Positions 1-64,000 of a stretch of DNA of 64,000 bases are shown piece by piece. Source of the DNA: Amycolatopsis circi. Its GTDB lineage: Bacteria > Actinomycetota > Actinomycetes > Mycobacteriales > Pseudonocardiaceae. The notes below the pieces were generated by a model, which worked only from the letters and a program-made list of their open reading frames with translations, had not been told where the DNA came from and ran no database searches. The stretch is from assembly GCF_003385235.1 (NCBI RefSeq), contig NZ_PQIA01000031.1:1-64000 (forward strand). The letters are read 5' to 3'. Numbering within the stretch: position 1 is the stretch's first letter; each line of letters begins with the position of its first letter. Both the position numbers and the translations under genes were made by a program.

Positions 1-108
1 ATGACTACGTTGCTGCATGAACTGGAGCGGACTGGGGGGCGGTATGGGTTGCAGGTCATGTGTGAGGGTGGGGGGCAGGCTAACGTGACTGTGTTGGAGC
101 GGCTTTAG
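1..108 (+). CDS. Thiolase, C-terminal fragment cut by the window edge (FadA6-like)
   Basis: The first 36 codons read in frame to a TAG stop at 106-108. They encode the end of a thiolase: a GGRYGLQ segment, then the MCEGGGQAN loop that carries the second catalytic cysteine, then a terminal ERL. The ATG at position 1 is internal, because the thiolase family is about 380-400 residues and only the last 35 are here. In mycobacteria the ring C/D thiolase FadA6 lies beside the ipdC/echA20 group. The same arrangement here suggests cleavage of a late steroid-ring CoA thioester, but the fragment alone only proves a thiolase. Confidence 0.75.
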   Translation: MTTLLHELERTGGRYGLQVMCEGGGQANVTVLERL

Positions 109-112
109 CCCT

Positions 113-154
113 CGTGAGTGGCAATCCCGGTTCTAACCGGGATTGCCACTCACG
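113..154. repeat. Dispersed palindromic element, copy 1 (bidirectional terminator position)
   Basis: The sequence is a perfect inverted repeat with 20-bp arms, starting CGTGAGTGGCAATCCCGGTT and closing with its complement around a central CT. It lies between the convergent thiolase and GlcG-like genes, so it probably terminates both transcripts. The same element recurs at 5173-5214, 17098-17143 and 36895-36940. It is therefore a repeat family and not a one-off terminator. Confidence 0.85.
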
Positions 155-165
155 ACCCGGCGTCC

Positions 166-597
166 TCATCCTTCGCGGCTCTCGCGCCACCGGTCCGCGG
201 CGATCAGGACGGCTTCCTCGTCCTCGTTCGCATGCGCGCCGGAGGCTCCGGCGGCGCCTAGGACCACGCCCTGGTCGGCGATCAGGATGCCCCCGGCGTA
301 CGGGACGAATTCGCCGCCGTGCAGGTGCTGGATGCTGTCGACGATCGGGCCCGGCAACTGGAGCCGGCCGGACGGTTGCAGCGAAAGCAGCGCAGTCCGC
401 GCCTTCGCCACCGCGATCCGGCTGGTCATCGGCATCCCGCCGTCGGCCCGGCGCAACGCGATCACCGATCCGCTCACGTCGAGGACCGCGACCGCCAGCG
501 GCGGGAAGCCGCGCTCGCCGCTCACCTCGAGCGCGGCCGCCACCAGCCGGTCCGCGTCCGCCAGGGTCAGACCGGGAAGCCGGAAAGTCTCAACCAT
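166..597 (-). CDS. GlcG/HbpS family heme- or cofactor-binding protein
   Basis: This 143-aa protein belongs to the GlcG/HbpS (DUF336) family of small single-domain alpha/beta proteins, some of which bind heme. Visible family marks are the N-terminal LTLADADRLVAAALE helix, the FPPLAVAVLD strand, an ALRRADGG turn, the SRIAVAKARTAL helix and the C-terminal GVVLGAAGASG loop. It has no signal peptide. It is the last gene of a leftward run, 41 bp beyond the IpdC-like gene, and many steroid clusters carry a DUF336 gene of unknown role. The family call is strong; no function can be assigned. Confidence 0.85.
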   Translation of the reverse strand: MVETFRLPGLTLADADRLVAAALEVSGERGFPPLAVAVLDVSGSVIALRRADGGMPMTSRIAVAKARTALLSLQPSGRLQLPGPIVDSIQHLHGGEFVPYAGGILIADQGVVLGAAGASGAHANEDEEAVLIAADRWRESREG

Positions 598-638
598 GAC
601 CCCGAACCTATGCCTGGAGCGAATCCAGGGACAACCTG

Positions 639-1697
639 CTAATCCCGCAGCGCGGCCGTCGCTTTCAGACGCTCCTGTGCACTGTCAACGATTCGGGTCA
701 CCAGTTCCGCGCAGCTCGGCAGGTCCTCGATCACCCCGACTACCTGCCCCGCCGCCAGCATCCCGGCGCGCGTATCGCCTTCCACCAGACCGGCCTTGAG
801 CAGCATGGGGGTGTTCGCGGCCAGCATCGTTTGCGTCCACGAGCGGTCGCTGCCGCGTTTCATTCGCAGGCCGTCGGCGACCAGGGACGGCCAGGACTGG
901 CCGCTCAACCGTTTGAAGTCCGTTGTCCGGCGCAGGGTTCGGGCCATTCGCTGCACGAAGCCTTCCTTCGTGAGGCCCTCGATGAACGGTGTGCGCAGCA
1001 ACCGGTGCGGCATGCCGTCGGCCTTGGTGGTGACGACGGTGCCGTCCAGGCCGAAGCCCAGGTACGTGCGCTTGATTTCCTCCGGCACTGCACTGTCGCT
1101 GGTGAGCAGGAACCGTGTGCCCATCCCAATTCCGGCGGCACCATACGACAATGCGGCGGCTAGGCCGCGGCCGTCGAAGAAGCCTCCAGCGGCGACTACT
1201 GGGATATCAACTGCGTCCAGTACGGATGGCAGCAGCAGGGTGGTGGCGGTCGGGCCGGTGTGGCCGCCGCCTTCGCCGCCTTGCATCATCACCAGGTCCG
1301 CGCCCCAGGAGGCGACCTTTTCGGCGTGTCGTGCGGCGCCGACGGTGGGCATCACGACCAGGCCGTGGTCCTTCAGGCGGGCGATCAGATCCTTTTTCGG
1401 GGCCAGGGCGAAAGATGCCACTTTGACGCCGTGCTGTATCAGCAGTTCGGCGCGTTCCGTGGCGTCCCCGGCGTCGGCGCGCAGGTTGACGCCGAAGGGT
1501 TTGTCCGTGCGCTGTTTGACTTCCTTGATGGCGTGGTCCAGCTCGTCGTAGGTCATCGTCGCGGAGGCGAGGATGCCCAAGGCACCGGCATTGGCGGTCG
1601 CGGACACCAGGCGCGGGCCGGCGACCCATCCCATGCCGGTTTGCACGATCGGATGGGTTACGCCGGTCAGCTCGGTGAGCGGGGTGCGGAGAGGCAC
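639..1697 (-). CDS. ipdC: Nitronate monooxygenase-like FMN enzyme, IpdC-like
   Basis: The 352-aa product is a TIM-barrel FMN enzyme of the nitronate monooxygenase family. It shows HPIVQTGMGWVAGPRL at the N terminus, MMQGGEGGGHTG near residue 150, and the FMN phosphate loop VVAAGGFFDGRG followed by GAAGIGMGTRF. In mycobacteria IpdC acts in the breakdown of steroid rings C and D. Its position next to an EchA20-like gene supports that role over nitronate detoxification. I chose the GTG at 1697 because CGAGGAG lies just upstream. The longer open frame beyond it is the antisense of the neighbouring gene. Seventeen bases separate it from the upstream echA20-like gene, so the two are probably cotranscribed. 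Confidence 0.8.
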   Translation of the reverse strand: MPLRTPLTELTGVTHPIVQTGMGWVAGPRLVSATANAGALGILASATMTYDELDHAIKEVKQRTDKPFGVNLRADAGDATERAELLIQHGVKVASFALAPKKDLIARLKDHGLVVMPTVGAARHAEKVASWGADLVMMQGGEGGGHTGPTATTLLLPSVLDAVDIPVVAAGGFFDGRGLAAALSYGAAGIGMGTRFLLTSDSAVPEEIKRTYLGFGLDGTVVTTKADGMPHRLLRTPFIEGLTKEGFVQRMARTLRRTTDFKRLSGQSWPSLVADGLRMKRGSDRSWTQTMLAANTPMLLKAGLVEGDTRAGMLAAGQVVGVIEDLPSCAELVTRIVDSAQERLKATAALRD

Positions 1698-1714
1698 GGG
1701 TCTCCTCGAGAGAG

Positions 1715-2473
1715 TCAGTCGTTCGCCGGGCGGCCGGTGGCGACGAAGGCGTCGCGGTGTTCGTCGGCGGCTCCGATGAGGTTGAGTTCGAAGGTGTAGC
1801 CCTGTTCGTAACGGTAGCTGCGGTTGACGTCGATCGGGTCGATGCCGTTCAGCGCGGCTTTGGCGGCCCGGATGACGCGCGGGTCCTTCGCGGCCACCTC
1901 GGCGGCCAGGGCCAGTGCGGCGTCGTGCAGATCGGCGGCTGGCAGGGTTTCCAGTACCGATCCGTGCTGTACCAGGTCCTTCGCCGCGATGGTGCGGCTG
2001 GTGAAGTACAGCGTGCGCATCAGGTGCTGGGGGACCAGCCGGGCGAGGTGGGTCGCCGCGCCGAGGGCACCGCGGTCTACCTCGGGGACGCCGAAGTACG
2101 CGTCGTCGGCGGCGATGATCGTGTCGCAGTTGCCGACCAGGCCGACGCCGCCGCCGAGGCAGAAGCCGTTCACCGCGGCGATCACCGGCACGGCGCATTC
2201 GTAGATCGCCTTGAATGCCAGGTAACAGCCGCGGTTCGCGCCGACGAGGGCGTCGAAACCGGTGGTGCGCTGCATTTCCTTGATGTCGACGCCGGCGTTG
2301 AAGCCGCGGCCCTCGGCGCGGAGCAGGACGACGTGCACCGCCGGGTCCTCGCCCGCCTCCCGCACGGTTTCGGCGAGGCGGAACCATCCGGCGACCGGCA
2401 GGGCGTTCACCGGCGGGTAGTCCATGGTGACCACGAAGGTGCCGTTGTCGTGGAGCTGCGTGGAAATCGTCAC
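1715..2473 (-). CDS. echA20: Enoyl-CoA hydratase/isomerase family hydrolase, EchA20-like
   Basis: This 252-aa crotonase-fold protein carries VDIKEMQ (first oxyanion region, about residue 67), the GFCLGGGVGL loop near residue 105, and LGAATHLARLVPQHLMR, which I recognise from EchA20. EchA20 hydrolyses ring D of the bicyclic steroid intermediate in the HIP pathway. The GTG at 2473 gives the usual family N terminus with YPPVNALP. Translation runs leftward into ipdC. The 93-bp gap to the divergent SDR holds two KstR2-like half-matching sites. The subgroup call rests on remembered similarity and context; the crotonase fold itself is certain. Confidence 0.8.
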   Translation of the reverse strand: MTISTQLHDNGTFVVTMDYPPVNALPVAGWFRLAETVREAGEDPAVHVVLLRAEGRGFNAGVDIKEMQRTTGFDALVGANRGCYLAFKAIYECAVPVIAAVNGFCLGGGVGLVGNCDTIIAADDAYFGVPEVDRGALGAATHLARLVPQHLMRTLYFTSRTIAAKDLVQHGSVLETLPAADLHDAALALAAEVAAKDPRVIRAAKAALNGIDPIDVNRSYRYEQGYTFELNLIGAADEHRDAFVATGRPAND

Positions 2474-2486
2474 GTGCGTTCCTAAC

Positions 2487-2521
2487 CTAGCGATTGCTTG
2501 GTAGCCTAACACTTGCTTGGT
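2487..2521. promoter_or_regulatory. Divergent operator region with two KstR2-like sites
   Basis: Between the divergent echA20-like and SDR genes the lower strand reads ACCAAGCAAGTGTT and then ACCAAGCAATCGCT. Each fits the published KstR2 consensus AnCAAGnnCTTGnT at the left half with two mismatches in the right half. The sites lie where they could repress both genes. Better matches occur at 6508 and 17201. Binding is inferred. Confidence 0.55.
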
Positions 2522-2566
2522 TTGCGGGGAACCGCCTCGCCGGGCCGGTTGACGAACGGAGGAGAT

Positions 2567-3475
2567 GTGAGCGGGATCTTGGAGGGCCGGGTCGCGATCG
2601 TGACCGGGGCCGGCCGCGGACTCGGCCGCGAGCACGCGCTGGAACTCGCCCGCCAGGGCGCGCGCGTGGTGGTGAACGACCTCGGCACGTCGGGCGCGGG
2701 CGAAGGAGCGTCCGGCGGTCCGGCCGGCGAGGTGGTCGACGCGATCCGCGCGCTGGGCGGCGAAGCGGTGGCCAACGGTGCCGACGTCGCGGACTTCGCG
2801 GCGACGGAAGCGTTGGTACGGCAGGCAGTCGACGAGTTCGGCGGGCTCGACATCGTCGTGAACAACGCCGGCTTCGTGCGCGACCGGATGATCGTGACCA
2901 CCAGCGAACAGGAGTGGGACGCAGTCGTCGCGGTGCACCTCAAGGGGCATTTCGCGCTGATGCACCACGCCGCGGGTTACTGGCGCGCGGAGGCGAAGGC
3001 CGGGCGCACGCGGTCGGCGCGGATCATCAACACCACCTCCGGCGCGGGTCTGCAGGGCAGCATCGGACAGGGCAGCTACAGCGCCGCCAAGGCCGGAATC
3101 GCCGCGTTGACGCTGGTCGGGGCCGCGGAACTCGCCCGGTACGGCATCACGGTGAACGCGCTGGCCCCGGCCGCGCGCACCCGGATGACCGAGGGTCCGT
3201 TCGCGGCCCAGATGGCCGCGCCGGACGAGGGGTTCGACGCGATGCACCCGGGCAACGTGTCGCCGATCGTCGCGTGGCTCGCCAGCGAGGACGCCGCGGA
3301 CGTCACCGGCCGCGTGATCGAGGTCGAGGGCGGCCGGATCTGCGTCGAGAACGGCTGGAGCCACGGCCCGTCCCGCGAACTGGACCGGCGCTGGACGGCG
3401 GCCGAAGCGGGTCCGGCCGTGCGCGAACTCCTGAAGGAAGCACCCGCGCCCGAACCGGTTTACGGAGCGCAGTGA
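2567..3475 (+). CDS. SDR 3-hydroxyacyl-CoA dehydrogenase, Hsd4A-like
   Basis: The 302-aa protein is a classical short-chain dehydrogenase of the 17-beta-HSD type 4 kind. It has the TGAGRGLGREHA cofactor loop, VVVNDLG after beta-2 (typical of multifunctional beta-oxidation SDRs), NNAG, and the catalytic S...YSAAKAG. A C-terminal extension of about 50 residues (NGWSHGPSRELDRRW) is typical of this subgroup. It probably oxidises a 3-hydroxyacyl-CoA steroid intermediate with NAD. The GTG at 2567 follows CGGAGGAGA. Its stop overlaps the GTG start of the next hydratase gene, so hydratase and dehydrogenase are translationally coupled. Confidence 0.82.
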   Translation: MSGILEGRVAIVTGAGRGLGREHALELARQGARVVVNDLGTSGAGEGASGGPAGEVVDAIRALGGEAVANGADVADFAATEALVRQAVDEFGGLDIVVNNAGFVRDRMIVTTSEQEWDAVVAVHLKGHFALMHHAAGYWRAEAKAGRTRSARIINTTSGAGLQGSIGQGSYSAAKAGIAALTLVGAAELARYGITVNALAPAARTRMTEGPFAAQMAAPDEGFDAMHPGNVSPIVAWLASEDAADVTGRVIEVEGGRICVENGWSHGPSRELDRRWTAAEAGPAVRELLKEAPAPEPVYGAQ

Positions 3476-4257
3476 ACAGCCCCGCGGACTGGAAAGGCCG
3501 GGTCCTCGGCGAGCGCACCGTCGCCTACACCGACCGCGACCCGATCCTCTACGCGCTCGCCCTCGGCGCCCGGCCGGACGAACTCGACTTGGTCTTCGAG
3601 GACCGACTGCGGGTGCTGCCGCCGTTCGCGCTGACGCTCGCCCAATGGGCTCCGGACGTCCTGGGCTCGGCCGGGGCGTTCGAGGTCGGCAACGCGGTGC
3701 ACGGTTCGCAACGACTGCAAGTCTTGAAGCCGCTGCCGCCTGCGGGCGAGATTTCCATGCAGGCGCGGGTGCCCGAGGTGTGGGACAAAGGCAGCGCGGC
3801 AGTGTACGAGGTGGCCGTCGAATCGGACTACTTTGTTGCGACCTGGTCGTTGTTCTGTCCCGGCATCGGTGGTTTCGGTGGCGACCGCGGCCCCGGTCGT
3901 CCGCCCGCATTGGACAGTCCAAACTGGACTGCCCCACTGTCCACTGCGGACAATCAAGCCCTGCTCTACCGGCTGCTAGGGGACCGTCACCACATCCACG
4001 TCGACCCTGCGGCAGCAGCCGGAATCGGCCAGCCACGCCCGATCCTGCACGGCTTGGCGACCCTCGGCGCAGGCGCGCTGGTTGCGGCCCGACAGGTCGG
4101 CGCGCACCCGGCGGACCTGACATCGCTGGAAGGCCGCTTCGCCGCGCCGGTCTTCCCGGGCGAGCAACTGCAGGTCGAAGGCTGGTCCGACGGCGGGCTT
4201 CGGATCACGTCGGAACGCGGTCCGGTGGTCGACGGCGGATGTGTCCACTTCGGATAG
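3472..4257 (+). CDS. MaoC-type double hot-dog enoyl-CoA hydratase
   Basis: This 261-aa protein matches the FAS-like/Hsd4B layout. An N-terminal hot-dog half carries YALALGA and VLPPFAL, and a C-terminal MaoC half has the hydratase motif region QALLYRLLGDRHHIHVDP followed by PILHGLATLG, which provides the catalytic Asp/His pair. It would hydrate a trans-2-enoyl-CoA to the substrate of the SDR before it. GTG at 3472 overlaps the preceding stop by 4 bp. The linker holds a perfect GTCCA-AAC-TGGAC palindrome (3917-3929), one of five in the window. Confidence 0.82.
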   Translation: MNSPADWKGRVLGERTVAYTDRDPILYALALGARPDELDLVFEDRLRVLPPFALTLAQWAPDVLGSAGAFEVGNAVHGSQRLQVLKPLPPAGEISMQARVPEVWDKGSAAVYEVAVESDYFVATWSLFCPGIGGFGGDRGPGRPPALDSPNWTAPLSTADNQALLYRLLGDRHHIHVDPAAAAGIGQPRPILHGLATLGAGALVAARQVGAHPADLTSLEGRFAAPVFPGEQLQVEGWSDGGLRITSERGPVVDGGCVHFG

Positions 4258-4267
4258 AGGAATGCGC

Positions 4268-5170
4268 ATGAAGGTCTTGGTCATCGGCGGCACCGGCATG
4301 ATCGGCTCGAACACCGCCGCGCACTTGAGCGCCTCGGGCCACGCTGTGACGGTCGCCGGACGGCACGAACCCGACGCCGATTCACTGGTCGCGGGCTTTC
4401 CGGTGCTGCTCGGCGACTACGCCCACGACGGTTTCGACGAGGCCGCGCTCGCCCCATTCGAGGCCGTGGTTTTCGCCGCCGGACAGGACATCCGGCACGT
4501 CTCGGGCTGGGGCGACGAGGAATTCTGGCGGACGTACCAAATCGACGGCGTGACGGCGATCGCGGCCCGGGCGAAACGGGCGGGCGTCGGGCGTTTCGTT
4601 CAGATCGGCAGCTATTACCACCAGGTTCGGCCGGATCTCGCCGAGACGAACCCGTATGTGGACGCCCGCCGCCTGGCCGACGAAGGAGCGCGCGCCCTGG
4701 CCGACGACGGGTTCACGGTGTGCACGCTGAACCCGCCGTCGATCGTCGGAATGGCTCCCGGCCGGTCGACGCGGCAGTTCGCGAAGATGCTGGCCTGGGC
4801 TGACGGGGAACTGGTCGGCAAGGTACCGGATTTCGCGCCGGTCGGCGGCACGAACTACCTGTCCGTGCGGAGCCTGGCCGAGGCTGTCGAAGGCGCGTTG
4901 CTGCGCGGGGAATCCGGCGCGGCGTACCTGGTCGGCGACGAAAACCTCAGCTTCCGGGACTACTTCCAGCTGGTCTTCGACGTCTCCGGCTCCGGCCGGA
5001 CGCTGGAGGAACGCGACGAGGAACACCCGTTCCTGCCCGACCGGGTACTGGTCCCCGGTCGCGGCGCGACGATCTCGTACGAACCGGACGCTCGCGAGAC
5101 CGAGCTGCTCGGCTACCGCCGCCGGGACGTGCGGCCGATGCTGGAGGAGATGGCCGCGGCGATGCGGTGA
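4268..5170 (+). CDS. NAD(P)-dependent epimerase/reductase-like protein
   Basis: This 300-aa extended-SDR protein opens with a Rossmann VLVIGGTGMIGSNTA and continues with an atypical GRHEPDAD region. VVFAAGQDIRHVSGW follows, then QIGSYYHQV in place of the usual SSxxVY and YxxxK, then LNPPSIVGMAPG. The canonical YxxxK pair is not obvious, so catalysis may differ from sugar epimerases. It follows the MaoC gene by 10 bp and closes the short rightward operon. ATG at 4268 is preferred over 4262 because GAGGA is then about 7 nt upstream. Reduction of a keto steroid acid is plausible but unproved. Confidence 0.7.
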   Translation: MKVLVIGGTGMIGSNTAAHLSASGHAVTVAGRHEPDADSLVAGFPVLLGDYAHDGFDEAALAPFEAVVFAAGQDIRHVSGWGDEEFWRTYQIDGVTAIAARAKRAGVGRFVQIGSYYHQVRPDLAETNPYVDARRLADEGARALADDGFTVCTLNPPSIVGMAPGRSTRQFAKMLAWADGELVGKVPDFAPVGGTNYLSVRSLAEAVEGALLRGESGAAYLVGDENLSFRDYFQLVFDVSGSGRTLEERDEEHPFLPDRVLVPGRGATISYEPDARETELLGYRRRDVRPMLEEMAAAMR

Positions 5171-5172
5171 GT

Positions 5173-5214
5173 CGTGAGTGGCGATCCCGGTTCTAACCGG
5201 GATCGCCACTCACG
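5173..5214. repeat. Dispersed palindromic element, copy 2
   Basis: This is a perfect palindrome with 20-bp arms (CGTGAGTGGCGATCCCGGTT and its complement around CT), two bases different per arm region from copy 1. It lies between convergent genes, and its right arm supplies the stop codon (5210-5212) of the leftward SDR. It probably acts as a bidirectional terminator. The element must have arrived in, or evolved with, the end of that gene. Confidence 0.85.
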
Positions 5215-6127
5215 AGGTCTCCGTGTCGTCCAGCCCCACGATGTCGCTGGCCGCAAACGTTTTCCTCGGGTCCCGACCAGCGAAGTACGGCGTGATCGTC
5301 CGCTCCAGCTCATCCGGATCAAACGCGCCCTGCCGAGACACGAAGCGATGCTCGACGGTCGGCGGGGCGAGCAGCGCCACCATGTCTCCGTACACGACGA
5401 ATACCTGCCCGTTCACCGCCTCCGCCGCCGGGGAGCCGAGGTATGCGACGAACGCCGCGACCCGCTCCGGCGCGAGGATGTCCAAGCCGCCCGCTCTGCG
5501 TCCGGCGGCGAAGATCCCGTCGGTCATCGCTGTCCGGGCGCGCGGGCAGATCGCGTTCGCGCGGACGCCGTAGCGGCTCAACCCTCGCGCGCAGGACAAC
5601 GTCAGCGCCGCAATCCCGGCCTTCGCCGCCGCGTAGTTCGGCTGCCCGGCACCGCCGAGGAGGAACGCTTCCGAGGACGTGTTGATCAGGCGTCCGTAGG
5701 TGGGTTCGCCGGTGTTTTTGCTGACCTGCCGCCAGTGTCGCGCCGCCGCGCGGGACAGCGCCGCGTGGCCCTTGAGGTGGACGCGGATGACGTCGTCCCA
5801 GTCCTTCTCGTCGAGGTTGAAGAGCATCGCGTCGCGGGTGATGCCGGCGTTGTTGACGACGATGTCGAGCGACCCGAAGTGCTCGGTCGCCGCGGTGACG
5901 AGGTCTTCGGCGTACTGCCAGTCGCCGATGTCGCCCGGCACCGCCAGCGCCCGGCCACCGCGCGCTTCGATCTCGGCGACCACCTTGTCCCCGGCGTCGC
6001 TCACATCGTTGACCACGACATTCGCCCCCTCCGCGGCGAGCGCGAGCGCTTCGGCCCGGCCGAGCCCGGCGCCGGCCCCGGTGACGATGGCGGTGCAGCC
6101 GGACAGGGCGGTGCTGGGGTGGGACAC
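5210..6127 (-). CDS. SDR family oxidoreductase of the steroid cluster
   Basis: The 305-aa product has TGAGAGLGRAEAL, VVVNDVSDAG, NNAGITRDAM, a SSEAF...YAAAKAG active site and a long C-terminal tail (LERTITPYFAGRDPRKTF). This places it with the beta-oxidation hydroxyacyl-CoA dehydrogenases related to Hsd4A and Rv3548c. GTG at 6127 has GGAGG five bases upstream; an ATG at 6163 is possible but has no ribosome site. The last codon and stop fall inside palindromic copy 2. It is divergent from the thiolase at 6571 across 443 bp. Confidence 0.8.
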   Translation of the reverse strand: MSHPSTALSGCTAIVTGAGAGLGRAEALALAAEGANVVVNDVSDAGDKVVAEIEARGGRALAVPGDIGDWQYAEDLVTAATEHFGSLDIVVNNAGITRDAMLFNLDEKDWDDVIRVHLKGHAALSRAAARHWRQVSKNTGEPTYGRLINTSSEAFLLGGAGQPNYAAAKAGIAALTLSCARGLSRYGVRANAICPRARTAMTDGIFAAGRRAGGLDILAPERVAAFVAYLGSPAAEAVNGQVFVVYGDMVALLAPPTVEHRFVSRQGAFDPDELERTITPYFAGRDPRKTFAASDIVGLDDTETS

Positions 6128-6570
6128 GGGGCCTCCAATGCCGGGACGAGATGTCGCCATGGTGTCGATGCCCGGGCCTGAGACGTGCGGCTGCTCCCGG
6201 TGAGTGGCATCGGCGGCTCGCGGTGGAGGAGGCGTGCCGCAGGCTGGCTGGGCGGTTCTTCGCCGTGGTGCACGCGCGCTGGGCGACGGGGCTACCTCAT
6301 GCGCGGAGTTGATGACACACACGAACTGGGCGGCCCGGCCACTCCGCGCACGAGGTAAGCGCTGGCCGCTCAGCTCGCGCGGAGTGGCCCGGTCGTAGCG
6401 GTTCAGCCAGCGGCACGCACCCGGAACAACCGGTCGTGCCCACCAGGCCACTCCCGCTCACCAGTACGCGCGCTTGTCCCGCCCACCGGGCCGAAGCTAA
6501 CCTCCAACCAAACGCTTGCTCGATTACCGGGGGGCCGGTCCGACCTTCCCCTCGCGAAGGAGATCCGGGC
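6128..6570. promoter_or_regulatory. 443-bp divergent intergenic region with stem-loop and KstR2-like operator
   Basis: No convincing gene is present. It contains a 13-bp perfect inverted repeat (GGCCACTCCGCGC at 6337-6349, complement at 6377-6389) with a 27-nt loop. At 6508-6521 lies ACCAAACGCTTGCT, which matches the KstR2 consensus AnCAAGnnCTTGnT at all fixed positions but one. The operator is about 50 bp before the thiolase start, suitable for repression of the 6571-17093 operon. Confidence 0.6.
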
Positions 6571-7707
6571 TTGAAAGACACCACGCCAGTCCTCGTCGAC
6601 GCGGTCCGCACGCCGTTCGGCAAGCGCGACGGCTGGGTTTCCGCCCTGCACGCCGTCCAGTTGCTCAGCCGCGTCCAGCACGGCGTCCTCGATCGCACCG
6701 GCCTCGACCCGGACGCGGTCGACCAGGTGATCGGCGGTTGCGTCACGCCGCTGGGCGAGCAGTACGGCCACGTCGTCCGCACCGCCTGGCTCTACGGCGG
6801 CCTCCCGCCCGCGACCGGTGCCACCACCATCGACGCCCAGTGCAGCACGTCCATGCAAGCGTCCTTCCTGCTCACCGGACAGATCGCGAACGGAACGGTT
6901 GACGCAGGTGTCGCGTGCGGAGTCGAGCTGATGTCCCGTGTGCCGCTCACTCCGAAGCAGGGGACCGGCGCTGGTACGCCGAGACCAGCCGATTGGTATC
7001 TCAACACCCCCGACCAGTACACCGCGGCGGACCGCATCGCCCGGAAGCGCGGACTGACCCGGGCGGACCTCGACGCGTTCGGCCTCCGCTCCCAGCACAA
7101 CGCGCGAAAGGCTTGGGACGCCGGACTTTTCGACCGGCAAGTCCTATCGCTGGCGCTGCCGGACGGCCAAACGATCACCCGCGACCAAGGCCTCCGCGAA
7201 ACCTCGACGGAAGCACTCGCCGGTCTCCGCACCACTGTCCCCGACGGCCTGCACACCGCAGGCACCTCGTCCCAGGTTTCCGACGGAGCGAGCGCCGCGC
7301 TGTTCCTGGCCCGGCACCGCGCCGAGGAACTGGGACTCCGGCCGAGAGCACGGCTCCTCGCGCAGTGCGTCATCGGCGGCGACCTGGAATACCTCCTAGA
7401 CGGACCGGTCGCCGCGGCCCGGAAACTCCTCGACCGCACCGGCCTGACGATCGGTGACATCGACCTTTTCGAGGTCAACGAAGCGTTCGCTGCGGTCCCG
7501 CTGTCCTTCGCGCAGGTGCACGACCTCCCGGAGGACAAACTCAACGTCCTCGGCGGCGCGATCGCGCTCGGCCACCCGGCGGGCGCGACCGGAATCCGCC
7601 TCCTCGCGACGGCCGTCGAGGAACTCGAACGCCGCGACGCCAGCCTCGCGCTGATCGCGATCTGCGCCGCGGCCGCCACCAGCTGCGTGCTCGTCGAACG
7701 GATCTGA
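6571..7707 (+). CDS. Thiolase (acetyl-CoA acyltransferase) of the steroid operon
   Basis: The 378-aa thiolase has the nucleophile cysteine in TIDAQCSTSMQ (about residue 90), NEAFAAVPL near 310, and the catalytic GHPAGATG near 340. The last loop, usually C-x-GGGxG, reads ICAAAATSC, so the glycine-rich stretch after the second catalytic Cys is replaced by alanines. This is unusual and may alter the active-site oxyanion region. The start is taken as TTG at 6571 because GAAGGAGA lies 8 bases upstream. It is probably the 3-ketoacyl-CoA cleaving step of side-chain or ring degradation. It is the first gene of a run continuing to 17093. Confidence 0.82.
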   Translation: MKDTTPVLVDAVRTPFGKRDGWVSALHAVQLLSRVQHGVLDRTGLDPDAVDQVIGGCVTPLGEQYGHVVRTAWLYGGLPPATGATTIDAQCSTSMQASFLLTGQIANGTVDAGVACGVELMSRVPLTPKQGTGAGTPRPADWYLNTPDQYTAADRIARKRGLTRADLDAFGLRSQHNARKAWDAGLFDRQVLSLALPDGQTITRDQGLRETSTEALAGLRTTVPDGLHTAGTSSQVSDGASAALFLARHRAEELGLRPRARLLAQCVIGGDLEYLLDGPVAAARKLLDRTGLTIGDIDLFEVNEAFAAVPLSFAQVHDLPEDKLNVLGGAIALGHPAGATGIRLLATAVEELERRDASLALIAICAAAATSCVLVERI

Positions 7708-7710
7708 CCC

Positions 7711-10236
7711 ATGCCCATCGCCCTGTCCGAGGAACACCGCGACTTGGCCGCTTCTGCCGCCGGGTGGGCTGCCCGGCATGCACCGGTCGCGGAGACCCGT
7801 GCTGGACTAGGCGGCCAGCCGGGTTCTGGGAAGGTCCTGTCCGAGGAGCGTGGCGACCTGGCCGCTTCCGCCGCCCGGAGTGCACCGGTCGCGGGGACTC
7901 GTGCTGGACTCGGTGACGAGCCTGGGACGGTCTCTTCCGAGGAGCGCCGCGACTTGGCCGCTTCCGCTGCCTGGCGTGCGCCGATCGCCGAGACCCGTGC
8001 CGGGCTAGACAGCCAGCCGGGTTCTGGGAAGGTCCTGTCCGACGAGCACGGCGATCTGGCCGAGTCTGCGGTCCGACATGCGCCGATTGTCGAGCCAGGC
8101 GATCAGCCGGGCTTTGGCCCAGCCCCGGCTGAGGAACGCCGCGACTCGGCCGAGTCTGCGGTCCGGCACGGGTCGGCCGTCGAGACTCGCGCCGAACCTG
8201 GGCGGTCGGACTTCTGGAAGGCCCTCACCGAACAAGGCTGGCACTCCCTGCACCTGCCGGAGTCCGTCGGGGGCCAAGGCGCTGGGCTGCTCGAACTCGC
8301 CGTGGTAACCGAGCAGTTCGGTCGTCATCTGGTGCCCGGTCCGTTCCTGCCGACTGTCACCGCCAGCGCCGTCCTCGCCGCAGCCGAACCGTCCGAACCG
8401 TCCGAACCGTCCGAACCGACCGAATCGACCGGACCGGCGGAAGCGTTGGCCGCGTTCGCCGCCGGAGCGACCGGAGCTGTCGTACTTGACGGCCTCCGTG
8501 CGACCAACACCGCCGAAGGTTGGTATATCAACGGCACCAGCTGTCCGGCACTCGGGCTCGCAGACGCGGAGATCGTGGTCGTCCGCGCTCACCAGATCTG
8601 GTTCGTGCTACGGCCAGAGCCAAGCCAGCTGATCCCAGTCGAAGCCGTTGATCTGACCAGATCCGCGGCGCGCCTTAAACTGGAGAACTTCCTGGTATCT
8701 CAGCACAACCTCATTGAGATCAGTCCAGAGCGCGCGGAGCTGGCCCTTGCAGTCCCAGCGGCGGCGGAAGCGGCTGGACTGTGTAGCTGGGCACTGGACT
8801 GCGCCGTCGACCACGCTCGCACCCGCGTCCAGTTCGGCCGTCCGATCGGTTCCTTCCAAGCCGTCCAGCACCAAGCTGCGGGAATCCTCCTGTACCGGGA
8901 GATCGCCACGGCGGCAGCCTGGGACGCAGCCCGCGCCGAGCAGCATTCCCTTGCGCAGCAGGCACTTGCCGCCGCCCAGGCCCGGCACGCCGCGCTCCCC
9001 GCCGCGGTGGACGCATCGGTGGCCTGTGTTCGGCTCCTCGGCGCGATCGGCTTCACCTGGGAACACGACGCGCATCTCTACTGGCGACGCGCCGTCGCGC
9101 TGTCCGGATCCCTCGGCCGACCAGCCGCCCGAAACCTCGGCGAACGCGCCCGGACCATCACCCGCGACCTGACCCTCGCGAGGCCCGACGACTGTCCGGA
9201 ACTGCGAAGCCAGATCGCGCCCGTCCTCGACCGGATGGCCACCGAACCGTCCGTCCGCGTGCTCGCCGACGCCGGTCTAGCCGCCCCGCATTACCCGAAG
9301 CCGTACGGCCTGGACGCCGGACCGCTCGAACAAGCCGTCATCGCCGAGGAGTTCGAGCGACGCGGAATTCCCCAGCCCACTACGGTAATCGGCGAATGGG
9401 TCCTGCCGACCCTGCTCGTGCACGGCTCCCCGGAACAGCGCGAGCGATTCGTCATGCCAACGCTGCGCGGAGACGTCCGCTGGTGTCAGCTGTTCAGCGA
9501 ACCAGGAGCGGGTTCCGACCTCGCCTCGCTCACCACTCGAGCGACCAAAGTGGACGGTGGCTGGCGGATCAACGGACAGAAGGTCTGGACGTCGCTGGCC
9601 CACGAAGCGCACTGGGGCGTCTGCCTCGCCCGGACCGATCCGGACGCGCCGCGCCATCGGGGAATTTCGTACTTCCTCGTCGACCTGGCCGCGGAAGGCG
9701 TCACCGTCCGGCCGATCAAGCAGGCCACCGGACGCTCGGAGTTCAACGAGGTCTTCCTGGACGACGTCTTCGTCCCGGACCGCGACCTGGTCGGCGAGCC
9801 GAACAGCGGCTGGCGGCTCGCGACGACCACTCTGGCCAACGAGCGGCACAACATGGGCGCGACGCTCGCGCACGGTTCGTCGGACCGGATCCGCCAGTTG
9901 CTCCGCGAGAATCCGGACGATCCCGAAGCATTGTCCGCGCTCGGCCGGTGCGTGTCGCGGGAACTCACGCTTGCGACGCTCGGCCTTCGCGGCGTGCTGG
10001 CCCGGCTCGCCGGACTGGACCTGGGAGCTGAGGTCAGCGTGCGGAAGGTGTTCAGCGCGCTGGCCCAGCAGGAGGGGTCGCGCGAGGTGATCGCTCTGCT
10101 CGGCCCCGATTCCGCGAGCGCGGAGGACGGGCACGTCGTCGACCATCTCGGCCTGCCCGCCGTGCTCTTCGGCGGCGGGACGATCGAAATCCAGCTCACT
10201 GTCATCGCTCAACGCGTCTTGGGACTGCCCCGGTGA
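7711..10236 (+). CDS. Double-domain acyl-CoA dehydrogenase, FadE34/ChsE3-like, with expanded N terminus
   Basis: This 841-aa protein has two acyl-CoA dehydrogenase units in one chain, as in mycobacterial FadE34 (about 711 aa). Unit one runs from DFWKALTEQGWHSLHLPE (about residue 168) to the helical VQFGRPIGSFQAVQHQAAG. Unit two, from about residue 505, has the FAD/substrate segments LFSEPGAGSDLASL and WTSLAHEAHWG and ends IAQRVLGLPR. FadE34 oxidises steroid side-chain CoA esters. The extra length is a fivefold imperfect repeat of the N-terminal helix sequence (residues 5-166), followed by an SEPSEPSEPTES microrepeat near 226. Start ATG at 7711 is 3 bp after the thiolase stop. Confidence 0.83.
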   Translation: MPIALSEEHRDLAASAAGWAARHAPVAETRAGLGGQPGSGKVLSEERGDLAASAARSAPVAGTRAGLGDEPGTVSSEERRDLAASAAWRAPIAETRAGLDSQPGSGKVLSDEHGDLAESAVRHAPIVEPGDQPGFGPAPAEERRDSAESAVRHGSAVETRAEPGRSDFWKALTEQGWHSLHLPESVGGQGAGLLELAVVTEQFGRHLVPGPFLPTVTASAVLAAAEPSEPSEPSEPTESTGPAEALAAFAAGATGAVVLDGLRATNTAEGWYINGTSCPALGLADAEIVVVRAHQIWFVLRPEPSQLIPVEAVDLTRSAARLKLENFLVSQHNLIEISPERAELALAVPAAAEAAGLCSWALDCAVDHARTRVQFGRPIGSFQAVQHQAAGILLYREIATAAAWDAARAEQHSLAQQALAAAQARHAALPAAVDASVACVRLLGAIGFTWEHDAHLYWRRAVALSGSLGRPAARNLGERARTITRDLTLARPDDCPELRSQIAPVLDRMATEPSVRVLADAGLAAPHYPKPYGLDAGPLEQAVIAEEFERRGIPQPTTVIGEWVLPTLLVHGSPEQRERFVMPTLRGDVRWCQLFSEPGAGSDLASLTTRATKVDGGWRINGQKVWTSLAHEAHWGVCLARTDPDAPRHRGISYFLVDLAAEGVTVRPIKQATGRSEFNEVFLDDVFVPDRDLVGEPNSGWRLATTTLANERHNMGATLAHGSSDRIRQLLRENPDDPEALSALGRCVSRELTLATLGLRGVLARLAGLDLGAEVSVRKVFSALAQQEGSREVIALLGPDSASAEDGHVVDHLGLPAVLFGGGTIEIQLTVIAQRVLGLPR
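7723..8208 (+). repeat. Fivefold in-frame tandem repeat in the FadE34-like coding sequence
   Basis: Five units of roughly 85-115 bp each encode a variant of LSEEHRDLAASAA followed by HAPVAETRAGL and a linker QPGSGKV. All are in frame and diverged in sequence. Unit one corresponds to the normal N terminus of the family, so units two to five are added copies. Unit lengths differ by multiples of three bases, which indicates that reading was maintained. Confidence 0.85.
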
Positions 10237-10313
10237 CCCGCGGCCGTGCTGGCCCTGACCGGGGCGGAGAAAACACTGCTATCGCTCAACGTGTCCTCGG
10301 CCTGCCCCGCTGA
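10204..10313 (+). repeat. Duplicated 3' end of the FadE34-like gene
   Basis: The last 33 bases of the gene (10204-10236, IAQRVLGLPR and stop) occur again at 10281-10313. The second copy encodes the same ten residues and a stop, with five differing bases, all synonymous. The second copy is outside any gene, 77 bp downstream. Identical peptide with only silent changes suggests both copies were once coding. Confidence 0.8.
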
Positions 10314-10335
10314 CCCCGATCTGAGGAGAAAACGC

Positions 10336-11535
10336 ATGCATCCGGAGCTGTCGGAGCGCTCGCGAAGGCTCCGCGCCGAGCTGCGCGAGTACTTCGCCCG
10401 CATCATCGACGAGGACGACCGCCGCGCGCTGGTCGAGCAGACCGAGGGCGGGCCGGTGTTCGACCGGATCCTGCGCCGGATGGGCGCGGACGGCTGGCTC
10501 GGCCTCGGCTGGCCGGAGGAGTACGGCGGCCGCGGCGAGGATCCGGAAGCGCTTTTCGTGTTCTACGACGAGGTATTGCGCGCCGGTGCGCCGCTGTCGC
10601 TGGTCACGCTGAACACCGTCGCGCCGGCGTTGATGCATCACGGCACCGAGGAACAGAAGAAGTTCTTCCTGCCGCCGATCCTGCGCGGCGAGCTGATGTT
10701 CGCCATCGGCTACACCGAACCCGGCGCGGGCACTGACCTGGCGTCGCTGCAGACGCGGGCGAAGATCGACGGCGACTCGCTCGTCGTCAACGGCAACAAG
10801 ATCTTCACCAGCGCCGGCATCTTCGCCGACTGGATCTGGCTGGCGGTGCGGACCGATCCGGACGCGCCCCCGCACCGAGGCATCTCCGTCGTGCTCGTGC
10901 CGACCGACACCCCGGGTTTCTCCGCCACCGAAATCCATACGGTGGGCGGGATCAGCACGTCGGCGACATACTATGCGGACGTCAGAATTCCACTGTCCAA
11001 TGTGGTCGGCGAACTGAACAATGGCTGGCGGCTCATCACCAGCCAGCTCAACCACGAACGCGTCGCACTCGCCGCGCGCGGCGGCATCGCGAACCAGATG
11101 TACGACGCGGTCCTCAAGTGGGCACAGGAAGAGCCGTTCGGGCCGGGAACGGTGTACGACCTGCCGTGGGTCCGGCACACGCTGGCCGAGGTGTACGCGC
11201 TGCTCAGTGCCACCGACCTGATCAACCTGCGCCTGGTCGCGGACGTCGCGGCCGGCACCCTCGGCGGCGGGGATTCCGCTGCGGCCAAGGTATTCGGCAC
11301 CGAAGCGGTGGTGACCGCGTACAGCAGGCTCCAGGAAGTGCTCGGCGCTCGCGGCCTGCTGCGGCCCGATTCGCCCGGCGCGGCGGTGAACGGACGCGTC
11401 GAGACGCTCGCCCGGCGAGCGCAGAACAACACCTTCGGCGGCGGCACCAACGAGGTGCTGCGCGAGATCGTCGCCGCGAAAACCCTCGGCATGACGCTGT
11501 CCGCGCGCCGTCGTCCGGAAAAGGCCAGGAGCTGA
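10336..11535 (+). CDS. Acyl-CoA dehydrogenase, FadE29/FadE26 (ChsE2/ChsE4) type subunit
   Basis: The 399-aa protein shows the large-subunit pattern of heteromeric steroid acyl-CoA dehydrogenases: LRAELREYFARI, GWLGLGWPEEYGG, FAIGYTEPGAGTDLASL (FAD contact), KIFTSAG, TSATYYADVRIP and the terminal NNTFGGGTNEVLREI. In mycobacteria such proteins pair with a shorter partner encoded next door, and the gene 1 bp downstream here fits. The pair would introduce the alpha-beta double bond in a shortened steroid side chain. ATG at 10336 follows TGAGGAGAAAACGC. Confidence 0.85.
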   Translation: MHPELSERSRRLRAELREYFARIIDEDDRRALVEQTEGGPVFDRILRRMGADGWLGLGWPEEYGGRGEDPEALFVFYDEVLRAGAPLSLVTLNTVAPALMHHGTEEQKKFFLPPILRGELMFAIGYTEPGAGTDLASLQTRAKIDGDSLVVNGNKIFTSAGIFADWIWLAVRTDPDAPPHRGISVVLVPTDTPGFSATEIHTVGGISTSATYYADVRIPLSNVVGELNNGWRLITSQLNHERVALAARGGIANQMYDAVLKWAQEEPFGPGTVYDLPWVRHTLAEVYALLSATDLINLRLVADVAAGTLGGGDSAAAKVFGTEAVVTAYSRLQEVLGARGLLRPDSPGAAVNGRVETLARRAQNNTFGGGTNEVLREIVAAKTLGMTLSARRRPEKARS

Positions 11536-11536
11536 C

Positions 11537-12640
11537 ATGGATTTCGACCTCAACGACGACTTGGGCGCGGTCCGCGAGCTGGCCGCCAAGATCTTCGCCG
11601 ACCGCGCGACCGTCGAGCGGGTAGCGGCCGTCGAGAAGCAAGGCGGCTTCGACGCCGACCTCTGGCGAGTGCTCGCCGAAGCGGACCTCCTGGGCATCTG
11701 TCTGTCCGAAAGGGACGGTGGAGCAGGCCTAGGGATGTCCGGATTGGCAGTACTGCTCGAAGAAGTCGGCCGCCGCGTCGCTCCGATTCCTTTGTGGAAT
11801 GTTCTCGCGGGCGGATTGCTGCCGGTCGCGCAATTCGGCTCCGAGGACCAGCGGAACCGGATCCTGCCGCGAGTGCTGGACGGTTCGACGCTGCTGGTCG
11901 GCGCGTTCGACGACACGGTATCGGTGACCGCGACCCGGTGCGGCGACGACCTCGAACTCACCGGCGAAGTCGTTTCGGTTCCCGCTGGCGCCCAGGCCGA
12001 CCTGGTCCTAGTGCCGGTCAACGAAGATGATCAGGTCCACTTAGTACTCGTGCCGGCGGTCAACCTCAGCGTGACCCCCGTCGAAGTCACCAGCTGCGAA
12101 AGCCACGCGTCAATCGCCTTCGACGGAGCAGTGGTCACCCCGCAGGACATTCTGGCCTCCGGGGACAACGCTCTGCAGTGGACACTCCGCCGACTCCGGG
12201 TCGCCCTGGCAGCGGTCAGCGTCGGCGTGTGTGCCGAGGCATTGGCGACCACCGCGAAATACACCTCCGAACGAGTCCAATTCGGACGTCCACTGTCGAC
12301 AAATCAAGCTGTCGCTGTGCGGGCCGCGGACGCCTACCTCGACACCGAGGCAATCCGAGTCTGTACGCAACGCGCCGCTTGGCTGCTGGACGAGGGCCGT
12401 GAGGACGAAGCAGAAATCGCCGCCCTAGTAGCAAAATGGTGGGCGTCGCGCGGTGGACTGCGAGTCGTGCACGCGACGCAGCACCTGCACGGCGGCATCG
12501 GCGCGGACGTCGACTACCCGATCCACCGCTACTTCCTCTGGGGCCGTCAGGTCGCATTCACCCTCGGCACCGCCGACGCACTCGCCGCCGAACTCGGGGA
12601 CCGGTTGCCGTCCGCGCCCCCGATCGGTGCCCCGGCCTAG
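11537..12640 (+). CDS. Acyl-CoA dehydrogenase, FadE28/FadE27 (ChsE1/ChsE5) type partner subunit
   Basis: This 367-aa protein begins MDFDLNDDLGAVRELAAK and has the divergent middle (VSVPAGAQADLVLVPV) expected of the shorter, non-canonical subunits in alpha2beta2 steroid dehydrogenases. It retains YTSERVQFGRPLSTNQAV and the HLHGGIGADVDYPIHRYF ending of FadE28. Start is 1 bp after the stop of the partner gene, so stoichiometric coupled synthesis is likely. The subunit assignment comes from sequence pattern and gene order. Confidence 0.83.
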   Translation: MDFDLNDDLGAVRELAAKIFADRATVERVAAVEKQGGFDADLWRVLAEADLLGICLSERDGGAGLGMSGLAVLLEEVGRRVAPIPLWNVLAGGLLPVAQFGSEDQRNRILPRVLDGSTLLVGAFDDTVSVTATRCGDDLELTGEVVSVPAGAQADLVLVPVNEDDQVHLVLVPAVNLSVTPVEVTSCESHASIAFDGAVVTPQDILASGDNALQWTLRRLRVALAAVSVGVCAEALATTAKYTSERVQFGRPLSTNQAVAVRAADAYLDTEAIRVCTQRAAWLLDEGREDEAEIAALVAKWWASRGGLRVVHATQHLHGGIGADVDYPIHRYFLWGRQVAFTLGTADALAAELGDRLPSAPPIGAPA

Positions 12641-12649
12641 GAGGCTCCC

Positions 12650-13513
12650 GTGCCCATCGACGTCGACAAAGCGCTCAACGCCCCGCCGCGCACGCAACAG
12701 CTCGCCTGGACCACCCGGGACGTGCTGCTGTACCACCTTTCCCTCGGCTCCGGCACCGAACTCCGGTACAGCTACGAAGGGGACCTGGAAGTCCTCCCGA
12801 CCTTCGCTCTCGTTGCCGGACAAGGCATTTCCACCGGAGACCGCCCCGCGGAAGGCTTGACGCTGCCCGGCGTCGACGTCGATCTGGCGAGGCTGCTGCA
12901 CGCCGGACAGGTTGTCACGCTCCACCGCGACCGGCTGCCGACGTCCGGCTCGGCGGAACGAACCACCCGGATCGCGGAAGTCCAGGACAAGGGCAAGGCC
13001 GCGGTCATCGTGCTGGCCCACGAGGTCGCGGACGCGGACGGTCCACTGTGGACCTCGAAGATGTCCATCTGGGCACGCGGCGAGGGCGGCTTCGGAGGAG
13101 ATCCGGGCACAACAGCCGGACCACGCAAGCCGGAAGGCGACCCGACGCATGTGCTCGACGTCGCCACCACGCCCGACCAGGCCCTGCTTTACCGGTTGAA
13201 CGGCGACCTCAACCCGCTCCACGCAGACCCCGAGTTCGCCGCCGCAGCAGGCTTCGGCGCGCCGATCCTGCACGGTCTCGCGTCCTACGGCCTGGTCGCC
13301 AAGGCAATCGTGGATCACTTCCTCGACGGCCGTCCCGCACGGCTCCGCGAACTGGGCGCACGGTTCGCAGGCCCGGTAATCCCCGGCGAGACTCTGCGAA
13401 TCGCGTTGTGGCAGCAGGAAAACGGCTTCTCCCTAAGCGTGACCTGCCCCGAACGCGACAACGCGGCGGTCCTCACCGATGCCTGGGCCCGCACGACTTC
13501 AGGAGGTGCATGA
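12650..13513 (+). CDS. Double hot-dog enoyl-CoA hydratase, Hsd4B/ChsH3-like
   Basis: The 287-aa product closely follows the Hsd4B layout: MPIDVDKALNAPP and WTTRDVLLYHLSLG at the N terminus, LPTFALVAGQG, WDKG-like VQDKGKAAVIV, WARGEGGFGG at mid-protein, then QALLYRLNGDLNPLHADP with PILHGLASYG as the catalytic hydratase-2 motif. It would hydrate the enoyl-CoA made by the adjacent dehydrogenase pair. GTG at 12650 follows TAGGAGG. A perfect GTCCA-CTG-TGGAC palindrome lies at 13041-13053. Its stop overlaps the region of the next start. Confidence 0.85.
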   Translation: MPIDVDKALNAPPRTQQLAWTTRDVLLYHLSLGSGTELRYSYEGDLEVLPTFALVAGQGISTGDRPAEGLTLPGVDVDLARLLHAGQVVTLHRDRLPTSGSAERTTRIAEVQDKGKAAVIVLAHEVADADGPLWTSKMSIWARGEGGFGGDPGTTAGPRKPEGDPTHVLDVATTPDQALLYRLNGDLNPLHADPEFAAAAGFGAPILHGLASYGLVAKAIVDHFLDGRPARLRELGARFAGPVIPGETLRIALWQQENGFSLSVTCPERDNAAVLTDAWARTTSGGA

Positions 13514-14634
13514 TGGGTAATCCGGTCATTGTGGACGCGATCCGGACCCCGTTCGGCAAGCGACGCGGCGCGCTGTCCGGCATCCACGCGGTCGAACTCC
13601 TCGGCCACGTGCAGCGCGGAATCCTCGAGCGCACCGGCATCGATCCCGCGCTGGTCACGGATGTCGTAGCCGGATGCGTCACGCAGGCGGGGGAGCAGTC
13701 GAACAACGTCGGCCGGTTCGCCTGGCTGCACGCCGGGCTCCCCGAGGAGACCGCGACCACCACGATCGACGCGCAATGCGGCTCCGCGCAACAGGCCGTG
13801 CACCTGATCGCCGCGCAGATCGCGGCCGGGCTGGTGGACGTCGGCATGGCGTGCGGCGTCGAGTCGATGAGCCGGGTGCCGCTGCTGAGCAACCTCGGCG
13901 ACGCGGGCCGTCCGCGTCCGGAGTCCTGGAAGGTCGACCTTCCCGCCCAGTACGAAGCTGCCGACCGGATCGCCGCACGTCGCGGACTCACCCGCGCGGA
14001 CCTGGACGCGTTCGGCCTCCGCTCGCAGCAACGCGCCCGCCGCGCCTGGGACGAGGGCCGATTCGGCCGTTCGATCCTGCCGGTCCCGGTCGAGGACGGC
14101 CAGTTCGACCGCGACCAAGGCCTGCGCGACACCAGCACCGAAGCCCTCGCCGGACTCGCCCCGATCGAGGCCACCGGCCTGCACACCGCAGGCACCGCGT
14201 CACAGATCTCAGACGGCGCGTCGGCCGCGCTCCTGGTCGACGCCGACCAGACCTTCGGGCTGCGTCCGCGCGCCAGGCTGGTCGCGCAGACCATCGTCGG
14301 CGCCGAGCCGAAGTACCTGCTGGACGGCCCGATCCGCGCTGCCGAACGCGTCCTCGGCAGGGCCGGGATGACCGTCGCGGACATCGATTTGTTCGAGGTC
14401 AACGAGGCGTTCGCGGCGGTCCCGCTGTCGTTCGCCCGCACGCTCGGCGTCGACGAGGACCGGCTGAACGTCAACGGTGGCGCCATCGCGATCGGCCATC
14501 CGGTCGGGGCGACCGGGATCCGGCTGCTCGCGGAGATCGTCGACGAGTTGGAGCGCCGCGACCGGACGCTCGGCCTGGTGGCGATCTGCGCCGGCGGGGC
14601 GCAGGCGACGGCGGCGATCGTGGAGCGGCTCTGA
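13513..14634 (+). CDS. Thiolase (3-ketoacyl-CoA cleaving) of the steroid operon
   Basis: The 373-aa thiolase has the nucleophile in TIDAQCGSAQQ, NEAFAAVPLSF and IGHPVGATG, and a near-canonical last loop CAGGAQAT. It is a paralogue of the 6571 gene, sharing the DQGLR(E/D)TSTEALAGL block. AGGAGGT at 13501 is placed better for ATG 13513 than for ATG 13510. With the hydratase before it and the SDR after it, the set forms a complete beta-oxidation cycle. Confidence 0.87.
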   Translation: MGNPVIVDAIRTPFGKRRGALSGIHAVELLGHVQRGILERTGIDPALVTDVVAGCVTQAGEQSNNVGRFAWLHAGLPEETATTTIDAQCGSAQQAVHLIAAQIAAGLVDVGMACGVESMSRVPLLSNLGDAGRPRPESWKVDLPAQYEAADRIAARRGLTRADLDAFGLRSQQRARRAWDEGRFGRSILPVPVEDGQFDRDQGLRDTSTEALAGLAPIEATGLHTAGTASQISDGASAALLVDADQTFGLRPRARLVAQTIVGAEPKYLLDGPIRAAERVLGRAGMTVADIDLFEVNEAFAAVPLSFARTLGVDEDRLNVNGGAIAIGHPVGATGIRLLAEIVDELERRDRTLGLVAICAGGAQATAAIVERL

Positions 14635-14635
14635 G

Positions 14636-15457
14636 ATGTATCCGCTGAGCGGTTTCGACGGCAAGGTCGCGGTGGTGACCGGCGCGGGCCGGATGCGGTC
14701 GATCGGCCGGGCGATCGCGGTCGAACTGGCGAAGGCCGGGTGCGCGGTCGCGGTGACCGGCAGCGGCCGTCCGCGCGAGAAGTTCCCGCCGGAAGAACAG
14801 GCGGCGGGCTGGCGGGACATCCAGTCCGTGGCCGACGAGATCCGCCAGTCCGGCGGCGAGGCCCTGCCGGCGGTGAGCGACGTCGCCGACCCGGCGCAGG
14901 TCGACCAGCTGCTGGCGACCGTCCTCGACACTTTCGGCCGCGTGGACATCGTCGTCAACAACGCCGCGGCCGCGCGCGGACCCGATCGCCTGCCGGTGCT
15001 GGACCTCGACGTCGAGACCTGGGACCGGGTCCTCGCGGTGAACCTGCGCGGGCCGTTCCTGATGACCCGCGCGTTCGGCAGGCGGCTGGTCGAGCAGGGC
15101 GACGGCGGGGTGTTCGTGAACATCTCCTCGATCGGCGGGAAGCTGTCCGGCGCCGGATCGGCCGCCTACTCCGCGTCGAAAGCCGCGCTGCAGTCGCTGA
15201 CCTCTTCGACGGCCAAAGAGCTGGGCGGGCACGGGATCCGGGTGAACGCGCTGTGCCCCGGCGTCGTCGGCACGAGCCGGTTGGACGACGTGGACCCGGC
15301 ATCGTGGGCCGAGTACGTTCGCGCGCAGGTGCCGTTGCGGCGGGTCGGCGAGCCCGCAGACATCGCGGCGGCCGCGGTGTTCCTGGCCAGCGCCGAGGCG
15401 GGCTGGGTCACCGGGCAGTGCTGGAACGTCGACGGCGGGCAGCTGACAATCCGATGA
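14636..15457 (+). CDS. SDR family oxidoreductase
   Basis: This 273-aa classical SDR has TGAGRMRSIGRAIA (a two-residue-longer glycine loop), NNAAAARGPD instead of NNAG, an SSIGG...YSASKAAL active site, and the usual C-terminal VTGQCWNVDGG. The cofactor loop resembles that of hydroxyacyl-CoA dehydrogenases in ring C/D degradation such as IpdF. It begins 1 bp after the thiolase stop, in the same operon. The substrate is inferred as a hydroxylated steroid CoA intermediate. Confidence 0.78.
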   Translation: MYPLSGFDGKVAVVTGAGRMRSIGRAIAVELAKAGCAVAVTGSGRPREKFPPEEQAAGWRDIQSVADEIRQSGGEALPAVSDVADPAQVDQLLATVLDTFGRVDIVVNNAAAARGPDRLPVLDLDVETWDRVLAVNLRGPFLMTRAFGRRLVEQGDGGVFVNISSIGGKLSGAGSAAYSASKAALQSLTSSTAKELGGHGIRVNALCPGVVGTSRLDDVDPASWAEYVRAQVPLRRVGEPADIAAAAVFLASAEAGWVTGQCWNVDGGQLTIR

Positions 15458-15476
15458 GCATTACGGGAGGCGACCG

Positions 15477-17093
15477 ATGACCGATCGGGACGACATCATC
15501 GCGCGGCTGACCGCGCCGGGCGCGGAGTTCGAGATCCGGCCGGAACCGGTCGCGGGCCGCCCGGCGAAGGTGTTCGCGCGGCGGCATCGGTGCCTGACCG
15601 AATTGCTGGAGGCCTCGCGCGAGTTCGGCGACCGGGAGTATCTGGTCACTGTGGACAGTCGGCTCACGTTTTCCCAGCACTACGAACAAGTTGCCGCGCT
15701 GGCCGCGGTGCTGCGGACGGAGTACGGCGTCGGACGCGGGGACCGGGTCGCGTTGTGCGCGGCGAACTGTCCAGAGTGGATTGTCGGCTTCTGGGCCGCG
15801 GTGTCGCTCGGCGCGGTCGCGGTCGGGATGAACTCGATGTGGGCCGCGCCGGAGGTCGCGCACGGCCTCGACCTGACCACGCCGAAGGCCGTGCTGACCG
15901 ACTCGGCGCGAAAACCGCTGGTCGCGGGCCGGTATCCGGTGCTGGAGTTCGGCAGCCGCGAGTATCGGGAACTCCTCGACCGCCACCAAGGCGCTCCGCT
16001 GAAGCCGGAGCCGGTCGACGAGGACGACCCGGCCGTCATCCTCTTCACGAGCGGCACTTCCGGTCATCCGAAGGGCGCGACGCACTCGCACCGCAACGTG
16101 CTCGCCGCGGTCTGGTTCCACCTGTTCAACGACGCGCTCGCCGCGGAATTCGGCCGTCCGGCACGGGATCGCCGGTTTCTGCTGGCCACGCCGTTGTTCC
16201 ACATCGCCGCCTTGCACAACCTCGCGATCGTGCGGCTCGCCGTGGGCGACACTGCCGTGTTGCACCAAGGGAAATTCGACATCCACCGGGTGCTGGATCT
16301 CGTGCAGGCCGAGCGGGTCACCAACTGGGGCGCGGTCCCGACGATGCTGTCTCGCCTGGTGGAAGCCGACCTGTCCAGCTACGACCTGAGCACGCTCAAG
16401 ACGGTCTCGGTCAGCAGCGCGCCGTCGACCGCCGAGCTGAAAGACCAGCTGCGGGGCGCGTTGCCAGGCGCGGCCGCCTCGCTGAGCACGAACTACGGCC
16501 TGACCGAGTCGTCCACCGCGGCTACCCTCGCGACCCCGGCTGAGCTTCTCGCCGACCCGGACACCGCGGGCCGTCCCGTGCCGAACATGGAAGTGCAGAT
16601 CCGCGACACCGAAGGCCGTCCGGTCCCGGATGGCACCGACGGCGAGATCCACCTCCGCGGCCCGCAGGTCATGCTCGGCTATTTCAACGATCCGGCAGCG
16701 ACGGCAGCCGCGTTCACCGAGGACGGCTGGTTCCGGACCGGTGATCTCGGCCAGTTGCGCGACGGTGCGCTGACCGTGCTGAGCCGGCGCAGCGACCTGA
16801 TCCTGCGCGGGGCGGAGAACATCTACCCGGCCGAGGTGGAGGAACAGCTCGCCGGACACCCCGGCGTCGCCGAGTGCATCGTCGCTGGGCTGCCGGATTC
16901 GGACTACGGCCAGATTGTCGCCGCGAAGGTCGTGCTTCGTGTTGAGTCCGAAGTGGACGCTGAGGGCCTTCGTGGTTATCTCGCTGACCGGCTTGCCCGG
17001 TACAAGGTTCCGACGGCCTGGTTCCTGACCCGGGATCCGCTGCCGCGCAACGCGACGGGGAAGGTGGTCCGGCGGCTGGTGCGGTGGGAGTAA
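15477..17093 (+). CDS. AMP-dependent acyl-CoA synthetase, FadD3-like
   Basis: The 538-aa ANL-superfamily ligase contains the P-loop-like A3 motif LFTSGTSGHPKGATHSHRN, A5 NYGLTESS, A7 WFRTGDLG, A8 RSDLILRGAENIYPAEVEE and the A10 lysine in PRNATGKVVRR. It activates an acid with ATP and CoA. In KstR2-type regulons the matching enzyme is FadD3, which activates the HIP bicyclic acid; sequence alone does not fix the substrate. Start ATG follows ACGGGAGGCG. It ends the operon and is followed by palindromic copy 3. Confidence 0.82.
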   Translation: MTDRDDIIARLTAPGAEFEIRPEPVAGRPAKVFARRHRCLTELLEASREFGDREYLVTVDSRLTFSQHYEQVAALAAVLRTEYGVGRGDRVALCAANCPEWIVGFWAAVSLGAVAVGMNSMWAAPEVAHGLDLTTPKAVLTDSARKPLVAGRYPVLEFGSREYRELLDRHQGAPLKPEPVDEDDPAVILFTSGTSGHPKGATHSHRNVLAAVWFHLFNDALAAEFGRPARDRRFLLATPLFHIAALHNLAIVRLAVGDTAVLHQGKFDIHRVLDLVQAERVTNWGAVPTMLSRLVEADLSSYDLSTLKTVSVSSAPSTAELKDQLRGALPGAAASLSTNYGLTESSTAATLATPAELLADPDTAGRPVPNMEVQIRDTEGRPVPDGTDGEIHLRGPQVMLGYFNDPAATAAAFTEDGWFRTGDLGQLRDGALTVLSRRSDLILRGAENIYPAEVEEQLAGHPGVAECIVAGLPDSDYGQIVAAKVVLRVESEVDAEGLRGYLADRLARYKVPTAWFLTRDPLPRNATGKVVRRLVRWE

Positions 17094-17097
17094 GGGC

Positions 17098-17143
17098 CTC
17101 GTGAGTGTTTATGCCGGTTAGAACCGGGTTTGCCGCTCACGAG
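17098..17143. repeat. Dispersed palindromic element, copy 3 (diverged)
   Basis: The arms are CTCGTGAG and CTCACGAG outside, with CCGGTT and AACCGG around a central AG. The inner flank is mismatched (TGTTTATG against GTTTGCCG). It lies 5 bp after the ligase stop and 130 bp before the next operon, where it could act as a terminator. It is the least symmetric member of the family. Confidence 0.75.
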
Positions 17144-17200
17144 GCCGTCCGCCCACCGGGACTCTCGGTTGCCCGGCCTTCCCCGCGCTCCTACCGTCGC

Positions 17201-17219
17201 ACCAAACGCTTGCTCAAGG
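17201..17219 (+). promoter_or_regulatory. KstR2-like operator before the chsH2-chsH1-ltp2 operon
   Basis: ACCAAACGCTTGCT at 17201-17214 is identical to the site at 6508-6521 and fits AnCAAGnnCTTGnT with one mismatch (A for the first G). It ends only 12 bases before the start codon, so a bound repressor would cover the ribosome-binding region or the transcription start. The regulator gene is not evident in the window. Confidence 0.65.
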
Positions 17220-17226
17220 AGGGGTG

Positions 17227-17775
17227 ATGACCGGTCTCCGGACGGACTTCGCCGAGTTCACCGGCCAGCAGGCCGAGCCGCCGAGGGTGGCCCGGTATGC
17301 GGTGAACGAGGCGATGATCCGCAACTGGGTCGAGGCGGTCGACGACCGCAATCCGGTGTACGTCGACGAGGCCGCGGCGAAGGCGACCGGCCGCCCCGGC
17401 GTCATCGCGCCGCCCGCGATGTGCTCGACCTGGATCATGGCCGGGTACCGGCGCTACCGCGAGATCCAGGAGCTGCGCCGCGAGGGCACGGTGGAGGACT
17501 TCGCGTACTCCCGGCTGATGAGCGTCCTCGACGCGGCTGGCTACACCTCGGTGGTGGCGACCGACGTCGAGCAGGAGTACGTCCGCGAGATCACCCCGGG
17601 CACGCACGTGACCTGCCACTTCACCATCGAAGCCGTCTCGGAGGGAAAACGCACCGCGCTCGGTTACGGCCATTTCGTCACGCTGCGCAAGCACTACGTC
17701 GACGAAGCGGGCGAACTGCTGGTCGACGAACGTTTCCGCATCCTCCGGTTCCGCCCGGCCGAACGGAGCGCGTGA
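17227..17775 (+). CDS. ChsH2 N-terminal half: stand-alone MaoC-like hydratase subunit
   Basis: This 182-aa hot-dog protein matches the first half of mycobacterial ChsH2: MIRNWVEAVDDRNPVYVDEAAA, then GVIAPPAMCSTWIM, SVLDAAGYTSVVATDVEQEYVREI and a final FRILRFRPAE. In Mycobacterium this half is fused to a DUF35 domain; here a stop falls at that boundary. With ChsH1 it would hydrate the 22-carbon enoyl-CoA side chain before Ltp2 cleaves it. ATG at 17227 has AAGGAGG upstream. Its TGA overlaps the ATG of the DUF35 gene by one base. Confidence 0.85.
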   Translation: MTGLRTDFAEFTGQQAEPPRVARYAVNEAMIRNWVEAVDDRNPVYVDEAAAKATGRPGVIAPPAMCSTWIMAGYRRYREIQELRREGTVEDFAYSRLMSVLDAAGYTSVVATDVEQEYVREITPGTHVTCHFTIEAVSEGKRTALGYGHFVTLRKHYVDEAGELLVDERFRILRFRPAERSA

Positions 17776-18200
17776 TGGGAGAGCACACCGCGGTCCCGCG
17801 GCTCACGATCACCCAGGACAACCAGTTCTTCTTCGACGCCGCCCGCGAAGGACGGCTCGAGATCCAGCGCTGCACCGATTGCGGCGCTCTCCGGCACCCG
17901 CCGGGACCAGCGTGTCCGGTGTGCCGGAGCTTCGCGTGGGACACGGTCGTCGCCAGCGGGCGCGCGATATTGCACAGCTGGACAGTGCTGTATCACCCGA
18001 AGGATCCCGCGTTCGACTACCCGCTCGCCGTCGGCCTCGCCGATCTGGAAGAGGGCATCCGGCTGGTCGCGGACCTTGCGGGGGTGGACCACGACCGGCT
18101 CGAAGTCGGTTTGCCTTTGCAGGTCGGCTTCAGCGAGCACGCGCACGGCGAAATCCTCCCGCAGCTGCGGCCGCGAGACCCGAAGGAGCACACCCGATGA
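17775..18200 (+). CDS. ChsH2 C-terminal half: DUF35 OB-fold protein with zinc ribbon
   Basis: The 141-aa product has the DUF35 layout: an N-terminal helix (QDNQFFFDAAREGRLEIQRC), a zinc ribbon with four cysteines (CTDC at about 34 and CPVC at about 48), then an OB-fold with HSWTVLYHPKDPAFDYPLAVGLADLEEG. DUF35 domains dock Ltp2-type aldolases onto the hydratase. In mycobacterial ChsH2 the zinc cysteines are absent, so this protein keeps a more ancestral form. It overlaps the MaoC gene before it and the ChsH1 gene after it. Confidence 0.85.
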   Translation: MGEHTAVPRLTITQDNQFFFDAAREGRLEIQRCTDCGALRHPPGPACPVCRSFAWDTVVASGRAILHSWTVLYHPKDPAFDYPLAVGLADLEEGIRLVADLAGVDHDRLEVGLPLQVGFSEHAHGEILPQLRPRDPKEHTR

Positions 18201-18580
18201 CCCTGGCTCTCGGAGACCGTCTGCCGGAGCTGGCGATCCCGTTCGACCGCACCACGATCGTCGCGACCGCGATCGCGTCGCAGGATTTCGAGGACGTACA
18301 CCACGACCCGGGCAAGGCGCGGGACCGCGGAATGCCGGACATCTTCATCAGCATCAACGCCACCAACGGGTTCATCGACCGCTACGTCACCGACGTCTGC
18401 GGCCCGGGGACCCGGATCCGCAAAGTCTCGCTGCGGCTCGGATTACCGCTGTTTCCCGGTGACACGCTGACATTCGCGAGCGAAGTCATCGAAGTGACCG
18501 AGGACGCGGTGACGATCAAGGTCACCGGAAGTCATGACCGTGGTGTGCACGTGACGGCTCGAGTGACGGTGTCGGCATGA
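18197..18580 (+). CDS. ChsH1-like MaoC hydratase subunit
   Basis: This 127-aa hot-dog protein carries the catalytic pair region FEDVHHDPGKARDRG and continues with IFISINATNGFIDRYVTDVCGPG and KVSLRLGLPLFPGDTL, matching ChsH1 along its whole length. It provides the active site of the ChsH1-ChsH2 hydratase acting on the steroid C3 side chain. ATG at 18197 overlaps the DUF35 stop (ATGA). Its own TGA overlaps the ATG of the 29-codon ORF. Confidence 0.87.
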   Translation: MTLALGDRLPELAIPFDRTTIVATAIASQDFEDVHHDPGKARDRGMPDIFISINATNGFIDRYVTDVCGPGTRIRKVSLRLGLPLFPGDTLTFASEVIEVTEDAVTIKVTGSHDRGVHVTARVTVSA

Positions 18581-18666
18581 GTGCGGCTTGCGAGCGAATC
18601 GTTGCGGTTCATGCCGATACCTCCCGATTGACCGGCGTGCAACTCGTTGCGGAGGTGGCGGCATGA
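18577..18666 (+). CDS. 29-residue ORF bridging chsH1 and ltp2
   Basis: An ATG overlaps the chsH1 stop (ATGA at 18577-18580), and 29 codons later a TGA overlaps the ATG of ltp2 (18663-18666). The peptide starts MSAACERIVAVHADTSR and resembles nothing I know. The double 4-base overlap suggests ribosomes move from chsH1 through this ORF into ltp2, so it may be a translational relay and not a functional peptide. The alternative is that ltp2 is read only from its own GGAGG site inside the ORF. Confidence 0.5.
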   Translation: MSAACERIVAVHADTSRLTGVQLVAEVAA

Positions 18667-19841
18667 GCGGGTTCGCGCGGCAGGCCGCGATCGCCGGGAT
18701 CGGCGCGACCGAGTTCAGCAAGAATTCCGGCCGCAGCGAATGGCAACTCGCCTGTGAATGCGTCCTCGCCGCCCTCGCCGACGCGCAGATCCCCGTCGAG
18801 GAAGTCGACGGATTCGCGTTGTTCACCATGGAAACCAACCCGGAGATCGCGGTCGCCCGGGCATTGGGGATTCCGCAGTTGAAGTTCTTCAGCCGCATCC
18901 CGCACGGCGGCGGCGGGGCGTGCGCGCCGGTGCAGCAGGCGGCGCTCGCGGTCAGCTCCGGCGTGGCGGACGTCGTCGTGGTGTACCGGGCATTCAACGA
19001 GCGTTCCGGCCACCGCTTCGGAGCCGGACCGCCGCCGTTCGCCTACACCGCGAATACCGATCAGGAATACCGGAACTGGATCAACCCGTACGGCCTGCTC
19101 ACTCCCGCGCAGCAGGAAGCCTTTCTGGCACGGCGATACATGCACAAATACGGGGCGACGAGCGAAGACTTCGGCCGCGTTTCGGTGCTCTCGCGCAAAC
19201 ACGCGGCGGTGAACCCGCGAGCCTGGTTTCACGGACGTCCGATCACTCTCGAAGACCACCAGTCGTCGAAGATGATCGCCGATCCGTTGCGGCTGCTCGA
19301 CTGTTGCCAGGAAAGCGACGGCGGCCAAGCGTTGGTCATCGTGAGCGCGGAGCGGGCGCGCGACCTGCCGCATCCGCCCGCGGTGATTGCCGGAGCAGCG
19401 CAAGGCGTTGGGCCGCAACAGATTTCGATGAGCAGCTACTACCGGGAAGACATCGACGAAATGCCCGAGGTGCAGCTGGTCGCCGAACAGTTGTGGGCGC
19501 AAGCGGGCGTGGGTCCGGAAGGCATCGACGCCGCGATTCTGTACGATGCTTTCACGCCGATGGTGTTGCTGCAGCTGGAAGAATACGGATTCTGCGGCCG
19601 TGGCGAAGCGAAGGACTTCATCGCCAGCGGTGCGCTCGAACTCGACGGACGGCTGCCGGTCAACACCCACGGCGGTCAGCTGGGGGAGGGCTACATCCAC
19701 GGGGTCAACGGGATCGCCGAGGGCGTCCGGCTGATTCGCGGCAGCTCGGTGAACCAGCCCGCGAAAGCGCTGGAGCACGTGCTTGTCACCGGCGGGTCTC
19801 CGGTACCGCATTCCGCGCTCGTGCTCGCGGCGGACCGCTGA
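18663..19841 (+). CDS. ltp2: Ltp2-like retro-aldolase (thiolase-fold)
   Basis: The 392-aa thiolase-superfamily protein aligns in memory with Ltp2 end to end: AAIAGIGATEFSKNSGRSE, HGGGGACAPVQQAA, VVVYRAFNERSGHRFG, LARRYMHKYGATSEDFG, LLDCCQESDGGQALVIV, the ALYD-like AAILYDAFTPM, EYGFCGRGEAKDFI and the conserved NTHGGQLGEGYIHGVNGI. Ltp2 cleaves the hydroxylated C3 side chain to release propionyl-CoA and a 17-keto steroid. GGAGG lies 9 bases before ATG 18663. The adjacent DUF35 gene is its docking partner. Confidence 0.9.
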   Translation: MSGFARQAAIAGIGATEFSKNSGRSEWQLACECVLAALADAQIPVEEVDGFALFTMETNPEIAVARALGIPQLKFFSRIPHGGGGACAPVQQAALAVSSGVADVVVVYRAFNERSGHRFGAGPPPFAYTANTDQEYRNWINPYGLLTPAQQEAFLARRYMHKYGATSEDFGRVSVLSRKHAAVNPRAWFHGRPITLEDHQSSKMIADPLRLLDCCQESDGGQALVIVSAERARDLPHPPAVIAGAAQGVGPQQISMSSYYREDIDEMPEVQLVAEQLWAQAGVGPEGIDAAILYDAFTPMVLLQLEEYGFCGRGEAKDFIASGALELDGRLPVNTHGGQLGEGYIHGVNGIAEGVRLIRGSSVNQPAKALEHVLVTGGSPVPHSALVLAADR

Positions 19842-21511
19842 TGGAGACCTTCGCGGAAGTCGTCCGGTCCCGGCGCGGGGACGCGCACGAGGGGCTGCGG
19901 TTCGAGGGCCGAAGCTGGACGTGGGACGGAATCGTCCACGAGGCCGCGGTGCGGGCGTCCCTGCTGCGCACCTTCGAGCCGGGACCCGGCCGGACGCAGC
20001 GGCACGTCGGGGTGCTGCTGCAGAACCTGCCGGATTTCGTGTTCTGGATCCTCGCCGCCGCGGTGACCGGCGACGTCCTGGTCGGCATCAACTCCACCCG
20101 GCGCGGCGCGGAGCTGGCGGCGGACATCAGCCACACGCACGTCGACCTCCTGCTCACCGAACCGTTGTACGCCGAAGAGATCGCGAGCCTTGAGCTGCCG
20201 ACCGTCCGCCGTGTCCTCGACGTGGAATCGGCGGAGTACCAGGACCTTCTCGCCGCGCACGCGGGCGCGGACCTGCCTCCGCACCTCCCGGACCCGGCGG
20301 CGATCTTCCTGCTGCTGTTCAGTTCCGGCTCGACCGGCACGCCCAAGGCGGTGATCTGCAGCAACGGCCGCCTCGGCCGGTTGACCGACGCGCTGGCCGA
20401 ACGCGTCTCGCTGCACCGCGATTCGGTCACCTACCTGTGCCTGCCGATGTTCCACGGCCACGCGATCATGATGAACCTCGCCGCCGCGGCGAAGGTCGGC
20501 GCGACGATCGTGCTGGTGCGGAAGTTCTCCGCGTCGCAGTTCATCCCGGACCTCCGCGCGCACGGCGTGACCTACTTCAACTACGTCGGCCGGGTGCTCA
20601 GCTACGTCGTCGCGCAGCCGGAGCAGCCGACCGACGCCGACAACCGGCTGGAAGTCGCCTTCGGTTCGGAAGCCGCACCGGGCGAATCCGCCGAATTCCG
20701 CCGTCGATTCGGCTGCGAAGTGCGGGAAGGCTACGGTTCCAGCGAGGGCGGACTCCGCATCGTGCCGGAACCGGACGCGCCGCCGAACGCACTGGGCCGC
20801 CCCGCGCCCGGAATGCGCGCGGAAATCCGCGATCAGGACAACCGGGAATGCCCGCTCGCGGAATTCGACGAGAACGGCCTGCTGCTGAACGCAGAGGAGG
20901 CGACCGGCGAGATCGTCGCGGTGGGGCGCGGGAAAACATTCGAGGGCTACTACGACAACCCCGCCGCGATGGCCGAACGGCTCAAATTCGGCGGCGAGGA
21001 CTTCTGGACCGGCGACCTCGGCTACCGCGACCGCGACGGCTACCTGTACTTCGCCGGCCGGGCCGCGGACTGGCTTCGCGTGGACGGCGAGAACTTCGGC
21101 ACCGCCCCGGTCGAGCGGATTCTGGGCCGCTACCCGGCGTTCGCAGTGGCGCACTGCTACGGCGTGCCCGATCCGAAGACCGGAGACCTGCTGATGGCGT
21201 CCGTCATCCTCGCCGAGGATGCCGCGTTCGATCCAGTCGACTTCGACGAATTCCTTGCTGCACAACCAGATCTTGGTACGAAATGGCGACCGACGTTCGT
21301 CCGGATCCTCGACGAGGCTCCGGTCACCGGCAGCGGCAAGGTCGACAAAGCGCCGTTGCGCGCGCAGGGCTGGGAGGACGACCGAGTCTGGTACGCGCCG
21401 CGCCGGACCAGCCCGTACCGGCTGCTCACTCCGGAGGACCGGCACAAGCTGCGAGCGGAATTCGTCGCACACGGCCGGGAAAACTCGCTTCCCGCGGCGT
21501 CCCGGCGCTGA
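19841..21511 (+). CDS. Acyl-CoA synthetase, FadD17-like
   Basis: This 556-aa AMP-forming ligase has A3 LLFSSGSTGTPKAVICSNGR, A5 EGYGSSEGG, A7 FWTGDLGYRDRDGYLYFAGR, A8 DWLRVDGENFGTAPVE and A10 TGSGKVDKAPLR. The C-terminal APRRTSPYRLLTPEDRHKLRAEF tail is typical of the FadD17/FadD19 branch, which activates long or steroidal side-chain acids. ATG at 19841 shares one base with the ltp2 stop. It closes the operon; a TetR gene converges directly on its 3' end with no gap. Confidence 0.83.
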   Translation: METFAEVVRSRRGDAHEGLRFEGRSWTWDGIVHEAAVRASLLRTFEPGPGRTQRHVGVLLQNLPDFVFWILAAAVTGDVLVGINSTRRGAELAADISHTHVDLLLTEPLYAEEIASLELPTVRRVLDVESAEYQDLLAAHAGADLPPHLPDPAAIFLLLFSSGSTGTPKAVICSNGRLGRLTDALAERVSLHRDSVTYLCLPMFHGHAIMMNLAAAAKVGATIVLVRKFSASQFIPDLRAHGVTYFNYVGRVLSYVVAQPEQPTDADNRLEVAFGSEAAPGESAEFRRRFGCEVREGYGSSEGGLRIVPEPDAPPNALGRPAPGMRAEIRDQDNRECPLAEFDENGLLLNAEEATGEIVAVGRGKTFEGYYDNPAAMAERLKFGGEDFWTGDLGYRDRDGYLYFAGRAADWLRVDGENFGTAPVERILGRYPAFAVAHCYGVPDPKTGDLLMASVILAEDAAFDPVDFDEFLAAQPDLGTKWRPTFVRILDEAPVTGSGKVDKAPLRAQGWEDDRVWYAPRRTSPYRLLTPEDRHKLRAEFVAHGRENSLPAASRR

Positions 21512-22117
21512 CTACTGAGGCGGCAGGCCCCGGGACACGGCGGCGAACACCTCGCGCAGCGTCGCCGGCACCGTCTTCTCGAGGCTGTCGTCCAGGAACC
21601 GGTTCAGCACAGTCGTCATCGCCGCGATCGCGACGTCGGACACCAATTGCGGATACAGCTCGCCGACCCGCGTGCCGGTGCGCGCGGCGATCGCCTTGAC
21701 CAGCTCGCCGGTCTGCACTTTTGCCAGCGCGGTCCGCATCTCCGGCGTCGCGCTCCACGCCTGCACCGCGCTGAGCTGGTCGGATGCTGGCTGCCCATAA
21801 GGCACTCCGTCGGCGCGCAACGGTTCGATGAGCGCTTCGGCGAGCGCGGTCCACAGCGGCTCGTCCGCCGGACGCGCCCGCAGCAGCTCGGCGCTGAGCC
21901 GGATCCGGTGCTCCTGCCGGTAGGCGACCGCGTCGTATTTCGTGGCGAAGTAGTTGCTGAACGTCCGCAGCGACACCCCGGCGCGCTCCGCGATGTCCTC
22001 GCGGACAACGTTGTCTGGACCTCTCTCGTACATGAGCGCCACGGCGGCGTCGCTCAGCGCTTTGCGCGTGTCGAGCTTCTTGCGTTCTCGCAAGCCGAGC
22101 GGTCGTTGGTCAGCCAT
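21512..22117 (-). CDS. TetR family transcriptional regulator
   Basis: The 201-aa regulator has the TetR helix-turn-helix VVREDIAERAGVSLRTFSNYFATKYDAV near residues 35-60 and an all-helical ligand domain. ATG at 22117 (MADQRPLGLRERKK) is preferred; an upstream ATG at 22135 is possible. It lies tail-to-tail with the steroid operon, and its stop directly abuts the FadD17 stop. I see no clear sign that it is the KstR-type regulator: the ligand domain resembles generic AcrR-like proteins. Confidence 0.85.
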   Translation of the reverse strand: MADQRPLGLRERKKLDTRKALSDAAVALMYERGPDNVVREDIAERAGVSLRTFSNYFATKYDAVAYRQEHRIRLSAELLRARPADEPLWTALAEALIEPLRADGVPYGQPASDQLSAVQAWSATPEMRTALAKVQTGELVKAIAARTGTRVGELYPQLVSDVAIAAMTTVLNRFLDDSLEKTVPATLREVFAAVSRGLPPQ

Positions 22118-22169
22118 GCCGACCACGGTATCCAATCGGGCGCCGCATTCGCCGGGCCGACCGGTTTTG

Positions 22170-22766
22170 TTATGGACGAGCGCCGCGCAGGAACTGTTCG
22201 ACGGCGGTGTCCACGAGCCCGTCGAGCAATTCCGGCGGAACGAGGTTGCCGTTGCCGATGGTCGCGATTCCTTGCAGCGTCGCGAACAGCACGACTCCGA
22301 TCCGCTGCGGCGGGCCGTCCTGCAGCGCGCCCTGCTCCTGGCCCTCGACGATGAGGTCGTTCATCAGGCGGAACGGCGCTTCGGCGGCTTGCACGATCCG
22401 GGACGCGCCGGGGCGGTGCTTGCTGGTGTACATCAGTTCCAGCAGCGCCGAATTCTCGGTGGCGAAGCGGGTGTACGCCGTCGCCGCCGCGTGCACGCGA
22501 CCCGGAAAGTCGTCCGCGGTCTTCAACGCCGTGCGCAACGCGCTGTCCAGGCGGGCGAATCCGGCTTCGGCGAGAGCGTCGAGCAACGCCTGTCGATCCG
22601 GGAAATGCCGGCGCGGCGCGGCGTGGCTGACGCCGATCTCCCGGGCGAGGTCGCGCAGCGACAGCTGATCGGCCCCGTGCGCGCGCAACCCGCGTTCGGC
22701 CGCGTCGAGCAAGGCGGTGCGGAGGCTGCCGTGGTGGTAGGGGCGGTCGTCGGACTGGTCGGGCAC
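22170..22766 (-). CDS. TetR family regulator, divergent from an SDR
   Basis: This 198-aa protein opens with YHHGSLRTALLDAAERGL and has the DNA-binding segment LSLRDLAREIGVSHAAPRRHFPDRQALLDALA (residues about 33-64), typical of the TetR branch with a WHG-like C-terminal domain. The divergent SDR starts 61 bp away. The shared gap holds a CAACATTGTTG palindrome inside the SDR promoter spacer, so autoregulation and SDR repression are likely. Confidence 0.87.
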   Translation of the reverse strand: MPDQSDDRPYHHGSLRTALLDAAERGLRAHGADQLSLRDLAREIGVSHAAPRRHFPDRQALLDALAEAGFARLDSALRTALKTADDFPGRVHAAATAYTRFATENSALLELMYTSKHRPGASRIVQAAEAPFRLMNDLIVEGQEQGALQDGPPQRIGVVLFATLQGIATIGNGNLVPPELLDGLVDTAVEQFLRGARP

Positions 22767-22792
22767 CCGGTCAGTCTAGCAGCATGTTTCCG

Positions 22793-22821
22793 TTGACAAC
22801 ATTGTTGCCGGTGCCTACTTT
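22793..22821 (+). promoter_or_regulatory. Promoter with operator; predicted leaderless transcript
   Basis: TTGACA at 22793-22798 and TACTTT at 22816-22821 are separated by exactly 17 bp. The expected transcription start falls six or seven bases on, at the A of the SDR ATG (22828), so the mRNA would be leaderless. The palindrome CAACA-T-TGTTG (22797-22807) overlaps the end of the -35 box, a classic place for TetR repression. Confidence 0.65.
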
Positions 22822-22827
22822 GGGGAC

Positions 22828-23703
22828 ATGGACCTTCTCCCGGAAAACCAGACCGGCCGCACCGCCGTGATCACCGGTGCCAACAGCGGATTAGGCCGCG
22901 CGACAGCCGCGGCGCTGGCAGCCAAGGGCGCGCGGGTGGTGCTCGCGGTGCGGAACCTGCGCAGCGGTCGCGAGGCCGCGGCCGAACTGTCCGGCGACGT
23001 CGAAGTCCGGCAGCTCGACCTCGCCGACCTGGAGTCGGTCCGCGCGTTCGCCGCGGAGTTCACCGAGCCGATCGACCTGCTGATCAACAACGCGGGCATC
23101 ATGATCCCGCCGCTGTCGCGCACGAAGGACGGCTTCGAATCGCAGTTCGGGACCAATCATCTCGGCCATTTCGCGCTCACGAACCTGCTTTTGCCGCGGA
23201 TCCGGGGCCGGGTGGTGACGGTTTCGTCGAACGGGCACCGGGTCGGTTCGATCGATTTCGCCGACCTGAACTGGGAACGCAAGCGGTACCGGGCGGCGGC
23301 GGCTTACGGGCAGTCGAAACTCGCGAACCTGCTGTTCACCGCGGAACTCCAGCGGCGGCTGACTGAGGTCGGTTCTCCGGTGCTGGCGACTGCGGCGCAC
23401 CCCGGGACTGCGGCGACGAACCTGCTGAAGGTCGAGACGCCGGTGCTGTCGTCGCTGGCGAAAGCCGGTACTCGCCTGGTGGCGCAAACCTCGGAGGAGG
23501 GCGCGCGGCCGACGCTTTATGCCGCGCTGGCGGACCTTCCCGGCAACAGCTACGCGGGCCCGCGCGGCTTCCTGCAGAATCGGGGTGCGCCGAAACTCGT
23601 TGGCCGGTCAGCGAAAGCGTGGGACGAGGAGGTTGCTCGTCGCTTGTGGACGGTCTCCGAGGAGCTGACCGGGGTGCGTTTTCCGTTGACTGTTTCGGCG
23701 TGA
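22828..23703 (+). CDS. SDR family oxidoreductase (retinol dehydrogenase/WWOX-like branch)
   Basis: The 291-aa SDR has TGANSGLGRATAAALAAKGARVVLAVRN, the NNAGIMIPP block, GTNHLGHFALTNLLLP, SSNGHR and YGQSKLAN with the catalytic tyrosine and lysine, and AAHPGTAATNL. These mark the atypical or light-dependent-reductase-like SDR branch that uses NADPH. There is no ribosome site, consistent with a leaderless start. The divergent TetR gene is its likely repressor. Substrate unknown. Confidence 0.85.
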   Translation: MDLLPENQTGRTAVITGANSGLGRATAAALAAKGARVVLAVRNLRSGREAAAELSGDVEVRQLDLADLESVRAFAAEFTEPIDLLINNAGIMIPPLSRTKDGFESQFGTNHLGHFALTNLLLPRIRGRVVTVSSNGHRVGSIDFADLNWERKRYRAAAAYGQSKLANLLFTAELQRRLTEVGSPVLATAAHPGTAATNLLKVETPVLSSLAKAGTRLVAQTSEEGARPTLYAALADLPGNSYAGPRGFLQNRGAPKLVGRSAKAWDEEVARRLWTVSEELTGVRFPLTVSA

Positions 23704-23706
23704 GTT

Positions 23707-24588
23707 CTATTTCGGCAGTGCGCCGGTGTCCGCTGCCGCGGCTCCGGTTTCGGTCAGGAACGCGGTCAGTTCCTTGGCCAGCAGTTCCGGCTGATCCTCC
23801 GGAATCAGCGTGCCGCTGTCGGAGATCTCGACCAACCGGCCGTCCGGGAAAAGCTCGGCGAGCCGCCGCCCGTGGCCGGCGGGCATCATCCGGTCCTTGC
23901 CCGCCCATACGACGAGGACCGGCCGGTCGAACGTCCGCAGCCGCTGCGTCCATTCGAGCAGTTCGCGCCGCGGCGGGGTTCCGGTGGTGAATTTGACCAT
24001 GTCCCGGCGGATTGCCTTGTCTCGCAACGCCGGTGAGAACCAGCCGTCGAGAATATCGTCCGGAATGCGGCTTTCGCACATTCCTCCGTACGCCGCTTTG
24101 GCGTGCCGGTAGAACGACGTCCGCGTGGCTTGGGCTTGCAGCCACGGCCCGCCGGGGAGCCGGAGCAGCTTGACGGCCGGGCGCGCGGGCTTGGGCGGGA
24201 AGTTGTCGAACGCCTCACAGGCGACCAGCGCGAGCCGTCCCACCCGGGCGACGTGTTCGGCCGGCGCCATCCCGTCGGCGACGAGGAATTGGCCGCCGCC
24301 CCAGTCGTTGAGCACGATGGTCGCGTCGTGGAGGTCGAGTGCGGCGAGGAATTCGCCGAGCAGCCGGGCGACGCCGAACTGAGTCAGGTCCGCGTCGGGC
24401 CGCATCGGGACCTGGTGGGCGCCGAGCGGCAACGTGGGCAGGACGCAGCGGTAACCGCTCAACAGCGGGACGACCTTGCGCCATTGCGTGCCGGACATCG
24501 GAAACCCGTGCCCGAACACCAGTGCCGGACCGGGGCCGCCGGTGTCGGTGTACTCGATCGGCCCGGCGGACAGCTCCACGCGCGGCAT
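23707..24588 (-). CDS. Alpha/beta hydrolase, haloalkane-dehalogenase/epoxide-hydrolase-like
   Basis: The 293-aa protein has the oxyanion HGFPMSGTQWRKV and an aspartate nucleophile elbow in IVLNDWGGGQ (about residue 97), as in dehalogenases and epoxide hydrolases. The second acid is in WAGKDRMMP. Where a catalytic histidine is expected near residue 257 (SGH-I-EDQP in relatives) the sequence reads SDSGTLIPEDQPE, so the base is missing or supplied elsewhere. It converges with the SDR (3-bp gap). A near-perfect 16-bp inverted repeat sits 13 bp before the start. Confidence 0.82.
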   Translation of the reverse strand: MPRVELSAGPIEYTDTGGPGPALVFGHGFPMSGTQWRKVVPLLSGYRCVLPTLPLGAHQVPMRPDADLTQFGVARLLGEFLAALDLHDATIVLNDWGGGQFLVADGMAPAEHVARVGRLALVACEAFDNFPPKPARPAVKLLRLPGGPWLQAQATRTSFYRHAKAAYGGMCESRIPDDILDGWFSPALRDKAIRRDMVKFTTGTPPRRELLEWTQRLRTFDRPVLVVWAGKDRMMPAGHGRRLAELFPDGRLVEISDSGTLIPEDQPELLAKELTAFLTETGAAAADTGALPK

Positions 24589-24601
24589 CGGACCTCCCTC
24601 G

Positions 24602-24639
24602 AGTCTCGCGACTAGAGTGATCGCTCTAATCGCGAGACT
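24602..24639. promoter_or_regulatory. Operator-like inverted repeat upstream of the hydrolase
   Basis: The arms AGTCTCGCGACTAGAG (24602-24617) and CTCTAATCGCGAGACT (24624-24639) are complementary except for one position, around six bases. The core TAGAGCGATCACTCTA resembles TetR-family operators of actinobacteria. It lies just upstream of the leftward hydrolase gene, between it and the VOC gene of the same direction. Confidence 0.65.
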
Positions 24640-24708
24640 AGGCCGGTCCGGGGCCGCCGGTCAACCCGACGGCTCGTCGAGACGAATGCGCGCCGAACCC
24701 GGCAGGGA

Positions 24709-25041
24709 TCACTTCCCGATGAAGACCACGCGGTTTCCGTCCGGATCGGTGAGCGGCAGGATGCGTGCGCCGCCCCCGGGCTGCGGCCCGTCGTGGGCGG
24801 CCCCGGCTTTCGTCGCGTGGGCCGCGGCCGCGTCGAGATCCGTCTCCTCGAGGACGACCGTCGACCGCCCGGCCCGGTCGGGTTCGGACCACACCTGCAG
24901 CCCGAAGGTGTCGCCGAGATGCCACTCGAGCAGGCCGGGCATCGGGCGGGCGTCCGGACCGCGGTCTAACAGGGCGGTGTACCAGTCCTCGGCCCGCGCG
25001 AGGTCGGAGACGGTGCACTGGGCGAGCACTCGGCTGATCAT
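24709..25041 (-). CDS. VOC (glyoxalase-fold) family protein
   Basis: The 110-aa product has two beta-alpha-beta-beta-beta modules: LAQCTVSDLARAEDWYTALLDRGPD at the start and ARILPLTDPDGNRVVFIGK at the end, the latter with the usual metal-site-adjacent DPDGN turn. VOC proteins include isomerases, dioxygenases and antibiotic-binding proteins. The expected N-terminal metal His is replaced by Gln (LAQCTV), so metal binding is doubtful. ATG at 25041 follows GGAGG. Confidence 0.8.
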   Translation of the reverse strand: MISRVLAQCTVSDLARAEDWYTALLDRGPDARPMPGLLEWHLGDTFGLQVWSEPDRAGRSTVVLEETDLDAAAAHATKAGAAHDGPQPGGGARILPLTDPDGNRVVFIGK

Positions 25042-25069
25042 GGCTGGTCCTCCCGTAGTGATTTTGATT

Positions 25070-25116
25070 TGCAAGCACTTTCAGGAGACCACAAGTGCTG
25101 GCAAGATGCAAGCACT
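25070..25116. promoter_or_regulatory. Repeated 10-mer upstream of the VOC gene
   Basis: TGCAAGCACT occurs at 25070-25079 and again at 25107-25116. An inverted AAGTGCT lies between them at 25093-25099, pairing with AGCACTT. Three copies of an AGCACT-type half site within 47 bp just upstream of the VOC gene suggest a regulator binding site. No regulator is assigned. Confidence 0.45.
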
Positions 25117-25341
25117 CGGGGTGCCCGGCAGCGGGCGGACGCCGGATATCCACTCCGATGAACGAATCAGGCGAATTGCTCCCGCTGCGCCAAAGAACGG
25201 TTTCCTTCCCCGTACGGAAATCTGCGCCGTGGTCCGGCGAGAGCGTTCATCTTGTGTTTCTCCGGCGGTTTTCCCACGTCTTTGTGCGCGGCCTGGAATA
25301 CGCCGGTCGCCGTGTCGGCGGCAGAGACGAGGAGGACACCC

Positions 25342-26961
25342 GTGTCGAGAATTCGTTGGCGTGCCGCCATGGCGATGGCGGCGGCCGGTGCCGTCGCGGC
25401 GGCAGTGCCCGCGCTGGCCGCGCCGGTGCGCACCGAACACGTGCTGCTGCTTTCGGTCGACGGTCTCCACCAATCGGACCTGGAGTGGTACACGCGCACC
25501 CATCCGGGGTCCGCGCTGGCCGCGCTCACGGCGCACGGCACCGAATACACGCACGCGAACACGCCGGTTCCGTCGGATTCGTTCCCCGGCATGGTCGCCC
25601 AGGTGACCGGCGGCAACCCGGCGACCACCGGGATCTACTACGACGCCACCTACAACCGGGCTTTGCTCCCGGCGGGCACGACGTCCTGCGCTGGCGCGAA
25701 GCCCGGATCCACAGTGGACTACACCGAGGATCTCGACCGGAACAAGGACGCCATCGACGCCGGACAGGGCCTGCCGAACTTGCCCGACGGCGTCCTCTCC
25801 ATGACCGGAAACCCGGGCTCGCTGATCAACCCGGCCGCGCTGCCCGTCGACCCGAAGACGTGCAAACCTGTTTATCCGCACCAGTATCTGCGGGTGAACA
25901 CCGTGTTCGAGGTCGCCCGGCAGGCTGGATTGCGCACCGCGTGGTCGGACAAGCACCCAGCGTACGAAATGCTCAGCGGGCCGTCCGGTACTGGCATCGA
26001 AGACCTCTTCACGCCGGAGATCAACAGCAAGGCCCCCAGTTCCGGCGACTGGACGAAGGACAACGCCGCGACCCAGCGTTATGACGGCTACAAGGCCAAA
26101 GCCGTCCTGAACGAGATCGACGGCTTCGACCACAGTGGACAGACCCGCGCGGGTACGCCCGGGGTGTTCGGCATGAACTTCCAGTCCGTCTCGACCGCGC
26201 AAAAGCTCCCGCTCTCCGGCGGCCAGCCCGGCGGCTACCGCGCCGACGGCACGCCCGGTCCGGTGCTGCAGTCCGCTTTGGACTTCGTGGACCGGCAGGT
26301 AGGCGCGTTCACCGCCGAACTGCGGAAACAACACCTCGACCGCTCGACCGCCGTGGTCCTCTCCGCGAAACACGGCCAGTCGCCGATCGACCCGTCCGCG
26401 CTGACCCGCATCGACGACGCCCCGCTGCTCACCGGCCTGAACACCGCTTGGCGGGCCGCGCACCCCGGCGCGCCCGACCTGGTCGCTCAGTCCACCGACG
26501 ACGACGCGATGCTGCTGTGGTTCACCGACCACTCGCCGTCGGCCGCCGCGTTCGCCCGGCAGTACTTGCTGGCCCAGTCCGGTACCGGAAACGGCAGCAC
26601 CGGTGCGCCGAAACCGTTTACGCACGCAGGCTTGACGGCGGCCTACGCCGGAGCGGACGCTGCCCGCTACTTCCATGTGCGCCCCGGCGACCCGCGGGTG
26701 CCGGACCTGATCGGCGTTGCCCAGCATGGCGTCGTGTACACCGGCGGGCACTCGAAAATCGCCGAACACGGCGGCGCGGCTTCAGACGACCGCGCGGTTC
26801 CGCTGGTGGTCAGCGGCGGACGCGGGGTGCGGATCCCGGCGACGGTCGAGACGACACAGATCGCGCCGACGATCCTCCGGCTGCTGAACCTGGATCCGCG
26901 TGCGCTGGAGGCGGTGCGGGAAGAGGGGACGGCTCCGCTGCCCGGCCTCGGCCGCGACTGA
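25342..26961 (+). CDS. Secreted alkaline-phosphatase-superfamily phosphodiesterase/nucleotide pyrophosphatase
   Basis: This 539-aa protein starts with a signal peptide (RIRWRAAMAMAAAGAVAAAVPALAA) and enters the phosphodiesterase core at HVLLLSVDGLHQSDLEWY, which gives the first metal Asp. The nucleophile threonine region is NTPVPSDSFPGMVAQVTGG. SDKHPAYEML and the C-terminal GGHSKIAEHGG give further metal ligands. It probably acts outside the membrane on phosphodiesters. GTG at 25342 follows GAGGAGG by 6 bases. It stands alone and is followed by a terminator. Confidence 0.83.
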   Translation: MSRIRWRAAMAMAAAGAVAAAVPALAAPVRTEHVLLLSVDGLHQSDLEWYTRTHPGSALAALTAHGTEYTHANTPVPSDSFPGMVAQVTGGNPATTGIYYDATYNRALLPAGTTSCAGAKPGSTVDYTEDLDRNKDAIDAGQGLPNLPDGVLSMTGNPGSLINPAALPVDPKTCKPVYPHQYLRVNTVFEVARQAGLRTAWSDKHPAYEMLSGPSGTGIEDLFTPEINSKAPSSGDWTKDNAATQRYDGYKAKAVLNEIDGFDHSGQTRAGTPGVFGMNFQSVSTAQKLPLSGGQPGGYRADGTPGPVLQSALDFVDRQVGAFTAELRKQHLDRSTAVVLSAKHGQSPIDPSALTRIDDAPLLTGLNTAWRAAHPGAPDLVAQSTDDDAMLLWFTDHSPSAAAFARQYLLAQSGTGNGSTGAPKPFTHAGLTAAYAGADAARYFHVRPGDPRVPDLIGVAQHGVVYTGGHSKIAEHGGAASDDRAVPLVVSGGRGVRIPATVETTQIAPTILRLLNLDPRALEAVREEGTAPLPGLGRD

Positions 26962-26966
26962 CCGCA

Positions 26967-27003
26967 ACCTCGGCCCGGTTCTTTGCGAGGACCGGGCCGA
27001 GGT
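26967..27003. terminator. Hairpin terminator after the phosphodiesterase gene
   Basis: A 12-bp perfect inverted repeat (ACCTCGGCCCGG and its complement) with a 13-base loop begins 5 bp after the stop. No T run follows, as is common in high-GC actinobacteria. Confidence 0.75.
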
Positions 27004-27627
27004 CGGCTTCGGGTGAGGGGGATGCGCCGGAAAGTCTGGCCAGTTGGGGGAGCGATGGCGTTCGGCGGGGGCTATTGGGGGCGTTGGATTCCGAAGCTCG
27101 GCTAGTTCGGTGCTGGGCCTGGGGAGCAGGCGCTCGGTGAGACCGGTTAGGCGGCTGGTTCTGCTGGAAGGTCTGGCTGGTGGGAGGAACTGCTCACCGG
27201 TCGCGGCGGCGTTGGGCAGAGACGGTAGGCGAGTGCCGGATTCCGCCACAGGCCCGAGTTTGGCCAGATAGGTGCTGAGCGGAGCGGGGATCAGTCAGGC
27301 GGCTGGTTCTGCTCGAAGGCCGGGCCGCTTCAAGGAGCAGTTCGCCCGGAGCGCGTCGCGACGGCGTTGGGCCGGGGATTCCGCCAAGTGCCGGGCCAAG
27401 TCGGCGCTGGGGCTGGCGCGGCAGAGTTTGGCGGAATTCGCCCGTGCGCAGCAGGAGATTCACGGGATCAGCGGGCCGCGCGGACGGGACAGCCCTCGCG
27501 ACGGAACCGGTCCTCGTCGGCGCAGGAAGCCCGCAACTCGCCCGCCGTCCCGTCCAGCGGGAACCGAGTCAACCCTGCTCACTGGCCTATTATGAGCAAA
27601 AGCTCACCCCGGCGGAGGAGGTCAGCA
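27004..27627. repeat. Gene-poor stretch with two to three imperfect 148-bp direct repeats
   Basis: No open frame here looks coding. AGGCGGCTGGTTCTGCT followed by GAAGG occurs at 27149 and again at 27297, starting units of 148 bp that share a CGGCGGCGTTGGGC or CGACGGCGTTGGGC block and a GATTCCGCCA block. A weaker third copy lies around 27070-27148. TATTAT at 27588-27593 could be the -10 box of the following TetR gene. Confidence 0.6.
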
Positions 27628-28272
27628 ATGCCCGGAAAGCGCCTGCAGCCGCGCAAGGAACCCCAGCAGGTGCGCGGCGAGTTGACCCGCCAGCGGATCC
27701 TCACGGCCGCCGCGCGGGTGTTCGCTGAGATGGGTTATGCCGCGGGCACTACGAACCGCATCGCGGAGCGGGCTCGGGTGTCGATCGGGTCGCTGTATCA
27801 GTACTACCCGAACAAAGATGCCATCCTCGTCGCGCTGGCAGCTCGGCATCTCGATACCCGCGCGGAAAGCCCGCGCCGCCACCGGGAAACCGCTGGGCCG
27901 CCGGAGACGCTGGACGGTGCGCTCCGCGAACTCGTGCACGTGGCGATCCAGAACCATCTCGACGATCCGCAGTTGCTGCGCGTGATGGCCGAGCAGGCCC
28001 CGCGCGCCCCCGAACTGCTGGAGCAGGTCGCCCGGTACGAGGAGGAGCGGATCGCCGAGGTGCGCGGTCTGCTCGAGCGGTATCCGGAAACCAGTGTGTC
28101 CAATGTGGACATGGCGGCACGGATCGTGGTGAATGCCGTGGAACTGCTCGTGCACAAGCTGATCGCCGGGCCGGAGCCGCTCGATCTGCCCGCGTTCGAG
28201 GACGAGCTGGTGACCCTGCTGACCCGGTACGCGACGGCTGGCTCCGAGCGGAGCAGCGGGTTGCGCCGTTGA
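27628..28272 (+). CDS. TetR family transcriptional regulator
   Basis: The 214-aa protein has the TetR DNA-binding domain GELTRQRILTAAARVFAEMGY...TNRIAERARVSIGSLYQYYPNKDAIL in its first 70 residues. A C-terminal domain of the TetR_C type follows (LLRVMAEQAPRAPELL). ATG at 27628 has GGAGGAGG 6 bases upstream; ATG 27592 would add 12 residues but lacks a site. A perfect GTCCA-ATG-TGGAC palindrome lies at 28098-28110 in the coding region. Confidence 0.87.
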   Translation: MPGKRLQPRKEPQQVRGELTRQRILTAAARVFAEMGYAAGTTNRIAERARVSIGSLYQYYPNKDAILVALAARHLDTRAESPRRHRETAGPPETLDGALRELVHVAIQNHLDDPQLLRVMAEQAPRAPELLEQVARYEEERIAEVRGLLERYPETSVSNVDMAARIVVNAVELLVHKLIAGPEPLDLPAFEDELVTLLTRYATAGSERSSGLRR

Positions 28273-28689
28273 GTCGGCGGACACCGGGACGTCGGTTGTC
28301 AAGTGGCGGACATCACTGCGGGCGTCGTGATCGATCAGGCGATCGATTCCGCGAGCACGGCCGAGGCGGAGCGGCGGACGGCGGAGGAGGAAACCGGCGG
28401 GAGCGGTTCAGGCGGGTAGTCGGCGGTTTCCCGGCTCGGCCGCACCCGGGAGTCGCCGCGGTGCGGGGGCTCGGCTCTTCCCGGCCGTTGAGACAGCCCG
28501 GGGCTATGACCGTGATCTCGTCGCGGTTGCCGCCGAAAAAGGGCCTCCGGTTGGCTGCCGCGGGCCCGGCGGCATGGGAGTATCCAGCGCATCTGTACCT
28601 GAAGCGGGCGAAGTCGGACCAGGTGGCGACCCAAAACGCCGTCAGGCCCGGCCGGCGGATCTTCCGCGAACGAGCGGGAAGGAGACAGC
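28273..28689. other. 417-bp non-coding stretch upstream of pntA
   Basis: Open frames here lack ribosome sites and family resemblance, and those on the lower strand run into pntA. The region should hold the transhydrogenase promoter, but I see no clear -35/-10 pair. GAAGGAGA at 28679-28686 is the pntA ribosome site. Confidence 0.5.
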
Positions 28690-30210
28690 ATGCTGATCGG
28701 GGTGCTCAAGGAGGCACAACCGGGGGAGACGCGCGTCGCGGCGACTCCGGAAACGGTGGGCAAGCTGCGCGGGCTGGGTTATGACGTGGCGGTGGAGCCG
28801 GGCGCTGGTTTGGCGTCGGGGTTCTTTGACCAGGCGTACGCGGACGCGGGAGCGACGTCCGGGCCGGTTGCCGAGGCGGACGTCGTGTTCGGGGTGAACG
28901 CGCCCTCGTCCGGGCAGTTGGACGCGGTGAAGTCGGGCGCGACAGTGGTGAGCTTGCTGGCTCCGGCGTTGAAGCCGGAGCTGGTGGAGGATTTGGCGAA
29001 GCGGCCGATCACGGCGTTGGCGATGGACGCGGTGCCGCGGATCTCGCGGGCGCAGTCGCTGGACGTGCTGTCGTCGATGGCGAACATCGCCGGGTACCGG
29101 GCGGTGGTGGAGGCCGCGCATGCGTTCGGGCGGTTCTTCACCGGTCAGGTGACCGCGGCGGGCAAGGTCAACCCGGCCAAGGTGCTCGTGGTCGGCGCGG
29201 GTGTCGCGGGGCTGGCGGCGATCGGCGCGGCCGGGAGCCTCGGTGCGATCGTGCGGGCGACGGACCCGCGGCCGGAAGTCGCGGATCAGGTGAAGAGTCT
29301 CGGCGGTGAGTATTTGTCCATCGAGGACCCGAGCGCCGAGGTGTCGGCGACGGGTTATGCCAAGGAGATGGGCGAGGACTACAAGGCGCGCGAGCGGGAG
29401 CTGTACGCGTCGCAGTGTCGCGAGGTGGACATCATCGTGACGACGGCGTTGATCCCGGGCCGTCCGGCGCCGCGGATCATCACCGGCGAGATGGTGGCGT
29501 CGATGAAGGCCGGTTCGGTGATCGTGGACATGGCCGCGGCGAACGGCGGCAACGTCGAGGGCTCGGTCGCGGGCGAGAAGATCGTCACCGACAACGGCGT
29601 CACGATTCTCGGCTACACCGACCTCGCGGGCCGTCTCCCGGCACAGGCATCGCAGCTCTACGGCACCAACCTGGTCAACTTGATGAAGCTGATGACGCCG
29701 GAGAAAGACGGCCGGTTGGTGGTCGATTTCGACGATGTGGTGGTCCGGTCGATCACGGTCGTGAAAAACGGCGAACTGACGTGGCCGCCCCCGCCGGTTC
29801 AGGTCTCCGCCGCGCCGCAGAAACCCGCGGCAGCGCCGGTGAAGGAGCCGGAGAAGCAGCCGATGTCCTCGGGGCGTCGGCTGGGAGTGGTGTTGGGGAT
29901 CGCGGCGGTGGTGCTGGTGCTGGCGGCGTTGGCTCCGGCGGCGTTGTTGCCGCATCTGACGGTGTTCGCGCTGGCGATCGTGATCGGCTATTACGTGATC
30001 GGGCACGTGCATCACGCGTTGCACACGCCGTTGATGTCGGTGACGAACGCGATTTCCGGGATCATCGTCGTGGGCGCCCTGCTGAATCTGGTCAGCGGGA
30101 ACACGGTGGTCGTGGTGCTGGCTGGGGTGGCGACCTTGCTGGCGACGATCAACATTTTCGGCGGGTTCGCGGTGACGCGCCGGATGCTCGCCATGTTCTC
30201 CCGCAGCTGA
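28690..30210 (+). CDS. pntA: NAD(P) transhydrogenase subunit alpha (fused domain I and membrane part)
   Basis: The 506-aa protein has the full alpha subunit. The NAD-binding domain I holds [20 protein letters not shown], the RSQSLD-like region [47 protein letters not shown] and the mobile loop [15 protein letters not shown] proline- and alanine-rich linker near residue 380 leads to four membrane helices. In many actinobacteria domain I and the membrane part are separate genes; here they are fused. Together with PntB it couples hydride transfer from NADH to NADP with proton movement across the membrane. Confidence 0.93.
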
Positions 30211-30231
30211 CCCGGAAGGCCTCTTGTTCTG

Positions 30232-31650
30232 ATGACTGTGCACACTGCGAGCCAGGCCGCCTACATCGTGGCCGGGCTGTTGTTCATTCTCGCCCTCGCC
30301 GGGCTGTCCCGGCACGAAACGGCGCGGGTCGGGAACTATTTCGGGATGGCCGGGATGGTCGTCGCGTTGATCGCGACGATCGCCCAAGCGGTGACCGGGG
30401 AGATCACCGGGACGTCGATCGCGTTGATGATCGTCGCGATGGCCGTCGGCGCGGGGATCGGGTTGCGGCGGGCGGCGGTGGTCGAGATGACCGGGATGCC
30501 CGAGCTGATCGCCCTGCTGCATTCGTTCGTCGGTCTCGCCGCCGTGTTGGTGGGCTGGAACGGCTACCTCCAGGTCGAATGCGACCCCGCCGGGCCCGAA
30601 TCCCGCCACCTCGAAACGTTGGGCACGTTGGGGATCCACCACGCCGAGGTGTTCATCGGCGTGTTCATCGGGGCGGTGACGTTCACCGGGTCGATCGTGG
30701 CGAACCTGAAACTCTCGGCGCGGATGAAGTCCGCGCCGTTGATGCTGCCCGGCAAGAACTTCCTGAACTTGGGTGCGCTGGTGCTGTTCGTGGCGTTCAC
30801 CGCCTGGTTCGTGGCGAGTCCGCACCTGTGGCTGCTGATCGTCGTCACCGTCCTCGCCCTCGCGCTCGGCTGGCATCTCGTGGCGTCGATCGGCGGCGGG
30901 GACATGCCGGTGGTCGTGTCCATGCTGAACAGCTACAGCGGGTGGGCCGCGGCGGCCTCGGGGTTCCTGCTGGAGAACGACCTTTTGATCATCACCGGCG
31001 CTTTGGTGGGCTCCTCGGGTGCGTATCTGTCTTACATCATGTGCAAGGCGATGAACCGGTCGTTCATCTCCGTCATCGCGGGCGGTTTCGGGATCGAGGC
31101 GGGGCCGAGCGGGGACAAGGATTACGGCGAGCACCGGGAAATCACCGCGGAAGGCGCGGCGGAACTGCTCACCGGAGCATCCCGGGTGATCATCACCCCG
31201 GGCTACGGGATGGCGGTCGCGCAAGCCCAGTACGGGGTCGCGGAGCTGACCCGGAAACTGCGGGACAAGGGCATCGAGGTCCGCTTCGGCATCCACCCCG
31301 TCGCCGGACGCCTGCCCGGGCACATGAACGTCCTCCTCGCCGAAGCCAAGGTCCCCTATGACATCGTGCTGGAACTGGACGAGATCAACGACGACTTCGC
31401 CGACACCGACGTCGTTTTGGTGATCGGCGCGAACGACACGGTGAACCCGGCCGCGGCCGAGGACCCGGGCAGCCCGATCGCGGGCATGCCGGTACTGACC
31501 GTGTGGGAAGCCGAGAACGTCATCGTGTTCAAACGCTCCATGGCCTCCGGGTACGCGGGCGTGCAGAACCCGCTGTTCTTCCGCGACAACTCCGCGATGC
31601 TCTTCGGCGACGCCAAAGACCGCGTCAACGACATCCTCTCCGCGCTGTGA
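30232..31650 (+). CDS. pntB: NAD(P) transhydrogenase subunit beta
   Basis: The 472-aa beta subunit has about nine membrane helices (residues 8-270) containing [12 protein letters not shown] and [14 protein letters not shown]. The cytoplasmic NADP-binding domain III follows, with [39 protein letters not shown] and [12 protein letters not shown]. Start ATG lies 21 bp after pntA. The two subunits form the proton-translocating transhydrogenase. Confidence 0.94.
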
Positions 31651-31664
31651 ACCAGGAGAAACGC

Positions 31665-32639
31665 ATGAAAGCCGTACATATCAGGAATCTCGAAGGCCCG
31701 TCGACCGTCTCCGTGGTCGAGGCCGATGCTCCTTCGCGCGGTGGCGACCAGGTGCTGATCGACGTGCACGCGGCCGGGGTGTCGTTCCCGGACCTGTTGC
31801 AGACGCGCGGGTTGTACCAGGTGAAGCCGGAGTTGCCGTTCATTCCGGGCGCCGAGGTCGCCGGGGTCGTGGCGGAAGCTCCGGAAGGCGCGGCGGTCAA
31901 GGCCGGGGACCGGGTCGCGGCGCTGCCGTTCTTGGGCGGGTTCGCGGGGCAGGTCGCGTGCGCGGTGGATGCGGTGTTCCCGATTCCGGACGGACTGGGT
32001 TTTGAGCAGGCGGCGGCGATTCCGTTCAACTATCTGACCGCGCATTTCGCGCTGTGCCGGCGCGGTCGGATGGCGGCCGGGGAGACCGTGCTGGTGCACG
32101 GCGCGGCCGGCGGGGTCGGGACGGCGGTCATCCAGGTGGCGAAGGCGTTCGGCGCGGGCAAGGTGCTCGGGGTGGTGTCGACGCCGGAGAAGGGCGAGGC
32201 TGCGGTCGCGGCCGGGGCGGACGAGTATGTGCTGGCGGACGGTTTCAAGGACGCGGTGAAAGCGTCGACCGGCGGCCGGGGCGTCGATGTGATCGCGGAC
32301 GTCGTGGGCGGCGACCGGTTCACCGATTCGCTGCGCTGCTTGGCCGCGGACGGGCGGATGCTGGTCATCGGGTTCACCGGCGGGTCGATCCCGGAGGTGA
32401 AGGTGAACCGGTTGCTGCTCAACAATTTGGACGTCGTGGGCGTCGGGTGGGGCGCGTATGCGCTGCCGCGGCCGGGGTACCTGCAGGGGCAGTGGGCGGA
32501 GTTGCTGCCGAAGCTCGCGGCCGGGGCGATCGTGCCGCCGCTGGGCGGGAGCTACCCGCTGGCGGAGGTGCGGGAGGCGTTGGAGGTCATCGAGAACCGG
32601 AAGGCGATGGGGAAGCTCATTCTGACTGTTCGTCCATAG
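31665..32639 (+). CDS. NADPH:quinone oxidoreductase family protein
   Basis: This 324-aa zinc-free medium-chain reductase has the GroES-like half (GVSFPDLLQTRGLYQVKPELPF) and the nucleotide fold HGAAGGVGTAVIQVAKAFGA near residue 150. It lacks the structural-zinc cysteine cluster, so it is a quinone oxidoreductase or enoyl reductase rather than an alcohol dehydrogenase. ACCAGGAGAAACGC precedes the ATG, and it begins 14 bp after pntB, so it may use NADPH made by the transhydrogenase. The final codons run into a GTCCATAGTGGAC palindrome. Confidence 0.85.
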   Translation: MKAVHIRNLEGPSTVSVVEADAPSRGGDQVLIDVHAAGVSFPDLLQTRGLYQVKPELPFIPGAEVAGVVAEAPEGAAVKAGDRVAALPFLGGFAGQVACAVDAVFPIPDGLGFEQAAAIPFNYLTAHFALCRRGRMAAGETVLVHGAAGGVGTAVIQVAKAFGAGKVLGVVSTPEKGEAAVAAGADEYVLADGFKDAVKASTGGRGVDVIADVVGGDRFTDSLRCLAADGRMLVIGFTGGSIPEVKVNRLLLNNLDVVGVGWGAYALPRPGYLQGQWAELLPKLAAGAIVPPLGGSYPLAEVREALEVIENRKAMGKLILTVRP

Positions 32640-32686
32640 TGGACTCAGGATGTTGTCTTCACGCTGCCGGTATGTCCATAATGGAC
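32632..32686. repeat. Pair of 13-bp GTCCA-N3-TGGAC palindromes at a convergent junction
   Basis: GTCCATAGTGGAC (32632-32644) and GTCCATAATGGAC (32674-32686) lie 42 bp apart between convergent genes, overlapping the last codons of the reductase and reaching the stop of the XRE gene. Three more perfect GTCCA-N3-TGGAC copies lie at 3917, 13041 and 28098. They could be a transcription stop or a protein-binding word. Confidence 0.7.
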
Positions 32687-33519
32687 TAACGCGGCGCCAG
32701 GTCCTGGATTCCGATGGCGGCCAGCAGTTCCAGGTGATCGCTGCCGGGCGGTGCGGTGAACCAGAGGAGGCGCTGCCTGCCGTCCTCGCTGAGCAGGTTC
32801 ATGCAGTCGAGTTCGAGGACGCCGAGCGTCGGGTGCACGAGCCGTTTGCGGCCGGTGCGGCGGACGGCGACCTCGCGCTGTTCCCAGAGCTGCGCGAATT
32901 CCTCGCTGCTGGCGAGGAGCGTGGTGAGCAGGTCGTCGCCCAGGGCGTCGCGGCCGCGTTGGGCGATCGCGGCGCGCAGGTCGGCGACGAAGACGCGTGA
33001 CTGGTGCTGGTGTTCGTCGGGGTGGTACCGCTCGCGCGCGACGGGGTCGGTGAACCACTGGTAGACGAAACTGGCCTGGACGCCGTCGCCGGGTGCCGGG
33101 GCGCCCAGCAGCGCCTCGGCGAGCCGGTTCTGCACGAGCGGGACGCTGAGGTCGGTCATCACCTGCGCCGGTGTCGCGGACAGCTGTTCGAGGAGGTTGA
33201 GCAGGGCGGGCTGGACGTGCGCGTTGCCGCTCGACGCGGGCGGCAGCGGACGGCCCGCCAGGTGGTAGAGGTGGTCGCGTTCGTCGCTGGTCAGCCGCAG
33301 CGCGCGGGCCAGCGCGGCGAGCATCTGCTCGGACGGCTGGGCGCCGCGGCCCTGCTCCAGTTGCCCGTAGTAGTCCACCGAGGCGCGCGCCAGGGCGGCC
33401 ACCTCGTCGCGGCGCAACCCGGCCACCCGGCGGCGCGGCCCGGCGGAGAGGCCGACGTCCGCCGGGCTTATCCGGTCGCGCCGCGATTTGAGGTAGCCGC
33501 CTAGTTCGCGCAGGTCCAT
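32686..33519 (-). CDS. XRE-family regulator with MmyB-like ligand domain
   Basis: The 277-aa regulator has an N-terminal helix-turn-helix (VAGLRRDEVAALARASVDYYGQLEQGRGAQPSEQMLAALARAL). A C-terminal MmyB-like domain follows, with SVPLVQNRLAEALLG, SSEEFAQLWEQREV and RLVHPTLGVLELDCMNLL. Paralogues lie at 39396 and 53675. Members of this group usually sit beside the reductase or SDR they control; here the neighbours are two quinone-reductase-like genes. ATG at 33519 gives the standard MDLRELGGYLKSRRD start. Confidence 0.88.
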   Translation of the reverse strand: MDLRELGGYLKSRRDRISPADVGLSAGPRRRVAGLRRDEVAALARASVDYYGQLEQGRGAQPSEQMLAALARALRLTSDERDHLYHLAGRPLPPASSGNAHVQPALLNLLEQLSATPAQVMTDLSVPLVQNRLAEALLGAPAPGDGVQASFVYQWFTDPVARERYHPDEHQHQSRVFVADLRAAIAQRGRDALGDDLLTTLLASSEEFAQLWEQREVAVRRTGRKRLVHPTLGVLELDCMNLLSEDGRQRLLWFTAPPGSDHLELLAAIGIQDLAPR

Positions 33520-33572
33520 GCCGCCACTATGCCTCGGCGGGACCGGCCGCAGCCAGGCGTCGTCAGCACCAC

Positions 33573-34448
33573 TCAGGCGACGCTGAGCAGGACTTTGCCC
33601 CGGGCGTGGCCTTCGGCGAGGAAGCCGAGTGCTTCCGCGCCGTCCGTCAGCGGGTAGGTGCGGTCGACGAGCACTTCGAGGTCCAGCTCCGCCACCTTCG
33701 CCCGCCGGGCCGCGTCCGAGGTGTGGAACACGAACTCGGCCCCCTCGGCCGGGCCGGGAGTGGTCACGAGCCGCCCGCCGGGGGTGAGCACCTGCCGCGA
33801 CCGGGTCCCGACCTCGCCGCCGACTGTGTCGAGCACGACGTCGATTCCCTGGAGCCGGCTCTCGAAGGCGACCTGCCGGTAGTCGAGGACCTGATCGGCA
33901 CCGAGCTTCTCCGCGATGGCCACGCCTGAACCGGACGCGGTCGCGATGACCCGGGCGCCGAGCCGTCGAGCGATCTGGACCGCGAAGCTGCCGACGCCCC
34001 CGCCTGCGGCGTGCACGAGAACTGTCTGCCCACTTTGGACATTAGCGACTTCGACCAGCGCCTGCCAGGCGGTTGCGGCTGCGGTGGGGATTCCCGCCGC
34101 AGCTTCCAGGCCGAGGCGGGACGGTGCGGGAGCCAGTTGTGCCGCGTCGACCACGAGCTGCTCGGAGAAGGCCCCGCCGGTGCCGGGGTCGAGGCGGCCG
34201 ATGACCGGGTCGCCGATGTGCCAGCCGGGGCCCGGCGTGGCGATTCTGCCGGAGAAGTCGGTGCCCAGGACATAGGGGAGGGTGACGGGGAAGAAGTCGT
34301 GCATGGCGCCGGAGGCGATCTTGAGGTCGAGCGGGTTGATCGATGCGGCCGCGACGTCGACCACGACTTGCCCCGGTGCGGGGGTTGGCGCGGGGAAGTC
34401 GGTGAGAATGGCTTCGGTGCCGAAGGCGGTGATGTGCAGTGCTTTCAC
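33573..34448 (-). CDS. Zinc-free NADP-dependent alcohol dehydrogenase/quinone reductase-like enzyme
   Basis: The 291-aa medium-chain reductase has AAASINPLDLKIASG, VLGTDFSGRIATPG and the cofactor loop HAAGGGVGSFAVQIARRLGARVIATAS. A catalytic-domain end PLTDGAEALGFLAEGHARGKVLLSV follows. No structural-zinc motif is present. It is about 10% shorter than the 31665 paralogue. It lies upstream of the XRE gene in the same direction (53 bp), which suggests cotranscription. Confidence 0.85.
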   Translation of the reverse strand: MKALHITAFGTEAILTDFPAPTPAPGQVVVDVAAASINPLDLKIASGAMHDFFPVTLPYVLGTDFSGRIATPGPGWHIGDPVIGRLDPGTGGAFSEQLVVDAAQLAPAPSRLGLEAAAGIPTAAATAWQALVEVANVQSGQTVLVHAAGGGVGSFAVQIARRLGARVIATASGSGVAIAEKLGADQVLDYRQVAFESRLQGIDVVLDTVGGEVGTRSRQVLTPGGRLVTTPGPAEGAEFVFHTSDAARRAKVAELDLEVLVDRTYPLTDGAEALGFLAEGHARGKVLLSVA

Positions 34449-34554
34449 GAGGGTTGCTCCAGTCCGGCCGCGGGGGTGCGGCTCTGCTGCCAGGGTGCGG
34501 CCGGCCGGGGCCGGGGAGCTAGGCGGTGGTGGTGCTGGTGACGGCGTCGCCTGT

Positions 34555-34798
34555 CTACGGGATCCTCTGTAGGCATTTGTGCAGGCTGACGGCGGCGAGG
34601 GGGTGGTCAGCGTCGTATTGACGGAAGGTGCTGACCGGCTCGAAATCCAGCCGGGCGGCGAGCTTCAGCGAGCATTTGTTGGCTGTCTGCGTCGCCACGA
34701 GCACCGGCTGATCGGGAAGTTCCTCAGCCGGGCGGCGCTGCAGCTCCATGGTGCCGAGGAGCCGGTCGGTGGTCTGGTCGGCGATGATGCGAGTCCCC
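34555..34798 (-). pseudogene. C-terminal remnant of a GNAT acetyltransferase
   Basis: Read on the lower strand, this piece gives TRIIADQTTDRLLGTMELQ, then QPVLVATQTANKCSLKLAARLDFEPV and YDADHPLAAVSLHK before a stop. The TQTANxxSLxLAARLxF block is the acetyl-CoA-binding end of a GNAT protein. No start or N-terminal half remains. Its 5' portion (34724-34798) is overlapped in another frame by the tail of the SARP gene. A deletion probably joined the two genes. Confidence 0.65.
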
Positions 34799-37700
34799 GC
34801 AGGCCACTCTTACCGCATCCTCAACGGACAACCGGGCACCTTGCTCGAACACGCGGGCGAAGCCGGAGCCGAGAACTCCTTGGGCCGCTTCGGTAATCCG
34901 GTCCACGTCGCCTCGCTCGGCGGCAGGGAGCGGGGCATTGACACTGCGCCGCGCGGCGTCGGCGGCACCGAGCAGCAGTGCGGCGGATTGCGGAGCTGCC
35001 GCGCCCGCCAGACCTTCCAATGACAGCGCGAAAGCCCGCGGCTCATCGAGCATCCGCGCGTACTCCAAGCCCTGCAGGTGATAAGTCTTCGCCTGGACCG
35101 CATCGCCCCGGAGTTCGGCGACGAAACCGAGTTCCGCGTACAGCAGGTGGTCGCCTGCGGTCGAGGACAGGCCGCGGTACTCGTCGCGGATGTGGGTCAG
35201 GTGGTGTTCGGCGGCGTCGAGGTCGCCGGAGCGGCGGGCACCCAGCGCCAGGCCCATTTCGGCGTGGATCCGGCCGTACGTGTAGCCGTGGTCGGCTGCG
35301 ATTCGGAGGGCTTGTTCGTGTAGGTCGCGGGCTCGTGGCCAGTCGCGTTCGAGCAAGGCCAGACGGCCCAGGCCGGACAACCTCGCCGAGACTTCCGCTT
35401 GCAAGTCCAGTTCGCGCGCGATGGCGAGTCCTTCGTGCTGGCGGCGCGCGGCTTCGGCGTAGTCGCCCTTGATTTCGGCGAGCGCGGCCAGCGGCGGGAT
35501 GGTTTGCATTTCACCCCACCGGTCACCGAGGCGGCGGAAGAGTTCGGCGCTGCGCAGACCGTCCCGGCCGAGGCCGGCGAGATCTCCGCGGACCAGGCTG
35601 AGCATGGCCCGCAGGCCCAGCGCGGCGGCGACGCCCCATTCGTCGTCTCCGGCGGTCGCGAGGGCGCGCGCGTTCACCTCGTGACTGGCGGCGAGGTCGC
35701 CGACGCTGAACAGGCTGTAGGCGCGCAGCCACAATGCACGGGCGCTGTCCGGGGAATCGGGTGGGGCTTGTTCGCCGGTCAGGAGGGCGAACGATCCATT
35801 GAGGACAGTGAGGTCCGGATCCGGTGCGGCGACAAGCAAAACTGCCGACAGCATCCGGCGGCCTTCGGTGAGTCTGCCGCGCAGCAGCCACCACCAGGAC
35901 AATGCTGTCGCTAGGCGCACCGCCTCGCTCGGTGCTCGGCAGATCGCCTCGTCCAGGGCTGCGCGCAGATTGCCCGCTTCGACGTCCAGCCGAGTGAGCC
36001 AAGCCCGCTGCTCGGTACCGTGCAATTGGGCGCTCTCGGCGATTTCCAGGTAATGGCGCAGGTGCCGTGCGCGCGTGGCGGCCGGATCCGCCAGCCGTTC
36101 GACGGCATAGGCGGCGACGGATTCCAGCAGCCGGTACCGGATCCCGGCCGGTCCGTTCGTGACGGCCACCAGCGACCGGTCGACTAGTCGGAGCACCAGA
36201 TCGAGTACGTCGCCGTCTCCCGCGCACACGGCTTCGGCGGCGGCGAGATCGAAACTGTCACGGTGGACGGCCAGTCTGCTTAGGACAGTCCGTTCCGGTT
36301 CGCTGAGCAGTTCCCAGCTCCAGTCAAGTACGGCGCGCAATGTTTGCTGCCGCGCGGGAGCGCCGCGCGAGCCTCGGGTCAGGACGGCGAACCGGTCGTT
36401 GAGCCGGGCCGCCAGTTCCCGCACGCCCAAACCGCGCACGCGGGTGGCCGCGAGTTCCAGCGCGAGAGGGAGACCGTCCAGACGGCGGCAGATCTCGGTG
36501 ATCGTGTCGAGATCGCCCGCGAAATCCGGGGCGGACGCGATGGCGCGTTCGGTGAACAACCGCACGGCGTCCGCGGGTGGCAGGGGTTCCACTGCGAACA
36601 CGGTTTCGCCCGGCAGTCCGAGCGGTTCCTGGCTGGTGGTGAGGATGCGCAGGTCACGGGTGTTGCGGAGGAGCGATTCGACGAGTTCGGCGACGGCTTC
36701 GACGACGTGTTCGCAGTTGTCCAGGACGAGCAGCATCCGCCGGTCGCGCAGGGCGGTGGCGAGTCGCTGGGCAGGGGAGGCGGTGTCGATCGAGTCGCGG
36801 ATCCCGAGTACGGCGGCGACTGTTTCGGCGAGGTCGGCGGCGGTGCCGCGGACGCCCGCGAGTTCGACCAGCCAGCAGCCGTCTCGAAACTCGTCTCGTG
36901 AGTGTTTATCCCGGTTAGAACCGGGATAGGCACTCACGAGTTCCACCGCCAGCCGTGACTTGCCGACCCCGCCAGGCCCGGTCAGCGTCACCAGCCTGCT
37001 TGATAGCCCGGCAAGCTGCGCGAGCGCCTCCTCCCGGCCGATCAACGGCGTCAGCGGGCGGGGGAAGTTGCCGCGCGGCTCAGCAGCCAGTCCGGAGTCC
37101 TGCCGGAGCAGCGATTCGTACAGCGCGCGCAGGTCCGGGCTCGGGTCGACGCCCAGTTCCTCGGCGAGCCGGGTGCGGAGATCTGTATAGGAGGCAACGG
37201 CTTCGCTCTGCCGCCCGCGCGAATACAGCGCGCGCATCTGTGCTGCCCGCAAGCCTTCTCGGAGCGGATGCCGCGCGATGACGTCCGCCAAATCGTCCGC
37301 GGCGGAGTAGTCGCCCGCTTCGACCTGGGCTTTGGCTTGTTCTTCCACTGCGGCCAGCCGTAACTCGGACAGCCGATGTGCGGCCGATCGCGCGAACTCT
37401 TCGTCAGCGAAGTCGGCGAACGCCTCGCCGCGCCACAGGTGCAAGGCTTCGGCGAAGCGCGTCGCTCGGGCTCGGGGATCCGCCGTCGCGCGAGCCTGGA
37501 TGACGAGATCGCGGAACTGCGCGGCGTCGGAGTGCTCGATCCGCAGCCGGTAGCCCGCCGGTTGCCGCTCGACGCCGTCTCGGCCGACGATCCGGCGCAG
37601 TTGCGAGACCTTGGCCTGCAGCGCACCGGCCGGTTTGCCTGGCGGGTGGTCGCCCCAGAGATCCTGGATGAGCCGGTCCGCGGTGACTGGTCCGCCGTCG

Positions 37701-37828
37701 TGCGCCAGCAGCGTCGCGAGCAGCGCCCGCACCTTCGCCTCGGGCACGGTGACCGGCGCGCCGGTCTCGTCCCACACTGCGAGCGGGCCGAGTATCCCGA
37801 ACCGCAGGCGTGGCTCCTGCTGGGTCAT
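34724..37828 (-). CDS. SARP-family regulator: BTAD + ATPase + TPR (AfsR-like)
   Basis: The 1034-aa protein has an OmpR-type winged helix (RLRFGILGPLAVWDE to about residue 95), a bacterial transcriptional activator domain (to about 245), a STAND ATPase with Walker A LTGPGGVGKSRLAVEL near 283 and Walker B MLLVLDNCEHVVEA near 370, and TPR-like repeats to the end. Such regulators activate secondary-metabolite genes. Two oddities occur: residues 297-312 are encoded by a dispersed palindrome, and the last 25 residues (after LSVEDAVRVA) read into the GNAT remnant. The start ATG at 37828 overlaps the stop of a leader peptide that copies the gene's own N terminus. Confidence 0.88.
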   Translation of the reverse strand: MTQQEPRLRFGILGPLAVWDETGAPVTVPEAKVRALLATLLAHDGGPVTADRLIQDLWGDHPPGKPAGALQAKVSQLRRIVGRDGVERQPAGYRLRIEHSDAAQFRDLVIQARATADPRARATRFAEALHLWRGEAFADFADEEFARSAAHRLSELRLAAVEEQAKAQVEAGDYSAADDLADVIARHPLREGLRAAQMRALYSRGRQSEAVASYTDLRTRLAEELGVDPSPDLRALYESLLRQDSGLAAEPRGNFPRPLTPLIGREEALAQLAGLSSRLVTLTGPGGVGKSRLAVELVSAYPGSNRDKHSRDEFRDGCWLVELAGVRGTAADLAETVAAVLGIRDSIDTASPAQRLATALRDRRMLLVLDNCEHVVEAVAELVESLLRNTRDLRILTTSQEPLGLPGETVFAVEPLPPADAVRLFTERAIASAPDFAGDLDTITEICRRLDGLPLALELAATRVRGLGVRELAARLNDRFAVLTRGSRGAPARQQTLRAVLDWSWELLSEPERTVLSRLAVHRDSFDLAAAEAVCAGDGDVLDLVLRLVDRSLVAVTNGPAGIRYRLLESVAAYAVERLADPAATRARHLRHYLEIAESAQLHGTEQRAWLTRLDVEAGNLRAALDEAICRAPSEAVRLATALSWWWLLRGRLTEGRRMLSAVLLVAAPDPDLTVLNGSFALLTGEQAPPDSPDSARALWLRAYSLFSVGDLAASHEVNARALATAGDDEWGVAAALGLRAMLSLVRGDLAGLGRDGLRSAELFRRLGDRWGEMQTIPPLAALAEIKGDYAEAARRQHEGLAIARELDLQAEVSARLSGLGRLALLERDWPRARDLHEQALRIAADHGYTYGRIHAEMGLALGARRSGDLDAAEHHLTHIRDEYRGLSSTAGDHLLYAELGFVAELRGDAVQAKTYHLQGLEYARMLDEPRAFALSLEGLAGAAAPQSAALLLGAADAARRSVNAPLPAAERGDVDRITEAAQGVLGSGFARVFEQGARLSVEDAVRVACGDSHHRRPDHRPAPRHHGAAAPPG
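36895..36940. repeat. Dispersed palindromic element, copy 4, inside the SARP coding sequence
   Basis: The arms are CTCGTGAGTG/CACTCACGAG outside and ATCCCGGTT/AACCGGGAT inside, with three unpaired bases between and AG at the centre. It encodes LVSAYPGSNRDKHSR on the lower strand without a stop or frameshift, directly after the Walker A helix. It is the only coding member of the family in this window. Confidence 0.85.
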
Positions 37829-37932
37829 CTGGTTACCGCCAGGGTCTTTACCTGGAGCAGGACGAGGGTCCCGTCCCATGCTGCGAGCGGTCCGAGCATC
37901 CCGAACCGCAGGCGTGGCTCCTGCTGCGTCAT
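37825..37932 (-). CDS. Leader peptide 3 (35 aa), overlapping the SARP start
   Basis: ATG at 37932 begins MTQQEPRLRFGMLGPLAAWD, nearly identical to the SARP N terminus, then leaves the SARP frame as GTLVLLQVKTLAVTR. Its TGA overlaps the SARP ATG (ATGA). There is no strong ribosome site before the SARP ATG, so re-initiation after this peptide is the simplest route to SARP translation. Confidence 0.6.
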   Translation of the reverse strand: MTQQEPRLRFGMLGPLAAWDGTLVLLQVKTLAVTR

Positions 37933-38036
37933 CTGGGTACCGCCAGGGTCTTTACGCGGAGCAGGACGAGTGTCCCGTCCCACATCGCGAGCGGGCCGAG
38001 TGTCCCGAACTGCAGGCGTGGTTCCGGTTGTGCCAT
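37929..38036 (-). CDS. Leader peptide 2 (35 aa)
   Basis: ATG at 38036 begins MAQPEPRLQFGTLGPLAMWD, then GTLVLLRVKTLAVPR and a TGA that overlaps the start of leader 3. It is diverged from leader 3 at about eight positions but keeps exactly the same length and overlap, 104 bp upstream. Confidence 0.6.
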   Translation of the reverse strand: MAQPEPRLQFGTLGPLAMWDGTLVLLRVKTLAVPR

Positions 38037-38119
38037 CAGGTCGCCACCAGGGCCATTACACGGAGCAGCGCGCTTGTCTCGTCCCACGCCGCGAGCGGGC
38101 CGAGCATCCCGAACCGCAT
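38036..38119 (-). CDS. Leader peptide 1 (27 aa), probable entry point of the chain
   Basis: ATG at 38119 (MRFGMLGPLAAWDETSALLR) follows ACGGGAGCAAGGCG, the only good ribosome site in the chain. Its TGA shares one base with the ATG of leader 2. The sequence again copies the SARP winged-helix start. Confidence 0.6.
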   Translation of the reverse strand: MRFGMLGPLAAWDETSALLRVMALVAT

Positions 38120-38135
38120 CGCCTTGCTCCCGTCG

Positions 38136-38157
38136 CACCGTCAGGTCACCGTCAGGT
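38136..38157. promoter_or_regulatory. Perfect 11-bp tandem direct repeat, SARP-type operator
   Basis: CACCGTCAGGT occurs twice head to tail with an 11-bp period. SARP proteins bind heptamer direct repeats spaced 11 or 22 bp, usually about 8 bp upstream of the -10 box. TAAGCAT lies 5 bases after the repeat, 30 bp before the MFS start. It sits between the SARP leader chain and the divergent exporter gene, so it may serve both. Confidence 0.6.
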
Positions 38158-38199
38158 GATCGTAAGCATTCCCGAAGGCCAGGTCCGCACAGTGGGCGC

Positions 38200-39372
38200 A
38201 TGAGCCCCACCTCAGTCGCCGTCGCTCCCACCCAGCGGCTTCCGCTTTTCGCGCTGTTGTCCCTCGCCACCGCAGTGTTCATCACCAGCCTCACGGAGAC
38301 GCTGCCCGCCGGGTTGCTGCCCGCGATGAGCGGCTCGCTCGGCGTCAGCGAATCCGCGACCGGCCAGACCGTCACGGTCTACGCGCTGGGCACCGTTCTG
38401 ACCGCGATCCCGCTGTCCACCATCACCGCTGGCTGGCGACGCAAACGGTTGCTCCTGGCCGCGATGGCCGGATTCGCCGTGGCCAACACCGTCACCGCCG
38501 TGTCGTCGGAGTACAGCCTGACGATGGTCGCGCGCTTCATCGCAGGCGTCGCGGCTGGTCTCGCGTGGGCACTGCTGGCCGGTTATGCCCGACGCCTGGT
38601 CGCTCCTGCACAGCAGGGTCGTGCCATGGCAATTGCCATGGCTGGTATCCCAGTCGCGCTGTGCCTGGGCGTCCCTGCCGGAACCTTCGTCGGCCAGCTC
38701 ACCGGCTGGCGTACTGCGTTCCTCGCCATGACCGTGCTCACCCTGGTGCTGCTGGCGTGGATCGGCGCGGCGGTGCCCGATTTCCCCGGTCAGGCTGGGG
38801 GAGCGCGTCCGAAGATGCTGCCTGCGCTGCGCATCCCGGGAGTTGCGGCGGTCCTGTTCGTCACGCTGGTGTTCGTGCTGGCGCACACCGTGCTGTACGC
38901 CTACCTCGCCACCTTCCTCACCGGCCTCGGCATGGGCGGCGACACCGACCTGGTCCTGCTGACCTTCGGCCTGGCCTCGATCGCGAGCATCTGGATCGTC
39001 GGCGCGCAGATCCACCGGCGGCTGCGGTTGCTGATGATCGTCAGCGCGCTGCTGGTCGCGGTCGCCGCGGCGCTGCTCGCGACCGAACCCGCGCTCGTTT
39101 ACCTGGCCGCCGCGCTGTGGGGGCTCGGCTGGGGCGGGGTGCCGACCTTGCTGCAGACCGCGGCCGGGGACGCGGGCGGCGAGTCCGCGGACACGGTCCA
39201 AGCGATGCTCGTGACGCTGTGGAACGCCGCGATGGCGGCCGGCGGTGTCGTCGGCGGCGTACTGCTCGACGTGGCAGGCAGCGGTTCCTTCCCGTGGACC
39301 GTGCTGGTCTTGATGGCACCGGTGCTGGCGGTCGTCCTGCTTGCGCGTCGACGCGGCTTCCCTGCCGCTTGA
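38200..39372 (+). CDS. MFS transporter, 12-helix drug/sugar efflux type
   Basis: The 390-aa protein has about 12 membrane helices. The motif A region is degenerate (STITAGWRRKRLLLA), and the fifth helix has the drug/proton antiporter motif C-like AGIPVALCLGVPAGTFVGQLTGWR. It resembles the chloramphenicol/arabinose efflux branch. It is divergent from the SARP gene, with the direct-repeat operator between. ATG at 38200 follows a weak site (AGTGGGCGC). Export of a SARP-controlled product is a reasonable guess. Confidence 0.85.
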   Translation: MSPTSVAVAPTQRLPLFALLSLATAVFITSLTETLPAGLLPAMSGSLGVSESATGQTVTVYALGTVLTAIPLSTITAGWRRKRLLLAAMAGFAVANTVTAVSSEYSLTMVARFIAGVAAGLAWALLAGYARRLVAPAQQGRAMAIAMAGIPVALCLGVPAGTFVGQLTGWRTAFLAMTVLTLVLLAWIGAAVPDFPGQAGGARPKMLPALRIPGVAAVLFVTLVFVLAHTVLYAYLATFLTGLGMGGDTDLVLLTFGLASIASIWIVGAQIHRRLRLLMIVSALLVAVAAALLATEPALVYLAAALWGLGWGGVPTLLQTAAGDAGGESADTVQAMLVTLWNAAMAAGGVVGGVLLDVAGSGSFPWTVLVLMAPVLAVVLLARRRGFPAA

Positions 39373-39395
39373 CGGTGCCGCCCTGGCGATCTTGG

Positions 39396-40244
39396 ATGGA
39401 ACCCGTGCCAGAGCCTGTGAACACCGACCTCGGAAGCTACCTGCGACGAATGCGCGAGCGACTCCAGCCCGCCGAAATCGGCCTGGCTACCCGCGGTTCC
39501 CGGCGGGTGCCCGGTCTCCGGCGAGAGGAGGTCGCCGCGCTCGCCGGGGTCAGCTCGACCTACTACACTCGGCTTGAGCAGGCGCAGACCGCGCACGCGT
39601 CGCCGGAGGTGCTGTCCGCGATCGCCCGCGCGCTGGACCTGAGCGTGGCCGAAGAAGCGCATCTGCTCAAGATCGGCACCACCGCACCCGCCCGGCCGGT
39701 GCGGCCGGCCACGACCGACGAACTGACCCCGCAGACCCGGATGCTGGTCAACACCCTCGGCGACGCGGTGGTCGCGGTGCTGAATTTCCGCTGCGACATT
39801 CTGGCGTGGAATTCGCTGTTCCACAAACTGTTCGCCGCACACCTCGATTTCGCCGCACCGGACGGGAACCGGCCGAATGTGATCAAGTTGAACTTCCTCG
39901 ACGACAACGTGCGCGCGCTGTATGCGGACTGGCCGTCGGAGGCGCAGCAGAACGTCTCCTACCTGCGGTACATCGCCGGAGACCACCGGCACGACCCGCG
40001 GCTGGCCGAGCTGATCGGCGAGTTGTCCATGGGCAGCGAGGAATTCGCGAATCTGTGGGTCGGCCAGACGGTCGGGAATTGCACGGCCGGGACGAAGACG
40101 TTCCGGCATCCGATGGTCGGGCAGTTCGACCTGATGTATCAATCCGCCGAGTTGGGCGACGGGACGATCTTGAAGATATATCACGCGGAGCCGGGTTCTC
40201 CGCACGAGGCGGCGGTGAAGCTCCTCGCCACTGATTTGAGCTGA
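39396..40244 (+). CDS. XRE-family regulator with MmyB-like ligand domain
   Basis: The 282-aa regulator has the helix-turn-helix VPGLRREEVAALAGVSSTYYTRLEQAQTAHASPEVLSAIARAL. The MmyB-like domain has NFRCDILAWNSLFHKLF, GSEEFANLWVGQTVGNC and KTFRHPMVGQFDLMYQS. It follows the MFS gene by 23 bp, so the two may be cotranscribed. The last codons (AAVKLLA) form part of a repeat that recurs downstream at 40363. Confidence 0.88.
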   Translation: MEPVPEPVNTDLGSYLRRMRERLQPAEIGLATRGSRRVPGLRREEVAALAGVSSTYYTRLEQAQTAHASPEVLSAIARALDLSVAEEAHLLKIGTTAPARPVRPATTDELTPQTRMLVNTLGDAVVAVLNFRCDILAWNSLFHKLFAAHLDFAAPDGNRPNVIKLNFLDDNVRALYADWPSEAQQNVSYLRYIAGDHRHDPRLAELIGELSMGSEEFANLWVGQTVGNCTAGTKTFRHPMVGQFDLMYQSAELGDGTILKIYHAEPGSPHEAAVKLLATDLS

Positions 40245-40660
40245 GCACAGCCTGCGGGGGCGAGTCTTCTTGCCACAGATCTGAGTTGACCGCTGCGTGG
40301 CGATGGCAGAGCTAGCCACGGCAGGGCTCGGCTGCCTACCGGTCACGTGGAACCGAGCGCGAGGCGGCGGTGAAGCTTCTCGCCGCCGAGCTGGGCCGAT
40401 CGCAGGCTGCCACTGGCGATGGCTAGTCACGGCAGTGGTTTGGCTGTTTCCCGCCGCGGGCCTGCCGCGCGGAACCGGACTCGTCGTCTGAGCTGGCTAC
40501 AGCCTGCCGTGGCAATGGCTAGCCACGGCAGGGGGCTGGCTATCCCGCCGCAGGCCTGACACGGAACCGAACTCGTCGCCTGAGCTGAAGCACAACCTGC
40601 CACTGGCAGTGCTAGTCACAGCAGGGATCTGGCTGTTTCCCGCTGCGGGCCCGAATGTTG
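40206..40660 (+). repeat. Degenerate tandem repeats copying the 3' end of the XRE gene
   Basis: GAGGCGGCGGTGAAGCT plus CTCGCC occurs in the gene end (40206) and again at 40360. Further units start near 40490 and 40580 with CTGAGCTG, each containing GGC(A/G)ATGGCTAG(C/T)CACGGCAG, then a CTGGCTGTTTCCCGC block and a GCGGGCC or GCAGGCC block. Units are roughly 90-150 bp. No real gene lies between 40245 and 40665. Confidence 0.7.
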
Positions 40661-40665
40661 GCCGC

Positions 40666-42039
40666 ATGACGACCGATACGGCTCACGTCCGCCTGACCGG
40701 CCGCCGCGTGGTGGTGCTCGTGGTCCTGCTGGCCGCGCAGTTCATGCTGGCGGCGGATTTCTCCGTGCTGAACGTCGCGCTCCCGCGGGTCGGGGCCGAC
40801 CTCGGCTTTCTCTCCGGCGATCTGCAATGGATCACCACTATGTTCGCGCTGTGCGCGGCGGGCTGCACCCTGGTGTTCGGCCGCGTCGGCGACTATCTGG
40901 GGCGCCGCCGGATTTTCGTTGTCGGGATGGCTGTGCTCGCGGTCGCGTCGGCGGTCGGCGGCCTCGCTGGTTCGCCCGCGGTGCTGCTCGTCGCCCGGAC
41001 GTTGCAGGGCCTGGCCACCGCCGCGGTCACCCCGGCCGCGCTCGCGATGCTCACCGTCGCGTTTCCCGAACCTTCCTTGCGCACCAAGGCATTGGGACTC
41101 AACGGGGTGATGATGAGTTCCGGTTTCACCGTCGGCTCGATCCTCGGCGGACTGCTCACCGACCTGCTGTCCTGGCGTTGGGCGTTCTTCCTCAACCTGC
41201 CGGTCGCGCTCGCCGCGCTCGTGGTCGTGCCGCTTGTGGTCCCGGAAAGCCGCGCGGAAACCCACCGCAAGCTTGACGTGCCTGGTGCGGTGCTCATCAC
41301 CACCGGGTTGTTCGCCGGGATTTATGGGATTAGCCGCACCGCCGAGTCCGGTGTGGACTCCACGGCGCTCTTTTCGCTGGCACTGGCGGTTGTCCTGCTG
41401 ATCGCGTTCGTGCTTGTGGAGAGCCGGACCGCCGACCCGCTCGTGCCTGTCGCGATGCTCCGGCACCCGGACGTCGCCTACGGGAACCTGGCCGCCTTGT
41501 TCCTCTTCGGCGGCGAGACTGCGCTGATCTTCTTCACCGGCCTATACGTCCAGAACGTCCTAGGCCATTCGTCGCTGGTCGCCGGGTTCGTGCTGGTGGG
41601 AATCGGGGTCGGCCAGATCCTCGGGGGCAGCATCGGGCCGAGGCTTCTCGCGAAGGTCCCGCCGCGCACGATGCTCGGCGCGGCGCTGGTCGGCCAGGGC
41701 GCGTTCATGCTGCCCGGCCTGTGGCTGGCCGCGACGAACGGCTGGCTGGCGGTCCTGGTCGCGGCCGAGTTCGTGAACGCGGTCTTCTCGATGCTGGCGA
41801 TGCTGTCGTTCCTGGTGCTCGCCACTTCGGCGGCGGACGCGGACACCCAGGGCCTCGCGACCGGGATGGCCACGCAGAGCCAGCAGATCGGCATGGCGAT
41901 CGGGATTCCGTTGCTGAGCGCGGTCTTCACGACGGTCACGACCGGTGAGCTGGACGCCATCCGGACCGCGATCGGAGTGGACGCGGTCGCGCTGATCTGT
42001 GTTGGTGCGTTTGCGTTGCTGCGTAAGGGAAAGCGTTAG
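40666..42039 (+). CDS. MFS transporter, DHA2 (14-helix, EmrB/QacA) family
   Basis: The 457-aa protein has motif D1-like AADFSVLNVALPRVGADLGF in helix 1, motif A GRVGDYLGRRRIFVVG and motif C GFTVGSILGGLLTDLLSWRWAFFLNLP, all typical of DHA2 drug exporters. It is an inner-membrane multidrug or antibiotic efflux pump driven by protons. ATG at 40666 begins MTTDTAHVRL. The repeat region lies directly upstream, so the promoter must be within the degenerate copies. Its 3' end overlaps the convergent GNAT gene by 4 bp. Confidence 0.88.
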   Translation: MTTDTAHVRLTGRRVVVLVVLLAAQFMLAADFSVLNVALPRVGADLGFLSGDLQWITTMFALCAAGCTLVFGRVGDYLGRRRIFVVGMAVLAVASAVGGLAGSPAVLLVARTLQGLATAAVTPAALAMLTVAFPEPSLRTKALGLNGVMMSSGFTVGSILGGLLTDLLSWRWAFFLNLPVALAALVVVPLVVPESRAETHRKLDVPGAVLITTGLFAGIYGISRTAESGVDSTALFSLALAVVLLIAFVLVESRTADPLVPVAMLRHPDVAYGNLAALFLFGGETALIFFTGLYVQNVLGHSSLVAGFVLVGIGVGQILGGSIGPRLLAKVPPRTMLGAALVGQGAFMLPGLWLAATNGWLAVLVAAEFVNAVFSMLAMLSFLVLATSAADADTQGLATGMATQSQQIGMAIGIPLLSAVFTTVTTGELDAIRTAIGVDAVALICVGAFALLRKGKR

Positions 42040-42533
42040 ATGCTCTTCGTCAGGTAGACCGCTCCGCGGATGTGCTTCCCGAGCGTGTTCGCGGGCGGCT
42101 CGGCGACCTGGTACCCGGCGCGCCGGTACATCGTCAGGTTCCGCTCGCTGCCCGACCCGGTGTAGAGCACCAGACTCGTCGCCCGCGGCGGCGCCTGCCG
42201 CTCGGCATAGCTGAGCAACCACCGGCCGACGCCCTGACCGGCAAGATCGGGTGCCACCATCAAGCGGCCGATCTCCCAGCGGTCCTCTTCGAGGTGGGCG
42301 CGTACGGCGGCGACGAGCCGTCCGCCGATCCGGACCGTCCACACGCGGGTGGCTTCGATCCAGCCGCGGACGGTGTCCAAGTCCTCGTGCAGGGCGGGCA
42401 CGTCGAAGGTGTCGTTGACGATCGCCTGCGGGACCCAGCAGCACCGTTGCAGCACGAGGAGTTCGGCGGCGTCGGAGGCTTGGGCTTCGGACAGCTGGGC
42501 GTCGGCGAGGGGCAAAGCGGCGAAGTCGGTCAC
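42036..42533 (-). CDS. GNAT family N-acetyltransferase
   Basis: The 165-aa protein has the acetyl-CoA-binding motif A in [24 protein letters not shown], preceded by the beta-strand [12 protein letters not shown] and followed by [20 protein letters not shown]. It is cytosolic; the substrate is unknown. GTG at 42533 gives [18 protein letters not shown]; it lacks a strong ribosome site, and the longer upstream frame is not family-like. Its stop overlaps that of the convergent MFS gene. Confidence 0.83.
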
Positions 42534-42654
42534 GTCTCTTGATCTTGCGCGCCGCCACGAGCCCTGTCCAGCGAATATCCGAGCCGCCGCTGCGCGAGTC
42601 CGGCCGGAGCGGGCCAGAGATGTTAACGGGCTGAGGTACTGGGAGACAGAGATA

Positions 42655-43091
42655 TCAGTCTGCTCGGCTGTTCGACGGCCAGGGCGGTCCAGGTATCGCA
42701 CGCCGCAGCGCTGGCGCCACCTCAGCCTGGAACAGCTCCAGCGCCGCACGGCGTTCCGATGGCGTCCGGCCGTCGCGGTCGGCGGACAGATGCGTTACGC
42801 CGTGGCCGCACTGTTCGTGGTATCTCAACACCTTCTCGGTGACCTGAGCAGGGCTGCCGATCAACGCGGAGCTGCGCTCGGCGAAATCCTCCAGCGTCGG
42901 GAAAACCGTCTCCTGACCGAGCTTGCGCTGCAACGCCAGCCGGGACTCGAAGATCGGCCGGTACTCCTCCAGCGCGTCCTGCGACTGGCTGGCCAGATGG
43001 AACCCGGCGGTGCCCGCCTCGACCACCGCGTCGGCGGCGCTCCCTCGCTGTCGAGTTCGACCGCGAGGTGCAAGGTTTTCAACGAACTCAT
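42655..43091 (-). pseudogene. Luciferase-like (LLM) flavin oxidoreductase, internally deleted and frameshifted
   Basis: From ATG 43091 the lower strand reads [17 protein letters not shown], a typical LLM N terminus, for 17 residues. In the next frame it continues as [50 protein letters not shown] and [17 protein letters not shown], the normal C terminus. Roughly 200 central residues are missing, and the join is near 43035-43045. It is a dead gene left by a deletion. Confidence 0.75.
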
Positions 43092-43270
43092 GCGGGCGCT
43101 GCCCCCTCAATTCGGTTGTGCCAGAGGTAGCCGGAATCCGGGGCGGGCCGCGCTGGTGCTCAGGATGTGGGCGGCCGGACGGTGTTGTTCCACCGGTGTC
43201 CACAAAGGAGGTTTCTCAGCTGGTGGACGCTGGGGACTGGCGCGGCCGGTCCGCCTACAGTCCTGCGGTC

Positions 43271-43402
43271 ATGAGTTCCGATTCGAAGCCGCGAGGCGCT
43301 GCGCGGATCAGCGCCGACTGGGCCGCGGTGCTGGTCGCGGCCGTTCTGGTGGTGCTGGCCGCGTTCGGCGTGCTGCCGACGATTCCGTTCCTCGTCAAAT
43401 GA
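43271..43402 (+). CDS. 43-residue membrane protein coupled to the YeiH-like transporter
   Basis: ATG at 43271 begins [19 protein letters not shown], followed by one strongly hydrophobic helix ([19 protein letters not shown]). The TGA overlaps the ATG of the YeiH-like gene by four bases. It may be a small partner that assembles with the transporter, or a detached first helix of it. I do not recognise a family. Confidence 0.6.
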
Positions 43403-44478
43403 CCGCCGCGCTGGAAGGCCGCCGCGCCGTGCCCGCGGTCGTGAGATATCTGCCGGGCCTTCTGTTGCTCGCAGCGGTCGGAATTGCGGGAACGCTGGCG
43501 CAGAACGGGGTGCGCGGCCTCGGCCACGCGACCGGGACCGCGCTGCCGGACATCGAGTACGTGTTGTGGGCGATCGTCCTCGGACTGGTCATCCGCAACA
43601 CGATCGGCATCCCCGCGCTGTTCCGGCCCGGCGTCGGGACCTACGAGTTCTGGCTGAAGACCGGCATCGTCCTGCTCGGCGCCCGGTTCGTGCTGGGCGA
43701 CCTGGCCAAGCTCGGCGGGTTCAGCCTGGGGCTCATCCTGGTCGACATGGCTGTCGCGACGACGGTGATCCTGTTGGTGGGCAAGGCTTTCGGCCTCGGC
43801 GGGAAGCTGTCGTCACTGCTGGCGATCGGCACGTCGATCTGTGGTGTGTCGGCGATCATCGCTGGCCGCGGCGCGATCGACGCTGACGACGAGGATTCCG
43901 GCTACGCCATCGCTGCGATCCTCGCGTTGGGTGCGGTCGCGCTGTTCACGTTCCCAGCTATTGGGCATGCGCTGAACCTGACCGACACCGAATTCGGTCT
44001 ATGGGCGGGGCTCGCGGTGGACAACACTGCGGAGACCACTGCGACTGGCGCGGCGTACTCGCCGCACGCGCAGGACGTTGCGGTGGCGGTGAAGAGCACG
44101 CGGAACGCGCTGATCGGTCTCGTCGTGCTCGGGTATGCGGCGTACTGGTCGACTCGCGGCGGCAAGGCCGTCGCTGGCGGGTTGGCAGGGCGTGCTGGGT
44201 TTGTGTGGCGCACCTTCCCGAAGTTCGTGCTGGGGTTCATTGCGGTTTCCGCGTTGGCGACTGCGCATGTGTTCACCAAGGCTGAGGTCACGAACCTCGG
44301 GAATCTGTCGAAATGGGCCTTTCTGCTGTGCTTCGCCGGGGTGGGGCTGAACTTCGACCTCCGGCAGATGGCGCGCAGCGGGCTGCGGCCGCTGGTGGTG
44401 GCGGCGCTGGGATTGGTGGTGGTCGCGGTGTGTTCGCTGGGGCTGGTGCTGGCGAGTTCGCAGTGGTTCAGCTTCTGA
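43399..44478 (+). CDS. YeiH/UPF0324 family putative sulfate or anion exporter
   Basis: The 359-aa protein has about ten membrane helices and family hallmarks: [16 protein letters not shown], the ETGIVLLG-like [33 protein letters not shown] near residue 150, and [19 protein letters not shown]. Members are annotated as sulfate exporters; the true substrate is not established. It is translated by overlap with the 43-residue membrane ORF and followed by a strong terminator. Confidence 0.87.
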
Positions 44479-44486
44479 CCGGGTAG

Positions 44487-44521
44487 GCGGGGTGCCCGGG
44501 TGGCGCTCCCGGGCACCCCGC
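44487..44521. terminator. Bidirectional hairpin terminator
   Basis: A perfect 14-bp inverted repeat (GCGGGGTGCCCGGG and its complement) with a 7-base loop lies between the convergent YeiH-like gene and the large repeat protein gene, 8 and 5 bp from their stops. Confidence 0.85.
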
Positions 44522-44526
44522 GAGGC

Positions 44527-47313
44527 TCAGCCGGGCAGTCCCGGCAGAGTCGGAATTCCGTTGGCAGGCAACGCCGACGGGCTGAGCGGTAGATCCAGCT
44601 GCGCCGGAGTGTCGCCGTCCACGACCTGCGTCACGTTCTCCGGCACGATGGACGTCGCCTGCCCGAGCAGCGCCGGGCTCAGCCCGTACACCTGCCCGAC
44701 CGCGCCGACCGGCGTCTGGTTGTGCTGGCCGGTCGTGGTGACGGTGCCACCGGAATTGCCGCGCGTGACGTTGTCGCCGTACGCGTTCGCGACGCCGCCC
44801 CACACCGCCGAGTCGCCGAAGACCTGCGCGACCTCCGAGATCGGCACATCCTGCACGACCCCGGACGTGCCGGTGCCGGAGCTGGTGATGTCGCCGCCCG
44901 CGGTGTTACTGGTGTGGTTCACCGCGCTGCCGTCGACCATTCCGATCCAGGCCGCCGAATCGCCGAAGACCTGGGCGATCGGCAGTGCCTCGGCCGAGAC
45001 GACGTCGCCGGCCAGCTGGCCGCGGTCGCCTGCGGTGCGGGTGTCGCCGCCCGCGGTGGAGGTGACGTTGTTCGTCGCGTCGCCGGTCACTCGGCCGATC
45101 CACGCCGGGGCCAATCCGAACACGCCCGCGGTGCCGGCGGACGGCGCGTTGACCACGTTGCCCGCGAGGGTGCCGCCGGTACCGTCGGCGAGGTTCTTGC
45201 CTCCTGCACGGGAATTGGTGGTGTTGTCGGACACGCCCTGTCCGTATCCGCCCCACGCGGCGCCGGTTCCGTCGACCTGGGTGACTTGCGAAATCGGGGC
45301 CTGCGCGATGTTTCCGGCCACGGTGCCGAGCGCGCCGGTGCCGTGGTAGTTGCCGCCTGCCTTCGAATCGGTGTGGTTGCTCGCTTCTCCGATGCCCCGG
45401 CCGATCCACGCGGCCCCGACGCCGAAGACCTGCGTCGGCGCGGAAAGCGGGGCCGCGACGACATTCGAGGACAGCTTTCCGTTGTCGTCGTTGGTGTTTC
45501 CGTCACCGCCCGCGGTGACCTTCTTGTGCTCGTCGGCGACCCCGACGCCCTGGCCGATCCAGGAACCGCCGACGCCGAACACCTCGGCGGGCAGTGCGGC
45601 CGGTGCGGTGACGATGTTGCCGGACGCCTCCGAATTGTTGCCCTGCGTGCCGTCGTAGCCGCCGGCCTGCACGTTCTTGGCGTTGGTGGCCTGGCCGTAG
45701 CTGTTGCCGATCCACGAGGAGCCGGAGCCGAAGACGTCCGGGCTGGCCGCGACCGGCGCGGACGCGAGGTTGCCGGACAGCTTCCCGCCGTTGCCGTTCG
45801 AGTAGGTGCCGCTGCCCGCCTTCACGTCGGACGTGTTGTCGTGCCCGGCATACGACTCCAAGCCCCAGTTCCCGGCGACGCCGAACACCTCGGCCGGTAC
45901 TGCCAGCGGTGCGTCGGCGATGTTGCCCGAGCCGGTGCCGTCCTGCGCGGACGTCGAGGAGAAGCCGCCGGACGTGACGGTCGATTTCGAGCTGGACGCC
46001 GACTTCGGCGCGTGCGCCGGGGACACCGGCTGCGGGCTCGGGATCGGGACCGGCCAGAGCGGCGAACCGTCCGGACGGGTCGGCTGACCGGTCGGGGCCG
46101 GCGCGGACGGGTCGATCCCGCCGGTCAGCGGGTTGCCGGTCGGGAACGGGTAGCCGGGCAGCGGAAGCGGGTCCGCCAGCGGGCTGCCGTGCACGCCGCC
46201 GGTGCTCGACTTGCCCGCCCACGCGGCCGCGACGCTCGCCACGTTCGCGATGCCCGCGCCTTGCGGCTGCACGATGTTGCCGGATCCGGTCCCGCGGTCG
46301 CCGTTGGTCTGCACGTAGGACGGGATGTGGTTGATCCCTTCCTTGGTGCCGCCTGCGGTCACCGTGTCGGTGGTGTTCGAGGAGTCTACTGTGGACACTC
46401 CGCCCCAGGTGGGCGCGTTTCCGTTGAATTCGAGGGGAAGCGCCAGCGGCGCCGCGCCGACGTTGCCCGCGAGCGTGCCGTCCTTTCCGGCGCTCGAAAT
46501 CGGGCCGCCGGAGGAGGTGGTGTTGCGCGCTTGCGAGTCGGTCGTCTGGGCCGAACCTCCCCAGGACGCCGCGTTGCCGGTGACCTGCAGCGGTGTCGCC
46601 CACTGCCCGGCCAGAACGTTGCCGGAACCGGCGCCGCCGCGGCCGTCGGTGGTGTCGCTCCCGGTCGTCGAGGTGGTCTGCTCGGCGCGGCCGCCCTTCG
46701 TGCGCGCGGCACCGGCCCAGGAGATCGCGTTGTTCGCGAACTGCACCGGCACCGCCCAGCGCGCGTCGACCACGTTTCCGCCCAGCGGGGTGCCGGCACC
46801 GCTCGTGGTGATGTCGTGGTTGTCCTGGTAGGTCTGGTGGTGGTTCGATCCGTCGACCTCGGCGGGACCGCCCGCCGCGAACGCGTTGCCGGCGATCTGG
46901 ACCGGTACCGCCAGGTCGGCGTTCGCCCGGTTGCCGCGCAGGGGATCGCTCGGCGGCGCGGCCTGGGTGTGGGCGGCTTTGCTCGGCGCGGCCTTGGCCG
47001 CTGCGGTTTGCGTCGGTTTCGCGGCGGCTGGCTTCGACGCACTGCCGGTCTTCGGCTTCACGGCCTGCTGGAGCGGATTGGTGAGCGTTTTCGTGGACAC
47101 TTCGCCCTGGTACCCGGGCAGTTTCGTTTGCCCGAGCGGGGTGCCGAGGACGTTGTCGCCGATGTCGATCGGCACGGTGACCCCGGCGTCGATCGGATTC
47201 GCCGGCTTGTCCGGACTGGTGTTGTCGGCGGCCGAGGCGATCCCGGTGCCCAGGACGAACAAGCCGCCCGAGATCAATGCCGTCTGCATACCGCGTTTGA
47301 CCCAGATGTGCAT
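44527..47313 (-). CDS. Large secreted beta-repeat protein (chaplin/rodlin-like repeats)
   Basis: This 928-aa protein begins with a signal peptide (RGMQTALISGGLFVLGTGIASAA) and is mature from about residue 30. The body has some 14 repeats of about 50-55 residues with the pattern GN(I/V)..AP....(A/P).(V/A)FG..(A)WIG, then NHT or NNV, AGGD and GTLAGN. The hydrophobic Val/Ala and Gly/Asn pattern recalls chaplins and rodlins, which coat aerial hyphae. A Pro/Ser-rich linker (residues about 395-460) separates two repeat blocks. ATG at 47313 follows AAGGGAA. A gene for a proline-rich secreted protein lies upstream in the same direction. The surface role is inferred. Confidence 0.75.
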   Translation of the reverse strand: MHIWVKRGMQTALISGGLFVLGTGIASAADNTSPDKPANPIDAGVTVPIDIGDNVLGTPLGQTKLPGYQGEVSTKTLTNPLQQAVKPKTGSASKPAAAKPTQTAAAKAAPSKAAHTQAAPPSDPLRGNRANADLAVPVQIAGNAFAAGGPAEVDGSNHHQTYQDNHDITTSGAGTPLGGNVVDARWAVPVQFANNAISWAGAARTKGGRAEQTTSTTGSDTTDGRGGAGSGNVLAGQWATPLQVTGNAASWGGSAQTTDSQARNTTSSGGPISSAGKDGTLAGNVGAAPLALPLEFNGNAPTWGGVSTVDSSNTTDTVTAGGTKEGINHIPSYVQTNGDRGTGSGNIVQPQGAGIANVASVAAAWAGKSSTGGVHGSPLADPLPLPGYPFPTGNPLTGGIDPSAPAPTGQPTRPDGSPLWPVPIPSPQPVSPAHAPKSASSSKSTVTSGGFSSTSAQDGTGSGNIADAPLAVPAEVFGVAGNWGLESYAGHDNTSDVKAGSGTYSNGNGGKLSGNLASAPVAASPDVFGSGSSWIGNSYGQATNAKNVQAGGYDGTQGNNSEASGNIVTAPAALPAEVFGVGGSWIGQGVGVADEHKKVTAGGDGNTNDDNGKLSSNVVAAPLSAPTQVFGVGAAWIGRGIGEASNHTDSKAGGNYHGTGALGTVAGNIAQAPISQVTQVDGTGAAWGGYGQGVSDNTTNSRAGGKNLADGTGGTLAGNVVNAPSAGTAGVFGLAPAWIGRVTGDATNNVTSTAGGDTRTAGDRGQLAGDVVSAEALPIAQVFGDSAAWIGMVDGSAVNHTSNTAGGDITSSGTGTSGVVQDVPISEVAQVFGDSAVWGGVANAYGDNVTRGNSGGTVTTTGQHNQTPVGAVGQVYGLSPALLGQATSIVPENVTQVVDGDTPAQLDLPLSPSALPANGIPTLPGLPG

Positions 47314-47418
47314 GACAAATTCCCTTGTTCGCAATGACGTACGGATATTTCGGGCATGACTGCAGCAGCCCGCGAAGAAACGGGTTTGCTGTCGTGAGAC
47401 TGGGGAGAACGGGGCGCG

Positions 47419-48156
47419 CTAGTCCGGGTCGTATCCGGGGCGGGCGTTCGTGCTTGCCGGGCAGGACGTGTCGCCAGGCCGAGCCGGAATCGCGACCGGT
47501 GTCGGCTCGGTCAACCGTGCTGGCGACTGCAATCCGCCCTGCGCCGAACCGTTCTGCCAGAGGAATACGCCGGGCGACGTCGGAATCGTCGGGGCGGGTG
47601 CGCGCTTGGTTTTCGGCGCGAGGTTGCGGTGTTCGGGCGCGGAGGCCCGGTGGATCGGGTGCCGAGCTGTCGATTTGACCGGAGTGGCGGCTTGCGGTGC
47701 AGGAGCACTCGATACGTGTGTCGGTCGCTTGACGGAGATCGACGATGCTTTGGCTGTTTCCGCTGTGCGCGCTGTCGACTTTGCCGGTTGTCCGGCGGTC
47801 GCTGGTCTCTTCGGCTGGGTGACGGGTTGGTGAGGTTGAGCAATGACTGGTGTTGGTGTCGGTGTCACCGGTCGCGTCAGTCGGGAGACGGTTTTCTCCA
47901 CTGTGCCAACGATTTCCTTGCCGACCGCGGTCACGTCGGGTCGTGGCACACTGTCCACAATGGGCTGAACGCCGGTGTCCGCGAGCAGGGAAGGAATGTC
48001 CGGAGTCGGCGGCATCGGCTCCGCCGCCGCGGAAGAGGTCGAAATCAGCCAGCTCAGAAGCAGTCCGCCCGCGACCGCGCCCACCGTGAACAGGGCGCGC
48101 ACGGCCCAGCAAGCCGCTTGGCTCGCCTGCATTTCGGCCGTGCTGCCACACCTCAT
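47419..48156 (-). CDS. Proline/threonine-rich secreted or membrane-anchored protein
   Basis: The 245-aa product has a membrane helix at about residues 17-40 (CWAVRALFTVGAVAGGLLLSWLI, cleavable after SSAAAE) followed by a low-complexity tail rich in Pro, Thr, Ala and Lys. It resembles no enzyme family I know. It lies 105 bp upstream of the large beta-repeat gene in the same direction, so the two are likely a surface-protein pair. ATG at 48156 leads MRCGSTAEM; the AT-richer gap beyond is the probable promoter. Confidence 0.65.
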   Translation of the reverse strand: MRCGSTAEMQASQAACWAVRALFTVGAVAGGLLLSWLISTSSAAAEPMPPTPDIPSLLADTGVQPIVDSVPRPDVTAVGKEIVGTVEKTVSRLTRPVTPTPTPVIAQPHQPVTQPKRPATAGQPAKSTARTAETAKASSISVKRPTHVSSAPAPQAATPVKSTARHPIHRASAPEHRNLAPKTKRAPAPTIPTSPGVFLWQNGSAQGGLQSPARLTEPTPVAIPARPGDTSCPASTNARPGYDPD

Positions 48157-48593
48157 GACGAGGCCTCCCGGAAACGGTGCGTACGTTCGCGATCAGCGAT
48201 TAATCACCGGCGAAACGGTGCGTTGTTCCCAGTCTGGCAAATAGTGACAACGAGCACTAGATCATGATTTCCCTACTCCCCGTTCGAGTGAGTGACAGAC
48301 GGTGATCTTGGTCGTTGAGCCGGGGAGCGGTGCGCAGGTAGACGCCGCAATCCCGGGAGCGGGCGGAGCAAGATCCACGGCTCCCCTTGCTGGGGGAGGT
48401 CACTCTGTGCACTCGGGGACACCGCGGCGTTTTCCATTCCCGCGCAGTGCGAATTCTCAGCCTACGGTCAGTAGAATGGGAGAGCGCGGGGGAAGCGGAA
48501 TTGCGGCCGGACCAATCGGTTCGGTGATCGAAAACCTACTCAGAACACGACTTTGGCCGCCGTCCGCCCGAAATCCGTACTGACAGTAGAGCT
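48157..48593. other. 437-bp intergenic region between the surface genes and the aminotransferase
   Basis: There is no convincing gene. The part near 48190-48290 is AT-rich for this genome (GATTAATCACC, TAGATCATGATTTCCC) and faces the promoter side of the leftward proline-rich gene. The 48320-48590 part shows nothing clear. Confidence 0.5.
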
Positions 48594-48643
48594 GACCGCG
48601 CCTGCGCCACTGCCAGAACCGAGGCGGTGGCGCAGGCACGGTC
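48594..48643. terminator. Long hairpin terminator after the aminotransferase gene
   Basis: The sequence folds as GACCG-GCCTGCGCCAC-GCC paired with GGC-GTGGCGCAGGC-CGGTC around a short loop, with three isolated mismatches over about 20 pairs. It begins 9 bp beyond the stop of the leftward aminotransferase gene. Confidence 0.8.
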
Positions 48644-48652
48644 ATTCGGCGG

Positions 48653-50017
48653 TCAGCGAGCCTCCCGGGTCGCGGTGTCGAGCGCGGCCAGCAGGATCCC
48701 GGCGGCCGTGCGCACGACTTCCGCGGTGACGTTGAGCGCCGGCAGCAACCGCACCACGCTGTCGCCGCGTCCGCCCAGTTCGACGATGAGCCCGCGGCGC
48801 AACGCGTGATTCTGCACGGCGAGCGCGAGTTCCGAGGCCGGCGCTCCGGTGCGCGGGTCGGCGAGTTCGATGCCCCACATCAGCCCGGCGCCGCGCACGT
48901 CCGTCACCCACGGATGGCTGGCCAGCGGGGAGAGCAGTTCTTCGAATTGGTCTCCCCGCTCGACGACGTTGTCCAGCACGCTGTCGCGGTTGACGACCTC
49001 GATCGCCCGCGCGCCCGCGGCGAACGCGAGCTGATTGCCGCGGTACGCGCCGGTGTGCGTGCGGGGAGCCCAGTTGTCGAGGCGCTCGTCGTAGATGATC
49101 AGCGAGACCGGCGAGCCGATTCCGCTGAGCGCTTTCGACGCGACGATCACGTCGGGTTCGATCCCGTAGCGCTCGAAGGCGAACCAGGTGCCGGTCCGTC
49201 CGCAGCCGGTCTGCAGTTCGTCGACGATCAGCGGGATGCCCAGTTCGCGGGTCAGCTCGCGCACCCGGTGCACGAAGTCCGCCCGCGCGGGGACCACGCC
49301 GCCCTCGCCCTGCACCAGTTCGAGCACCACCGCCGCGGGCAGCGGGAGTCCGCCGTCGGCATCGTGCAGGGAGTGTTCGAGCTGGTCCGGGCAGTCCGCG
49401 GCGCAGGCGGCCGGCTCGTGCCCGGCCGGGCACGAGGAGTACGGGAGGTACTGCGCGCCGGGCAGCGGATTCGCGACCGACCGCCGCTGGCCGGCCAGCC
49501 CGGTCAGGCCCAGCGCGGCGTGCGCGCTGCCGTGGAACCGGCCCTGGAACGACACGACGCCGCCGCGTCCGGTCGCGGTCTTGCACAGCTTCAGCGCGGC
49601 TTCGACCGCGTTGGTCCCGGCCGGCCCGCAGAAGTGCAGTTTCATCCGCGAGCGCAGGGCCTCGGGCAGCATCGCGAGCTGGGCCTCGGAGAACTCGTCC
49701 TTGACCGGGCTCGCGAAGTCGAGCGCGTGGGTCAGCTTGCTCAGCTGCGCGGTCATGGCCGCGACCAGTTCGGGATGGTTGTGCCCGAGGGAGAGCACGC
49801 CCGCGCCGGCGAGGAAGTCGATGAAGACGTTGCCGTCGGCGTCGCGCACGAAGCTGCCCGAACCCTCGGTGATCGCGATCGGCAGCCGCCGCGGGCCGCC
49901 GCGGGGGACCGGCTCGCGGCGGTCCTGCCGGGCGAGGTACTCGGCCGAGCGCGGACCGGGCAGATCGCAGTAGACGGCGGGTCCGGTGAGCGGCGAGGGG
50001 TGCTCGAGGATGGTCAT
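48653..50017 (-). CDS. Diaminobutyrate--2-oxoglutarate aminotransferase (class III, PLP)
   Basis: The 454-aa class III aminotransferase has the cofactor-binding HFCGPAGTNAVEAALKL, VVSFQGRFHGSAHAALGLTG, the DELQTGCGRTGTWFAFE aspartate region and the PLP lysine in VIVASKALSGIG. The layout matches Dat/EctB-type enzymes that make L-2,4-diaminobutyrate from aspartate semialdehyde. No ectA or ectC lies nearby, so an ectoine operon is unlikely; siderophore, peptide or polyamine use is more plausible. ATG at 50017 overlaps the stop of a 98-aa ORF. It may supply the diamino-acid pool together with the SbnA/SbnB genes at the right end. Confidence 0.83.
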   Translation of the reverse strand: MTILEHPSPLTGPAVYCDLPGPRSAEYLARQDRREPVPRGGPRRLPIAITEGSGSFVRDADGNVFIDFLAGAGVLSLGHNHPELVAAMTAQLSKLTHALDFASPVKDEFSEAQLAMLPEALRSRMKLHFCGPAGTNAVEAALKLCKTATGRGGVVSFQGRFHGSAHAALGLTGLAGQRRSVANPLPGAQYLPYSSCPAGHEPAACAADCPDQLEHSLHDADGGLPLPAAVVLELVQGEGGVVPARADFVHRVRELTRELGIPLIVDELQTGCGRTGTWFAFERYGIEPDVIVASKALSGIGSPVSLIIYDERLDNWAPRTHTGAYRGNQLAFAAGARAIEVVNRDSVLDNVVERGDQFEELLSPLASHPWVTDVRGAGLMWGIELADPRTGAPASELALAVQNHALRRGLIVELGGRGDSVVRLLPALNVTAEVVRTAAGILLAALDTATREAR

Positions 50018-50310
50018 CTTGCCTGTTCTCCCCTGACAGTGGTGGTGGCACGGCCCAGCCTGGCCGCGGGATGACCGCTCCGGCGCGCAGCGTTCGGTCC
50101 GTTATTTCTGGGTCCGCAATGGGCAAATGTGTTCGGGGCGGCCTGTTCTTGCCCGGTGTTCGCGGAGAAGTGCCGGGGGAGCTTCTCCGCGAATAAACGG
50201 AGCAGCCGTTCTCTCGGGCGCCGCGGTATTGTGCTGCCTTCCCCGGGACGGATCGACTCGGGTCCGGCCCTCGGATGTGAGCTGTCGACGTCGCGCGGCG
50301 CGTCCGTCAT
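50014..50310 (-). CDS. 98-residue ORF coupled to the diaminobutyrate aminotransferase
   Basis: ATG at 50310 is preceded by GGAGGAGGAGTGC, the strongest ribosome site in this part of the window. The frame ends in a TGA overlapping the aminotransferase ATG (ATGA). The peptide starts MTDAPRDVDSSHPRAGPE, is rich in Arg, Pro and Ala, and has a helix-like RERLLRLFAEKLPRHFSA. I do not recognise it. It could be a small regulatory or carrier-like partner, or merely a translated leader. Confidence 0.5.
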   Translation of the reverse strand: MTDAPRDVDSSHPRAGPESIRPGEGSTIPRRPRERLLRLFAEKLPRHFSANTGQEQAAPNTFAHCGPRNNGPNAARRSGHPAARLGRATTTVRGEQAR

Positions 50311-50391
50311 GCACTCCTCCTCCTTTTCGCAGGGATTCGCGGGCCGCCGAAAAACGGCCGGCGAGGAAGGAAACGGTTTTTCGCGGGCAGA

Positions 50392-50428
50392 CCGAGGGAG
50401 GGCCGCGCCGGGCGCAGCCCTCCCTCGG
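50392..50428. terminator. GC-rich hairpin in the leader of the 98-aa ORF
   Basis: A 12-bp perfect arm (CCGAGGGAGGGC and complement) encloses an inner GCGCC-GG-GCGC fold. It lies about 80 bases upstream of the leftward 98-aa ORF, so it could be an attenuator of that transcript or a terminator of something upstream. Confidence 0.55.
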
Positions 50429-51432
50429 TTGACCTCACTGGAATACCGCGGGGCACAGCGTAGCGCAGCCGGTTGTGCCGCACCGGCGCGTCGGCGGCGG
50501 GCGCGCCGCGTCCGGCTCCGGAAAGAAAAGAATCGGCCAAGATTAGGCAAGGCAATGCGCCAGGCGAGTGAAGGCGGCGATTTCGCGGAGTTCGCTGTAC
50601 TGGGCTGAACGACTGAAACGGCAACGGTGTTCGCGGACCCGTGAAACGAAACGTGAATATTCACGCTCCGTTTCCGGCGTGTGAATCGGGGGAGGCGGAC
50701 CGCATGGCGGGATGTTTTCGGGAGGGTTGCCGAAGGCGTTCGGGGATATGTCGGCTGGGAGAATTGTCGAGGTCGCCGGGTTGTTTCGGCGGTTTAACCA
50801 TCCGCGTCCGGTTGCGGGTGCTGTTTTCCGCGGAGGACGGGTGTCGGACTGCGGTTTCGGCGGTGGTGCGGGTGGGACTGCCGGTGAGGTGGTGCAGACC
50901 AGGCCAGTGGTCCAGACCGCCGTTCGACTGGTTTAGACCATGGCGGAGGGCAGTCGAGTGCGCGTCCGGGGGAGGCGGGCCTGGTCCGGCGGGGCGCGCG
51001 CCGCCCGGCCGGGTGTCGTAGCGCGGAGTGAACGCGGTCGGCAAAGCGGCGTTCATCCTGAACGTAACGCCGGGATAGTAGTTAAGAGTCTAACTGGTCT
51101 GATGGTTCGAAATTTGCCAACGAGGCTGATTCGAGGGATTTATGTGGTGGTGTAGCGGCAAGAATGTTGCCGTTGAGCGGTGATTGATTAACTAGGTAGT
51201 GTGCGGTGGACATGACGCACCGTCGCCTGACTGCTACGCCCCGAGGCGATCTGTGGCCGATCCCACTGCCTCTGTACACCTGCTGTTTCCGTTTCGTAAT
51301 CTTCTCGAGCTTTTGCGGTGACCTGCGATCTACCCCGAGGATCAGCGACCCGAAGCCGCCGCGAACCGTCGCTGCTCGCTGCCTGGTCAAGGCACGAGGA
51401 CGGCTGCGCGGTGAGACAGCGAAGGACCCCCC
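50429..51432. other. One-kilobase intergenic region upstream of the rpf-like gene
   Basis: No open frame here has a ribosome site or recognisable family. AT-richer parts at 51060-51200 (AGTTAAGAGTCTAACT, a 5-bp-armed palindrome at 51083-51098, and GATTGATTAACTAGG) probably hold the promoter. The remaining roughly 230 bases form a long 5' leader. Rpf genes in related genera often have a c-di-AMP riboswitch in the leader; I looked for its conserved GGGGTGAATCC-like core and did not find it. Confidence 0.5.
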
Positions 51433-52110
51433 GTGGGACGGCACAGCAAACCCAGCAAGACGAAGACAGTCCTCCAGCGCACCGGCGCGACCGCGGCTCT
51501 CGCGGGCGCCACCCTCGGCGGCATCGGCCTCGCCGGGGCGGGCACGGCCAACGCCTTCCCGGGGCAGGCCGGCATCGTCAAGTGCGAGAGCAGCGGCAAC
51601 CCGACCGCGGTCAACAACACCGCGGCCGGCCAGCGCGCGGGCCGCCCCGCCGGCCTGTTCCAGATCGTCACGAAGACCTGGCTCGCGAACGGCGGCGGCC
51701 AGTTCGCCCCGACGGCCGACAAGGCCACCCCCGCGCAGCAGCAGACCGTCGCGGACCGGATCTACGCGAAGCAGGGCTCGGCCCCGTGGCAGTGCCGCGG
51801 CGGCTCCGGCCCGGGCAGCTACGCGGACTTCGGCGGCGACACCTCCGGCGGCTCCGCCGAGGTCGAGGCGGCGGCTGCGAAGCCGAAGGTCGAGGTCAAG
51901 GCCGAGACGAAGGTCAAGTCCGCGCCGAAGCACGCCGCGCCGACCTCGAACCCGGACGGCAGCTACACCGTCGCCGCCGGCGACACCCTGTCCGGCATCG
52001 CGAAGAACCTCAACGTGGACGGCGGCTGGCAGCACCTGCAGCAGCTGAACCAGAAGTTCATCCCGGACGCTAACCTGATCCTGGTCGGCCAGAAGATCGT
52101 CACGAAGTAA
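51433..52110 (+). CDS. Resuscitation-promoting-factor-like transglycosylase with LysM domain
   Basis: The 225-aa secreted protein has a signal peptide ending near TANA (about residue 41). A transglycosylase-like domain follows, with IVKCESSGNPTAVNNT (catalytic Glu in CES) and RPAGLFQIVTKTW. A Lys/Val/Glu-rich linker leads to a C-terminal LysM (SYTVAAGDTLSGIAKNL, LNQKFIPDANLILVGQKI). It would cleave peptidoglycan during growth or spore outgrowth and bind the wall by LysM. The Rpf domain is divergent, lacking the usual WDAVAxCE start. GTG at 51433 follows GAAGGA. Confidence 0.88.
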   Translation: MGRHSKPSKTKTVLQRTGATAALAGATLGGIGLAGAGTANAFPGQAGIVKCESSGNPTAVNNTAAGQRAGRPAGLFQIVTKTWLANGGGQFAPTADKATPAQQQTVADRIYAKQGSAPWQCRGGSGPGSYADFGGDTSGGSAEVEAAAAKPKVEVKAETKVKSAPKHAAPTSNPDGSYTVAAGDTLSGIAKNLNVDGGWQHLQQLNQKFIPDANLILVGQKIVTK

Positions 52111-52134
52111 CCCTCGCTGAGGCCCCGGCCGGGG

Positions 52135-52941
52135 CCGCGTCGCTTTCCCCCGGGCGACGCGCCCCTGCCGGCGGCCGCCGGTGCACGCGCGCGCGAAAGT
52201 GCGCTCGGGCACCGCACGCGCGCCCCGGCGGCCGGCGTGCGGAGCGGACGGGCCTGCTTTGTGGGAACACGGGCCCGTTTGCGCCGCACGCCTTGCCGCG
52301 AGGGCGAGAGCATTGGCGCGGAGTGTTTCGCCTGAGTGCGAGCCCGTTTGCGCCGCGCGCCGAAGACCGCTGAGGCGGAGTGTTTCGCACGGGTGCGGGC
52401 TCGTTTGCGCCGCACGTCTTGCCGTGCGGACGAGAGCAATGACGCAGACCGCTTCGCGCGAGTGCGGCAGGTTTGCGCTGCGCACCTTTGCCGTGAGGGT
52501 GGATCACTGTTTCGCGGGAGCGCGGGCAGGGTTGAGCCGCGCGCCTCCTGCGAGGGCGGAGGACGCGGAGGCAGACTGTTTCGCGTGAGTGAGACAGGTT
52601 TGTGCCGCGCGCTTTGCCATGAGGGCGAGAGCGCTGACGCGGACTGTTTCGCGGAAGTGCAGGCAAGTCCGTGCCGCCCGCTAGCCTTGAGGACCGAGAA
52701 CGCTAGCCCTGCACGCGGGCTACCCATAGCGAGCAGGCGGAGATTCGAGCGCAAGTTCGCTGGCTGTCTAGCCGGTGCGTTTCGCGAGTAGAGTCGAAAA
52801 CGCGCTGGGAACCGACGGTGACGCGGCGAAGTCTGTTCGCCGCCGTCGTTGTGCTCGGCCGCGTGCGAATGGGGGCGGTTCGATGGAATACCGCGAAGAA
52901 ATCCCGCGGCAGCGCGGCGCGTTCGCGGGAATTGCGCAGTG
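52135..52941 (+). repeat. Gene-free region with about seven degenerate 57-75 bp tandem repeats
   Basis: From about 52258 to 52690 the unit GTGCGGGCTCGTTTGCGCCG, then CACGTCTTGCCGTG, GACGAGAGC and GACTGTTTCGCG repeats imperfectly, with starts near 52260, 52335, 52392, 52460, 52518, 52586 and 52654. Units lose or gain bases without regard to codon phase, so the repeat is non-coding. Frames on either strand are repeat artefacts. From 52691 to 52941 nothing clear is present. Confidence 0.7.
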
Positions 52942-53664
52942 ATGAAGCCGACCTCACCTGAAGGTAATCAGGCGAGTCGCCGTCGCCGTAGGCTCGCTGG
53001 AGCAGCCGTCGGTGCGCTGGTCTTCGCCGAGATCGTCAGGTTGCTGGCGCTGTGGCGGCAGACCGGAACGTATCCGCGATACTGGGCCGCCCGCGCCGCA
53101 GAGCCATTGGCACCCAACGCGTTGCGAGTGGTCGCGTTCGGCGATTCGGCAGCCATGGGCATCGGTGCGCGACGGCCGGCGGAATGCCTGGTCGCCCGGA
53201 TCGGGGAATACCTCGCCGAGCGCACCGGACGGCCGGTGCACCTGACGAACTTCTCGACCGGCGGCGGCCGGGTCGCCACCGTCCTGGAACAGTTGCATCG
53301 GGCCGATCTGGCCAATGCCGACGCGGTGATCGTCGTGGCGGGTTCCGCGGATGCCATCGCCCGCGTGCCGCTCGGCCAATTCCGGGCGAACGTGCGCGAA
53401 CTCGTCGAGCGCGTTCCGGCGGACCGGACGATTCTGTCCGACGTGCCATTGCAGCGGGGAAGCAAGCCGTATCAACAAGCGCTCGCCGAGGTCGCGGACG
53501 GGGCGAAGGTCGCGCACGCGGATTTCGCCCGCGCGTTCCGCACCGCCCGCCGGTTCGACGTGTTCGCCGCCGACTTCACGCACGTGAACTCGCTCGGCTA
53601 CCAGATCTGGTTCTCGGCTTTCCGGCCGCACCTGGACGTGCTCGTCGCGCGGCTTTCCCGGTGA
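52942..53664 (+). CDS. SGNH/GDSL hydrolase with N-terminal membrane anchor
   Basis: The 240-aa protein has an N-terminal RRRRR stretch and a helix (AGAAVGALVFAEIVRLLAL). The GDSL block I is VVAFGDSAAMGIGARR, block II FSTGGGRVATVLEQL, and block V DFTHVNSLGYQIWF with the Asp-His pair. Block III, normally GxND, reads VAGSADAIAR, so the Asn that helps form the oxyanion hole is missing. It is likely a periplasm-facing esterase or lipase-like enzyme. ATG at 52942; GTG at 52939 is equally possible. Confidence 0.8.
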   Translation: MKPTSPEGNQASRRRRRLAGAAVGALVFAEIVRLLALWRQTGTYPRYWAARAAEPLAPNALRVVAFGDSAAMGIGARRPAECLVARIGEYLAERTGRPVHLTNFSTGGGRVATVLEQLHRADLANADAVIVVAGSADAIARVPLGQFRANVRELVERVPADRTILSDVPLQRGSKPYQQALAEVADGAKVAHADFARAFRTARRFDVFAADFTHVNSLGYQIWFSAFRPHLDVLVARLSR

Positions 53665-53674
53665 TGATGTCCGG

Positions 53675-54493
53675 CTATCGGCGCACCCGCAACGGAACAC
53701 TCCGCAACAACGACAGCGCGTCAGCACTGGCACTCCCCGGCTCGGCCTGATAGACGATCAGCTGCTGCCCAGGCGCGCTGCGCACGTCGAACGCCTGATA
53801 GGTCAGCGTCAGCGGCCCGACTGCCGGATGCACGAGATGTTTGGGCTCTCGGGTTTTCCCGCGGACCTGATGGGTTTCCCACAGCGCCCGGAACTGCTCG
53901 CTGCCCTCGCTGAGTTCCGCTACCAGTTGCGGCAGGCCGGGTTCGGACGAGGCGGCGGCTGCGCGCAGATTCGCCACAGTGGCCTGGGCAGTCCAGTCCC
54001 AGCGAGCGTAGAACTGCCGCCCCGCCGGGTCTAGGAAGGTCATTCGAGCCAGGTTGTCGGCGGTGCTGAACGGGGAGAACAGTGCGTCGGCGAGGGTGTT
54101 GGCGGCCAGGATGTCCAGGACGCGGTTGAGCACGAACGCGGGCGCGTGCGGGTGGCTGTCCATGAGCTGCCGCAGTTCGGGGCTCACGGTCTGGGGCGTG
54201 GGGGACATCACGTCGGGCGGGGCGGCGCCGGCGAGGCGGTACAGGTGTTCGCGGGCGTCGGGGTCCAGGTCCAGTGCGCGGCTGAGGGCGTCGAGCATCT
54301 GCGAGGACGGGCGGGTTTCGCGGCCCTGTTCCAAGCGTGCGTAATAGTCGACGTTCACTCCGGCGAGCACGGCGACTTCCTCGCGGCGCAGTCCTTTGAC
54401 CTTCCGCCGGCCGGAGTAGCGCACGTCGGCGTCCTCCGGGGAGCGTTGTGCGCGGCGTGCCCGCAGGAAGTCGCCCAGTTCCGTACTGCCCAT
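53675..54493 (-). CDS. XRE-family regulator with MmyB-like ligand domain
   Basis: The 272-aa regulator has the helix-turn-helix VKGLRREEVAVLAGVNVDYYARLEQGRETRPSSQMLDALSRAL. The ligand domain has NRVLDILAANTLADALF, GSEQFRALWETHQVRGKTREPKHLVHPAVGPLTL and SADALSLLR. It is divergent from two SDR genes with a 78-bp gap, the usual arrangement of this regulator with the reductase it represses. It is the third such paralogue here. Confidence 0.9.
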   Translation of the reverse strand: MGSTELGDFLRARRAQRSPEDADVRYSGRRKVKGLRREEVAVLAGVNVDYYARLEQGRETRPSSQMLDALSRALDLDPDAREHLYRLAGAAPPDVMSPTPQTVSPELRQLMDSHPHAPAFVLNRVLDILAANTLADALFSPFSTADNLARMTFLDPAGRQFYARWDWTAQATVANLRAAAASSEPGLPQLVAELSEGSEQFRALWETHQVRGKTREPKHLVHPAVGPLTLTYQAFDVRSAPGQQLIVYQAEPGSASADALSLLRSVPLRVRR

Positions 54494-54571
54494 GCGGATC
54501 AGGGTAGGCGGCGGCTGGGTGGGTGTGGCACGTCCTGTCAACGAGACCCGCAGCCGCTGAGACTGGTCGGC

Positions 54572-55312
54572 ATGACGAAAGAACTGGCAGGAAAGGTCGC
54601 GCTGGTCACGGGTGCCGCGCGCGGGGTCGGTGCGGCGACGGTCGCCTGGCTGCACGCCCGCGGGGCACGAGTGCTGGCCACGGACATCCGGTCCGAGGTG
54701 GAGCAGTTGGCCGACGAGAACGGCGTGGCCGCGCTGGTCGGCGACGTGTCCGAAGAGGACGTCGCGGTGCGGTCGGCGGCTGCGGCGCTCGAGCGGTTCG
54801 GCGGGCTCGACATCCTGGTCGCCAACGCCGGTCGTTCGGTGAACAAGCCGGTCACCGAGACGACCGCGGCGGACTGGGACGAGGTGATGTCCGTCAACGC
54901 TCGCGGTGCGTTTTTGCACGCGCGAGAGGCGTTTCGGGTGATGCGCGACAACGGCGGGGGAGCGATCGTCACGGTCGGCTCGTTCGCCAGCACGGTCGGG
55001 CTGGTCGAAGCGGCGGCGTACAGCGCGTCCAAAGGAGCGCTGGCGCAATTGACGAAGGTGCTCGCGCTGGAAGGCGGTCCGCACGGAATTCGCGCGAATG
55101 TCGTCGCTCCGGGCGTGATCGAGACCGATCTGCTCGACACTTTCCGCGCCGACAGCCGGGCCTACCTGCGGTCCTTCGGCGACGCCCATCCGCTCGGCCG
55201 GGTCGCGCAGCCCGAAGAGATCGCTGAGGTGATCGGCTTTCTGGCTTCTCCGCGGTCCGCGTTCGTCACCGGTGCGGTCGTCGCCGCCGACGGCGGCTAC
55301 ACCGCGGCCTGA
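54572..55312 (+). CDS. SDR family oxidoreductase, FabG-like
   Basis: The 246-aa classical SDR has TGAARGVGAATVAWL, ATDIRSEVEQ (an acidic residue after beta-2, favouring NAD), ANAG, SFAST...YSASKGALAQL and the C-terminal VTGAVVAADGGY. It starts 78 bp from the divergent XRE regulator and is followed 26 bp later by a second SDR. The pair may act in sequence on one substrate; none is identified. Confidence 0.88.
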   Translation: MTKELAGKVALVTGAARGVGAATVAWLHARGARVLATDIRSEVEQLADENGVAALVGDVSEEDVAVRSAAAALERFGGLDILVANAGRSVNKPVTETTAADWDEVMSVNARGAFLHAREAFRVMRDNGGGAIVTVGSFASTVGLVEAAAYSASKGALAQLTKVLALEGGPHGIRANVVAPGVIETDLLDTFRADSRAYLRSFGDAHPLGRVAQPEEIAEVIGFLASPRSAFVTGAVVAADGGYTAA

Positions 55313-55338
55313 TTTCTTTACGCAGAAAGGAATATCCC

Positions 55339-56079
55339 ATGCGACTCAGCGGCAAGGTCGCGTTGCTCACCGGAGCGACCGGCGGAATCGGACAGGCCAC
55401 GGCGGAATTGTTCGCCCGCGAGGGAGCCAGCCTGGTCGTCACCGACGTCGACCGGGAGGCCGTGGAGAAGCTCGCGGCGCGACTGGAGACCGACGTGCTG
55501 GCCGACCGGCTGGACGTCTCCTCGCCGGAAAACTGGCGCGAAACCGTCGAACGGACCCGGCAGCGCTTCGGCCGTCTTGATGTCCTGGTCAACATCGCGG
55601 GGATCGTGGACTGGCCGGGCATCGAGGACACCGCGCCGGAGAGCTGGGATCGGGTGATCGCGGTCAACCAGACCGGAACCTGGCTCGGGATGAAGACCGC
55701 GATGCCGCTGCTGCGCGCCTCCGGCAACGGATCGGTCGTGAACACTTCCTCGGTGCTGGGCCTGGTGGGCAGCGGTGCGGCTGCCGCGTACCAGGCGTCC
55801 AAAGGCGCGGTGCGGTTGCTGACCAAGACGGCCGCCGTCGAGTACGCGACTCGCGGGGTCCGGGTCAATTCGGTGCATCCGGGCGTCATCGCCACGCCGA
55901 TGATTCAGGACCTGCTCGACGACCAGGGCGACCAGCAGCCCGACATCGTCCGCACGCCGATGCGCCGCGCGGGCAGCCCCGCCGAGATCGCGCACGCGAT
56001 GCTTTTCCTGGCCAGCGACGAATCCTCATTCGTCACCGGCACCGAACTGGTCGTGGACGGCGGGCTCACCGCGTACTGA
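55339..56079 (+). CDS. SDR family oxidoreductase, FabG-like
   Basis: This second 246-aa SDR has TGATGGIGQATAELF, VVTDVDREAVEKL (Asp after beta-2, NAD-preferring), NIAGIVDWPG in place of NNAG, SSVLGLVG...YQASKGAVRLL and VTGTELVVDGGLTAY. AGAAAGGAA lies before the ATG. It is cotranscribed with the upstream SDR. The Asn of the NNAG motif keeps its place as Asn-Ile. Confidence 0.88.
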   Translation: MRLSGKVALLTGATGGIGQATAELFAREGASLVVTDVDREAVEKLAARLETDVLADRLDVSSPENWRETVERTRQRFGRLDVLVNIAGIVDWPGIEDTAPESWDRVIAVNQTGTWLGMKTAMPLLRASGNGSVVNTSSVLGLVGSGAAAAYQASKGAVRLLTKTAAVEYATRGVRVNSVHPGVIATPMIQDLLDDQGDQQPDIVRTPMRRAGSPAEIAHAMLFLASDESSFVTGTELVVDGGLTAY

Positions 56080-56092
56080 CACCGGCCTCATC

Positions 56093-56109
56093 TACTATAC
56101 GGCGTAGTA
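56093..56109. promoter_or_regulatory. BlaI-type operator before the M23 endopeptidase gene
   Basis: TACTATACGGCGTAGTA has TACTA and TAGTA arms separated by 7 bases. BlaI/MecI repressors bind TACTA-type dyads of this kind. The same architecture recurs at 59659-59675 before the L,D-transpeptidase gene, and a blaI-like gene lies between them. Confidence 0.7.
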
Positions 56110-56140
56110 CTTGGTCCCGAGGTTCGGCGAGAGGAACACC

Positions 56141-56840
56141 ATGGCGGGTGCCCGCAGGCGGCGTTCGAGCCGGGTTTCCGCTGGTGCTCGCGGCGGGTTG
56201 GGCGCGGGGCTCGTCCTGGCCGGGTTCGCGGGCGGGGCGGCGTTCGCGGCCGCGGCGCGGGCTGCTCCGGCGGAGCGGGCGAACGAGCCTCCGACGGGTA
56301 CCGGGCATGAGGTGCTGCCGACGGTCGCGCGTCCGCCGGAGAGGGAACTCGCGGTGCTGAAGTCCGCGGTCAAAGTCCGCGACGACCGGCTTGAGCGTGA
56401 CGAACAAGCGCGAGAGAAAGCCCGTCAGGAAGCCGAAAAACCCCGTGCCTACGCGCCGGTGACCGGTACGATCACCTCGAACTACGGCTCGCGGTGGGGA
56501 ACGACCCACTACGGCCTGGACGTCGCGAACGCCATCGGCACTCCGGTCCGGACGCCGCTCGCCGGGACGGTCATCGAGGCCGGTCCGGCGAGCGGCTTCG
56601 GGTTGTGGGTGCGCGTCCGGCACGAGGACGGGACCGTCACGGTGTACGGCCATCTCAATCGCTACTCGGTCACCGCCGGGCAGCGGGTGGTGGCCGGGCA
56701 GGTGATCGCCGAGGTGGGCCAACCGGGGGCGGTCGACCGGGCCGCATCTGCACTTCGAAGTGTGGACGGAGGGGGAGCGCAAGACCGATCCGCTGCGCTG
56801 GCTGCGGGGGCTCGGCGTGCGGATCGAGCCGGGCGGGTGA
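56141..56840 (+). pseudogene. M23 (LytM) peptidoglycan endopeptidase, frameshifted before the catalytic HxH
   Basis: From ATG 56141 a signal peptide or anchor, a Lys/Glu coiled stretch and the LytM fold (ITSNYGSRWGTTHYGLDVANAIGTPV, with the zinc ligands H and D) read normally to AEVG near residue 193. One extra base near 56719-56720 then shifts the frame. In the other frame the expected GPHLHFEVWTEGERKTDP with the second zinc histidine follows and ends at TGA 56838-56840. As written, the protein loses HLH and reads on to about 56917. It is either a real disabling insertion or a sequencing error in a C/G run. Confidence 0.8.
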
Positions 56841-56913
56841 CCCTCGGTGGACGTCCGCCGGAGCGTGCGCGACAATGTATGCACGTTTCACTATATGTCA
56901 GGGACGGTGCGGG

Positions 56914-57861
56914 GTGAGCGAGCACAACACGGGGCACGGCCACGGACACGGGGTGTCGGCGGGCGCGGACCGCAAGTGGCTGGTGCGGGCGCTGGTGCTG
57001 ATCGTCGGGTTCATGGCCGTCGAGCTGGTCGTCGGCCTGATCGCCGGGTCGCTCGCGCTGATCACCGACGCGGGCCACATGCTGACCGACGCCGCGTCGA
57101 TCGTGCTCGCGCTCGTCGCGATCCGGCTGGCCGCGCGTCCGGCGAAGGGTGGGTTCACCTACGGGCTCAAACGCGCGGAGATCCTGTCCGCGCAGGCCAA
57201 CGGGATCACCTTGCTGCTGCTGACCGCGTGGTTCCTCTACGAGGCGGTGACCCGGCTGATCGATCCGCCGCAGGTGCAGGGCGCGCTCGTGCTGGTGACG
57301 GCGCTGGTGGGGATCGTCGTGAACGTCGCGGCGAGCTGGTGCATCAGCCGGGCGAACCGGTCGAGCCTGAACGTCGAGGGCGCGTTCCAGCACATCCTCA
57401 ACGACCTCTACGCGTTCATCGCGACCGCGGTGGCCGGCGCGATCGTGTGGTGGACCGGCTTCGCCCGCGCCGACGCGATCGCCGCGCTGGCCGCCGCCGC
57501 GTTGATGGCGAAGGCGGGCTGGGGGCTGGTCCGCGAGTCCGGCCGGATCTTCCTGGAGGCGGCGCCTGCGGGAATCGATCCGGAGGCGGTGGGCGAGCAG
57601 GTGGCGTCGGTGCCGGACGTGGTGCAGGTGCACGACCTGCACATCTGGCAGATCACCTCGGGCGAGCCTGCGCTGTCTGCGCACGTGCTCGTGCGGCCCG
57701 CGGCGGATTGCCACGCGGTGCGCGCGGGGATCGAGGAGATCATGCGGTCCCGGCACCGGCTCGATCACACGACGCTGCAGGTGGACCACGTCGACGAGGA
57801 CCGGATCGAGCATTGCGAACGGTCGCACGGGCCGACTTACCGGTTCACTGGGCGGAGTTGA
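56914..57861 (+). CDS. Cation diffusion facilitator (CDF) metal exporter
   Basis: The 315-aa protein has a His-rich N terminus (HNTGHGHGHG), six membrane helices with the zinc-site residues in LITDAGHMLTDAASI (helix II) and HILNDLYAFIATAV (helix V), and a cytoplasmic C-terminal domain (VVQVHDLHIWQITSGEPALSAHVLV). It exports Zn, Co or similar ions with proton exchange. GTG at 56914 follows GGTGCGG. The upstream ATGTATGCACGTTTCACTATATGT stretch at 56876-56898 may be its promoter and regulator site. Its 3' end is copied in downstream repeats. Confidence 0.9.
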   Translation: MSEHNTGHGHGHGVSAGADRKWLVRALVLIVGFMAVELVVGLIAGSLALITDAGHMLTDAASIVLALVAIRLAARPAKGGFTYGLKRAEILSAQANGITLLLLTAWFLYEAVTRLIDPPQVQGALVLVTALVGIVVNVAASWCISRANRSSLNVEGAFQHILNDLYAFIATAVAGAIVWWTGFARADAIAALAAAALMAKAGWGLVRESGRIFLEAAPAGIDPEAVGEQVASVPDVVQVHDLHIWQITSGEPALSAHVLVRPAADCHAVRAGIEEIMRSRHRLDHTTLQVDHVDEDRIEHCERSHGPTYRFTGRS

Positions 57862-58200
57862 CTGCGCGAAGGGGCGGAGCTGGATGTGATCCGGCTTGGC
57901 TGGGGTCATGCCGAGGGGGCTGGGCCGAAGGCTGCGGTGTCCGCAGGGGCCGATTTGCCGGTTGACTGCGCGAAGGGGCGGAGGTGGAGGCGATCCGGCT
58001 TGGTTGGGGTCGCGCCGAGGGGGCCGGGCCGAAACCTGCGGCGTCCGCAGGGGCCGATCTGCCGCTTCGCCGGGCGGAGTTGACTGCGCGAAGGGAAGGA
58101 CCGCATGCGATCCGGTGTGGAGTGGCGCTGCAGGCCGAACACGCCGACGAGCGCCGGATGAGCACTGCGAGCGCTGAACCCGCGGAAAGAAAGGGACTGC
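57829..58200 (+). repeat. Tandem repeats copying the 3' end of the CDF gene
   Basis: Three units start at about 57829 (inside the gene), 57945 and 58050. Each has GGGCCGA(C/T), a GCGGAGTTGACTGCGCGAAGG or shorter block, ATCCGGCTTGG(C/T)TGGGGTC and a CTGCGG-GTCCGCA end; the period is about 105-117 bp. The start of the next gene is also partly copied: ATGCGATCCG occurs at 58104 and at its true start 58201. No gene lies between 57862 and 58200. Confidence 0.75.
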
Positions 58201-58383
58201 ATGCGATCCGACTTGGCCGCCGCTTCGGCCGCAGGTGGCTGGACGCTCCTGGCCATTCTCGTGGTGCTCGCGATCCTGCTGACCGCGATCGGCATCGCGC
58301 AGGCCCGCGACCCGGCCCGTCGTCGTCCGCCGCCGGAGACCGAGGCGGAGAGCGGCGAAACAACCGCCGACGAAGCCGGATAG
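58201..58383 (+). CDS. Small single-helix membrane protein
   Basis: The 60-aa product has MRSDLAAASAAGGW, one helix (LLAILVVLAILLTAIGIA) and a charged, proline- and glutamate-rich tail. AAAGGGACTGC precedes the ATG. It lies 12 bp before blaI in the same direction and could be part of that operon. The family is unknown to me. Confidence 0.6.
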   Translation: MRSDLAAASAAGGWTLLAILVVLAILLTAIGIAQARDPARRRPPPETEAESGETTADEAG

Positions 58384-58395
58384 GCGAGCCCTAGG

Positions 58396-58752
58396 ATGCG
58401 TGGCGTGCAGGGACTCGGCGAGCTGGAATCGGCGGCGATGGACGTCTTGTGGCGCGCGGGCGAAGCGCGCACGGTCCGCGAAGTGCTGGAGGAGCTGAAC
58501 CGGGAGCTGGCCTACACAACGGTCCTCACCGTGCTCGATCACTTGCACAGCAAGGGCTGGGTCGAACGCGAAAAGCGCAGCCGTGCCTACTGCTACACGC
58601 CGACCCTCTCACGCGAGGAGGCCGCGGCACGCGCGATGCGGAATCTGCTCGCCGACGTCGGCGATCCCGAAGGGGTGCTGCTGCATTTCGCGCGGTCGGC
58701 GTCCGAGGGGGAGCGGGAGGCGTTGCGGCGCGGGCTGCGGAAGCGCTCGTGA
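58396..58752 (+). CDS. blaI: BlaI/MecI/CopY-family transcriptional repressor
   Basis: The 118-aa winged-helix repressor has the family pattern LGELESAAMDVLWRAGEARTVREVLEELN, AYTTVLTVLDHLHSKGWVEREKRSRAYCYTP (recognition helix and wing) and a short dimerisation tail. BlaI is cleaved or released when its partner metalloprotease senses a signal, often a beta-lactam. Its stop overlaps the M56 gene start (GTGA). The likely operators are the TACTA-N7-TAGTA boxes at 56093 and 59659. Confidence 0.88.
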   Translation: MRGVQGLGELESAAMDVLWRAGEARTVREVLEELNRELAYTTVLTVLDHLHSKGWVEREKRSRAYCYTPTLSREEAAARAMRNLLADVGDPEGVLLHFARSASEGEREALRRGLRKRS

Positions 58753-59648
58753 TCGTCTCCGCGGCGCTCGTCGTGACTGCGGCGGTGGTGGGTGTCTGCG
58801 GACCGGCACTGCTGCGCCGGGTGTTGCGAGCCAGGATGCCCGCGCCGCTGCGGTTTGTCGCGTGGATCCTATTGCTGGGAAGCATGATCGTCGCCGGATC
58901 GGGTGCGGTGGCGGCCGCGTTTGGGCCGGGCCACGAGGTGGCGCGGCGGTTGGTTGCGTGGCTGCGTCTCGACACCTTGCGACACCACGAAGTGCTGCAC
59001 CTGGACGAGGTGGTCGGCGTATCCGGCGCGCTGCTCGCGGTCACAGCGGCAGGAGCGTTCGCGCTGGCATCAATCCGCCTGCACCGGCACCAGCTTCGCT
59101 TGCACGACCGGCATTTCGCGGAACTGTCGATGGTGTGCCGGGCAAGGGCGGGCGTCTGGTGGCTGCCGTTGGAAGAGAAACTCGCCTACAGCATCGCCGG
59201 AAAGCCTGACCTGGTCGTGCTTTCCGAAGGGCTCGCGAAGGATCTCTCCGAGCCGGAACTCGCCGCGGTGGTCGACCACGAACGGTCCCATCTGCGCGGA
59301 CGGCACCATCGGCTCGTCGGGCTCGCGCATGCGGTCTCGGCAGCACTGCCGTTCGTTCCGCTAGCCCGGCAGTCGCCGGAATTCGTTGCTGCGGCGGTGG
59401 AGTTGAGTGCGGACGCCGCGGCTGGGCGTCGGCATGGACCGGCGATCGTCAGCGCGGCGTTGGATCGGATGCATCCGGTGCGTTCGGCGGCGACCGCGCT
59501 GAGGCTGGAACACCTCGCCCGCAGTCACGGCAACGCGATGACCGGCATTCTCGCCCTCGCAACGGCAGCGTTACTCCCGGTGAGCATGGCCGCGACCCTG
59601 ATCGTCGCCGGAGCTTGGACGGCGACTCCCGCCCTGCTCCACGCCTGA
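58749..59648 (+). CDS. M56-family membrane metallopeptidase (BlaR1-like, no sensor domain)
   Basis: The 299-aa protein has several membrane helices, including VIVSAALVVTAAVVGVCGP and FVAWILLLGSMIVAGSG. It carries the zinc motif HEXXH in VVDHERSHLRGRHH near residue 177, with a downstream ELSADAAA that supplies the third ligand. Unlike staphylococcal BlaR1 it lacks a C-terminal penicillin-binding sensor, as in many actinobacterial homologues. It probably inactivates BlaI after a cell-envelope signal. It overlaps blaI by 4 bp. Confidence 0.87.
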   Translation: MIVSAALVVTAAVVGVCGPALLRRVLRARMPAPLRFVAWILLLGSMIVAGSGAVAAAFGPGHEVARRLVAWLRLDTLRHHEVLHLDEVVGVSGALLAVTAAGAFALASIRLHRHQLRLHDRHFAELSMVCRARAGVWWLPLEEKLAYSIAGKPDLVVLSEGLAKDLSEPELAAVVDHERSHLRGRHHRLVGLAHAVSAALPFVPLARQSPEFVAAAVELSADAAAGRRHGPAIVSAALDRMHPVRSAATALRLEHLARSHGNAMTGILALATAALLPVSMAATLIVAGAWTATPALLHA

Positions 59649-59658
59649 CCGCTATGAC

Positions 59659-59675
59659 TACTATGTCCGTTAGTA
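59659..59675. promoter_or_regulatory. BlaI-type operator before the L,D-transpeptidase gene
   Basis: TACTATGTCCGTTAGTA keeps the TACTA-N7-TAGTA arrangement of the box at 56093, sharing TACTAT and TAGTA. It lies 22 bp before the GTG start of the transpeptidase and 10 bp after the M56 stop, so it controls the transpeptidase separately from blaI. Confidence 0.7.
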
Positions 59676-59697
59676 ATCGTGAACGGGGGCGGATCAG

Positions 59698-60870
59698 GTG
59701 CTGGGCCGAAAAACGCAGATCATCGCGGGTATCCTCGCCGGGCTGGTGCTGGCGGCGGGGTGCACGGCCGCACCGGATCCCGGTCCCGCCGCCGGCGGCG
59801 ACAAGAAGAGCAGCGCCGCGCCGGTGCCCGCGACCCTTGACCTCGGGCCCAAGGACGGCTCGAACGACGTCGCGCCCGGTGAACCCGTCACCGTGGCAGC
59901 CGGAGGTTCTACGCTCAGCGAGGTCACCCTCGCGGCCGCGGATGGGACCGCGATTTCCGGCGAGCTGGACCAGGCGAAGCAGCGCTGGAACACCAGCAAG
60001 CCCCTCGAATACGGCACGAAGTACACGCTGACCGCGCGTTCCGTCGGCGCGGACGGCAATCCGGTGACCCGCACCAGCACCTTCACCACCGCGACCGCCA
60101 AGGCGCAGGCGTACCCGTCGGTGATCCCGCTCGACGGCGAGACCACCGGCGTCGGCATGCCGATCACGATCAAGTTCTCCGCGCCGGTCGCGGACAAGGC
60201 CGCCGCGGAAAAGATGCTCACCGTCACCTCCGACAAGCCCGCCACCGGAGCGTGGCGCTGGTTCGGCGACGACGAGGTGCACTACCGCACCAAGGAATAC
60301 TGGCCCGCGTACTCCACGATCACCCTCGACATCAAGATCGCCGGCCGCGCGCTCGGCAACGGGGTGTTCGGCAAGGCCGACCGCAAGATCTCCTTCAAGA
60401 CCGGCCCGTCGATCATCTCGAAGGTGTCGGACAACGAAAAGCAGATGCGGACGTACAAGGACGGCCAGCTCGTCCTGACCTCTCCGGTCAGTCTCGGCAA
60501 GCCGTCGGCGCGCAGCGTCTCGGGCACGATGCTGATCATGACCGTGCAGTCTCCGTACACAATGGACTCCAGTACGTACGGCGTGCCCACCGACGCGCCG
60601 GGCGGCTACCGCACCACGGTCAAGTACGCGTTGCGGCTCACCAACTCCGGTCAGTTCCTGCACTCCGCGCCGTGGTCGGTCCGGCAGCAAGGCCGCTCCA
60701 ACACCTCGCACGGCTGCCTCAACGTCAGCGTCGAGAACGCGAAGTGGTTCTACGAGAACTCCCATCGCGGGGACGTCGTGACGGTGTCCGACACCGGAGC
60801 CGACCTCAAACCCGGCGACGGCTGGACCGACTGGCGGTTCAGCTGGGAGGAATGGCAGAAGAAGGTCTGA
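59698..60870 (+). CDS. L,D-transpeptidase lipoprotein (LdtMt2-like, YkuD domain)
   Basis: The 390-aa protein has a lipobox (LVLAAGC, Cys about residue 21), two Ig-like domains (to about 240) and a YkuD catalytic domain with the histidine in FLHSAPWSVRQQGRSNTSHGCLNVS, the SHGC cysteine nucleophile near residue 341. It forms 3-3 peptidoglycan cross-links outside the membrane, which can bypass beta-lactam-sensitive transpeptidases. The upstream BlaI box suggests induction under cell-wall stress. GTG at 59698 lies just after GGATCAG. Confidence 0.9.
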   Translation: MLGRKTQIIAGILAGLVLAAGCTAAPDPGPAAGGDKKSSAAPVPATLDLGPKDGSNDVAPGEPVTVAAGGSTLSEVTLAAADGTAISGELDQAKQRWNTSKPLEYGTKYTLTARSVGADGNPVTRTSTFTTATAKAQAYPSVIPLDGETTGVGMPITIKFSAPVADKAAAEKMLTVTSDKPATGAWRWFGDDEVHYRTKEYWPAYSTITLDIKIAGRALGNGVFGKADRKISFKTGPSIISKVSDNEKQMRTYKDGQLVLTSPVSLGKPSARSVSGTMLIMTVQSPYTMDSSTYGVPTDAPGGYRTTVKYALRLTNSGQFLHSAPWSVRQQGRSNTSHGCLNVSVENAKWFYENSHRGDVVTVSDTGADLKPGDGWTDWRFSWEEWQKKV

Positions 60871-60918
60871 TCCCGGCGGGAAAGCGGCGCATCGGGGGAT
60901 GCCGATGCGCCGCCTCAG

Positions 60919-60973
60919 GTCCGTGAGGGGAACCCCGCGGGAATCAGCGTCTGTGAAGGTTCCCCTCACGGAC
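60919..60973. terminator. Bidirectional terminator with 16-bp arms
   Basis: GTCCGTGAGGGGAACC (60919-60934) is perfectly complementary to 60958-60973, with a 23-base loop. It lies between the convergent transpeptidase and sbnA-like genes. Confidence 0.8.
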
Positions 60974-60993
60974 GGCGACCCGGCTCCCGCGGA

Positions 60994-61974
60994 TCAGACG
61001 GACTGGCGGGGCTGCGGCGAAGGCGAAAGCACGTCCTCTCCGTAGATGCCCTGCAGCCAGTTGGTCTGGTAGATCGTGTCGAGGTAGCGCTCGCCGAGGT
61101 CCGGGGCGACGGCCACCGCGGTCAGGTGGTGCGCGTCGTGCTCGGACAGCCAGCCGGTGGCCCCGCTGACCACCGTTCCGGTCGAGCCGCCGAACAGGAA
61201 TCCGTTGCGCGCCAGCCGGTGGCAAGCCCGGACCGAATCCGGCTCCTCGACCAGGACCACGTCGTCCACATAGGACTCGTCGAGGATCGCCGGGCGCACG
61301 CTGGTGCCCAGTCCCGGCAGCATCCGCCTGCCCGCCGGGCCGCCGAAGGTCACCGAGCCGACGCTGTCGATCGCGACGATCCGCACCGGCCGGTGCCACT
61401 GCCGGAAGAACCGCGCGCAGCCCATCAGCGTGCCCGTGGTGCCCGCGCCGACGAACAGCACGTCGAGATTCGGGAACGCGGCGGCGATCTCCGGGCCGGT
61501 CCGGTGGAAGTGCGCTCCCCAGTTGTCCGGGTTGGTGTACTGGTTGAGCCACACGTAGCGCTCGTCGGACGCGACCAGCATGCGCACGTGGTCGATGCGC
61601 GCCCCCAGGAAACCGCCGTCGGGGGCGGGCTCGGTGATGATGTGCACCTCGTTGCCCAGCGCCTCGATGGCGCGGCGCGTCGCGAGGTTGCAACGCGAAT
61701 CGGTGACGCACAGGAATTTGTACCCCCGGCTGGCCGCGATCATGCTCAGCGCGACGCCCAGGTTGCCGGAGGACGACTCGACGATGATCGAGCCCGGCCG
61801 CAGCAGGCCGTCGCGTTCGGCCGCGTCGACCATCTCGGTCGCGGCCTTCAGCTTGATGGAGCCGGCGAAGTTGAAGCCCTCGCATTTGAGGTAGAGCGAA
61901 TAGCCGAAACTCCAGCGGAGGTCGACGTACAGCGACTCCTCGTTGAAGGATTCGGGAACGGTGATGACTCGCAC
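60994..61974 (-). CDS. sbnA: N-(2-amino-2-carboxyethyl)-L-glutamate synthase, SbnA-like
   Basis: The 326-aa PLP enzyme of the cysteine-synthase fold has the Schiff-base lysine in FAGSIKLKAA (about residue 41) and the substrate loop ESSSGNLGVALSMIA. FVGAGTTGTLMGCA and GFLFGGSTGTVVSGA bind the cofactor phosphate. SbnA joins O-phosphoserine and glutamate to make the precursor of L-2,3-diaminopropionate. GTG at 61974 follows GACGAGGAGAAAACT. It lies 41 bp after the SbnB gene in the same direction, so the pair makes diaminopropionate for a peptide or siderophore. Confidence 0.87.
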   Translation of the reverse strand: MRVITVPESFNEESLYVDLRWSFGYSLYLKCEGFNFAGSIKLKAATEMVDAAERDGLLRPGSIIVESSSGNLGVALSMIAASRGYKFLCVTDSRCNLATRRAIEALGNEVHIITEPAPDGGFLGARIDHVRMLVASDERYVWLNQYTNPDNWGAHFHRTGPEIAAAFPNLDVLFVGAGTTGTLMGCARFFRQWHRPVRIVAIDSVGSVTFGGPAGRRMLPGLGTSVRPAILDESYVDDVVLVEEPDSVRACHRLARNGFLFGGSTGTVVSGATGWLSEHDAHHLTAVAVAPDLGERYLDTIYQTNWLQGIYGEDVLSPSPQPRQSV

Positions 61975-62015
61975 AGTTTTCTCCTCGTCAGGCAAAGCTC
62001 AGTGGCGGACGGTGC

Positions 62016-63083
62016 TCAGCCATACCGGCGCAGTTCGTGGAAGAAGTCCTCGATGACGTGCAGTCCGCCGGCGTCGGACACTCTCTCGTGGACGAAGGCC
62101 CCGACCGCGAGGTCGAGGACGCCGAGCCCGAACGGGGAGAAGATCAGCGGCTGGTCGGCGGGCGGGCTGACCCGGCCGGACAGCACGTCGTCCAGGGTGC
62201 CGAGCAGGAAATCCCGGCTGCCGGTGCGCTGTTCGACCAGATGCGGCGAGGTGTTCGCCTTGAGGCAGTGGTCGACGTCGTCGACGATGTTCGCCGACGC
62301 CAGCAGGACCTCCGGGGCGAGATCGCGCAAGGAAACGTGCAGTACCAAGGGGTTGTGCGAGAACCACGACGGATCGTGCACGTGCGGTTCGCCCGCGATG
62401 GTCGCGAAGACGACCAGATCGCTGTCGCGGATCAGCCCTTCGGCGGTCTCGTGCACGCTGATGTCGCCGGCGAACCCGGACTGCTCCAGGTAGCCGCGGA
62501 ACCCGGCGGCGCTGTCGGGGTGCAGGTCGTGCACGTTGATCTCGTCGAACTCCCAGCCGGTCCCGGCGAGGAAGGTGTGGATGTAGCGGGCGATCAGGCC
62601 GACCCCGAAGAACCCGACGCGCCGGGGACGCTGCCGGGTCCGGCTGAGCCGGTCCGCGGCCAGCGCGGCGGAGGCGGCCGTCCTGGTCGCGCTGATGATG
62701 GAGCTTTCCAAGCAGGCGAACGGATAGCCGGTCGCGAGGTCGTTCAGGATGAGCACCGCCGACGCCCTCGGGATCCCGGCTGCGACGTTGCCCGGGAAGC
62801 TGGAAATCCACTTCAGGCCCGCGACGTTCGTCTCCCCGCCGAGCGAGGCGGGAAGAGCGATGATCCGGTCGGCCGGGCGGTCGGGGAAGCGCAGGAAATA
62901 GGAGGGCGGGTTGACCGAATCGCCGGAGCCGTGCACCCGGTAGGCGGCCTCGACGAGGTCGAGGACCTCCCGTTCGCGCCCGGCCAGCGCCTGCTGGACC
63001 TGGGCGCCGGAGATCACCGCGAACGGCGGCACGGCGACCGGCCCCGCGGACGCGGATTCGGCGGTGAAGGATTGCGTGGTCAC
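62016..63083 (-). CDS. sbnB: 2,3-diaminopropionate-forming dehydrogenase, SbnB-like
   Basis: The 355-aa ornithine-cyclodeaminase-like NAD enzyme has GLKWISSFPGNVAAGIPRAS, the ATRTAASAALAADRL helix, the Rossmann loop RVGFFGVGLIARYIHTFL and VSLRDLAPEVLLASANIVDD. SbnB oxidatively splits the SbnA product into 2,3-diaminopropionate and 2-oxoglutarate. GTG at 63083 overlaps the stop of the dioxygenase gene (GTGA). Confidence 0.87.
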   Translation of the reverse strand: MTTQSFTAESASAGPVAVPPFAVISGAQVQQALAGREREVLDLVEAAYRVHGSGDSVNPPSYFLRFPDRPADRIIALPASLGGETNVAGLKWISSFPGNVAAGIPRASAVLILNDLATGYPFACLESSIISATRTAASAALAADRLSRTRQRPRRVGFFGVGLIARYIHTFLAGTGWEFDEINVHDLHPDSAAGFRGYLEQSGFAGDISVHETAEGLIRDSDLVVFATIAGEPHVHDPSWFSHNPLVLHVSLRDLAPEVLLASANIVDDVDHCLKANTSPHLVEQRTGSRDFLLGTLDDVLSGRVSPPADQPLIFSPFGLGVLDLAVGAFVHERVSDAGGLHVIEDFFHELRRYG

Positions 63084-64000
63084 TGGGTTTTCCCCTCGGA
63101 AGCGAGCGTGCAGTCGGAAAGGCGGACCGGGTCGGCGAGCCCGACGAGCACCTCGCGCGGGCCCTCGTACGCGTCCCGGCTGTGCGCGGTGCGGACGTTG
63201 TCGACCAGCAGCAGGTCGCCCGCCTGCCACGGTTCGCGGACGGTGTGTTCCTCGTACACCTCGTTGAGCAGCTGCACGATGTCCTCGCCGATCGGGTCCC
63301 CGTTCCCGAAACGGGTGTTGAACGGCAGCCCGTCCGCCCCGTAGACGTCGACCAGGTACTCGTGCACCTCGGGGGCCATCGTCCACTCGTTGAGGAAGGC
63401 GATCTGGTTGAACCAGCAGCGCTGGCCGGTGACCGGATGCCCGACGATCGCGTCGCGGCGCTGCCGGGTGCGCAGGCCGCCGTCGGGCTGCCAGTCGAAC
63501 TCGATCCGGTTGGCGCGGCAGTAGTTCTCGATCGCGGAGCGGTCCTCGGTGCCGAACGCTTCGGCGACCGAGGCCCCGATCTCGTCGTTGAAGCTGCGGG
63601 TGAGCAGCCAGCCGTCGCGTTCGAACCGCGCACGCAGGTCGGCGGGAAGCGAGGCCAGCACGGCGGTGGAGTCGCTGACGCCGGTGACCCCGCCCGACGA
63701 CGGCGGGCTGACGCAGGCGAACAGCATCAGCCCGGGGAATTCCAGCGTGTAGCTCAGTTCGTGGTGCATGCACATCGGCTGGTTCGGCGGCCATTCCGTC
63801 GAGGAGTACACCCCGCCGGGGTAGGCCGCGCGCGGCGCGAAGGCCTCCCGCTCGGTCGTCAGCAGGTCGGTCAGTCTCCCGAACACGGCCGCGACCGCGG
63901 TCTGTTCGGCGAGCCCGAGACCGCGGACGAGCACCGCGCCGTATTCGGCGACGAGTCTTCGCACCGTCTCCCGGTGCGTGCTCGCCCAGCCGGCCGGGTC
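63080..64000 (-). CDS. TauD/TfdA-type dioxygenase, SyrP-like; 5' end beyond the window
   Basis: At least 306 residues are in frame to the window edge with no certain start. The Fe(II)/2-oxoglutarate site shows H-x-E in CMHHELSYT and the distal TAHSRDAYEGPREVLVG with the final His and Arg. The core GVTGVSDSTAVL, GHPVTGQRCWFNQIAFLNEW and DLLLVDN match SyrP-like beta-hydroxylases of carrier-bound Asp or related amino acids. It heads the cassette, with SbnB and SbnA following, and implies a nonribosomal cluster to the right. Confidence 0.83.
   Translation of the reverse strand, partial: DPAGWASTHRETVRRLVAEYGAVLVRGLGLAEQTAVAAVFGRLTDLLTTEREAFAPRAAYPGGVYSSTEWPPNQPMCMHHELSYTLEFPGLMLFACVSPPSSGGVTGVSDSTAVLASLPADLRARFERDGWLLTRSFNDEIGASVAEAFGTEDRSAIENYCRANRIEFDWQPDGGLRTRQRRDAIVGHPVTGQRCWFNQIAFLNEWTMAPEVHEYLVDVYGADGLPFNTRFGNGDPIGEDIVQLLNEVYEEHTVREPWQAGDLLLVDNVRTAHSRDAYEGPREVLVGLADPVRLSDCTLASEGKTQ

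Follow-up and report, generated by a model that had tools for sequence, protein, structure and literature searches.

The window analysed here, a 64,000-bp stretch of Amycolatopsis circi DNA, carries on its minus strand (34724–37828) an intact gene for a large SARP regulator of 1034 amino acids, with a BTAD domain (PF03704, 8.7e-34), a nucleotide-binding domain (NB-ARC 9.9e-8 and AAA_22 6.5e-9, both above cut-off), a winged-helix match at the edge of detection (PF00486, 26.1 bits, cut-off 26.2) and a weak TPR match (TPR_12, 25.1 bits, cut-off 30.1). A C-terminal tail of about 24 residues (GDSHHRRPDHRPAPRHHGAAAPPG, window 34724–34800) is absent from the five relatives aligned and perhaps reflects the loss of an old stop codon. 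The divergent neighbor is an MFS_1 transporter gene (38200–39372, plus strand), and the five closest relatives likewise have its 5′ end next to the start of SARP. The divergent promoter holds a perfect 11-bp direct repeat (CACCGTCAGGT twice on the plus strand, 22 bp, 38136–38157) that resembles the 11-bp direct repeats by which SARP operators have been defined (PMC10936776). Its first heptamer, CTGACGG on the minus strand, is kept in all eight relatives examined, and seven of the eight have a second heptamer with 5–7 of 7 matches; the spacing is 11 bp in seven of the eight relatives and 12 bp in L114. The repeat may serve as an operator, either for the SARP or for some other regulator. The first-pass annotation of this DNA spoke of an antibiotic regulator; the domains agree with a large SARP, but no core biosynthetic enzyme was found among the 19 window ORFs scanned, which include an NAD(P) transhydrogenase, dehydrogenases, MmyB-like regulators and transporters.

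Between this repeat and the SARP gene lies a tandem array with a 104-bp period (37763–38118, minus strand; 3.4 copies, 83% matches and 0% indels by TRF), and a repeat search gave three 147-nt copies spaced 104 + 104, of which the other two are 88% and 82% like the reference. The array carries three short minus-strand ORFs: ORF1 (38036–38119, 27 aa, MRFGMLGPLAAWDETSALLRVMALVAT), ORF2 (37929–38036, 35 aa) and ORF3 (37825–37932, 35 aa). The ORF2 start overlaps the ORF1 stop by one nucleotide (TGATG), the ORF3 start overlaps the ORF2 stop (ATGA), and the ORF3 stop overlaps the SARP ATG at 37828 (ATGA), so that every junction has the kind of stop-start overlap (ATGA or TGATG) at which termination-reinitiation coupling would be predicted. 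The first-pass annotation had described this arrangement as a 104-bp repetition of the SARP 5′ end that forms a chain of self-copied, overlapping leader peptides; the repeat, the chain and all of its coordinates stand, the unit turns out to include also the operator/5′UTR that precedes SARP, and the word “leader” misleads, since ORF1 sits on the ancestral SARP start and ORFs 2 and 3 are its diverged copies (below). An assembly artefact is unlikely because the copies differ from one another and lie within one 76.7-kb contig at a single genomic place. Nor was the unit seen as a dispersed element: it is found at one place in its own genome (G000; E ≤ 0.001), and none of the other 389 genomes of the family showed the array (1 of 390 in all; 27 others gave one match each, with two candidates scored per genome).

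The comparison was made with eight relatives (L112–L119, one genome per species), and the nearest genomes include Amycolatopsis sp. cg13 (G071), A. rubida (G045), A. dendrobii (G015) and A. orientalis DSM 43388 (G035). The array is absent in all eight, and in each of them the position of ORF1 is where the SARP gene starts, with ATG or GTG followed by CGG TT[CA] GG and with a ribosome site ahead of it. The distance from SARP base 29 (37800) to the base next to the transporter start (38199) is 399 bp in the window and 87, 88, 91, 86 and 86 bp in the five closest relatives, which are thus 308–313 bp shorter, the closest of them (L112) by exactly 312 bp (3 × 104). Because the relatives start SARP there and the nearest of them lacks exactly 312 bp, ORF1 is by this comparison the ancestral SARP start, and the SARP gene now lies three units downstream of it. 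On the same alignment, nothing is inserted ahead of the SARP start; it is the gene that is displaced by three units from that start. The array would then have arisen when the start region of the SARP gene was duplicated in tandem in this one lineage, and we give this origin, taken jointly with the serial ribosome hand-over discussed below, an even chance of being correct.

Alignment with the relatives also indicates what each unit is made of: about 35 nt of operator/5′UTR (best match L116), the start-codon position, about 15 SARP codons and then about 24 further nt. The operator-like repeat is partly kept, in decayed form, in each unit. When the unit heads were compared with the upstream regions of three relatives (9 pairs), 0 of 500 mononucleotide shuffles matched as well in five pairs, and P was 0.012–0.030 in the other four; for those ~24 nt, which form the middle of the unit, 12 comparisons with relatives yielded a single noteworthy hit, of 11 nt, in L115 coding DNA (P 0.008). 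Copies 2–4 have CTG at the position of the relatives' ATG or GTG; their start is an ATG that lies within the former operator/5′UTR. This ATG is present in L115 and L116 (CTGATGACG), there in frame with SARP, and P0002 has MTRRERRMRFG. Use of this ATG as the start would account both for the extra MTQQEPRL of the SARP protein and for the overlaps, each of which lies where the relatives' operator/5′UTR has the homologous CTGATG(A); CTGATGA can be read as a stop or, in a different frame, as a start, and this would be why the overlaps exist. They would have followed automatically once one duplication had the right frame, a chance of about 1 in 3.

ORF1 retains the Shine-Dalgarno sequence GGGAG (38127–38131, minus strand), the ancestral SARP ribosome site, with a duplex energy of −8.4 kcal/mol, and the corresponding values are −6.0 for ORF2, −6.2 for ORF3, −6.2 for the SARP ATG, which has a weak SD-like GGCGGT 6 nt before it (37835–37840, minus strand), and −3.2 for an upstream in-frame ATG at 37879. 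The CTG whose homologue in the relatives is the SARP start codon (37805–37807, minus strand) lies 6 nt after a GGAG (−6.6). The starts of the eight relatives have −7.7 to −11.6, and random stretches have a 10% point of −7.3 and a 25% point of −5.8; the earlier reading, which credited a good ribosome site to the first ORF alone, is thus roughly right, at −8.4 versus −6.0 to −6.6 for the later starts. The energies needed to open positions −18 to +12 rank the starts differently: 19.4 kcal/mol for ORF1, 13.4 for ORF2, 9.5 for ORF3, 9.9 for the SARP ATG and 18.0 for the SARP CTG, where relatives have 8.2–18.0 and the 10% point of 300 random sites is 11.3.

Selection on the leader frames was tested and is unsupported. 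Relative to the relatives' consensus, 4 of 4, 8 of 8 and 7 of 10 changed codons in copies 1, 2 and 3, respectively, are replacing (all small numbers), so that conserved leader peptides are unsupported as well; in the SARP copy two of the four changed codons are replacing, one of them the start codon, and in the genes of L112–L116, counted for comparison, the values are 2/2, 1/2, 1/4, 1/6 and 1/2. Pairwise pN/pS values, each from few sites, are 0.45, 0.62 and 1.58 between leaders and 0.22, 0.40 and 0.70 between leader and SARP. For two leaders with 13 and 4 changes from the inferred ancestor, a start, an open frame and an NTGA end would be kept under neutrality with P 0.27, so the open frames are within what neutrality allows.

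The SARP gene itself is under strong purifying selection. Its dN/dS values against five relatives are 0.145–0.177 (the relatives compared with one another give 0.173–0.242). Where a codon is invariant in the other five, its private changes number 45 silent and one replacing; counted alike, with the first codon and the last 30 columns left out, two of the five relatives gave silent:replacing ratios of 43.5:11.5 (L120) and 30:9 (L123). Because of this selection the SARP protein is probably still made, and a dead gene is unsupported. Units 2 and 3 are identical at 87 of 104 positions, a divergence of about 16% that is roughly half the dS between the gene and its nearest relative (0.37), and the array is therefore probably not recent; if so, the gene has apparently remained useful alongside the array.

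How unusual is such a locus? A strict chain scan (ATG starts only, ORFs of at least 20 aa, all but the last of at most 60 aa) of the window and 60 sampled 20-kb stretches, 2.53 Mb of strand, gave 14 rows of chains with at least three links, and the only two four-link rows are the SARP locus counted from two ATGs of ORF1. With looser settings (GTG allowed, 12 aa), at least four links are reached by 18 of 300 random 2-kb stretches and by 3 of 23 array neighborhoods; the SARP locus scored just three links in that scan, as the SARP gene extended beyond the stretch. Arrays with a period of 60–160 bp occur at 12–18 per Mb in three samples of the genus. Samples of 400 kb each gave, at a score of at least 140, 6 arrays for the A. 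circi genome, 7 for Amycolatopsis sp. cg13 and 5 for five other relatives together, and 962 kb of SARP loci, mostly from other actinobacteria (a set not position-matched), gave 5; the window has 5 in its 64 kb, several times the rate of the other genus samples. One of these (40407–40634, 93 bp × 2.4), only 2.3 kb from the SARP array, lies between an MmyB-like regulator gene and an MFS_1 transporter gene; of the four relatives compared only A. dendrobii (L184) matches close on both sides and is about 340 bp shorter there, which suggests another lineage-specific duplication, at least relative to A. dendrobii. The remaining window arrays are at 57857–58064 (104 × 2.0), 7768–8062 (96 × 3.0) and 52552–52704 (68 × 2.2). 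Among 80 SARP loci (L032–L111, some with little upstream DNA), L101 alone has a TRF array with a period of at least 40 within 600 bp before the SARP match; its periods are 54 and 81, and it ends 375 bp before the match. Because similar arrays are common in the genus and one lies 2.3 kb away, the SARP array looks like one incidental product of a general tendency toward duplication.

How, then, might the displaced gene be translated? We favor a serial hand-over of ribosomes, because the best Shine-Dalgarno sequence is at ORF1 and every boundary has a termination-reinitiation overlap. Transcription would start at the ancestral promoter, ribosomes would load at the ancestral ribosome site of ORF1 and stop after 27 codons, and a fraction would re-initiate at TGATG, then at ATGA, and then at the last ATGA to reach the SARP ATG. 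The peptides themselves would have no role; the overlaps would let SARP survive the insertion, probably at lower output, and the array would be tolerated rather than built for control. The first-pass proposal that SARP synthesis depends on three re-initiations is therefore plausible and is the leading explanation, and for the hand-over, as part of the whole account with the duplication, we see the chances as equal on either side. What counts against it is that the leaders could be open by chance, that the overlaps would need no more than one duplication in the right frame, that the SARP ATG is accessible and has its own weak SD, and that the ORF1 site is the more structured. Because the SARP ATG is open and ORF1 structured, direct starting at the SARP ATG, or at the CTG at 37807 behind its GGAG, is a serious rival, with the array as a transcribed but idle spacer; we consider it a substantial possibility, though the less probable reading. 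The opening energy of the SARP ATG is below the 10% point of random sites, both starts have an SD-like sequence at 6 nt, and the leader frames are not demonstrably selected; on the other hand, duplex energies of −6.0 to −6.6 are about those of the best quarter of random stretches and weaker than any of the relatives' starts. CTG is a poor start codon, and here it also lies in a structured stretch. A Streptomyces GTC start with repressed translation has been described (PMC5472188). Hand-over and direct starting may both occur.

The other explanations are weaker. A copy of the unit could act as an internal promoter that drives SARP from a short or leaderless mRNA, and the unit does hold decayed operator sequence; the MIRU-containing senX3-regX3 region has promoter activity and is reported to drive senX3-independent regX3 expression (PMC4213456). 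However, no sigma-70-like site was found at 37700–38300 in a scan that covers actinobacterial promoters poorly, and TACGAT, read as the ancestral −10, is absent from the units in an alignment judged by eye, and we regard an internal promoter as improbable. That the array has switched SARP off or nearly so, with decay in progress, would fit the CTG in place of ATG or GTG at the homologous start codon and a gene cut from its own ribosome site, but 45 silent private changes against one replacing, with an array that is seemingly not recent, make this very unlikely. We give still less credence to an attenuator in which leader peptides or RNA structure sense something: a 5′ region with three short ORFs invites the idea, but the leader codon changes are mostly replacing (in small numbers, and the real L112 gene also has 2/2) and the peptides have no run of one regulatory amino acid. 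As for an RNA attenuator, the fold of the 401-nt leader is unexceptional among those of its shuffles (z 0.32; 59 of 100 as good).

The 104-bp unit might also be seen as a complete stop-start cistron that recombination could add or remove while the SARP frame stays unchanged. Output would then be multiplied by one re-initiation efficiency per unit, and changes in copy number would tune the regulator heritably and reversibly. Such a self-extending translational rheostat, toward which the first-pass annotation pointed, is a speculative idea that we think unlikely to be right; the 90% cluster of the SARP protein has one member. With or without it, the locus is a natural experiment in which a tandem duplication of its start has cut a gene from its own ribosome site and the gene has apparently been kept by purifying selection. 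If coupling carries SARP, then stop-start overlaps can buffer genes against insertions without a mobile element of the MIRU kind, and the array offers a ready-made series in which serial re-initiation could be measured in an actinobacterium. The array also points to a genus with frequent ~100-bp tandem duplications.

No tandemly duplicated gene start of a like kind was found in the literature by a search of which part targeted tandem duplication and whose coverage left most subscription papers outside. MIRUs are dispersed. Like the SARP array, with its two ATGA junctions (−4 nt) and its TGATG (−1 nt), they have a stop-start overlap in the unit, and the passing of ribosomes along such overlaps has been proposed for them as we propose it here; MIRUs appear mobile, whereas the SARP unit occurs in a single place and is copied from the start region of the gene itself. 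Before regX3, strains carry either two 77-bp units and a 53-bp one or three 77-bp units (PMC4213456). The E. coli iraD leader is similar in having three translated leader ORFs, the last of which has a stop that overlaps and couples to the iraD start; it differs in that two of its leader ORFs have no effect on iraD and in its control by CsrA, and the abstract does not mention repeats (PMC5574718). Termination-reinitiation is described at the same ATGA and TGATG junctions (PMC6728339) and is known between real genes, whereas in the SARP array it would be serial and between duplicated fragments of a gene start. The SARP case differs from these known ones in that the repeated unit derives from the start of the very gene it precedes and occurs at one locus.
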